A DNA stretch of 32,325 nt. Origin: Saprospiraceae bacterium. Its GTDB lineage: Bacteria > Bacteroidota > Bacteroidia > Chitinophagales > Saprospiraceae. Numbering within the stretch: position 1 is the first letter of the stretch; each line of letters starts with the position of its first letter. The notes below the pieces were generated by a model. That model had not been told where the DNA came from, did no database searches, and saw only the letters and a program-made list of their open reading frames with translations. Position numbers and translations under genes: made by a program. Shown piece by piece: positions 1 through 32,325 of this stretch. The stretch lies in NCBI GenBank assembly GCA_020629935.1, contig JAHDCJ010000061.1:1-32325 (forward strand), in the 5' to 3' direction.

Positions 1-13
1 AGTAGTTAAAATA

Positions 14-60
14 AAAAAGCCTTTACACGAATCTTTTAGAGATTTAGTAAAGGCTTTTCT
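14..60. terminator. Intrinsic terminator downstream of the RhlE helicase
   Basis: An inverted repeat pairs AAAAAGCCTTTAC with GTAAAGGCTTTT around a loop of about 20 nt. It has A-rich and T-rich flanks, so it could act on both strands. It lies just past the stop codon of the minus-strand helicase gene. Confidence 0.75.
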
Positions 61-80
61 ATTGTGTATAATGGATATAT

Positions 81-1331
81 TTATCTTCTTCGATGTCCTC
101 CGCCGTTCTTTTTTCTATTCGCAAAAAACTCTTGTTTTCTTCTTTGCTTTTCTTTGTTCCATTCTTTCTTTTCTGCTGCAGTCATTGGTTTCTCCGTTTG
201 AGGAAAAGGATGATCTTTAATGACTTTGATTTTCTTTTTGATCAATTTTTCAATATCACGAACAAATTCATTTTCTTCTGGTTCACTAATTGAAATAGCT
301 ATTCCAGTTTCTCCTGCTCTTCCTGATCGACCGATTCGATGGACATAGGTTTCGGGGAGATTAGGAACATCATAATTGATAACAAATTTTAATTTCTGTA
401 TATCAATTCCTCTGGCTGCAATATCGGTGGCAACTAGAATCCGCAACTTCCCATCTTTAAAATCACCTAGTACTTTTTGTCGGTGATTTTGCCGTTTATC
501 TCCATGAATAGCTGCTGCACGAATATTCGATTTTTTTAAATCGCGTACAATACGATCCGCGCCATGTTTGGTTCTAGAAAATAAAAGGACTTGGCGTATG
601 TCATAATCCTCTAGAATATGAATAAGTAAATTCTTTTTACTTTTTTTATTCGTATAAAATAAATGCTGTTCTACTGTTTCTGCTGTGGAAGAAACTCTAG
701 CCACTTCCACCTTAATCGGATTATTTAAAATCTTATTTGATAATTCAATAATATTCTTTGGCATCGTGGCAGAGAAAAATAAAGACTGCTTTTCTTCAGG
801 CAATAATTTCAACAATTTTTTAATGTCATGAATGAAACCCATATCCAACATTCGGTCGGCTTCATCCAACACAAAAAGCTTAATATTATCCAAACTGATA
901 TACCCTTGAGAAATCAAATCTAGTAATCGACCAGGCGTAGCAACTAAAATATGCACACCTCTACGCAGTTTTTCTACTTGTGCATGTTGCTTTACACCAC
1001 CAAAAATAACGGTATGTTTAATAAAGGTGTGTTTGGAGTACATTTCGATGTTTTCTCCAATTTGAATAGCCAACTCACGTGTAGGAGTGAGGATCAAAGA
1101 CCGCATTACCGGCTTGCCTTTACTTCTGCCTTCTTTCTTATGTATTAACTGTATTATTGGAATTGCGAAAGCTGCTGTTTTACCTGTTCCTGTTTGGGCA
1201 CAACCCAAGACATCTTTGCGCTTTAATATTAAAGGTATAGCTTTCTTTTGTATTTCGGTAGGACGTACATAGTTTACCGCTTTTAATCCCTTTAAAATGG
1301 GATCGATAAGATTCAAATCTTCAAATAGCAT
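81..1331 (-). CDS. rhlE: DEAD-box ATP-dependent RNA helicase, RhlE type
   Basis: An RNA helicase that unwinds structured RNA in the cytoplasm, with likely roles in ribosome assembly, RNA decay and cold adaptation. The core motifs are present in order: a Q motif near the N-terminus, AQTGTGKT (Walker A, about residues 45-52), PTRELA, TPGR, DEAD (about 156-159), SAT, then in the second RecA-like domain ARGID and HRIGRSGRAG. The C-terminus is a short basic tail with many K, R and G residues, as is common in RhlE proteins. I chose the internal ATG at 1331 (protein starts MLFEDLN, 416 aa) because family members start at this point; an upstream in-frame ATG at 1346 would add five residues. A Bacteroidota -7 element lies about 60 nt upstream. 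The assignment to RhlE rather than another DEAD-box subgroup rests on the overall pattern. Confidence 0.93.
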   Translation of the reverse strand: MLFEDLNLIDPILKGLKAVNYVRPTEIQKKAIPLILKRKDVLGCAQTGTGKTAAFAIPIIQLIHKKEGRSKGKPVMRSLILTPTRELAIQIGENIEMYSKHTFIKHTVIFGGVKQHAQVEKLRRGVHILVATPGRLLDLISQGYISLDNIKLFVLDEADRMLDMGFIHDIKKLLKLLPEEKQSLFFSATMPKNIIELSNKILNNPIKVEVARVSSTAETVEQHLFYTNKKSKKNLLIHILEDYDIRQVLLFSRTKHGADRIVRDLKKSNIRAAAIHGDKRQNHRQKVLGDFKDGKLRILVATDIAARGIDIQKLKFVINYDVPNLPETYVHRIGRSGRAGETGIAISISEPEENEFVRDIEKLIKKKIKVIKDHPFPQTEKPMTAAEKKEWNKEKQRRKQEFFANRKKNGGGHRRR

Positions 1332-1390
1332 AAAATTTATTTTCATCGGCCAATTTACAAACCTTGTAATCTGGCCATTATATTAAGCCA

Positions 1391-1398
1391 CAAAGGTA
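1391..1398 (-). promoter_or_regulatory. Bacteroidota -7 promoter element for rhlE
   Basis: On the minus strand this reads TACCTTTG, an exact match to the TAnnTTTG consensus used by the primary sigma factor of Bacteroidota. It would give a leader of roughly 50-55 nt before the ATG at 1331. I see no good -33 TTG at the expected distance. Confidence 0.5.
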
Positions 1399-1498
1399 AC
1401 TTATAATATCTTAAACTTAGTTTTATTAATAAATTATATTGAGATTAAAAAAAACTTTGATTGCAACCTTCTGAATAGTAGGTTTTTATATATTTTGT

Positions 1499-1563
1499 AA
1501 CGAAAAATGAGTGCATTGAACGAAAAAATAATTGTTATAACGAAAATTTCGTTGTACATTTGT
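1499..1563 (+). promoter_or_regulatory. Promoter and putative operator array of the BlaI/M56 operon
   Basis: TTG at 1532-1534 and TACATTTG at 1555-1562 are 20 bp apart and match the Bacteroidota -33/-7 consensus. The start of transcription would fall near 1567, giving a leader of about 33 nt. The word AACGAAAA occurs at 1499, 1519 and 1539, exactly 20 bp apart. The third copy is half of a palindrome, AACGAAA-A-TTTCGTT (1539-1553), lying between the -33 and -7 elements. That is a natural place for repressor binding, so self-repression by the BlaI-type product is inferred. The -7 element also resembles a TACA-N2-TGTA half-operator of the known BlaI/MecI type. Confidence 0.65.
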
Positions 1564-1599
1564 GTTGACCAACAAATCTATACCTAAAATGGATTCGCA

Positions 1600-1971
1600 A
1601 TGAAACAATACTTGAATAAAAACGAAGAACAGGTGCTCCATATTTTATGGAATCTCAAAAAAGCATTCTTGAAAGAAATTATGGAAGAGTTAGATGCTCC
1701 TAGACCACCTGTAACCACCGTAGCTTCTCTTATTAAAAAAATGGAAAAGAGGGGATTAGTTGGTCATAAAACATTTGGAAAGACCCATCAATATTTTCCT
1801 ATTCTTGCCCAATCTGATTATAAACAATCTGAATTGAAGAGTTTAGTTCAAAATTATTTTGGGGGCTCACCAGCTGCCTTAGTTTCTTTTTTTATGAAAG
1901 AAGAAAAAATGGATATAAGTGAATTAGAAAACATTTTTAACCAAATAAAAGAGAACGAAGATGACGCATAA
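1600..1971 (+). CDS. BlaI/MecI-family transcriptional repressor
   Basis: A 123-aa winged-helix repressor of the BlaI/MecI/CopY type, the usual length for the family. The N-terminal half shows the family pattern: a helix with EEQVLHILW near residues 9-17, then APRPPVTTVASLIKKMEKRGLV (about 28-49) as the recognition helix and wing. The acidic C-terminal region should form the dimerisation domain, which in this family is cleaved by, or in response to, the partner M56 peptidase. The start ATG follows a good -33/-7 promoter. The end overlaps the next gene by 11 bp, so the two are co-transcribed and probably translationally coupled. No beta-lactamase gene is in the window, so the regulated target may be this operon alone or something elsewhere, and a role in antibiotic resistance should not be assumed. 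Confidence 0.9.
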   Translation: MKQYLNKNEEQVLHILWNLKKAFLKEIMEELDAPRPPVTTVASLIKKMEKRGLVGHKTFGKTHQYFPILAQSDYKQSELKSLVQNYFGGSPAALVSFFMKEEKMDISELENIFNQIKENEDDA

Positions 1972-3430
1972 TCTATTGTTTTATTTGATGGAAACGAGTG
2001 CCTATTTTATTCTTTGTTATGCAATTTATTGGCTATTCCTAAAGCGAGAAACTGCCTTCCATTGGAATCGATTTTTCCTTTTATTTGGATCTTTGTTTTG
2101 CTTGGTTGTGCCATTTATAGAATGGCCTTTAACAAAGACAACGGTATTACACGAAATGGTCATTACGATAGGAGCTGCTGTGCCTATTAGTCCAGAAATG
2201 GTAAGTCCAACATTAGAAGAAAGTACATGGAGTATGTATACAATTTTCCTCTGGATTTATTTGATTGGATGTGTGCTTGTATTTGCCAAGATTCTACTAG
2301 ATCTAATTCGTATTGCTCGTCTTTTAATGGTGGGGGATCGAAAAGATAAAGGTGATTATAGACTCGTATTAGTACAAGATAAAATTCCTGTTTTCTCCTT
2401 TTTTAATTATGTCTTTTATAGCAAACAGGCTACCTACACGAATGAAGAAAAAGAACAAATTTTGTGGCATGAACGCGCGCATGTCCAAGAATTTCATTCT
2501 TTAGATATTTTACTGATGAGTGTAATCTCTATCTTTTTTTGGTTTAATCCAGTGATTTATTTAATCCGAAAAAAGATGAGACAAACGCATGAATTTATTG
2601 CGGATTCTTTTGCCGTAGAGCAAGGAAAATCAAAAGTTGCTTATGCAGGTTTGTTGGTCCAAACTGCACAACATGCTCAATTAAATTTGGATGTGGTGCA
2701 TACTTTTAATTACGCATTAACTAAAAAAAGATTACTCATGATAAATACTATAAAGAAACCATTACATCCATTACGTGCTTTTGCAAGTGTATGTTTACCT
2801 ATGATTTTATTTCTGTTTTTTATTTCCAATGGTTTATTAATGGCTCAAGAATTAGAAACGATTAATCCGGATGAAGTGAAGAAAGGACAAATATATTTAG
2901 CTTATGATTCGGATAATGAATTTACGGTTCGACCAGATGGTACGCGGTATACAAAAGAAGAAGCAATTGAAAATGTAATACGAATAAATTCTAAAGATGG
3001 GAAAAAGGTTACTAAAGATCAAGTTCACTTAGTAAGTAAGGCCGATTTATTTAGAAATGTACGAAGTGCAAATACTTCGAATCCTTCTGCCTTACCCGCA
3101 AAAAAAGCAGATTACCGTTTAATTTTAGTCAATACTAAAGATAACAGTTATCAAGAAATGTTTCCTACGTTTATACTGATGGACAACAACAGAAAAAAAG
3201 TAAAAGTAATGAAGGCTTCTATTCGTATACAAAAAATGGTAGATGCGAAGACCAAATCATACGAGACCAGAACCTATGCTTTGAAAGGAAACTTAATTGA
3301 TGAAGCCACGCTTAAAGAAATTAAATCTTTAAAATCTTCAGGTGATTCCTTTCACTTTTTTGACGTTACATTTATGAAGGATAACAAAGAATTTATAATC
3401 AAAGAAGAATTTTCGTTTACTATTGATTAA
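1961..3430 (+). CDS. M56-family (BlaR1/MecR1-like) membrane metallopeptidase
   Basis: A 489-aa integral membrane protein, the presumed signal transducer for the BlaI-type repressor. Hydrophobic segments lie at about residues 5-26, 37-55, 90-118, 183-202 and 277-296. The zinc site HERAH (H170, E171, H174) fits HExxH, and the downstream HEFIAD (about 210-215) could supply the third ligand, as in BlaR1. BlaR1 carries an extracellular penicillin-binding sensor. Here the roughly 190 residues after the last membrane segment are a charged region without SxxK, SxN or KTG motifs that I can see, so the signal sensed is unknown. The last segment ends LLMAQ, which looks like a signal-peptide boundary, so the C-terminal part is probably periplasmic. 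It overlaps the repressor gene by 11 bp and is followed by a strong terminator. Confidence 0.88.
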   Translation: MTHNLLFYLMETSAYFILCYAIYWLFLKRETAFHWNRFFLLFGSLFCLVVPFIEWPLTKTTVLHEMVITIGAAVPISPEMVSPTLEESTWSMYTIFLWIYLIGCVLVFAKILLDLIRIARLLMVGDRKDKGDYRLVLVQDKIPVFSFFNYVFYSKQATYTNEEKEQILWHERAHVQEFHSLDILLMSVISIFFWFNPVIYLIRKKMRQTHEFIADSFAVEQGKSKVAYAGLLVQTAQHAQLNLDVVHTFNYALTKKRLLMINTIKKPLHPLRAFASVCLPMILFLFFISNGLLMAQELETINPDEVKKGQIYLAYDSDNEFTVRPDGTRYTKEEAIENVIRINSKDGKKVTKDQVHLVSKADLFRNVRSANTSNPSALPAKKADYRLILVNTKDNSYQEMFPTFILMDNNRKKVKVMKASIRIQKMVDAKTKSYETRTYALKGNLIDEATLKEIKSLKSSGDSFHFFDVTFMKDNKEFIIKEEFSFTID

Positions 3431-3443
3431 TAATTTTAATAGA

Positions 3444-3482
3444 AAAAGGAGCCTACTTTCTGGTGGGCTCCTTTTGTTTTTT
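3444..3482. terminator. Bidirectional intrinsic terminator between convergent genes
   Basis: AAAAGGAGCC (3444-3453) pairs perfectly with GGCTCCTTTT (3466-3475) around a 12-nt loop and is followed by a T-run. It separates the M56 gene (+) from the convergent reductase gene (-) and can serve both. Confidence 0.85.
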
Positions 3483-3488
3483 TTCTTG

Positions 3489-3995
3489 TTATTTTAACTT
3501 TTGTATTAGATCATTTAATACCTCTTTAACTTCTTTTGGGAGGTTTTCTTCCTCATCCACCCAAGTGTGCCATTCTCCGAAATAATCCATCCCTAAGTAG
3601 ACGGCAGATTCAATAAAAGGCATAGAAAATCCTTTTGTTTTTTCTGGTCCAGAAGAACAACAAAGTAGACCTAATTTTTTCCCACGGAGTTGACGACCAA
3701 GGGGTTTTTCCCATTTTAAAAGATCAGACAGTCGATCAAAGAAAGTTTTTAATTGAGCACTCATGCTATACCAATATTCTGGTGTAGCAAATAAGAGCAA
3801 ATCATGATTTTCTATTATTTCTTTACATAATGGAATAAAGTCATCTGCTTTATTTTTATTGTCATAATCAAAATGTCCAATGGTATAATCATTTAAATCA
3901 AAAAGTTGAACATTGGAATGATCTTGAATGTATTGTACCATTTTTCGAGTATTCCCATCACTTCTCGAACTTCCCAATATAATCGCAGTTTTCAA
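3489..3995 (-). CDS. NADPH-dependent FMN reductase-like flavoprotein
   Basis: A 168-aa cytoplasmic flavodoxin-fold protein of the NADPH-dependent FMN reductase / NAD(P)H quinone oxidoreductase group. The N-terminal strand and phosphate-binding loop GSSRSDGNTRKM (about residues 8-19) is typical of this family. The second flavin-contacting loop is seen in ATPEYWYSMSAQLKTFFDR (about 70-88), which matches the family pattern P-x-Y-x-x-x-x-x-x-x-K-x-x-x-D. Length is normal. The electron acceptor (quinone, azo compound, chromate or free FMN) cannot be read from the sequence. It appears monocistronic: a terminator lies on its 3' side and the next gene upstream faces away or is spaced. Confidence 0.82.
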   Translation of the reverse strand: MKTAIILGSSRSDGNTRKMVQYIQDHSNVQLFDLNDYTIGHFDYDNKNKADDFIPLCKEIIENHDLLLFATPEYWYSMSAQLKTFFDRLSDLLKWEKPLGRQLRGKKLGLLCCSSGPEKTKGFSMPFIESAVYLGMDYFGEWHTWVDEEENLPKEVKEVLNDLIQKLK

Positions 3996-4027
3996 ATTTA
4001 TTTTTTTAGATTAAAAAGAAATGGAAG

Positions 4028-5269
4028 TTACCATTTTATAAGTTGTTTATTGATTATTTGATCCGAAAAATAAAAACGTAGCGTGTATATTCCATTCGAT
4101 AACATGGAAATATTTAATTGGTTTCCTTGTGCAATAATGTCTATCTCTTTGCCATCTATTCCAATTGCCTTAATGGCTTTTAAGCGATGAAGAGGGAAAT
4201 TATGTTCGATCATATGATGACTAGGATTGGGAAAAATTTTCCATTGATTTTCATTGGTAGATTCTTCTATGCTACTAGTGGATTCGGTCCAGTACTGTAG
4301 ATGCAATGCTCTAAATTCAAAACCAGGATTGGTCAAAATGGTTGTGTTTTGTACCATACTGCCATTAGCTAAATTGACTTCGTGCAGGGTAGGGACGTTT
4401 TGTGGAAAAGAATAATTTAAACCATAAAATTTCTCATGATAAGGATCAATGGTATAACTGTAAAGAGCCTGACCATTATGAATGACATAACTCTTTCCAA
4501 TATTAGTTACTTCTCCATTTGTCAAATTTAATTGCGCAACTCTTCCTTTTTGAATAGTGCCTGAAGATAGCCAATTGATCACATAAATTTCTCCGTTTAA
4601 ATAATTAAACACCGCATATCTCAATCCATGATCTTCTTCATTGTTGATAGATTGCCAACTGGTAATTTCTCCTGTGCTTAAACTAATCCCTACATAATTC
4701 TGTACGGTTTTATCTGCATTATACACGAAGCCACAATATTCGTTTGTATTATAATTTATGAAATCGCTAGTTAGTGTAGTCTTCCATGAAAAAAGTGCAT
4801 TATCTGAAATTAAGTCATAGCTTCCTGTCAAGGGATTGACTCGACAAAGTTGACCATTGGGAAACGCCACGGTTTTCCAATAAATACCATACAAGGTTTT
4901 ATTTTGTCGATTATACCGAAGTGTTTTTATATAATATTCTTCAGGAAGATCAAGGATGACATCATTTGTTTTTTCTCCTGTGTTAGAATTTAAAGTGATT
5001 AAATGATAATTTCCTTGCGTATAATTAATAAAATAAAATTCATCATCTTCTTGATTAAATGCATAGGTTTGTACATTCTCGTTGGGATAAGTAATATAAT
5101 CTTCTGAATAATTTGTAATAGCTTGACTCGCTTTATCCAACTCTGCGTACGTTCCTGCATAAGGCGTTTGCACATTCCAATTAAACCCAAACAAGTTGGT
5201 CTGAATTTCTTGTGCGACGAGCAGTGTAGGAACAAAAAAAATAAAGAAATAAAAAATGATCGTTCTCAT
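4028..5269 (-). CDS. Secreted T9SS type A sorting-domain protein, propeller-like
   Basis: A 413-aa secreted protein. Residues 1-19 form a Sec signal peptide (hydrophobic run ending LLVAQ). The middle carries repeated aromatic- and glycine-rich strands with phrases such as YGIYW, YGLNYSF, VNPLTGSYD and LNSNTGE, which suggest a beta-propeller of about 45-50 residue blades. Residues from about 341 form the T9SS type A C-terminal domain: FPNPS, a central beta region, then NGIYTLRF and a final KQLIKW. Such domains direct export across the outer membrane and are usually cleaved for surface attachment. The CTD closely resembles that of the protein at 6129-7382 (shared HNFPL), so the two may be related by CTD duplication. 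Biological role unknown. Confidence 0.8.
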   Translation of the reverse strand: MRTIIFYFFIFFVPTLLVAQEIQTNLFGFNWNVQTPYAGTYAELDKASQAITNYSEDYITYPNENVQTYAFNQEDDEFYFINYTQGNYHLITLNSNTGEKTNDVILDLPEEYYIKTLRYNRQNKTLYGIYWKTVAFPNGQLCRVNPLTGSYDLISDNALFSWKTTLTSDFINYNTNEYCGFVYNADKTVQNYVGISLSTGEITSWQSINNEEDHGLRYAVFNYLNGEIYVINWLSSGTIQKGRVAQLNLTNGEVTNIGKSYVIHNGQALYSYTIDPYHEKFYGLNYSFPQNVPTLHEVNLANGSMVQNTTILTNPGFEFRALHLQYWTESTSSIEESTNENQWKIFPNPSHHMIEHNFPLHRLKAIKAIGIDGKEIDIIAQGNQLNISMLSNGIYTLRFYFSDQIINKQLIKW

Positions 5270-5413
5270 AAGATTTCTATTAGTGAAAAATATACATGTC
5301 TTTAAAAAAGACGGTCTATTGTTGGAAAAGGGTTGGGTAAACCATCAATTTTATCGACATTTCCTTATAATGTTTCGATCACACTATAAGATGTCATTAT
5401 TTTTCAGCCAAAT

Positions 5414-6118
5414 CTAATCAATCTCAAATATCACCTCTAATGAATAACCTAAACTGATCGGTTTAAATCCAGAGCCTTCGGAGGTGTTATTTTCAAAAGA
5501 ATAAGCACTCCCGTTTTGTTGTGGGCGAATATTTATTTCTCTTATAGAACGTATTTCTCCAAGCTTACGTCCAGTACCTTTCAATATTTGTTCGGCTTTT
5601 GCCTTTGCATTGACTAAAGCTTCTTGATGGCTCTGTACTTCATACTTTTCTTTTTCGGTATGTCGATAGGCGGAAATATTTACAGAGGTAATCAAATCAT
5701 TTTCAAACAATCCATCGCTTTCTAATTGACGCACTAAATTGATGTATTCATCACTGGTCGCAATACAAATGCTCAAGGTTTTATTTATTCTTCTTTTATA
5801 ATAAATTCGATTGATATAAGGACGAATAATGCGAGCACCAGAAACCGTAATTTTATCTTTTTTAATACCCGCTTTTTCTAATGTAGCGCGTACTCTTTTT
5901 TCAATAACTTCAATGCTGACTTTTTGATTAGCGCTTTCCTCTTTGTCATTAAAATATTCTTGAAAACTTAAACTAATAATGATTTCATTGGGAGATAAAT
6001 TTAAATCAGATTTTCCAGTGACTAATATGGTGTTTTGATCTAGTTTAAAAACTTCTTGTGCCGAAACTAAAGAATAAGAGACGCAGAAAAAAAGTAAAAA
6101 TATGCTTTTGTTTATCAT
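5414..6118 (-). CDS. SIMPL-domain (DUF541) secreted protein
   Basis: A 234-aa protein with a signal peptide (about residues 1-20, ending VSAQ) followed by a single SIMPL/DUF541 domain. Recognisable features are the opening ILVTGKSDLNLSPNEIIISL, the central region with GIKKDKITVSGARI, and the closing helix with ALVNAKAKAEQILKGTGRKLGEI and a final strand ending YSLEVIFEI. Family members (such as YggE and BP26) are periplasmic or outer-membrane associated proteins linked to stress resistance, often forming oligomers; no enzymatic activity is established. Its start lies only 10 bp after the stop of the T9SS protein gene at 6129-7382, so they are very likely in the same transcript. Confidence 0.85.
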   Translation of the reverse strand: MINKSIFLLFFCVSYSLVSAQEVFKLDQNTILVTGKSDLNLSPNEIIISLSFQEYFNDKEESANQKVSIEVIEKRVRATLEKAGIKKDKITVSGARIIRPYINRIYYKRRINKTLSICIATSDEYINLVRQLESDGLFENDLITSVNISAYRHTEKEKYEVQSHQEALVNAKAKAEQILKGTGRKLGEIRSIREINIRPQQNGSAYSFENNTSEGSGFKPISLGYSLEVIFEID

Positions 6119-6128
6119 TTTTTGTTGC

Positions 6129-7382
6129 TTAAGATTTAATGAATTTTTTACTAACTATTTGATCTTGATAATGAAGTTGAATTAGATAAACGCCTTTAGG
6201 TAACTGCTCAATATCGATTTGATTTGATGGTGTATACGTAGTAATCAATTGTCCATGAATAGTATATATTTCCATTTGTGTCAAATTCTCTAAAGGAAAA
6301 TTGTGTTGTAAAAGAAGAGAGCTCGGATTTGGAAAAATCTTATATCTAGCATCATTGGCTAAAGGGCTATTTGTAGCATTAGTTTGTTCTATGGTTCGCT
6401 TTAAAATTAAACCATCCCCACCTACAATAATACAATTGGGTCCATTACAAGTCACACTGTTTAAAATAGGATTATCAACTGTAGTATATAAATCCCAAAG
6501 CCCATTTTTTAATGTCTTAATTACTCCATAAGTGTTTGCGGAAGCAGTGGCAATGGCAAAACCTAAACTATCACTTTCAATCCAAATATCATTGAAAGTA
6601 GGATAAGCGAATGTAGGATTGTTATTATTCATTTCCCAAGTGTTACCCGCATCAGAAGATCTAAGAATTTCCCAAGGTTCTGAAGTGGTTAGATATATAA
6701 TACTGTCGGAAACTAGATGAATCGAAAGTAGAGATAGTTCGGTATCAAATTCTATCGTTTCCCAAGTGTATCCATAGTCTACACTCTTTAATAAAAGGCC
6801 ACAATCCGTGACCATATAACCTAATTCATCATAAAAGTCAATGTCATTAATCACGGGTCCAAAACAATCAAAATCGCCAAGCCAGTCGGAAATATTCCAA
6901 AACGAGTTCCAACCATTTTCGCCGTATTTGGTCAAATAATAACCGCCAAAAGGACCTGTTCCTACAATTAAACCTGAGGTATCATTTTCAAAATGAATAA
7001 TAGGGGATTCATAGGCATTATTAACAGCTTCTTCTTCTACTTCCCAAGCCCAACCTCCATTGGTAGTATGCAACACATGACCCGAAAAATTAAAAGCAAT
7101 CCGGCCTTCTAGTTCGTTGATAAATTCTACAGTTACAATGTCAAAATAGTAGTTCCAATCAAAAATAGGGAAGGTGTCAGGAATGATGATTTGATTCCAT
7201 GTTTCTCCACCATCTACCGTTTTCAAAAAGGTCATGGAATCACCTACTGCGTATCCAACCTGAGGACTAGGAAAATCCACTTTGTTTAAATCATATGTGG
7301 TGTTGGAGATTTTGGGTGTCCAATCTTGTCCAAACATGGAAACAGAACTTAAAGTCATTAAAAGAATTAGAAAAGTTTTCAT
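6129..7382 (-). CDS. Secreted YCF48/BNR-type propeller protein with T9SS sorting domain
   Basis: A 417-aa secreted protein with signal peptide (residues 1-18, ending MFGQ). The body shows the repeated motif of YCF48 and BNR-type propellers: VGYAVGDSMTFLKTVDGGETW, GHVLHTTNGGWAWE, LLLKSVDYGYTWETI, EILRSSDAGNTWEM and a final GLILKRT, that is about six to seven blades each closing with a (S/T)xDxGxTW-like turn. From about residue 346 there is a T9SS type A CTD (FPNPS, then KGVYLIQL and KKFIKS). Its role on the cell surface is unknown. YCF48 itself is a photosystem II assembly factor, but in Bacteroidota the fold is generic, and no photosynthetic role is implied. Start of a probable two-gene unit with the SIMPL protein. 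Confidence 0.82.
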   Translation of the reverse strand: MKTFLILLMTLSSVSMFGQDWTPKISNTTYDLNKVDFPSPQVGYAVGDSMTFLKTVDGGETWNQIIIPDTFPIFDWNYYFDIVTVEFINELEGRIAFNFSGHVLHTTNGGWAWEVEEEAVNNAYESPIIHFENDTSGLIVGTGPFGGYYLTKYGENGWNSFWNISDWLGDFDCFGPVINDIDFYDELGYMVTDCGLLLKSVDYGYTWETIEFDTELSLLSIHLVSDSIIYLTTSEPWEILRSSDAGNTWEMNNNNPTFAYPTFNDIWIESDSLGFAIATASANTYGVIKTLKNGLWDLYTTVDNPILNSVTCNGPNCIIVGGDGLILKRTIEQTNATNSPLANDARYKIFPNPSSLLLQHNFPLENLTQMEIYTIHGQLITTYTPSNQIDIEQLPKGVYLIQLHYQDQIVSKKFIKS

Positions 7383-7441
7383 ATGTTTTTTATTTCTAAA
7401 TTACTACTTTATCTAATCACTCACTTAGGAATTTGCGACAC

Positions 7442-8260
7442 TTATTTATGAATTTGCTCCAAGGAGTATTTGAGTTGACTTGGTGTTTCTCCTGTTTTCT
7501 TTTTTACAAAAGCGGTAAAACTAGCAGGACTATCGAAATGCAGATCGTAGGCCATTTCTTTTATGGATAATTGTTCAAATGCCATCTTTCTTTTGATTTC
7601 TAAAATTAAGCGATCATGAATAATAGTTAATGCCGTTTTCCCTTTATGCTTTTTGCTTAAATGATTTATTTTTTTCGAAGAAATATTCATCTTCTTTATA
7701 TAAAAATCAACCTTCTTTTCTTCTCTAAAATGTTGCTCTATTAAATGAAGAAACTGACTTAATTCATCTTCTTGATTATAAGTGGGAAGATGAATCTGAT
7801 CATACAGCTTAAGAAAAAATATCTTTAAATAATTAATACCAATTTCTCTTTTACTTGAAGAAACGCTTTTTGAATTTTGTTCAATATCTAAGACCAATTT
7901 TACAAATTCTTTAAATGATGGAGCTTCTATTACAAAAGATTTTACTGCTTGATTTTGCAATGGTAATAGATGAAGTGAATAAGCAAAGTCGGCTTCAAAT
8001 TGCAAAACAAAACCATTAGCTTCAGGTGCCCGTTTCATTAAATGTACTTGATCTGGAAATACAATATATATGGAATGATCTCGAATAGGGATCAACTCAA
8101 AATCTATAATTTGTTCACCTCCGCCAGTTTGAAATAAGAAGACTTCAAAATAATTATGCCGATGTAGATTTTTAAAATTATATGGATTAGGATGGTCAAT
8201 GCGTTCTACATTAATCCCAATCAAATGATCCTTTAAATGGTGTGTAGGTATTTTATTCAT
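7442..8260 (-). CDS. AraC-family transcriptional regulator
   Basis: A 272-aa one-component regulator of normal family length. The N-terminal part (about residues 1-150) has a cupin-like pattern beginning around HRHNYFEVFLFQTGGGEQ and YIVFPDQVHLM, typical of AraC ligand-binding domains. The C-terminal 85 residues hold the two helix-turn-helix motifs; the second is visible as LSIKEMAYDLHFDSPASFTAFVKKKTGETPSQLK, split here at the conserved pattern IKEMAYDLHF and FTAFVKKKTGETP. The ligand is not predictable. It sits 37 bp downstream of the penicillin-acylase-like gene on the same strand, so it may be co-transcribed with it; whether it regulates that gene is inference. Confidence 0.88.
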   Translation of the reverse strand: MNKIPTHHLKDHLIGINVERIDHPNPYNFKNLHRHNYFEVFLFQTGGGEQIIDFELIPIRDHSIYIVFPDQVHLMKRAPEANGFVLQFEADFAYSLHLLPLQNQAVKSFVIEAPSFKEFVKLVLDIEQNSKSVSSSKREIGINYLKIFFLKLYDQIHLPTYNQEDELSQFLHLIEQHFREEKKVDFYIKKMNISSKKINHLSKKHKGKTALTIIHDRLILEIKRKMAFEQLSIKEMAYDLHFDSPASFTAFVKKKTGETPSQLKYSLEQIHK

Positions 8261-8297
8261 CCTAAAAAATTAAACAAAACTTAGTACTTAAGATAAA

Positions 8298-10670
8298 TCA
8301 AATTTCTAAGATTAGTTTATTTTTTGAAAACTTTAACACCTCCGATTTCGACCAAAGCATAGGTTTGTATTCGCCATTTAACCACAATTCCAATTGATCT
8401 GAATAATGTGGATCAGAATAATTCATAGATTGCCCAGGAGGCATACAAGTATAGGAAGCGTCAAAATCATTCATCTTTATAATCTGTCTATACGAAGGCC
8501 CAATAATCTTTCCTTCATAGGGTTTATCAGGAATGAATCCCATTTGACAAAGCGTATCTGTATCGCCAATAACAGGTATCTTTCCCAAATTAAAAATCGG
8601 TGCAGTAATCGGTTGTTCACCTAAAATATGCGTAAGATGAAGTTTATGTAATTCACCCCATTTCCAAGTATCTATATTTTCTCCAAATTTATTTCTTAAA
8701 AAACGAACAGCTTCTTCAATCGCATTGAGCAAAATAATTGCAGTACCACCTGCTTCTTTATTCCACCATGAATCTGGATTGTCTAAAATACGAAATAGAG
8801 TTACCGTATCGTGGCCATAAAATTCACTCAAGGGAATGGCAAACTCATTCGGACTTCCACCAACAAAACGCTCCATACCCAATTGATCTAATTTAGATTT
8901 GATGACAAGTTCAATCATCGATCTTTTGACCACTTGATAAATACTTCCTCCTGTAGTTTCTAAGGTTAGATAACCATCCCAATTTAATAAAACGTCAATG
9001 GCTTTATTGACTAATGCATCCGTACTTTTAATCTCTTTATAGCGCTTGCTCATTTCCAAACCAGGAAGACAAAGTACATCTAAATGAAACTTTTTAAAAT
9101 CATCAACAGACATCTTTTCTTTTTCATTGAAAAGCATTTCGATTCGTTTTCTACGATAGCCATTCATGAAAAGATTACCTAAATTATAAGGGTAATTATC
9201 ATCTACAATTTTATTATTGCAAGTCGCCAAATATCCTTTGGGTGGATTAAAGGCATGAGGCATTTCTTCAAAGGGTACCATTTGATCCCAATCATAGATT
9301 CCCGACTTTCCTTCTTTAGGATAAAAACCTAAATCATTGGGTGTTCTATTGGGGACTTGCCCCGTCGCCCAATATCCAATATTTCCTTTGGTATCACTAT
9401 AAACAATACTTAGTGCAGGCGATTTTATCAAACGAAGTGCGTTAACAAAATCATCCCAATCCTTTGCTTTATTTAATTGATAAAAACCAAGAATTTCTTT
9501 TCCAGGTTGCAAAGGAACCGATTGTAAACTGAGTTTTTTATTTGGAAAATTTAATACATCAGAAATGATTGGCCCATGATGGGTCACATAAATTTTTTCG
9601 ACATGTGCTTCTTTTTGGCCTTTTACGTGAATCACTTCTTCAATGATGGTTGTATCTCGCAAACCTTCTTTAAAATGGTATTGCTTCATAGAAGCATCTG
9701 TAAATTCTTCTATAAAAGTATCGGCTAAATCCAAAAAGGCTAGGGTAGCGCCCCAAGCAATATGTTGATTATGTCCAATTAAGGTCATCGGCAATCCAGG
9801 GACAGAAACACCGGTCACTTCAAAGTCAGGGCAAACCAAATGGTTTTCAATCCAAATCGCAGGCAAGCCAATAGGTAAATGCGGATCATTACATAAATAA
9901 GCCGATTGATCTTCCATTCGATTTGGAGCAACGCACCAATTATTACTTCCGCCTGTAGGCCTTAAATGTGGTCCTTTAAAGACATTAAGTTTGCCATCAT
10001 GACTATAAGTATAAGTTTCAATTCCATTGGGCAAAACCAGAGGATTATTTTTGGGAGGATGAATATCGAGTTCTGCTGCTCGATCAATGCCTACGATATC
10101 TGCAATACGCAATTTTTCCATTTCTGCAAGCCAACCATAAGACATCATAAAGTTCATGAAACGAGCTAAGGTAATCACATCCAAAGCCGTCCATTTATTT
10201 GATTGAATTTTTAAAAGTTTAAAACCTGTTGGCAAGTTTTTCCCACATTGGTCTACATACGCATTAATTCCTTTTGCATACGCTTGAATGATAGGGAAAC
10301 TATCTTTTTCTTGCATTAACAATTTTTCATCTTCAATCGCTGTTCTTCTAAAACCAAAAGTTCGAGTAATTCGATCCGTTTCCAACATGTCTTTACCAAT
10401 CGCTTCACTCGCACGACCACAAGCCGCACGCAAAGTAAGTTCCATTTGAAACAGACGTTCTTGTGCATGAAAAAATCCTTGCGCAAAGAGCAGATCTTCT
10501 TGATTATTCGCATAAATATGCGCTACTCCCCATTGATCTCTAATTATTTCGACCTTATTTTTCAAGCCTTTTATCTTAAGACTTCCCGATTTTTGAGAAA
10601 TACTTTTTTTGCTTAAACTATCCGTATAAAGCTTTAAAAGCGGACTCATCATCTTTTGAAACATTGACAT
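8298..10670 (-). CDS. Penicillin acylase-family Ntn-hydrolase (S45)
   Basis: A 790-aa enzyme of the penicillin G acylase / acyl-homoserine lactone acylase superfamily, which cleaves amide bonds with an N-terminal Ser after self-processing. Diagnostic features: the alpha-chain start IIRDQWGVAHIYANN (about residues 42-56) and FAQGFFHAQERLFQME; then GGSNNW, where Ser242 should become the beta-chain N-terminus and nucleophile; then DPHLPIGLPAIW and IAWGATLAFLD. Near the C-terminus GQSMNYSDPHYSDQLELW is also typical. Known family substrates include penicillins, N-acyl-homoserine lactones and other acyl amides; the substrate here is unknown. No convincing signal peptide is seen, although most characterised members are periplasmic. 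Upstream region 10671-10870 is shared with the divergent thiolase gene. Confidence 0.9.
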   Translation of the reverse strand: MSMFQKMMSPLLKLYTDSLSKKSISQKSGSLKIKGLKNKVEIIRDQWGVAHIYANNQEDLLFAQGFFHAQERLFQMELTLRAACGRASEAIGKDMLETDRITRTFGFRRTAIEDEKLLMQEKDSFPIIQAYAKGINAYVDQCGKNLPTGFKLLKIQSNKWTALDVITLARFMNFMMSYGWLAEMEKLRIADIVGIDRAAELDIHPPKNNPLVLPNGIETYTYSHDGKLNVFKGPHLRPTGGSNNWCVAPNRMEDQSAYLCNDPHLPIGLPAIWIENHLVCPDFEVTGVSVPGLPMTLIGHNQHIAWGATLAFLDLADTFIEEFTDASMKQYHFKEGLRDTTIIEEVIHVKGQKEAHVEKIYVTHHGPIISDVLNFPNKKLSLQSVPLQPGKEILGFYQLNKAKDWDDFVNALRLIKSPALSIVYSDTKGNIGYWATGQVPNRTPNDLGFYPKEGKSGIYDWDQMVPFEEMPHAFNPPKGYLATCNNKIVDDNYPYNLGNLFMNGYRRKRIEMLFNEKEKMSVDDFKKFHLDVLCLPGLEMSKRYKEIKSTDALVNKAIDVLLNWDGYLTLETTGGSIYQVVKRSMIELVIKSKLDQLGMERFVGGSPNEFAIPLSEFYGHDTVTLFRILDNPDSWWNKEAGGTAIILLNAIEEAVRFLRNKFGENIDTWKWGELHKLHLTHILGEQPITAPIFNLGKIPVIGDTDTLCQMGFIPDKPYEGKIIGPSYRQIIKMNDFDASYTCMPPGQSMNYSDPHYSDQLELWLNGEYKPMLWSKSEVLKFSKNKLILEI

Positions 10671-10829
10671 AATTTGGTTTTATTTTGTATTGGGTAGTAA
10701 AGTACGAACTCCACCTCATTTTTGAACTACATCTAGATATAAAAAACAATTTGAAGGCATTTATTGTTTACTTTTTCTAAAAATGACAACGAAAAGAGAT
10801 TGGCATTTTTTTTACCGATCAAAAAGCGT

Positions 10830-10837
10830 TAATTTTG
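10830..10837 (+). promoter_or_regulatory. Candidate -7 element for the thiolase gene
   Basis: TAATTTTG matches TAnnTTTG and lies 33 nt before the ATG at 10871. The nearest upstream TTG (10800-10802) is 27 bp away, longer than the usual 17-23, so the promoter is tentative. Confidence 0.35.
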
Positions 10838-10870
10838 TGGAAAATTTAAACTAATCAACAAATTTCAATT

Positions 10871-12058
10871 ATGAAAACAGTATATATTGTCTCTGTTGCT
10901 CGTACGCCCATTGGGAATTTAGGTGGAAGTTTAGCTTCTATGTCTGTAGTAGATTTGGGTAAAATTGCCGTTTCTGCTGCAATTAACCGAGCCGGAATCG
11001 AAGCCAACCAAGTTAATGAAGTGATTTTAGGAAATGTATTGACGGCGAATGTAGGTCAAGCACCTGCAAAACAAGTGGCTTTAGCTGCGGGTATTCCAAA
11101 TACCGTACCTTGTACTACGATAAATAAAGTATGTTCTTCTGGAATGAAAGCGATTATGATGGCTGTTCAATCAATTGCCTTAGGTGATAATGACGTGATG
11201 GTTGCGGGTGGAATGGAATCAATGAGTCAAGTGCCGCATTATTTACCTAAAGGAAGAACAGGTATCCGATATGGTAACTCTACGATTCTAGATGGTATTG
11301 TACGTGATGGGCTACAAGATCCATATGATGGGTCTATGATGGGAAGTTGTGGTGAAGTTTGTGCTTCTGGAAAAAATATTTCTAGAGAAGCGCAAGATGC
11401 TTATGCTTTCGAATCGTATGTAAGAGCCAGAAAAGCTTATGCTGAAGGATGGTTTAATGACGAAATCGTAGCGGTAGAAGTTCCTCAACGAAAAGGAGAT
11501 CCTATTGTAGTAAATCAAGATGATGAAGTGGGCAATAAGCGAATTAGTTCTTTAGAAGGAATGGCTAAATTACGACCAGCTTTCGCAAAAGATGGGACGA
11601 TTACAGCAGCTAATGCATCAAAAATTAATGATGGCGCTGCGGCTTTAGTCTTAATGAGTGAAGACAAAGTAAAAGAATTAGGAGTTAAGCCTTTAGCTAA
11701 GATTGTAAGTTATGCAGATGCTTCACAAGAGCCGGTATGGTTTACTACTACACCTACTTTAGCTATGAATAAAGCATTAGACAAAGCGGGAATGACAAAA
11801 GATCAAATGGATGCTTTTGAAATCAATGAAGCTTTTTCTGTGGTTTCTTTAGCCAACATTCAGGATATGGGAATTGATCATGCCAAGACCAATGTTTTTG
11901 GTGGCGCTGTAGCTATGGGACACCCGATTGGTTGTTCTGGTGCAAGAATCGTAATTACCTTACTTTCTGTATTAAATCAACAAGAAGGTAAAATGGGATT
12001 AGCTGGGATTTGTAATGGCGGCGGTGGTGCTTCAGCCATGTTAATAGAGCGAGTTTAA
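10871..12058 (+). CDS. Acetyl-CoA C-acetyltransferase (thiolase)
   Basis: A 395-aa thiolase of standard length that interconverts two acetyl-CoA with acetoacetyl-CoA. All catalytic blocks are visible: Cys88 in INKVCSSGMKA (acyl acceptor), NEAF (about 319-322), His351 in GHPIGCSGARI, and Cys381 in GICNGGGGASAM. The opening VYIVSVARTPIGNLGGSL is also characteristic. Sequence style fits the biosynthetic or ketone-body type (AtoB/PhaA/ThlA) rather than long-chain beta-oxidation FadA. Transcribed alone: a terminator follows and the upstream region is shared with a divergent gene. It may support amino-acid or fatty-acid catabolism, but no partner genes are adjacent. Confidence 0.93.
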   Translation: MKTVYIVSVARTPIGNLGGSLASMSVVDLGKIAVSAAINRAGIEANQVNEVILGNVLTANVGQAPAKQVALAAGIPNTVPCTTINKVCSSGMKAIMMAVQSIALGDNDVMVAGGMESMSQVPHYLPKGRTGIRYGNSTILDGIVRDGLQDPYDGSMMGSCGEVCASGKNISREAQDAYAFESYVRARKAYAEGWFNDEIVAVEVPQRKGDPIVVNQDDEVGNKRISSLEGMAKLRPAFAKDGTITAANASKINDGAAALVLMSEDKVKELGVKPLAKIVSYADASQEPVWFTTTPTLAMNKALDKAGMTKDQMDAFEINEAFSVVSLANIQDMGIDHAKTNVFGGAVAMGHPIGCSGARIVITLLSVLNQQEGKMGLAGICNGGGGASAMLIERV

Positions 12059-12085
12059 ACATTAGACTATACAAATAAATTGAAG

Positions 12086-12117
12086 AGGCTTTGATTCATT
12101 TCAAAGCCTTTTTTTTA
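12086..12117 (+). terminator. Intrinsic terminator after the thiolase gene
   Basis: AGGCTTTGA (12086-12094) pairs perfectly with TCAAAGCCT (12101-12109) around a 6-nt loop, followed by an eight-base T-run. It lies 28 nt past the thiolase stop. Confidence 0.85.
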
Positions 12118-12142
12118 TGTTGAACGTTGCAAAAAAACAAAT

Positions 12143-12176
12143 AAAGCGATTTTCAAATGAATGAAAACCGCTTTTT
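12143..12176. terminator. Second hairpin downstream of the thiolase, possible backup terminator
   Basis: AAAGCGATTTTC (12143-12154) and GAAAACCGCTTT (12163-12174) pair with one mismatch around an 8-nt loop and are followed by TTG and T-rich sequence. It would be a backup to the terminator just upstream and also insulates the hydrolase gene that follows. Confidence 0.5.
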
Positions 12177-12245
12177 GTTAAGGATAAATTACCCGAAAGT
12201 AATATCTTGATATTCAATTTATTGCAACTAAGTTAATACGAATTT

Positions 12246-13217
12246 ATGAAACTTTTTTTGAAAATACTAAAGGGAGGTTTTTTCTTCCTCCTTTCTGTCT
12301 ATATTCTACTTTGGATTCTTCCGTTTTTACTTCCTGTGTATCCAGATGATTATGAAGCTGTCCCTTTTGAAAATAGCCAACAATATACGGTGCGCGAAGT
12401 CAGGCTACATTCTAGATATTGGCAGTCAAAAGGAGATAGCAGTTTGGGCAAAATTTTATTCGTTCATGGATTTAGCGGTTCTACTTTTTCTTGGAGAAAA
12501 AATATAGAAAGCTTTGTAGATGCAGGATATGACATTTTAGCCATAGATCTTTCTCCTTTTGGTTATAGTGAACGAAATGAGGCAATCAATCATTCGAGTT
12601 CTGCTCGTGCTTTACGTGCTTGGGCATTAATTGATACCTATAAATTGGAAGGAAATTGGACTTTAATTGGACATTCTATGGGGGGATCAGTGATTGGAGC
12701 GATGGCCGCATTGAAACCTGACAGAGTGAATCATTTGGTTTATGTAGATGGCTTTTCTAGTGATGGTATTATTCAAGACATGCCTTTTAAATATAAATTA
12801 CTTAAGCGATTATTGCCTTGGGAAAGATTAGGAGAGGTTGCAGGATATTACATGATGTATACCCCTGAAAAAATAGAAGAATTGCTTTCTGGAGCCTACG
12901 GAGTAAAACCAGATGAAGAAGCGGTAAGTGGTTATTTAGCTCCATTAAAACAAGCGAAAACTGCAAGTGGTATTATTCAGATGGCTTTTAATTCTAAAGA
13001 AGAAAGCGCATATGAAGTCAATGACTTTAAAGGAAAGAGCTTAATAATTTGGGGAGAAAAGGATCAATGGGTATCGGCTAAGGTAGGAGAGAAGTTGGAA
13101 AAACGCTTAACGAATGCAGAATTGGTTTATATAAAAGATGCAGGACATTGTCCGATGGAAACACATCCAGAAGCCTTTAATACATTGGTGTTGAATTTTC
13201 TTAAGGATGCAAACTAA
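12246..13217 (+). CDS. Membrane-anchored alpha/beta hydrolase
   Basis: A 323-aa alpha/beta-hydrolase-fold protein. Residues about 10-31 form a hydrophobic N-terminal segment that would either anchor it or direct its export. The oxyanion region is FVHGFSGS (about 72-79), the nucleophile elbow is GHSMGG with Ser144, the acid is probably Asp273 in WGEKDQW, and the base is His301 in AGHCPMETHP, so the catalytic triad is complete. Members of this fold hydrolyse esters, epoxides, haloalkanes or peroxides; substrate cannot be told from the sequence. Same strand as the thiolase but separated by two terminator-like hairpins, so it probably has its own promoter. Confidence 0.85.
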   Translation: MKLFLKILKGGFFFLLSVYILLWILPFLLPVYPDDYEAVPFENSQQYTVREVRLHSRYWQSKGDSSLGKILFVHGFSGSTFSWRKNIESFVDAGYDILAIDLSPFGYSERNEAINHSSSARALRAWALIDTYKLEGNWTLIGHSMGGSVIGAMAALKPDRVNHLVYVDGFSSDGIIQDMPFKYKLLKRLLPWERLGEVAGYYMMYTPEKIEELLSGAYGVKPDEEAVSGYLAPLKQAKTASGIIQMAFNSKEESAYEVNDFKGKSLIIWGEKDQWVSAKVGEKLEKRLTNAELVYIKDAGHCPMETHPEAFNTLVLNFLKDAN

Positions 13218-13230
13218 TTAAAATACGCTA

Positions 13231-13536
13231 TTAATTTAAAGACATTTTAGGAACAACCCATTCAGAAGCGAGATTGTGAAATAGTAGGGGAGTAATTTCA
13301 TATTTCATATAGGGAAAAAGAGGAAATCCAGTAATGATTTGTTCTACTTCAGAAATCGTTTTTGCATTAAAAATAGCCCACAATTTACTTTGATCTCTTG
13401 ATAAGGAATAGCTGGTCAAATTGCCTTCAGACAGTAATTGATTGGCATAGATTCTATTCTTAGGAACTAGACTAATAAATTGTTCTGAAAGTGTTTCTGG
13501 CAATAAAAAAACTACCATAAAATAGGATTGATCCAT
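13231..13536 (-). CDS. Muconolactone isomerase-like small protein
   Basis: A 101-aa protein resembling the muconolactone delta-isomerase-like dimeric alpha/beta-barrel family: an N-terminal strand with YFMVVFLLPE, a helix, then LTSYSLSRDQSKLWAIFNAKTISEVEQII, and a closing FPLFPYMKYEITPLL. True muconolactone isomerases act in catechol degradation, but no other genes of that pathway are nearby, so this may be a generic ferredoxin-like barrel protein of unknown ligand. The ATG at 13536 is preceded by a purine-rich AAAAGGAAAA on the minus strand. It converges on the hydrolase gene with a 13-bp gap. Two hairpins separate it from the DUF1835 gene upstream. Confidence 0.6.
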   Translation of the reverse strand: MDQSYFMVVFLLPETLSEQFISLVPKNRIYANQLLSEGNLTSYSLSRDQSKLWAIFNAKTISEVEQIITGFPLFPYMKYEITPLLFHNLASEWVVPKMSLN

Positions 13537-13547
13537 AAGCTTTTCCT

Positions 13548-13582
13548 TTTAGTAAGTAACTTTGATAAAGCAACTTACTAAA
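13548..13582. repeat. Inverted repeat between the DUF1835 gene and the muconolactone isomerase-like gene
   Basis: TTTAGTAAGT (13548-13557) pairs perfectly with ACTTACTAAA (13573-13582), and CTTT (13560-13563) with AAAG (13567-13570) extends the stem inward. It lies just upstream of the start of the gene ending at 13231 and could be an operator or mRNA leader structure. Confidence 0.6.
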
Positions 13583-13585
13583 TAA

Positions 13586-13617
13586 AATTTATAATTAAAA
13601 GCCTTTAATTATAAATT
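13586..13617. terminator. Perfect 14-bp AT-rich hairpin after the DUF1835 gene
   Basis: AATTTATAATTAAA (13586-13599) is an exact reverse complement of TTTAATTATAAATT (13604-13617) around the loop AGCC. It starts 18 nt past the stop of the minus-strand DUF1835 gene and is followed on that strand by T-rich sequence. The stem is all A/T, so whether it terminates or marks something else is uncertain. Confidence 0.5.
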
Positions 13618-13635
13618 GATAATTTTAACTATTTT

Positions 13636-14565
13636 TTAGTCTATTGGATTATAAAAAGGCTTATTTTTTGTTAATATATAGCCTCCAATGTATTGTGGGA
13701 ATGTTTGATATGTATATCCATTTAATTTGCCTGATTGTACCGCATGACCTAATTCGGTCAATTGATATTTTTCTTCTTTTTTCGTAATAAGATGAGGATG
13801 TAGTCCATGAATTAGTTGAAGCATTTGTACGTCACCAAAACCATAAGTCCTATCTGTTTTTAAGAGAGCAATGATTAACTCTTTTTCACTCTTTTGTCCC
13901 TCCTTAAGATCGTTTAATATCCATTGCTGCAATTGATTTATTCCTGAGGTAATATTTGGGAATCTAAAGAAATGAGCCCTTAAAGCATTTGCTGCACAAT
14001 CTAAATGTTCAAACTGATTTTTGTGATAAAGCTCAACAAGTAAGTTCGGATCATTTTGTGCATAAGTATGCCAAATCAGACTTCCAATTTTTAGATCTTT
14101 TTCGGTAAGTTGTTGCTTGTCTTTATAAAGACTTAATAACTGTTTTTCATTTAATTGACCGAGTCCTTTAAAGTCTTTTACTTCATCAAATGATTGAGGA
14201 CAAATGAGAAAAACATTTGTCTTTGATGCATTTATTTTTTCTTGAATTTGATATAAAACAAACCATAAATTGACTTGACAAAATAAATCATATTCAAACC
14301 AAAGTACAATTTCATCAAAGGAAGAAACGGTGTGGAGTTTTTCAATTTCTGGTTGTACTTTTTGTAAGTAAAAACTATCTGCGGGATCTTTCTTATCGGG
14401 TTCTAAATATTTTTTTCGATCAATAAAAAAAGAAGAAGCATCACTATAATTTTGTATGGGGCCTTCACATAATATTTCTCTCCAGACTAATACTTCGCCA
14501 GTTAAGCCAGTAGCTTTAAATCCACCTAAGGTGCCATCCCCATTAATGATATGAAGTGTTGCCAT
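13636..14565 (-). CDS. DUF1835 domain-containing protein
   Basis: A 309-aa cytoplasmic protein. The N-terminus matches DUF1835: LHIINGDGTLGGFKATGL followed by GEVLVWREILCEGP (about residues 25-38). The central WFEYDLFCQVNLWFVLY (about 88-104) is also characteristic of the family. The C-terminal 110 residues resemble the wing-like region seen in many family members (TDRTYGFGDVQMLQLI, then a short strand with YQLTELG). Function of the family is unknown. The start codon directly abuts the stop of the Kelch/T9SS gene (14565 next to 14566), so the two are co-transcribed and probably translationally coupled. Confidence 0.8.
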   Translation of the reverse strand: MATLHIINGDGTLGGFKATGLTGEVLVWREILCEGPIQNYSDASSFFIDRKKYLEPDKKDPADSFYLQKVQPEIEKLHTVSSFDEIVLWFEYDLFCQVNLWFVLYQIQEKINASKTNVFLICPQSFDEVKDFKGLGQLNEKQLLSLYKDKQQLTEKDLKIGSLIWHTYAQNDPNLLVELYHKNQFEHLDCAANALRAHFFRFPNITSGINQLQQWILNDLKEGQKSEKELIIALLKTDRTYGFGDVQMLQLIHGLHPHLITKKEEKYQLTELGHAVQSGKLNGYTYQTFPQYIGGYILTKNKPFYNPID

Positions 14566-15888
14566 TTATAAAATAATGATTGGTTGAGTAATGCTTGATT
14601 TTTGATTTGTTAGTTTTAAAAAATAGACGCCTTTCGCTAAATTAGAGACTTCAATTTTTTCTCCACTTTGGATAATTGAAGTTTGTATGGTTCTACCATG
14701 CACATCTAAAATCTGAGCATCTACTTGTTGAATTAAATCATTTGACCAACTTAATAAGATGAAATCATTTGCGGGATTTGGAGCTAAAATAAAATCAGTC
14801 AATTCAAGTTTTGAGTCTACACTTACTGGTGGGATCATTTCCCAATCTAAACGATAGGTTTTATTGGTTACCGATTGATTAGCCTCCATTCCTCCAGCAA
14901 TATATTTTATCGTATTGCTCATATTTGCAATTCCTCGTAAATCCATAGGATAGGAATAGAGCGTAGATTTATCATTTTCCAAATTCTCTTTATCTAAAAA
15001 CAAATTTTGATTGTTGGGAGGCACAGCTCCTGAACCGTTATAAGCAATTCCATTATAATTGTAGGTAACACTTGAACCTCCAATCCAATGTAGATGATCC
15101 ATGCTCATTGTGGCTGCTGCACGATAAGCATAAGTACTTGAAACCCCTTGAACCGACCAAGAAATTTGAGTTGGATCTGCTGGATCAATTTGACCAATTC
15201 GAAGACGATTAGAACGAGGGAAATTACTTCCATCCCTTGCTCCACCAAAATAATAAATGGTGTTTCCATCAATTAATCCAGATGCACCAAAGGCTTTATA
15301 ATCCGTATTATTAGGTGTCGGTGTTCCCGTTAGCCAAAGGTCTTCGGTGGGGTTGTATATCTGTACATTGGGGACATTATTGGTATTACTCCAACCTGTG
15401 ATAATATAGATTAAACTATCATTCCAAACTGCTTGAACATGGTCATCAATTGCCACAGGGATATCCATGCCATCACTTAAATAACTATTGGTTTCTACCG
15501 CATACCGATGGACTTTGGCAGAAGATATTTCACTACCATTTGGCATTACATGATAACCTCCAATGATGTAAATAATCCCATCATGATAAGAAGCACCCGC
15601 AGCAATTTTACCTCCCATTGGATCAGGCAAATCTGCAATAGATTCCCAGATGTCCGTTTGCGTATTATAGCGATAACTCTTTAAATGGATTCCTGAAGAC
15701 TGTTTAGTAGAATCAATTCCAGCGAATGAATAGACATAAGGAACACCAGAAACAAAACCTTCCGTAAGGGCATTATTGCTAACCCGTACAGGCATTGGAC
15801 TAACTTCTGTTGGAACAAATAATTGGGCTTTGATTTCAATGGAAAAACCAAAACAGAAACTAAGAAATAGAATAATCAGCAATCTCAT
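14566..15888 (-). CDS. Secreted Kelch-repeat protein with T9SS sorting domain
   Basis: A 440-aa secreted protein with a signal peptide (residues 1-22, ending EIKAQ). The body is a Kelch-type beta-propeller: each blade has a hydrophobic strand ending in GG followed by spaced Tyr and Trp, visible as IIYIIGGYH, LIYIITGWS, TIYYFGGARDG, HLHWIGGSS and KYIAGGMEA, with W-containing turns such as TDIWESIADLPDPMGG. From about residue 363 it has a T9SS type A CTD (APNPANDF, then KGVYFLKL). A surface-exposed binding or enzymatic propeller is likely; role unknown. The gene lies 21 bp after the aminotransferase stop and abuts the DUF1835 gene. Confidence 0.85.
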   Translation of the reverse strand: MRLLIILFLSFCFGFSIEIKAQLFVPTEVSPMPVRVSNNALTEGFVSGVPYVYSFAGIDSTKQSSGIHLKSYRYNTQTDIWESIADLPDPMGGKIAAGASYHDGIIYIIGGYHVMPNGSEISSAKVHRYAVETNSYLSDGMDIPVAIDDHVQAVWNDSLIYIITGWSNTNNVPNVQIYNPTEDLWLTGTPTPNNTDYKAFGASGLIDGNTIYYFGGARDGSNFPRSNRLRIGQIDPADPTQISWSVQGVSSTYAYRAAATMSMDHLHWIGGSSVTYNYNGIAYNGSGAVPPNNQNLFLDKENLENDKSTLYSYPMDLRGIANMSNTIKYIAGGMEANQSVTNKTYRLDWEMIPPVSVDSKLELTDFILAPNPANDFILLSWSNDLIQQVDAQILDVHGRTIQTSIIQSGEKIEVSNLAKGVYFLKLTNQKSSITQPIIIL

Positions 15889-15909
15889 AATATTAAATTT
15901 TAGGCTAAA

Positions 15910-16809
15910 TTAAAAGGGGAGAGGTTCACCAGAATTTTGTACACAAGCTTCAAATAATTGGTTTAGTTTCGGTAGTAAAAGATGGGATCCTGTAGCTTCA
16001 ATTTTTCTTCCATCTATTTCTGAAACGGCGGTAAGTTCTCCCATCGTTCCTGTTACGAAAACTTCATCTGCAGTGTAAAATTCTGTTAAAGATAAATTCT
16101 TTTCAATTGCTTCGATCTCATTTTCTTTGGCTAATTCTAAAATTAATCCACGGGTAATTCCAGGTAAACAACTATCTGCATGCGGCGTATATAAAATCCC
16201 TTTTTTAGTAAGAAAAATATTAACCCCATTGCATTCAGAAGCGTAACCATGCACATCTAACATCAATGCCGCATCAACGCCTGCCACATTGGCTTCAATC
16301 TTTGCTAGGATATTATTAATTAAATTATTGTGGTGTATTTTTGAATCAATACATTGTGGACTATTTCTACGAATAGAAGAAGAAATTAATCGAATAGAAG
16401 GAGGATAAACAGGAGGTTTCCATTCGGCCAAAACAATTAACGTGGATCCCTTTTGGTTCAATCGAGGATCCATACCAGAAGTGATCTTTTCCCCACGAGT
16501 AAGCGTGAGTCGCATATGAACGCCATCACGCATTTTGTTGGCTTCTAAAGTTTGAAAAATGGCCTTAGTTATTGTTTCATTAGAAGGAATATCTTCGAAG
16601 GCCATAGCTTTAGCAGAATTTTGCAAACGCTCTAAATGACGGTCAAGACTGAAAATACGTCCGTTGTATACGCGCAAGCCTTCCCATACGGCATCGCCAC
16701 CTTGAACTACACTGTCAAAAACAGAAACTTTAGCCTCTGATCGGTGTTTGAGTTCGCCATTTATATAGACTAAAAGATCTTTATTGTCTTGGTTGAATTT
16801 TTGTAACAT
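15910..16809 (-). CDS. Class IV PLP-dependent aminotransferase (branched-chain type)
   Basis: A 299-aa fold type IV PLP enzyme related to IlvE and D-amino-acid aminotransferase. Lys157 in DSKIHHNNLINN is the probable Schiff-base lysine. The downstream block DAALMLDVHGYASECNGVNIFL (read here as LDVHGYASE then CNGVNIFL, about 184-200) and LPGITRGLILELAKE plus ADEVFVTGTMGELTAV are standard. The usual SEGAGENLF reads SECNGVNIF, a moderate departure. Amino-acid specificity cannot be assigned. It follows the sulfotransferase-like gene by 14 bp, which indicates co-transcription and probably a joint function. Confidence 0.85.
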   Translation of the reverse strand: MLQKFNQDNKDLLVYINGELKHRSEAKVSVFDSVVQGGDAVWEGLRVYNGRIFSLDRHLERLQNSAKAMAFEDIPSNETITKAIFQTLEANKMRDGVHMRLTLTRGEKITSGMDPRLNQKGSTLIVLAEWKPPVYPPSIRLISSSIRRNSPQCIDSKIHHNNLINNILAKIEANVAGVDAALMLDVHGYASECNGVNIFLTKKGILYTPHADSCLPGITRGLILELAKENEIEAIEKNLSLTEFYTADEVFVTGTMGELTAVSEIDGRKIEATGSHLLLPKLNQLFEACVQNSGEPLPF

Positions 16810-16823
16810 GACGTTTTTGTTTA

Positions 16824-17546
16824 TTAAGCGATGATTGATTTTTCATAAAGATAATTATAATAAGGTAAACAAGTTTCTGCTAGTTTTAAATACTTTTTGT
16901 CTAATTGTATTTCTTTGGCTTGGTAAGGTTTGAAACCTGTAGATTGATGCACGTTTGCATACCAATGTTTCGCCCAAACGCCATCTTCTTTTCTTGCTTC
17001 TGCCTTCCATTTTAGCATAGAAGATTCAAAAGGGATTTGGAAGTGTTTACAGATTTCTTGTAACACTTTTTGTGGATTGATCAAGAGATTTTTAGAATCA
17101 ACAATAATCGGTTTTTTCCCTTTTTTAATCAATAAATTAAAAAGATCGACTTGCATCTTAATGCCTATATCTTCCATAGAAACATCAGGAATAACTTTCG
17201 TGTAAGAGTGAATGATATATTGTGGATTTCGAATAAAAATTAGATGTTCCATTTCCATTAAAAAATCATCAGGAAGATCAATTAAATGATGCGTCATTTG
17301 TTTGAAAAATAATACTTCTTTTTCATAAGTACCCAATAAAGTTTCTTGGATTACTTGATCTCCATTAGTAGATTGGCTCTTTAGAATTTCTTCTAAACCA
17401 GGGTGGTTTTTTTTTGAATGATGAAGATAATAAGCATAAAGAGGTTCATCAAAAACTTGGCAGTCTGATCGTTGGGCAAATGAGTACATCAAGGCAGTAG
17501 AAATATTTCGAGGACTCGACCAAAGGTTAATTCTTTTCGACATCAC
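16824..17546 (-). CDS. Sulfotransferase-like P-loop protein
   Basis: A 240-aa protein with the 5'-phosphosulfate-binding style start of the sulfotransferase fold: NLWSSPRNISTALMYSF (about residues 7-23), then DEPLYAYY. A second diagnostic stretch is HLIFIRNPQYIIHSY (about 102-116), matching the 3'-phosphate-binding RxP region, and the C-terminal LKWKAEARKEDGVW is also conserved-looking. Classical sulfotransferases move sulfate from PAPS to hydroxyl or amine groups; whether this divergent group does so is unknown. It is first in the transcription unit with the class IV aminotransferase. A start at the second Met (17543) is equally possible. Confidence 0.75.
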   Translation of the reverse strand: MMSKRINLWSSPRNISTALMYSFAQRSDCQVFDEPLYAYYLHHSKKNHPGLEEILKSQSTNGDQVIQETLLGTYEKEVLFFKQMTHHLIDLPDDFLMEMEHLIFIRNPQYIIHSYTKVIPDVSMEDIGIKMQVDLFNLLIKKGKKPIIVDSKNLLINPQKVLQEICKHFQIPFESSMLKWKAEARKEDGVWAKHWYANVHQSTGFKPYQAKEIQLDKKYLKLAETCLPYYNYLYEKSIIA

Positions 17547-17596
17547 AAGTAGTTTAAATCAATTGATAAGTAAATTTATCATTTAGCTTTAAATAA

Positions 17597-17633
17597 CAAA
17601 AGACGAAATGAAAATTATTCATTTCGCCTTTTG
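17597..17633. terminator. Intrinsic terminator after the subtilase gene
   Basis: CAAAAG (17597-17602) and CTTTTG (17628-17633), with CGAAATGAA (17604-17612) and TTCATTTCG (17618-17626), form a 15-pair stem with a single mismatch and a 5-nt loop. It lies 27 nt past the minus-strand subtilase stop. Confidence 0.75.
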
Positions 17634-17659
17634 CCTGAATTAGTTTATTGTCAATAAAT

Positions 17660-19285
17660 CTAAGGACGAATAATTTTAGAAGTTTTTCTTTTCCCTTTCG
17701 TTTTACTAGCCAATTGAATGGCTTTATAGGCATTGATCACACCTCCTGTTTGACATAGAGAAGAGAAGTTAACTTTATCAGTAGTACCTGGTTTGGTTAC
17801 ACTTAAACTATTTAATGAAACAGCGCTGTCCATGATAATCTCTTTAACTTGTGCTGCAGATAAATCAGGATAATAAGACATAATAAGAGCCGATACTCCT
17901 GCTACTACAGGTGAAGCCATACTTGTACCACTATTGGGTTTGTATTTAGATTCAGGAACTGTAGAATTAATATCTACTCCTGGCGCAAAAATATCTACAT
18001 TATCTTTTGCAAAGTTTGAAAAAGAAGCCGCAGAATTTTCACCTCCTTTCCAATCTAAAGCTCCAATAGTAAGGTAGTTTTTTGCTTTCTTTTTATTTGA
18101 TTTATTGATCCCATCATTTGGGTAACCTGGTAGTTCATCAATGTTTTCTGATGAGTTTCCAGCGGCATGTACTAAAAGTACATCGTTTTTCATCGCATGT
18201 TTAATGGCTGCATCTACTACAGATTCATGAGAAGAATAACTTTTTCCAAAACTCATATTGACTACCCACGCGCCATTGTCTACAGCATATCGAATGGCAT
18301 TAGCCACATCCTTATCTCTTTCATCACCATTCGGTACTGCACGGATGACCATGATTTTTACGTTCGCAGCAACTCCTTTAATTCCAATATCATTGGTTCG
18401 ATTGGCTCCAATGATTCCTGCAACGTGCGTGCCGTGTTCGGCTTCAGGACCATATACATCATTATTCCCATATCCAATTTCTAAAGGATTATTATAATTG
18501 TCTCCTACAATATCTCTAGGATCAAAATCTGTGTTTAAATGATAATCTAGTGCATCTGAAAAATAACTATTGGCACCTTCCAATTCTTCTTCTACTGCGG
18601 CAATAGTTGTTCCTTGGCCAAGAATCATTTTAAGCATTCCCACAGGTTGAGCAAGATCAGGATTTTTACCAGTATCAATAGTTTCTAAGTCCGCAGCTTC
18701 GACATCCTCTTTACCCAAATGTTCCCGAATAGAAGACAAGGAGTTGGAAAACATTTGTCCAACCATAGTAAATTGATTTCTTTGTTCTTCTAATTCTCCT
18801 TTTTTGCCATTATACTTTTTTTCAAGTTCTTGGTATTTAGCAAAAAGTTTTTTGTCTTTTCCACTTAAACTAGAAGCCGATTTTCCATCAAACAATTTTT
18901 TGTATTTAGCATATAAACGCGTTAATTCATAGGTGTCATGTGCTACATGCTTTCCATCTTTTCCTCCAATGAAGTTCCAACCATGGATATCATCGATATA
19001 GCCGTTATTATCATCATCAATTCCATTATTAGGAATTTCATCTTCATTTACCCAGATTACATCTTTTAAATCTTCATGTTCGATGTCTATTCCTGAATCA
19101 ATGACTGCGACTACTACAGTTTCTGAGGTTTTACCTGAGAGTAAAGTATAGGCTTTTTCGGTACTTACCCCTTGAACATTATCCGCATCCGCATCTAAGT
19201 TAAACCAGTTTTCTGGGGCTTGAGCAGAAAGTGTGTTTATTCCAAAAAATAAAATGGTGATCACACTCCAAAATTGAAATTTCAT
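17660..19285 (-). CDS. Secreted subtilase (S8 family serine peptidase) with a long insertion
   Basis: A 541-aa exported subtilisin-like protease. I start at the ATG at 19285 because it opens a signal peptide (MKFQFWSVITILFF... ending LSAQ); an in-frame ATG at 19351 would prepend 22 residues with no signal character. The catalytic triad is complete: Asp63 (VAVIDSGIDIEHEDL), His284 (HGTHVAGIIGA) and Ser455 (GTSMASPVVAG), with the oxyanion Asn377 (HAAGNSSEN). Asp and His are about 220 residues apart, against about 30-40 in subtilisin; the inserted stretch is charged and helical-looking with calcium-like DDDNNG nearby. No T9SS CTD or second domain is seen, so it probably stays periplasmic or is released. 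Followed by a terminator. Confidence 0.9.
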   Translation of the reverse strand: MKFQFWSVITILFFGINTLSAQAPENWFNLDADADNVQGVSTEKAYTLLSGKTSETVVVAVIDSGIDIEHEDLKDVIWVNEDEIPNNGIDDDNNGYIDDIHGWNFIGGKDGKHVAHDTYELTRLYAKYKKLFDGKSASSLSGKDKKLFAKYQELEKKYNGKKGELEEQRNQFTMVGQMFSNSLSSIREHLGKEDVEAADLETIDTGKNPDLAQPVGMLKMILGQGTTIAAVEEELEGANSYFSDALDYHLNTDFDPRDIVGDNYNNPLEIGYGNNDVYGPEAEHGTHVAGIIGANRTNDIGIKGVAANVKIMVIRAVPNGDERDKDVANAIRYAVDNGAWVVNMSFGKSYSSHESVVDAAIKHAMKNDVLLVHAAGNSSENIDELPGYPNDGINKSNKKKAKNYLTIGALDWKGGENSAASFSNFAKDNVDIFAPGVDINSTVPESKYKPNSGTSMASPVVAGVSALIMSYYPDLSAAQVKEIIMDSAVSLNSLSVTKPGTTDKVNFSSLCQTGGVINAYKAIQLASKTKGKRKTSKIIRP

Positions 19286-19327
19286 GTATTTAAGATTTTT
19301 ATGAAAAAATGAATATCTAGTTAAAAC

Positions 19328-19353
19328 ATTTGATAAATCTGTCTTTATCAAAT
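19328..19353. promoter_or_regulatory. Perfect 10-bp inverted repeat upstream of the subtilase gene
   Basis: ATTTGATAAA (19328-19337) is the exact reverse complement of TTTATCAAAT (19344-19353) with a 6-nt spacer. It sits 43-68 bp upstream of the subtilase start and may be an operator or a leader hairpin. Confidence 0.4.
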
Positions 19354-19489
19354 AATACTATTTTAGGGACGTCAAAAATAGCACTTTATTATGGATAACC
19401 ACAGCATGTTTCTTAGGTTTTGGATAAAAGTTAGGATTTTTTCTATCAGATTATCTTTTTGTCTTATTTTTTTATAAAATTTGCTGCTA

Positions 19490-19506
19490 ATTACTAAAAT
19501 AGTAAT
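19490..19506. promoter_or_regulatory. Palindrome upstream of bioD
   Basis: ATTACTA (19490-19496) and TAGTAAT (19500-19506) form a perfect 7-bp inverted repeat with a 3-nt spacer, 29 bp before the bioD start. It does not match the BirA or BioR operator consensus that I know. Confidence 0.3.
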
Positions 19507-19535
19507 CCATTTTTTAAATCAAATATTAAAAAAAT

Positions 19536-20171
19536 ATGAAACTCTTTGTGTCGGGAATAGGAACAGAAGTAGGAAAAACAGTAGTTTCCTCCATATTAGT
19601 AAAGGCGTTATCTGCCGATTATTGGAAACCTGTCCAATCTGGTGATTTGGATTATACTGATACCATGAAAGTGCAGGCTTGGAGCGAAAGCCCAGCGAGT
19701 CGTTTTTTCCCTGAAGGATTTCGATTAAACACCCCTGCTTCTCCGCATTATTCCGCAGCCGTTGATGGAATAAAAATTGAATTGGATGATTTTGTATTGC
19801 CTGACACCGATAAACCATTGATTGTTGAAGGTGCAGGAGGATTGCATGTTCCACTAAACGATAAACATTTGATCATTGATTTAATGGAAAAATTAATGCT
19901 TCCAGTGGTCTTAGTTTCAAGAAACTACCTAGGAAGCATTAATCATACGTTGTTGTCTATAGAGGCTTTAAAATCGAGAAATATTCCCATAGCAGGAATT
20001 ATCTTTAATGGAAATCCTGTGCCTTCAACAGAGTCTTATATATTGTCTTACAGCCAAGTAAAATATTTGGGTAGAATAGGGGAGGAAGCTGAAATAAATG
20101 CGGCTACTATTCATAAATATGCTTTACAAATGGCGACCCAAAAAGATTATTTACTTGGATCTAAAATTTGA
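19536..20171 (+). CDS. bioD: Dethiobiotin synthetase
   Basis: A 211-aa ATP-dependent enzyme that closes the ureido ring from 7,8-diaminononanoate, CO2 and ATP, the penultimate step of biotin synthesis in the cytoplasm. Motifs: the P-loop GIGTEVGKTVVSS (Lys14, Thr15), KPVQSGD (about 36-42) that contacts substrate and Mg, and VEGAGGLHVPLN (about 106-117), a family signature. Length is normal. No other bio gene is in the window, so the pathway genes are dispersed. Its 3' end overlaps the 3' end of the convergent gldC gene by 25 bp. Confidence 0.93.
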   Translation: MKLFVSGIGTEVGKTVVSSILVKALSADYWKPVQSGDLDYTDTMKVQAWSESPASRFFPEGFRLNTPASPHYSAAVDGIKIELDDFVLPDTDKPLIVEGAGGLHVPLNDKHLIIDLMEKLMLPVVLVSRNYLGSINHTLLSIEALKSRNIPIAGIIFNGNPVPSTESYILSYSQVKYLGRIGEEAEINAATIHKYALQMATQKDYLLGSKI

Positions 20172-20509
20172 GTTTTTTCTCCAAAATATTGTACAAATCG
20201 TTGCATTTCATTGGCTAACTCTTGATTGTTTGTCGCTTTAAGATAGGTATCTCCTAATGCTCTTAATGTTTGGTAAAAGAGTCGATCCATTTCCATAACT
20301 TGCATCTCTGTTGTCCAAAGGTCAATCTTTAAGGTGTCTCTTGTTTCTTTATCTAAAACCGATAGTAAGAAAGCTTTACATTCTTTAGGTTCTGGACTTA
20401 TGTTTTTATTATCTGCACTCCAATGAATTTGAACGGGTACTTGATCAGCATCTAATCCAACTACAATTTCTATTTTTGATTCTGTGGCTACTTTAGGATT
20501 TTTTATCAT
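20147..20509 (-). CDS. gldC: Gliding motility protein GldC
   Basis: A 120-aa cytoplasmic-looking protein with the GldC pattern: SKIEIVVGLDADQVPVQIHW at the N-terminus, ECKAFLLSVLDKETRDTLKIDLWT in the middle, and MDRLFYQTLRALGDTYLKAT then FVQYFGEKTQI at the end. GldC is one of the Gld proteins found in gliding Bacteroidota, where it helps but is not essential for motility; it has no signal peptide, as here. The T9SS proteins in this window fit a gliding or secreting lifestyle. It is the last gene of a unit with the DUF4249 lipoprotein (55-bp gap). Confidence 0.85.
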   Translation of the reverse strand: MIKNPKVATESKIEIVVGLDADQVPVQIHWSADNKNISPEPKECKAFLLSVLDKETRDTLKIDLWTTEMQVMEMDRLFYQTLRALGDTYLKATNNQELANEMQRFVQYFGEKTQILDPSK

Positions 20510-20564
20510 AATTTTATTTTACTTAGATGAAATTTTCTTTCTTGTTAAATAATAGATTTAATTT

Positions 20565-21512
20565 TTATTCGGGTATAATAATTTCAATTGTAGAAGCCCC
20601 ATAACCGCCCCAAACGCCTAAACCTCCTTCTATATTTGATTCTACTCTTGTAAAAGATGAAAAAGGGCCTTCTGCTGCGGAATTAAATTCTAAGGTACTC
20701 CAAAATTGATAATGTGCTTGGTCTAAGGTACACCATTTAACCTGTACAGTATCGCCTTTCCAGAAATAACCATAAGTGTTCAGGTCAATAGGATCGGTTT
20801 GTTGTTGTCCTCTTGCGAGTGGAAATTCAAAAGAGGAACCATTGAAAAACTCATCATCAATGACAGAGGTTAATCCAGCGGTTAATGGTTCTGAATTTCT
20901 TTGGGTAAAGTATCTATAAAAACTAGTCTCTTCTGCGGGATCGGTAATAAAACATCGTAATTCAACTAAGCTATCATTAATCTCAAAATAACGTAGAGAG
21001 TCTAGCGGAATTCGGGTAGGGATTGTAGTCGTGGCACTTAAGGTTTGTCCTTCCGCTTCAATATTTAAAGAATAGGCATTTCCTTCTACACCTAAAGTTG
21101 GAGTCAAGCTTTGTTCAATGTAGATACAAAAATTAATTCCAATGGAATCTACGTCACCTAATCCAAGAAAAGCTGCGGCTAAATCTTGTTGGGCTTCATT
21201 TAAATCTGCAAAACAAAGCTCTTCAAGTTGGATTGTATTGACTCCATCCGAAATTTCTACTAAAGCATCGTGAACGAACACATCAGATAAAATAGTAGAG
21301 TCAATGGTAGAGAAAAAAGGAATCGTTCGAGTTAGTAAAACAAAAGGCGGATTAGCATTTGGACCTGCTTCGATATATCCTTCTACAACAAATTGAGGAG
21401 CGTCATTATTTACCTCTGGAATAAATTCGGTTTCGCAGGAGATAAATAAGAAGAATAGTGGACTAAAGGCCAGCATTTTTTGCCACCAAGAAATAAATAA
21501 AATCTTTTTCAT
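20565..21512 (-). CDS. DUF4249 outer-membrane lipoprotein
   Basis: A 315-aa lipoprotein: signal peptide with lipobox FLFISC, so Cys26 is the lipidated residue. The body matches DUF4249, starting PQFVVEGYIEAGPNANPPFVLLTRTIPFF and containing the repeated beta-strand region with DALVEISDGVNTIQLEE and NAYSLNIEAEGQTLSATTTIP. DUF4249 genes usually lie next to a TonB-dependent receptor and may be its surface partner, but none is seen here. Start ATG overlaps the stop of the upstream unknown gene by 4 bp (ATGA), implying translational coupling. Confidence 0.85.
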   Translation of the reverse strand: MKKILFISWWQKMLAFSPLFFLFISCETEFIPEVNNDAPQFVVEGYIEAGPNANPPFVLLTRTIPFFSTIDSTILSDVFVHDALVEISDGVNTIQLEELCFADLNEAQQDLAAAFLGLGDVDSIGINFCIYIEQSLTPTLGVEGNAYSLNIEAEGQTLSATTTIPTRIPLDSLRYFEINDSLVELRCFITDPAEETSFYRYFTQRNSEPLTAGLTSVIDDEFFNGSSFEFPLARGQQQTDPIDLNTYGYFWKGDTVQVKWCTLDQAHYQFWSTLEFNSAAEGPFSSFTRVESNIEGGLGVWGGYGASTIEIIIPE

Positions 21513-22201
21513 TTTAAGTGATCAATTAATTCTTTGACAATTGCATTTGCATTATTTAAAAATTGGCCATTCATTTGTTTGAGTTGTTCTAAGCGAGTAG
21601 ATTCTACAAGTTCTTCTTCAAACAATTGTGTAAGATGCGTGGCAGATGCTTTTAATGTTTCCCAATGTTCCAAAAATAAGGGTTCTTCATTGGCTACACT
21701 TGCCGTTTGGGAAACCTCTTCGAATTCGGCTATTGTATTTTCAATATTCAATAAAATCTCTTTTATATTTCCTAGGTAATTAAGTTGTTCTTCGAAGGTT
21801 AATTGTAAGTAAGTCATATTATCTAAAAGGTAAAGACTACTTGTCCAATTTCCTAAATGCACACCAAAAAAATAAACTGCGTATAAAGGAATGTTTTCTT
21901 CAATGTGGCTAGAGAATTGTTGGTTATAATGCAAAATCCAATCGAAATAGGAATCTGGTAACTTGGGCATTTCTAATGTTTCGATGGAATGACTTTGAGC
22001 TAGACGAGTGGCATATTTAATATTACTCGAATAAATATTCCCCGATTCTTGTACCGCGTTTGATAGTTTGGTAAATTCTTCTTGAATTGCCAAATTATCT
22101 TCATTTCCTAAATCATCTAAGAGCAAAACTTGATTAAAATACGTGGCTGCTTGATTGGAAAGATAACCAGCTAAAAATACATCCTTTATTCTTAATTCCA
22201 T
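21509..22201 (-). CDS. Uncharacterised protein, 230 aa
   Basis: I do not recognise the family. The protein has no signal peptide or membrane segment and looks largely helical, rich in Leu, Glu and Asn, with possible coiled-coil stretches (for example EEQLNYLGNIKEILLNIENTI and EEELVESTRLEQLKQM). It is the first gene of the unit with the DUF4249 lipoprotein and gldC; its stop overlaps the DUF4249 start by 4 bp. A TAnnTTTG element lies about 45 bp upstream. Because DUF4249 lipoproteins normally pair with a TonB receptor, a cytoplasmic helical protein in this place is unusual. Confidence 0.7.
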   Translation of the reverse strand: MELRIKDVFLAGYLSNQAATYFNQVLLLDDLGNEDNLAIQEEFTKLSNAVQESGNIYSSNIKYATRLAQSHSIETLEMPKLPDSYFDWILHYNQQFSSHIEENIPLYAVYFFGVHLGNWTSSLYLLDNMTYLQLTFEEQLNYLGNIKEILLNIENTIAEFEEVSQTASVANEEPLFLEHWETLKASATHLTQLFEEELVESTRLEQLKQMNGQFLNNANAIVKELIDHLK

Positions 22202-22246
22202 GTGTTTGATAAATTGTTTTTCTACAAAAGCTTCACGGATATTTCA

Positions 22247-22254
22247 CAAATATA
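22247..22254 (-). promoter_or_regulatory. Candidate -7 element for the 22201-20147 unit
   Basis: On the minus strand it reads TATATTTG, matching TAnnTTTG, about 45 bp upstream of the ATG at 22201 and just after the terminator of the OmpA-like gene. No clear -33 TTG is at the right distance. Confidence 0.4.
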
Positions 22255-22260
22255 CATAAA

Positions 22261-22285
22261 AAAAGACGCTCTAAGGCGTCTTTTT
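22261..22285. terminator. Intrinsic terminator after the OmpA-like gene
   Basis: AAAAGACGC (22261-22269) pairs perfectly with GCGTCTTTT (22276-22284) around a 6-nt loop, 24 nt past the stop of the minus-strand OmpA-like gene. A- and T-rich flanks on both sides. Confidence 0.85.
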
Positions 22286-22307
22286 ATTTGCAATAATTTA
22301 GTTGTAC

Positions 22308-23903
22308 TTAAGAGGGAAAAGTCAACTCTAATATTTCTTTTAAGGCCTTTATGTCTTGAACAGGTTTAAATTGAATTTGGTCAAGTGCTAATTGTTCAGA
22401 GGTTTGGTATTTATCGATAATTGCATACTCTACCTGTTCTTCTGTTGTTCGAGTAATAAATAGTTTAACTTTATTCGTAACTGGGATATTTGTAAAGATA
22501 AATTTTCCGTCATTATTATAGGGAACTAGGATGCTTTTTATATCAGTGAAGATAAGTTTTATATCATACTCAGGAACAAAAGGAATATCAGTAAAAAGAT
22601 CAGTCTTATGCTCTATATTATAAAATCGATCACAATTTATCCAGCCTAAGGAAGAGGTAGACATGATATAATTATTGATCACTTCTTTCTTCACTTCTTC
22701 CAAAGGTAACTTACCTTCTGCAAATTGATCATACTTGATTTTGAGAGCTTTTAATTCTTTGGCATAGGCTTCTAAGAGTGCTTGACATCTAGCATCTCTT
22801 TGCTCTATTTTTTTATTCTCCCTTTTTATTCTTCGTCTTTTTCTTTTTCTTTTTTTAGGCTGGAAGATGTATTTCAACCAAAATCCAAAATTCAATTTAG
22901 CTTTTTTCTTGCTATTTGTGGTTCCTCCAAAAAGCATATTGCATTGGTCTAAATCGCTAAACGTGTTGTTAATGAAACGCCTATTAATAAGTAGGTTATT
23001 GTCTTGAGGAATCCAATTCATATCTGTTTCATTTGCCAAAAACGTGATCATATTTTCTTTTGGGGCACCTTCAAAGGGTATAGAAATCTCGATAGCTTGG
23101 TTTAAATGATTATTCAACTTTTCTCCATTTTGGAAGGCTTCAATTAAAAACATTCCACCAGATTCTAGCATACGTTTATTCGACATCGTATGTAAATTCG
23201 CTAAAAGCATATCACTACGGTTTAAAAATTCAGTGATTTCAATTTGGACGTTTCCAATAACCAAATCTTCATTTTTATTTTTCAAACTATTAGCGAAAAT
23301 GTAAATATTTACCTTCCCATCTGTAGTAAGTTTGGTGTTTTCTTGTGCATTAATAGAGAATGTTTGTTTAGGACTAATATAAGATTTAAAGAAATCATCT
23401 GTGCTAGAAAAAGGATTAGTTTTTTTTGAGCTTATTTCTTCTTTTTCAGGAATTGGATTTAATAGTCCATTACAAGCTATGGGAATAGGAATTGTCAATT
23501 TAATATCCACTCTTCGATTGAGTTTCCTTCCTTCTTTTAAGTCATTTGTGGCAATAGGAATCGACTCAGATTTCGCTTCTGATCGGACAGAATATTTAAT
23601 TCCTTGCAATTGATCATTTTGATGGATAAACAGTTGAATAAATTCTAAGGCTTCTTCTTTTCTTTTCTCTGATAACTTTAAGTTGTATTCATAACTTCCT
23701 TTTGCATCGGTGTGTCCAATAATTTCTATGTCGGTTAGACGTTTTAATTCTAATGTATTTAAAAAATCAGTTAAACGTGCCTTTTCTTCTTCTGAAAGTA
23801 AAAATTGATCACTTTCAAAGTATAAAGTGAGTTCATGTTTTTCTTGAGCAAAAAGACCAGTTAATCCTAAAAGGAATACGAGAGTAACAAACATTTTTTT
23901 CAT
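22308..23903 (-). CDS. Secreted protein with N-terminal OmpA-like domain
   Basis: A 531-aa exported protein. Signal peptide about 1-19 (ending LFAQ). Residues about 22-140 form an OmpA/Pal-type peptidoglycan-binding domain: LYFESDQFLLSEEEKARL, then IEIIGHTDAKGSYEYNLKLSEKR, and NRRVDIKLT. OmpA domains are usually C-terminal, so this order is less common. The remainder is unrecognised: a beta-rich stretch (about 195-300), a strongly basic segment PKKRKRKRRRIKRENKK (349-365), a helix rich in Lys/Glu, and a beta-rich end with DIKLIFTDIKSILVPYNNDGK. The gene appears monocistronic. It would be periplasmic, attached to peptidoglycan. Confidence 0.75.
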   Translation of the reverse strand: MKKMFVTLVFLLGLTGLFAQEKHELTLYFESDQFLLSEEEKARLTDFLNTLELKRLTDIEIIGHTDAKGSYEYNLKLSEKRKEEALEFIQLFIHQNDQLQGIKYSVRSEAKSESIPIATNDLKEGRKLNRRVDIKLTIPIPIACNGLLNPIPEKEEISSKKTNPFSSTDDFFKSYISPKQTFSINAQENTKLTTDGKVNIYIFANSLKNKNEDLVIGNVQIEITEFLNRSDMLLANLHTMSNKRMLESGGMFLIEAFQNGEKLNNHLNQAIEISIPFEGAPKENMITFLANETDMNWIPQDNNLLINRRFINNTFSDLDQCNMLFGGTTNSKKKAKLNFGFWLKYIFQPKKRKRKRRRIKRENKKIEQRDARCQALLEAYAKELKALKIKYDQFAEGKLPLEEVKKEVINNYIMSTSSLGWINCDRFYNIEHKTDLFTDIPFVPEYDIKLIFTDIKSILVPYNNDGKFIFTNIPVTNKVKLFITRTTEEQVEYAIIDKYQTSEQLALDQIQFKPVQDIKALKEILELTFPS

Positions 23904-23947
23904 GGGCTGTTCTTTTGATTAATTGATATCTCAAAAGTGCTTCATTT

Positions 23948-23979
23948 TTTGATTGCTTCATAATTAGACTGTACTTTTG
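23948..23979 (+). promoter_or_regulatory. Candidate promoter upstream of the small unknown gene
   Basis: TTTG (23948-23951) and TACTTTTG (23972-23979) are 20 bp apart and match the Bacteroidota -33/-7 consensus on the plus strand. A second -7 match, TACCTTTG (24053-24060), lies nearer the gene, so two promoters may be used. Confidence 0.45.
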
Positions 23980-24052
23980 GAAGGGGGTATTGTGTGAACG
24001 GTATGGTTTTTTATTTTAATGGTAAACCAATACTTTCTGTTTAAAGATTTTT

Positions 24053-24060
24053 TACCTTTG
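24053..24060 (+). promoter_or_regulatory. -7 element that favours the ATG at 24079
   Basis: TACCTTTG matches TAnnTTTG. Transcripts from it would begin near 24066, after the possible ATG at 24019, so it supports the internal start at 24079. Confidence 0.45.
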
Positions 24061-24078
24061 AACTCTAAATTAATTAGT

Positions 24079-24360
24079 ATGCGTATTATAGGATATCTAG
24101 AAGATCAGCGATTTAAGATTACCGCTTTTAAAAGCGGTAATAAATTTGCGCTCAAATTTGAAACCGATTTGTTAGAGCAAACTTATAAGGTTCGGGAAAG
24201 TAATGCAATAGCAAATCTTGAAGATTTAAACAAACTCGTTGATGAACAATTTAAGACTTTCATTAATGATCAATTTGTGCAAATGCGTAAAGAATTGAAT
24301 GAGTCATTTATTCGATTAAATCCGATGGAAGAAGAAGATGAGTTTGAAGAGATTGTTTAA
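24079..24360 (+). CDS. Small uncharacterised protein, 93 aa
   Basis: I do not recognise the family. The protein begins MRIIGYLEDQRFKITAFKSG, with alternating hydrophobic residues typical of a small beta-sheet followed by a long helix (ANLEDLNKLVDEQFKTFI and RKELNESFIRL) and an acidic tail ending MEEEDEFEEIV. No signal peptide or membrane segment. I chose the internal ATG at 24079 because a TACCTTTG -7 element lies just before it; starting at 24019 would add 20 hydrophobic residues. It has its own terminator downstream and stands alone between minus-strand genes. Confidence 0.65.
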   Translation: MRIIGYLEDQRFKITAFKSGNKFALKFETDLLEQTYKVRESNAIANLEDLNKLVDEQFKTFINDQFVQMRKELNESFIRLNPMEEEDEFEEIV

Positions 24361-24389
24361 GTTTTCTTTTATTGAAAAGGCTTATAAAT

Positions 24390-24425
24390 AAAAACGGACC
24401 ATTCCAAATGAACAGTCCGTTTTTA
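24390..24425. terminator. Bidirectional terminator between convergent genes
   Basis: AAAAACGGAC (24390-24399) pairs with GTCCGTTTTT (24415-24424) around a 15-nt loop. It serves the small plus-strand gene and the convergent pruA gene. Confidence 0.8.
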
Positions 24426-24442
24426 ATATTTTCAAATGCTAT

Positions 24443-26074
24443 TTATTTCTCTTGTAAGAAAGGGTATCGATAATCTTTTGGTGGATTCAAATTTTCTTTC
24501 ATTGTCCGAGGAGAAATCCAACGGAAAAGATTGAGAATCGAACCTGCCTTATCATTGGTTCCAGAAGCCCTACCACCACCAAAGGGTTGTTGACCAACTA
24601 CTGCTCCAGTAGGTTTATCATTGATGTAATAATTACCTGCGGCATTTCTAAGCTTGATATTTGTAGCCGTAATTACCTCTCTGTCTTGAGCGAAGATCGC
24701 ACCAGTTAATGCGTATGGTGAAGTTTGATCAACTAAGGTAACCGTTTCATCAAATTGACTATCAGGATAAACGTATATGGTTAATACTGGGCCAAAAATT
24801 TCCTCACAAAGCGTAGTATAATCTGGTGTTTTTGCTAAGATAATGGTAGGTTCAATAAAGTAACCTTCCGATTTGTTATAATTTCCTCCGAAAACAATTT
24901 CAGCATCTTTGCTCTTTTTAGCAGCAGCAATGTATGAGCTAATTTTATCAAAGGCACGTTCATCAATTACTGCATTCACAAAATGGGTAAAGTCTTCTGG
25001 ATTTCCCATGGTGATATTGGATAAATCTTGACCAATATTAGCTTTTACTTTTGCCCACATACTTTCTGGAACATAAGCTCTAGAAGCGGCCGAACATTTT
25101 TGTCCTTGAAATTCAAAAGCTCCGCGAACAATGGCTGTAGATAAAGCATCGGCATCTGCTGAAGGGTGTGCTAAGATAAAATCTTTACCACCTGTTTCCC
25201 CAACTATTCTTGGATAGGTATTGTATTTATGGATATTATTTCCAATCAATTTCCAAAGTTGTTGAAATACACCTGTACTTCCTGTAAAGTGTAGACCCGC
25301 AAATTCAGGATGCTCAAAGACAATATCTCCTGCGACAGGGCCATCAGTATAAATCAAGTTGATGACTCCATCAGGAAGTCCTGCTTCTTTGAATAATTCC
25401 ATAATGACTTTAGCCGAATAAATCTGAGTTTCTGCAGGTTTCCAAACTACGACATTTCCTAACATTGCTGGAGCTGCACATAGGTTTGCGGCAATTGAAG
25501 TAAAGTTAAATGGGGAGATAGCAAACACAAAACCTTCCAATGGTCGATGTTCTAATCGATTCCATATGCCTGGCGCACTTTCGGGTTGAATATGATAAAT
25601 CTCTTCCATATACTTTGCATTAAAACGAAAGAAGTCGATCATTTCACAGGCCGCATCAATTTCAGCTTGGTACGCATTTTTTGATTGTCCAAGCATGGTG
25701 GCTGCGTTCATTCTAGCTCGATATGGGCCAGCCAAAAGATCCGCAGCTTTTAAGAAGACAGCAGCTCGATCTTCCCAAGGCATCAATTCCCATGCTGTTC
25801 GCGCTTTAAGTGCAGCGTCAATAGCTGCATTTACATGACTAGAATCTCCTTTGTGATAATGACCTAAAGTATGACTTATTTCATGTGGAGGATGAATAGA
25901 AATTTTCTCTTCAGTTCGTACTTCTTTTCCATTGATATACATAGGAATATCAACTTGAACCGATTTTAATCGAGCGAGCTCTTTTTTCAGTTCTTCTTTT
26001 TCTTTACTACCTGGAGCATAACTTAATACAGGTTCATTTTTTGGTGTGGGTATTTTAAATATTCCTAGCGACAT
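24443..26074 (-). CDS. pruA: L-glutamate gamma-semialdehyde dehydrogenase (P5C dehydrogenase)
   Basis: A 543-aa NAD-dependent aldehyde dehydrogenase that oxidises glutamate gamma-semialdehyde to glutamate, the second step of proline catabolism. The PruA-type features are clear: AISPFNFTSIAANLCAAPAMLGN, FTGSTGVFQQLW (nucleotide-binding), Glu293 in VGETGGKDF (general base), Cys327 in FQGQKCSAASRAYVP (nucleophile) and QQPFGGGRASGTNDKAG near the end. Length fits the monofunctional enzyme without a PutA domain. It is the last gene of the series beginning at 28595, 15 bp after coaD. Proline dehydrogenase is not in the window. Confidence 0.95.
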   Translation of the reverse strand: MSLGIFKIPTPKNEPVLSYAPGSKEKEELKKELARLKSVQVDIPMYINGKEVRTEEKISIHPPHEISHTLGHYHKGDSSHVNAAIDAALKARTAWELMPWEDRAAVFLKAADLLAGPYRARMNAATMLGQSKNAYQAEIDAACEMIDFFRFNAKYMEEIYHIQPESAPGIWNRLEHRPLEGFVFAISPFNFTSIAANLCAAPAMLGNVVVWKPAETQIYSAKVIMELFKEAGLPDGVINLIYTDGPVAGDIVFEHPEFAGLHFTGSTGVFQQLWKLIGNNIHKYNTYPRIVGETGGKDFILAHPSADADALSTAIVRGAFEFQGQKCSAASRAYVPESMWAKVKANIGQDLSNITMGNPEDFTHFVNAVIDERAFDKISSYIAAAKKSKDAEIVFGGNYNKSEGYFIEPTIILAKTPDYTTLCEEIFGPVLTIYVYPDSQFDETVTLVDQTSPYALTGAIFAQDREVITATNIKLRNAAGNYYINDKPTGAVVGQQPFGGGRASGTNDKAGSILNLFRWISPRTMKENLNPPKDYRYPFLQEK

Positions 26075-26089
26075 AGTGTGTATTTTATT

Positions 26090-26572
26090 TTATTCGATTT
26101 CTTTTAAATTTATTTTTACTTCTTCAGGAAGAAATGGGGTAGGGTCACCTCCTGCAATAATAATTTCCCGGACGATAGTAGAACTAAAATGCGAGTAGGT
26201 TGGTTCACTGATTAAGAAAACAGTTTCTACATCACCAACCATTGCGTTCAATTGGGAGATGGTTTTTTCATAGTCAAAATCAGAGGCATTTCGTAATCCA
26301 CGTAAGAGAAAATTGGCATTGACTTTTTTACAAAAGGCTACCGTTAATTTTTCGTAGTGATCAACTTCTACAGAAGGTTCTGATTCAAATACATCATTCA
26401 ACCATTGTAATCGTTGGTCTAGATCAAAAAGATACTTCTTTTTGGTATTTACTCCTATCGCAACTATTATTTTATCAAATAATGGTACTGCACGTTTTAC
26501 CAATTCTACATGACCTTTTGTGATTGGATCAAAAGAACCTGGGAAGACAGCTATTTTAGGCGTATGATTCAT
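26090..26572 (-). CDS. coaD: Pantetheine-phosphate adenylyltransferase
   Basis: A 160-aa enzyme making 3'-dephospho-CoA from 4'-phosphopantetheine and ATP, the fourth step of CoA synthesis. Motifs: the nucleotidyltransferase start FPGSFDPITKGH (T18-x-G-H21), LRNASDF and the closing SSTIVREI. Length is typical. I start at the ATG at 26572; reading from 26593 would use TTG and gives no family match. A minus-strand TACCTTTG (26577-26584) lies immediately upstream, which would make a transcript from it nearly leaderless. It is 30 bp after rsmD and 15 bp before pruA, so it can also be read from upstream. Confidence 0.95.
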   Translation of the reverse strand: MNHTPKIAVFPGSFDPITKGHVELVKRAVPLFDKIIVAIGVNTKKKYLFDLDQRLQWLNDVFESEPSVEVDHYEKLTVAFCKKVNANFLLRGLRNASDFDYEKTISQLNAMVGDVETVFLISEPTYSHFSSTIVREIIIAGGDPTPFLPEEVKINLKEIE

Positions 26573-26576
26573 AGTG

Positions 26577-26584
26577 CAAAGGTA
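26577..26584 (-). promoter_or_regulatory. Possible -7 element just before coaD
   Basis: On the minus strand it reads TACCTTTG, ending 4 nt before the coaD ATG. Transcription would start at or next to the start codon. No -33 TTG is visible at 17-23 bp. Confidence 0.3.
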
Positions 26585-26602
26585 ATTATTCAATTGAAGT
26601 TT

Positions 26603-27157
26603 TTAAACTGAATTGGCTTCATTACTAAAAATACTAAAGATTGTTTTACCGTAATTTCGTTCTAGCAAATATTTAGGATGATTTTTAAAATCGTGATTGG
26701 GGTTATGTTCCAATACAAACCATCCTTCTTCTTTTAATAATTCATTGGCAAAGATTACATTGGGCAAGGCATCTAAATTGGCCATGCCATAAGGTGGTCC
26801 TGCAAAAATATAATCATAGGATGACGGATTTTTATCAACAAATTTAAACACATCTCCTTTAATGAGGTTGACGTATTGCGAGGATTCTAAAGTTTTGAGC
26901 GTCTCTTTTACAAATCGAATACATGAAGGAAATTTATCGACCGAAGTAATGTCCGTACATCCTCTAGAAAGAAACTCGTAAGTATGACTTCCTGTTCCAC
27001 AGAATAAATCCAATACACTTAACTCTTCAAAGTCAAAGGTATTATTAAGGATATTAAACAATCCTTCTTTAGCGAAGTCAGTAGTAGGGCGAGTAGGCCA
27101 TTTATCTGCAGGCGGATAAAACTTTCTACTTTTAAATTTTCCAGAAATTATGCGCAT
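26603..27157 (-). CDS. rsmD: 16S rRNA (guanine(966)-N(2))-methyltransferase RsmD-like
   Basis: A 184-aa SAM-dependent methyltransferase of the RsmD family that modifies G966 of 16S rRNA. The N-terminus MRIISGKFKSRKF then RPTTDFAKEGLFNIL is diagnostic, and the SAM-binding motif I is DLFCGTG (50-56). The catalytic motif IV, which normally reads DPPY or NPPY, is GPPY here (residues 120-123), with a clear GGA codon. The gene overlaps DUF3822 by 10 bp at its 5' end and is followed by coaD, an arrangement common in Bacteroidota. Confidence 0.88.
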   Translation of the reverse strand: MRIISGKFKSRKFYPPADKWPTRPTTDFAKEGLFNILNNTFDFEELSVLDLFCGTGSHTYEFLSRGCTDITSVDKFPSCIRFVKETLKTLESSQYVNLIKGDVFKFVDKNPSSYDYIFAGPPYGMANLDALPNVIFANELLKEEGWFVLEHNPNHDFKNHPKYLLERNYGKTIFSIFSNEANSV

Positions 27158-28002
27158 AATTTTAGACTAAACAAATCAAAAAAATGATGATTAGGAACGG
27201 TACTCATGGTTGTGGGGAATGTCAAGAAATTCGGTCTTTGAACAAATTCTACATGTCGTACATACCTAAGTAACTGATTGTGTAATTGTGAATTGGCCAT
27301 AATTTCACCCGAAAGATTTAGATTAACTTTTTCAGGACGAAGTGCCAATTGATTAATCACTAGCATAATGAAATAAGTAAAGTCATTTGCACTTTTGAAT
27401 GTATAAGAATTGAATAAAAATAAGCGTTCTTTTTCAAAAACTGCAATTTGCATTATTTGATTCTGTACATTAACAAAAAGCTGTTTGTTTGTACGATGAC
27501 TTGCTAGTTGAAAATAAGACTTAAGCAAAGAAGTCGCTGAATGAGTAAAGGTGGCTTTAGGAAAATAAGTATTTAACAACTTCCAAATCGGTTCATCAAA
27601 ACCATATACATTTTCCAATTCCAATTCCAGAATTTTCTCCGCATTAATTCGATCTGTAGTTTTAAGATGCTGACTTTTTTCTAAATATAAGCGCGTTTGA
27701 TCTTTACTAAACAAGACAGAAGGAATGAGTGCATTCCCATGACTTATTAAACCAATCACTGTTTGTTTATAACTTCTACTTAATAAACGGTCATTGACCA
27801 AGGTTTTTTGAAGATTAGGCTTAAGTTGTACAAAATGCGCATTTCCTTCAAAGATATAATCTCTAAACACTAAAACCTTAGACTGGTCGTCATAGATTAT
27901 ATAAAAAAACCTGTCCATCCCAACAAGGATGGACAGGTTATAAGTTGAGGTAGATTGAATATTATACGAGTCGTCGACTATATTCCAATTTAGTTTTCCC
28001 AA
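27148..28002 (-). CDS. DUF3822 family protein
   Basis: A 284-aa cytoplasmic protein matching DUF3822, whose place next to rsmD is common in Bacteroidota. The start YNLSILVGMDRFFYIIYD (about residues 21-38) and the central pattern with DRINAEKILELELENVYGFD resemble the family. Function is unknown. It overlaps the upstream membrane protein gene by 13 bp and rsmD by 10 bp, showing tight translational coupling. Its 5' coding part contains a strong terminator-like hairpin (27908-27939). The ATG at 28002 is the first in frame, and the residues covering the hairpin resemble the family, so I do not think the true start is downstream of it. Confidence 0.8.
   Translation of the reverse strand: MGKLNWNIVDDSYNIQSTSTYNLSILVGMDRFFYIIYDDQSKVLVFRDYIFEGNAHFVQLKPNLQKTLVNDRLLSRSYKQTVIGLISHGNALIPSVLFSKDQTRLYLEKSQHLKTTDRINAEKILELELENVYGFDEPIWKLLNTYFPKATFTHSATSLLKSYFQLASHRTNKQLFVNVQNQIMQIAVFEKERLFLFNSYTFKSANDFTYFIMLVINQLALRPEKVNLNLSGEIMANSQLHNQLLRYVRHVEFVQRPNFLTFPTTMSTVPNHHFFDLFSLKLCA
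27902..27939 (-). terminator. Intrinsic terminator-like hairpin inside the DUF3822 gene
   Basis: Read on the minus strand, AACCTGTCCATCC (27939-27927) pairs perfectly with GGATGGACAGGTT (27920-27908) around a 6-nt TTGTTG loop, and the stem runs into seven consecutive T. This is the strongest terminator in the window by shape, yet it is within codons of DUF3822, about 64-95 nt after its start and 51 nt past the stop of the membrane protein gene. Confidence 0.7.
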
Positions 28003-28595
28003 TTTCCGGAAGTTGAAGGTCTATTCATATCTCCAAATTGAATATAATAACCAGGTTCGGTAATATCATCTGGGTTGTATTTATTATCGAAGCGTTTATA
28101 TTTTGGTGCTGCGTATTCCCCCATAAAAGATTTCCATGGAGCTTTAACTTGCACTACAGGCACGTTGGTGCTTTGATAAACGATGATGTCAGATTGAATT
28201 TGAAATTTTTCTTTGTTGTCGGTATAAGGCACAAATTGCATATCATCCAAATCCAAACCTAATTGTTGGATAGAATCTTTGGCAGGTACATAAAAGGTTT
28301 CGTACCGCACTTCATCTTTTTTGTCTTGTGCATCTGGATTACCAAATACTTTAACAATTTTAAAAGAATCTGTGGTTAACACTTGTTTAAGCGTATCGAA
28401 ATCATGGGCAAATTTACCAGTGATACCACGAAAAGCGATTTGAGCTGTTCGAATATCCTTTAGTTTTTCGACCACAGCATCTTGCCGTTTCATTTTTTCA
28501 TTTTGGAACTCAATAGGGGAGTAGATGCTCATTACGATTAAGTAAACTAAACCTATTGAAAGAATGGCTAAAAAAAGATTGATTAAAAGTCTCAT
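27990..28595 (-). CDS. Small membrane-anchored protein with pilin-like N-terminus
   Basis: A 201-aa protein with an N-terminal membrane segment (about residues 4-27) and a short basic start, followed by a mostly soluble domain. The passage KLKDIRTAQIAFRGITGKFAHDFDTL (about 45-70) recalls the post-helix part of type II/IV pseudopilins, where an A/F-rich helix is followed by an aromatic residue and a Gly-Lys-Tyr/Phe turn; but the typical prepilin leader is not evident, so I leave the function open. It is the first gene of the tightly packed series to pruA. A promoter (TTG-N20-TAATATTG) lies about 30-55 nt upstream. Confidence 0.65.
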   Translation of the reverse strand: MRLLINLFLAILSIGLVYLIVMSIYSPIEFQNEKMKRQDAVVEKLKDIRTAQIAFRGITGKFAHDFDTLKQVLTTDSFKIVKVFGNPDAQDKKDEVRYETFYVPAKDSIQQLGLDLDDMQFVPYTDNKEKFQIQSDIIVYQSTNVPVVQVKAPWKSFMGEYAAPKYKRFDNKYNPDDITEPGYYIQFGDMNRPSTSGNWEN

Positions 28596-28620
28596 AGTTT
28601 TTATTCGTTTATGACTTGCG

Positions 28621-28651
28621 CAATATTACTATTTTATTGAAAAAATAACAA
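28621..28651 (-). promoter_or_regulatory. Promoter of the pilin-like/DUF3822/rsmD/coaD/pruA series
   Basis: On the minus strand TTG (28651-28649) and TAATATTG (28628-28621) are separated by 20 bp, matching the Bacteroidota -33/-7 pattern with one mismatch in the -7. The gene starts 26 nt further on. Confidence 0.5.
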
Positions 28652-28860
28652 CAATTTGATGGGTTTTATCTCTATATGTATAAATTTTAATGTTTTTTAT
28701 TTTTAAAAGTAAAAATAATATAGAGATTTTGAGCAAAATAGCTGATTTTCAATTCATTTTTAATTGAGAAAGTATATGCTTTGATATAGCTTTAGATAGG
28801 ATATTCAAAATTAGTAAAAAGAAGCGAGTATTGAGTCTTAGTTATGTAAAAAGCGAGGTT

Positions 28861-29586
28861 TTAGGCGCTGATTACTACATTAGCTGGTTTATTTATCACA
28901 TTTTCAAACTGATTATGAGTATGTTCTAATAAATCTTGAACGTCTGCGGCTGTTTTTCCTTTGGTTGGAATCGGATCACTAAGGTATACTTTTAGGGTAG
29001 TAGGATGGATAATCCATCGATTTTTAGGTTTATATTGGAAGGCACCTTCAATAATAAAAGGTAAAATTGAGGCTTGCGTATTTACAGCCATATGAAAACC
29101 ACCTTTTTTGAATGCCCGAAGGTCACCATCTACGGTACGTGTTCCCTCAGGAGCAACAATTACATGAAATCCTTTATTAAAAATGGCTTCTGCTCGTTTG
29201 GTATTTGCAATAGCCTCTGCTGTATTTTTACGATTTATAGGTACCATATTCAATAATCTTAATAATGGACCTAGAACTGGAATTTTGAAATTTTCAGATG
29301 CGGTAATGGCAGAAAATTTTCCTTTTATTACGTAAGGCAATATGAAAAGCTCGATAAAACTTGCATGATTAAACATAATAAGAAAGGGACGATCCGATTT
29401 TGGGAATTGACCAATGACATCTACCCGAACCCACATGCTAAGTAAAATGAGATTGCAGGCAGGCCGCATCCAAGGATAAAAGAATCTAGGAGCAAATATG
29501 CCCACTAAAATCATGAAAGACCCTACTAAGACAAATCCAGTAATTCCTGTGATGTAAATTAATATAGATACTAACCGTTCAATCAT
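28861..29586 (-). CDS. PlsC-like lysophospholipid acyltransferase
   Basis: A 241-aa membrane-associated acyltransferase of the 1-acyl-sn-glycerol-3-phosphate acyltransferase superfamily, which adds a second acyl chain to phosphatidic acid precursors or to a related lipid. Residues about 7-32 are a membrane segment. Motif I reads NHASFIE (His74, Glu79), where HX4D is normal. Motif II is GPLLRLLNMVPINR and motif III is VAPEGTRT (147-150 = EGTR), both standard. The acceptor is unknown. Bacteroidota make several such enzymes for phospholipids and ornithine lipids. The gene appears to be transcribed alone. Confidence 0.85.
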   Translation of the reverse strand: MIERLVSILIYITGITGFVLVGSFMILVGIFAPRFFYPWMRPACNLILLSMWVRVDVIGQFPKSDRPFLIMFNHASFIELFILPYVIKGKFSAITASENFKIPVLGPLLRLLNMVPINRKNTAEAIANTKRAEAIFNKGFHVIVAPEGTRTVDGDLRAFKKGGFHMAVNTQASILPFIIEGAFQYKPKNRWIIHPTTLKVYLSDPIPTKGKTAADVQDLLEHTHNQFENVINKPANVVISA

Positions 29587-29907
29587 TATTTTCTTTTGGG
29601 AGACTGTAATTTAAATAAATTGTACATTTGTAGCAAGTTTACTAAGTTAAAATTCGATAAGGATTGTTTTTGTTTTGTTAAATAGTATAAAAAAACATCA
29701 CATATTAAGCAACGAATTTTATATTGTGGACGTTCCGTATTTAATTCGACTTCCAGAGCGATTTTTCCCTACAATAATTTTAAATCTACTCCTAATTTAA
29801 TTGTGAGTGCACCAACTTCCAATCAATTGAGGAGATGTAATATTAATTATCACCTTCATCTCAAAACTAGAAGAGGGGGGCTTATTTCATTTTCAAAAAT
29901 AACAACT
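29587..29907. other. 320-bp region between divergent acyltransferase and SprB-repeat genes
   Basis: No convincing gene or tRNA is found. A plus-strand TACATTTG (29623-29630) with TTTTG (29594-29598) 24 bp upstream is a possible promoter; the same 12-mer TTGTACATTTGT is in the BlaI-operon promoter. If used, it would give a leader of about 270 nt before the ATG at 29908. An open frame runs from a GTG at 29803 but adds no signal-like residues. A short stem (GAGATG/CATCTC) lies at about 29834-29861. Confidence 0.4.
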
Positions 29908-32247
29908 ATGAAACAAATTTATTCTTTATTTATTTTATTCTTTGCTGTACACAGTGTAACTTTTGCTTGTCTTGATGTGACAAGTTCAGTTACAGATGTT
30001 ACCTGTTTTGGCTCTTCTGATGGTTCAATTGAACTAACGCCAACTTCAGGTCAAGCACCTTATACTTTTTCACTAACTGGTGGTGTAGAAACTAGTCCTG
30101 GAGTATTTACTGAATTAGCTTCAGGCTGCTACGATGTAACGGTAGTTGATGATTTAGGTTGTGATTTTATCGAAACCATTTGTGTTATAGAACCTACGCC
30201 TTTAGTAGCTAATAACAATTGGGCTGAAACCTGTGCTTTTAATTGTACTGGGTTTGGTGAAGTTTGGGTGTCAGGAGGCGTTCAGCCTTATACGTATCAA
30301 TGGGATTCTGGAGATGTGGGCCAATTTATTGAAAATATATGCCCAGGTTATTATATAGTCACTGTAACAGACGCTAATCTTTGTACTACAACTGCTGATC
30401 TTATTGTTACCGAACTGCCACCATTAACTGGAACCGTAGAAACGACAGATGAAACATGCCTAGGTAATGATGGAACAGCCACCGTAATCATGGATCAAAT
30501 GAATCCACCGTATTGGTTTTCTTGGTCAGATGGACAGCAAGGAGAAATAGCCACTGGTCTTGTGGCAGGTGATTATTCTGTTTGGGTAACGGACAGCTGG
30601 GGCTGTGAGGAAATTTTTTATTTTACAATTAATGGACTTATTGATTTTGAATTAAACACTACGGTTACTTCTTGTGATACCGATGATGGAACTGCCTCAG
30701 TAGACATTTTATTTGGAGCGCCAAATCCTGCTTATGCATGGAGTAATGGAGAAACCACTCAAAATGTTACGGGCTTAGCTCCTGGAGGATATTCGGTTAC
30801 AGTTACCGATTTAGATAGTGGTTGTACAAAGAAGGAAAATTTATTTATTACAGAAGACATTGCTTGTAAAGTTCGTATTTCTGGATATGTCTATGTAGAT
30901 GATGAAAATCCAGATTGTTTGGGTGATGTCACTACTTATCCTGCAGTTGATCGAGTGGTAGAACTAAGTAATGGTATGTATGATTATACGGATGCTAATG
31001 GCTTTTATGAGTTTGTGGTCGATGATGGTAATTATGATGTAGTCCTCGTTCCTAAAGCAGTAGATATTATTATATGTCCTGCATCAAATACGATAAATGT
31101 AGATGCAATAATGGATGGAACTTCCTATCCAAACAATGATTTCTATTTGAAATATGATGATGTACAAGACGTATGTGTATCCATTTCTTCTGGAGCTCAT
31201 CGCCCTGGATTTAATGTGAATCAATACATTTATTTTTGCAATTATGGAGGAGATACGATTTCAGGTTCTTTAACGTATACACACGATTTATTATTGGATG
31301 GATTTAATCCAGATATGGCACCCGTTTCCTACGATAATATGACAGGAGTGGCTGTTTTTGATATGATTGATGTCGCACCTTATGAGTGTCGAAGAGTTCG
31401 AGTTTCTTTTACTGTTCCAGTGGGTACGCCTTTAGGTACTTCCATAAGTATTGGTGCTGTAGGTGATCCGATCACAGGTGATGCAAATCCAGATAATAAT
31501 TCAAAAACGGTTACTCGTACGGTTACTGGGTCTTATGATCCTAATGATAAACAAAACCTAACAGGTGCTGATCCATTTGGTGGAGATATTCCAACTTCAG
31601 AATCAAAGTATGAATATCTAATTCGATTTCAAAATACAGGAACAGATACTGCATTTACTGTGGTAGTGAAAGATACCATTGATACCAATTTAGACCTTAG
31701 TTCTATTCGTGTGATTGGAGCAAGTCATTCCTATGAAATTCGCACAGAACCAGGAAATACAGCGGTATTCTATTTTGATAATATTATGCTTCCTGACAGC
31801 TTTGTCAACGAGCCTTTAAGTAATGGGTTTATCCATTTTGATATTGATCTAAAACCCAATTTACCAATTGGTACCGTCATCGAAAATTCAGGAGCTATTT
31901 ATTTTGATTTTAATTCTCCTATAATTACAAATACCGTCATTAATGAAATAAGAAATCCAGTGGGAATTAGTGAAGTAAGAATAGATAAATTTAATCTAAG
32001 TATTCAACCAAATCCAGCGAATAAAGCGACTGATATCTTTTTTGAATTAGAAGAAGATGCAAATATTAAGATTGACTTATTTACAATGACCGGAATTAAA
32101 GTAGCTACGTATTATGAAGGTCTTTCTACAAAAGGAATACAATCCATTCCTCTATCGGTTAAAGACTTAGCTAACGGCGTGTACTTTGTTCGATTAAGCA
32201 ATGAAAATGGCCAAACCACTAAAAAATTAGTCGTTTCAAATGAATAA
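29908..32247 (+). CDS. SprB-repeat adhesin-like protein with T9SS sorting domain
   Basis: A 779-aa surface protein. I start at the ATG at 29908 because it begins a signal peptide (MKQIYSLFILFFAVHSVTFA). Residues about 22-320 form four SprB-type repeats, each with a Cys near the start and the pattern CxGxxDG, Y(T/A)(Y/F)xW/SxG, GLxxGxYxVxVTD, xxGC. Then come a CNA-B-like domain (ISGYVYVDDENPDCLG, about 322-400), a region with SYDPNDKQNLTG followed by EYLIRFQNTGTDTAF and IYFDFNSPIITN typical of DUF7619/DUF11-like domains, and a T9SS type A CTD of about 75 residues (IQPNPANKATDI, then NGVYFVRLSNENG). SprB itself is a gliding adhesin; this smaller protein is more likely an adhesin or surface structural protein. 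Confidence 0.88.
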   Translation: MKQIYSLFILFFAVHSVTFACLDVTSSVTDVTCFGSSDGSIELTPTSGQAPYTFSLTGGVETSPGVFTELASGCYDVTVVDDLGCDFIETICVIEPTPLVANNNWAETCAFNCTGFGEVWVSGGVQPYTYQWDSGDVGQFIENICPGYYIVTVTDANLCTTTADLIVTELPPLTGTVETTDETCLGNDGTATVIMDQMNPPYWFSWSDGQQGEIATGLVAGDYSVWVTDSWGCEEIFYFTINGLIDFELNTTVTSCDTDDGTASVDILFGAPNPAYAWSNGETTQNVTGLAPGGYSVTVTDLDSGCTKKENLFITEDIACKVRISGYVYVDDENPDCLGDVTTYPAVDRVVELSNGMYDYTDANGFYEFVVDDGNYDVVLVPKAVDIIICPASNTINVDAIMDGTSYPNNDFYLKYDDVQDVCVSISSGAHRPGFNVNQYIYFCNYGGDTISGSLTYTHDLLLDGFNPDMAPVSYDNMTGVAVFDMIDVAPYECRRVRVSFTVPVGTPLGTSISIGAVGDPITGDANPDNNSKTVTRTVTGSYDPNDKQNLTGADPFGGDIPTSESKYEYLIRFQNTGTDTAFTVVVKDTIDTNLDLSSIRVIGASHSYEIRTEPGNTAVFYFDNIMLPDSFVNEPLSNGFIHFDIDLKPNLPIGTVIENSGAIYFDFNSPIITNTVINEIRNPVGISEVRIDKFNLSIQPNPANKATDIFFELEEDANIKIDLFTMTGIKVATYYEGLSTKGIQSIPLSVKDLANGVYFVRLSNENGQTTKKLVVSNE

Positions 32248-32325
32248 GACAGCAACCAATGAAATCCACAAAACCTGAAGACATTGGTATCCTGTTTTGG
32301 GTGCGTAAATCTAAAGGAAATCACT

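Follow-up and report, generated by a model that had tools for sequence, protein, structure and literature searches.

The window, the whole stretch of 32,325 nucleotides that was analysed, carries on its minus strand a hairpin at positions 27939-27908. The hairpin lies within codons 22-32 of a DUF3822 gene and consists of a 13-bp stem and a 6-nt loop followed by a run of T. The features of the locus are as follows.

27990-28595, minus strand: gene A, the upstream gene, with a long N-terminal helix and a pseudopilin-like domain (predicted); it co-occurs with the hairpin
27148-28002, minus strand: DUF3822, actin-like fold, with a probable TTG start at 28002 and a 13-nt overlap with the gene A stop
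27940-27989, minus strand: spacer of 50 nt between the gene A stop codon and the stem (median of the relatives 53 nt, 99 loci)
27927-27939, minus strand: 5' arm of the stem, AACCTGTCCATCC, covering the codons N-L-S-I and the first base of an L codon, with compensatory changes in relatives
27921-27926, minus strand: loop TTGTTG, variable in sequence among relatives
27908-27920, minus strand: 3' arm of the stem, GGATGGACAGGTT, covering the last two bases of a G codon, the codons M-D-R and the first two bases of an F codon
27903-27909, minus strand: U-tract of seven T, the first two paired in the stem and the unpaired TTTTT at 27903-27907
26603-27157, minus strand: rsmD, 3' of DUF3822 in most relatives; the hairpin does not require it

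The Pfam match of the DUF3822 protein (E 2e-54) starts from profile position 1 and begins before the hairpin. The DUF3822 alignment takes in the residues encoded ahead of the hairpin as well as those within it, and a wrong start codon with a truly intergenic hairpin was ruled out, as the preliminary description had held on seeing that the encoded residues still resemble the family. In the window, the probable TTG start (28002) lies in the stretch of gene A that codes for its conserved GNWE end. Likewise, the DUF3822 start overlaps gene A in 91/97 loci and is TTG in 72/97 hairpin loci. The stem lies about 60 nt past the DUF3822 start, and it follows gene A at a nearly fixed distance, counted from the last base of the stop codon (median 53 nt, quartiles 50-53, n = 99). 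For the window itself, the close placement reported earlier holds, but the count of 51 nt is corrected to 50 nt, as the stop codon ends at 27990. On the plus strand, positions 29803-32247 encode an 814-aa repeat protein, the C-terminal domain of which resembles, by eye in the translation, a type IX secretion sorting signal.

The earlier account of the hairpin (13 bp, 6-nt loop and seven T in codons 22-32) was confirmed, with the addition that two of the T lie in the stem. The stem energy in the window is -24.3 kcal/mol (13 bp), compared with a median of -20.4 across the loci, and a stable stem with G+C pairs and a short loop, as an intrinsic terminator requires, was found both in the window and in the other loci. 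The 91-nt stretch with the hairpin has a predicted energy of -27.2 kcal/mol (z -4.6), and none of the 200 shuffled sequences folded as well. In the window alone, all 13 of the 13 pairs are formed against 9.7 +/- 1.4 under the synonymous-codon null (P = 0.027), in which the amino acids are kept and the codons redrawn from each gene's own usage. The hairpin is the best-scoring terminator-like site of the last 12 kb of the window. Another strong site of this kind, with a 10-bp stem and a T-rich tail, lies at 22285-22260 on the minus strand, which indicates that canonical terminators are present in this genome. A genome-wide search found the hairpin sequence in a single copy, one per genome, and a repeat or mobile element was thus ruled out. 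Rfam gave nothing at or above the gathering score for positions 27600-28300 of the window.

The comparative analysis covered 120 distinct DUF3822 loci of Saprospiraceae, the family to which the genome of the window belongs, mostly with 25-45% protein identity. As the loci were picked by protein similarity, the sample is unbiased as to codon choice. At least 12 of the 13 pairs are formed at the same place in 101/120 loci, with a common layout of 14 + 4 + 14 nt in a codon-aligned extraction, and the mean number of pairs is 12.0/13, compared with 8.7/13 under the synonymous-codon null. Among 52 distinct sequences, 98.5% of the cells are paired (86.8% when shuffled), changes on both sides occur in 86 cells (23 when shuffled), and the covariation score reaches 0.450, compared with 0.210 after shuffling and at most 0.112 after sliding. 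The sequence of the stem and the loop varies freely among the relatives, the stem bases changing in pairs. Parsimony on a tree of the DUF3822 protein without the hairpin part gave about 73 double changes and 72 single changes that keep the pair, against 19 that break it. The search for compensatory changes proposed in the preliminary description has therefore come out in favour of the hairpin: 101/120 loci keep the stem, with double changes far exceeding pair-breaking ones. A chance hairpin imposed by protein constraint was ruled out by the synonymous-codon null together with the covariation.

Some of the double changes are non-synonymous, e.g., Asp/Asn with Arg and Glu/Lys with Ser. Loci with Asp or Asn at residue 1 of the motif (third base C or T) carry Arg (AGG/AGA) at residue 10 in 38 cases and never Ser; with another amino acid at residue 1, residue 10 is Ser (AGT/AGC) in 58 loci and Arg in one. 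Taken together, the two residues covary in 96/97 cases (positions 27908-27939 of the window and the relatives L004-L147), because the third bases of the codons pair in the RNA. Protein coevolution methods would mistake this covariation for a protein contact. The non-synonymous double changes mean that base pairing selects which residues occupy the first predicted beta hairpin of the actin-like fold.

The mismatches identify the strand. Read on the coding strand, the stems contain 111 G-U pairs and 5 A-C, which points to the mRNA as the molecule under selection. When third positions were scanned in 101 genes, the hairpin codons were strongly biased, and in exactly the two codons that follow the stem T is enriched and C depleted at third positions (z 5.6 and 7.2); beyond these two codons, no comparably strong third-position signal was found in the 101 genes. 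In the post-stem codons, the Phe codons TTT and TTC occur 113:13 (TTT in 113/126), compared with 1165:472 elsewhere (71% TTT; P 1e-6). Also, in genomes above 48% GC, T still makes up 6.2 of 10 tail bases. The synonymous preference for T shows that a U-rich tail is favoured as well. The longest T run after the stem is at least 6 in about 26/101 loci and at most 3 in about 35/101, with T7 in the window. Judged from the aligned loci, the hairpin is conserved and covarying in the coding-strand RNA; across these alignments its stem is strict, and its U-tract is favoured but loose.

In the loci with long flanking sequence, the hairpin is always accompanied by gene A upstream. The distribution of the hairpin was compared with that of the neighbouring genes in the 118 loci on the tree. 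Where gene A lies upstream, a hairpin is present in 107/107 loci; this count includes L085, L087 and L137, which carry a different hairpin nearby, and L134, which has a longer loop. Without gene A, there is no hairpin in 10/11 loci, the exception being L128, which keeps a perfect hairpin though its genome is without gene A. Parsimony placed six separate joint losses of gene A and the hairpin, and no copy of gene A elsewhere was found in those genomes checked that are without it beside DUF3822. One genus that lost gene A shows three states of the hairpin, each in a different species: perfect, reduced to 10 pairs, and absent. Three of the genomes without gene A (L225, L226 and L229) have, by eye, a bactofilin-like gene directly upstream of DUF3822. 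In L085, L087 and L137, hairpins that differ in sequence and position have taken the place of the lost one. A second family of the order (L193, L199 and L210) has 184-226 nt between the end of gene A and the DUF3822 motif; there the hairpins lie in the gap between the two genes, in L210 with a clear U-tract. Relatives of other families with gene A close to DUF3822 have no hairpin, which makes the in-gene arrangement a Saprospiraceae trait. Moreover, a class-wide search gave strong matches (R1) only in DUF3822 of Saprospiraceae, and the weak matches of other families score like generic stem-loops.

The downstream genes gave a different picture. No match to rsmD was found in the 3.3-6 kb downstream of five hairpin loci, and coaD and pruA lie downstream only in the window and three relatives. 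By gene neighbourhood, the hairpin tracks the upstream gene A and not rsmD, coaD or pruA, so the control of these three genes suggested in the preliminary description is not borne out. Its proposal that the element ends transcripts of the first gene is, given this association, the best reading, which the T-enriched tail also favours, while the short T run in about a third of the loci weighs against it.

The two proteins (27990-28595 and 27148-28002) form an uncharacterised Saprospiraceae pair, one pseudopilin-like and the other a PilM/FtsA-like protein of the actin fold. The DUF3822 model has a pLDDT of 93 and matches the structure of B. thetaiotaomicron BT_3980 (3hrg, E 1e-23), followed by PilM and FtsA. 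For gene A, neither Foldseek alone (nothing significant) nor the sequence-family search (no family) gave an assignment. Its model has one long N-terminal helix, and the ten top-ranking structural matches consist solely of type II pseudopilins and type IV pilins, with Z 7.5 over 98 residues for the best match and 3.4 for the first unrelated one. The model points to a pseudopilin-like product. Our literature search found no paper naming DUF3822.

Taken together, the comparative data make it probable that the hairpin is a 3'-end hairpin of gene A, of the intrinsic-terminator type, which has been absorbed into the overlapping DUF3822 coding sequence and throttles DUF3822. In Saprospiraceae, DUF3822 begins before gene A has ended, which places the hairpin among the DUF3822 codons, with one set of bases serving the two genes. 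A polymerase leaving gene A would make the stem and the U-rich tail about 50-80 nt past the gene A stop. A fraction of the polymerases would stop there, the hairpin capping and protecting the gene A mRNA, and the remaining ones would continue into DUF3822. The outcome would be an abundant pseudopilin-like protein and a scarce actin-like neighbour. A partial terminator between the two genes would suit a filament subunit that has to be abundant and an actin-like partner, encoded after it, of which few copies are required. From the comparative evidence we infer the polymerase stop at the hairpin, the ratio that it would set and its purpose. Hairpins are known after major pilin genes; our literature search for stem-loops after pilin genes found nothing. 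Some points stand against this reading: the T run of at most 3 in about 35/101 loci, which is weak for an intrinsic terminator; transcripts ending in the hairpin, which would have no stop codon for ribosomes already in DUF3822; relatives of other families, which have gene A near DUF3822 without the hairpin; and L128, which keeps the hairpin without gene A.

An explanation that we regard as plausible but unlikely is that transcripts end further on, by Rho or processing, and 3'-to-5' exonucleases trim them back to the hairpin, so that the gene A mRNA is protected and the DUF3822 mRNA is scarcer. It would account for a stem kept far more strictly than the U-tract, for the free variation of stem sequence and loop expected of a barrier, and for the association with gene A. 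However, a pure barrier has no need of the synonymous T preference in exactly two post-stem codons, nor of a T richness that is kept in GC-rich genomes.

It is rather doubtful that termination in DUF3822 is adjusted by the cell, through translation, a factor or the proteins themselves, and in this way sets the ratio of the pseudopilin-like to the actin-like protein. If true, it would be a new class of attenuator within a full protein gene, the pairing having steered the evolution of the protein. The version in which the terminator is suppressed by ribosomes that translate DUF3822 or re-initiate after gene A, and DUF3822 and the later genes are transcribed only if translation keeps up, appears improbable. 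The hairpin does lie within a translated frame, the overlap of start and stop in 91/97 loci would permit coupling, and the pyrBI attenuator, as cited in PMC4824070, operates within its leader frame. Nevertheless, RNAalifold on 56 sequences from -75 to +120 found only the one hairpin and no competing (antiterminator) structure, the start is mostly the weak TTG, and the downstream genes are not conserved. In E. coli, ribosomes silence the terminator tR2 only if it lies no more than about 27-30 nt from a stop codon; placed among the first 100 bp of a coding region, where ribosomes seldom suppress terminators, it functions (PMC4824070). By analogy, the spacings of about 53 and 60 nt would match a geometry that gives the E. 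coli test terminator nearly its full activity (PMC4824070), and by this yardstick from another species neither the ribosomes finishing gene A nor those starting DUF3822 should block the hairpin. The ribosome suppression put forward in the preliminary description is accordingly disfavoured.

That a protein or small RNA binds the mRNA at the hairpin, e.g., for self-regulation by the DUF3822 protein or the gene A product, is highly improbable: a single conserved copy per genome in its own operon would suit such a site, but the loop is not conserved, the paired changes keep the shape and not the sequence, and L085, L087 and L137 carry substitutes of other sequence and position. A palindrome acting at the DNA level (operator, cruciform or recombination site) would explain the near-perfect inverted repeat but is hardly credible, with G-T mismatches tolerated on the coding strand only and the T preference on one side only.

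As a probable terminator of gene A, the element shares with known intrinsic (Rho-independent) terminators the strong G+C-containing stem, the short loop, the position soon after a stop codon and a U-rich tail, which is clear in the window and looser among the relatives. It differs from them in lying wholly within the conserved coding sequence of the next gene, in being kept family-wide by compensatory changes that include amino-acid changes, and in the short U-tract of about a third of the hairpins. With attenuators of the pyrBI type it has in common a terminator-like hairpin within a translated frame and no antiterminator structure seen; unlike these, DUF3822 is a full conserved protein gene and not a leader peptide, the conservation follows the upstream gene, and no sign of a sensed signal was found. 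RNA 3' ends internal to open reading frames, some with intrinsic-terminator scores, have been mapped in E. coli (PMC7815308), in one species, whereas the DUF3822 hairpin is known from deep evolutionary evidence. In Methanococcus maripaludis, internal operon terminators set gene ratios (PMC10450193); there too, a partial terminator within an operon lowers the downstream genes, as is proposed for DUF3822, but these terminators lie between genes and not inside the downstream one. The literature search for conserved terminators inside coding sequences found no precedent.

Predicted in-gene terminators are usually dismissed as chance. Here, the pairing has been kept by dozens of compensatory changes, including paired amino-acid replacements, which means that an RNA signal of one gene has shaped the protein of the next. 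The hairpin shows cleanly how one stretch of bases can carry two codes, and it offers a ready system in which to test how cells cope with transcripts ending within a reading frame. Moreover, it links two uncharacterised Bacteroidota proteins, one pseudopilin-like and the other PilM/FtsA-like, as a candidate machine, and the gene A/DUF3822 pair suggests an undescribed filament or secretion-like system in the Saprospiraceae.
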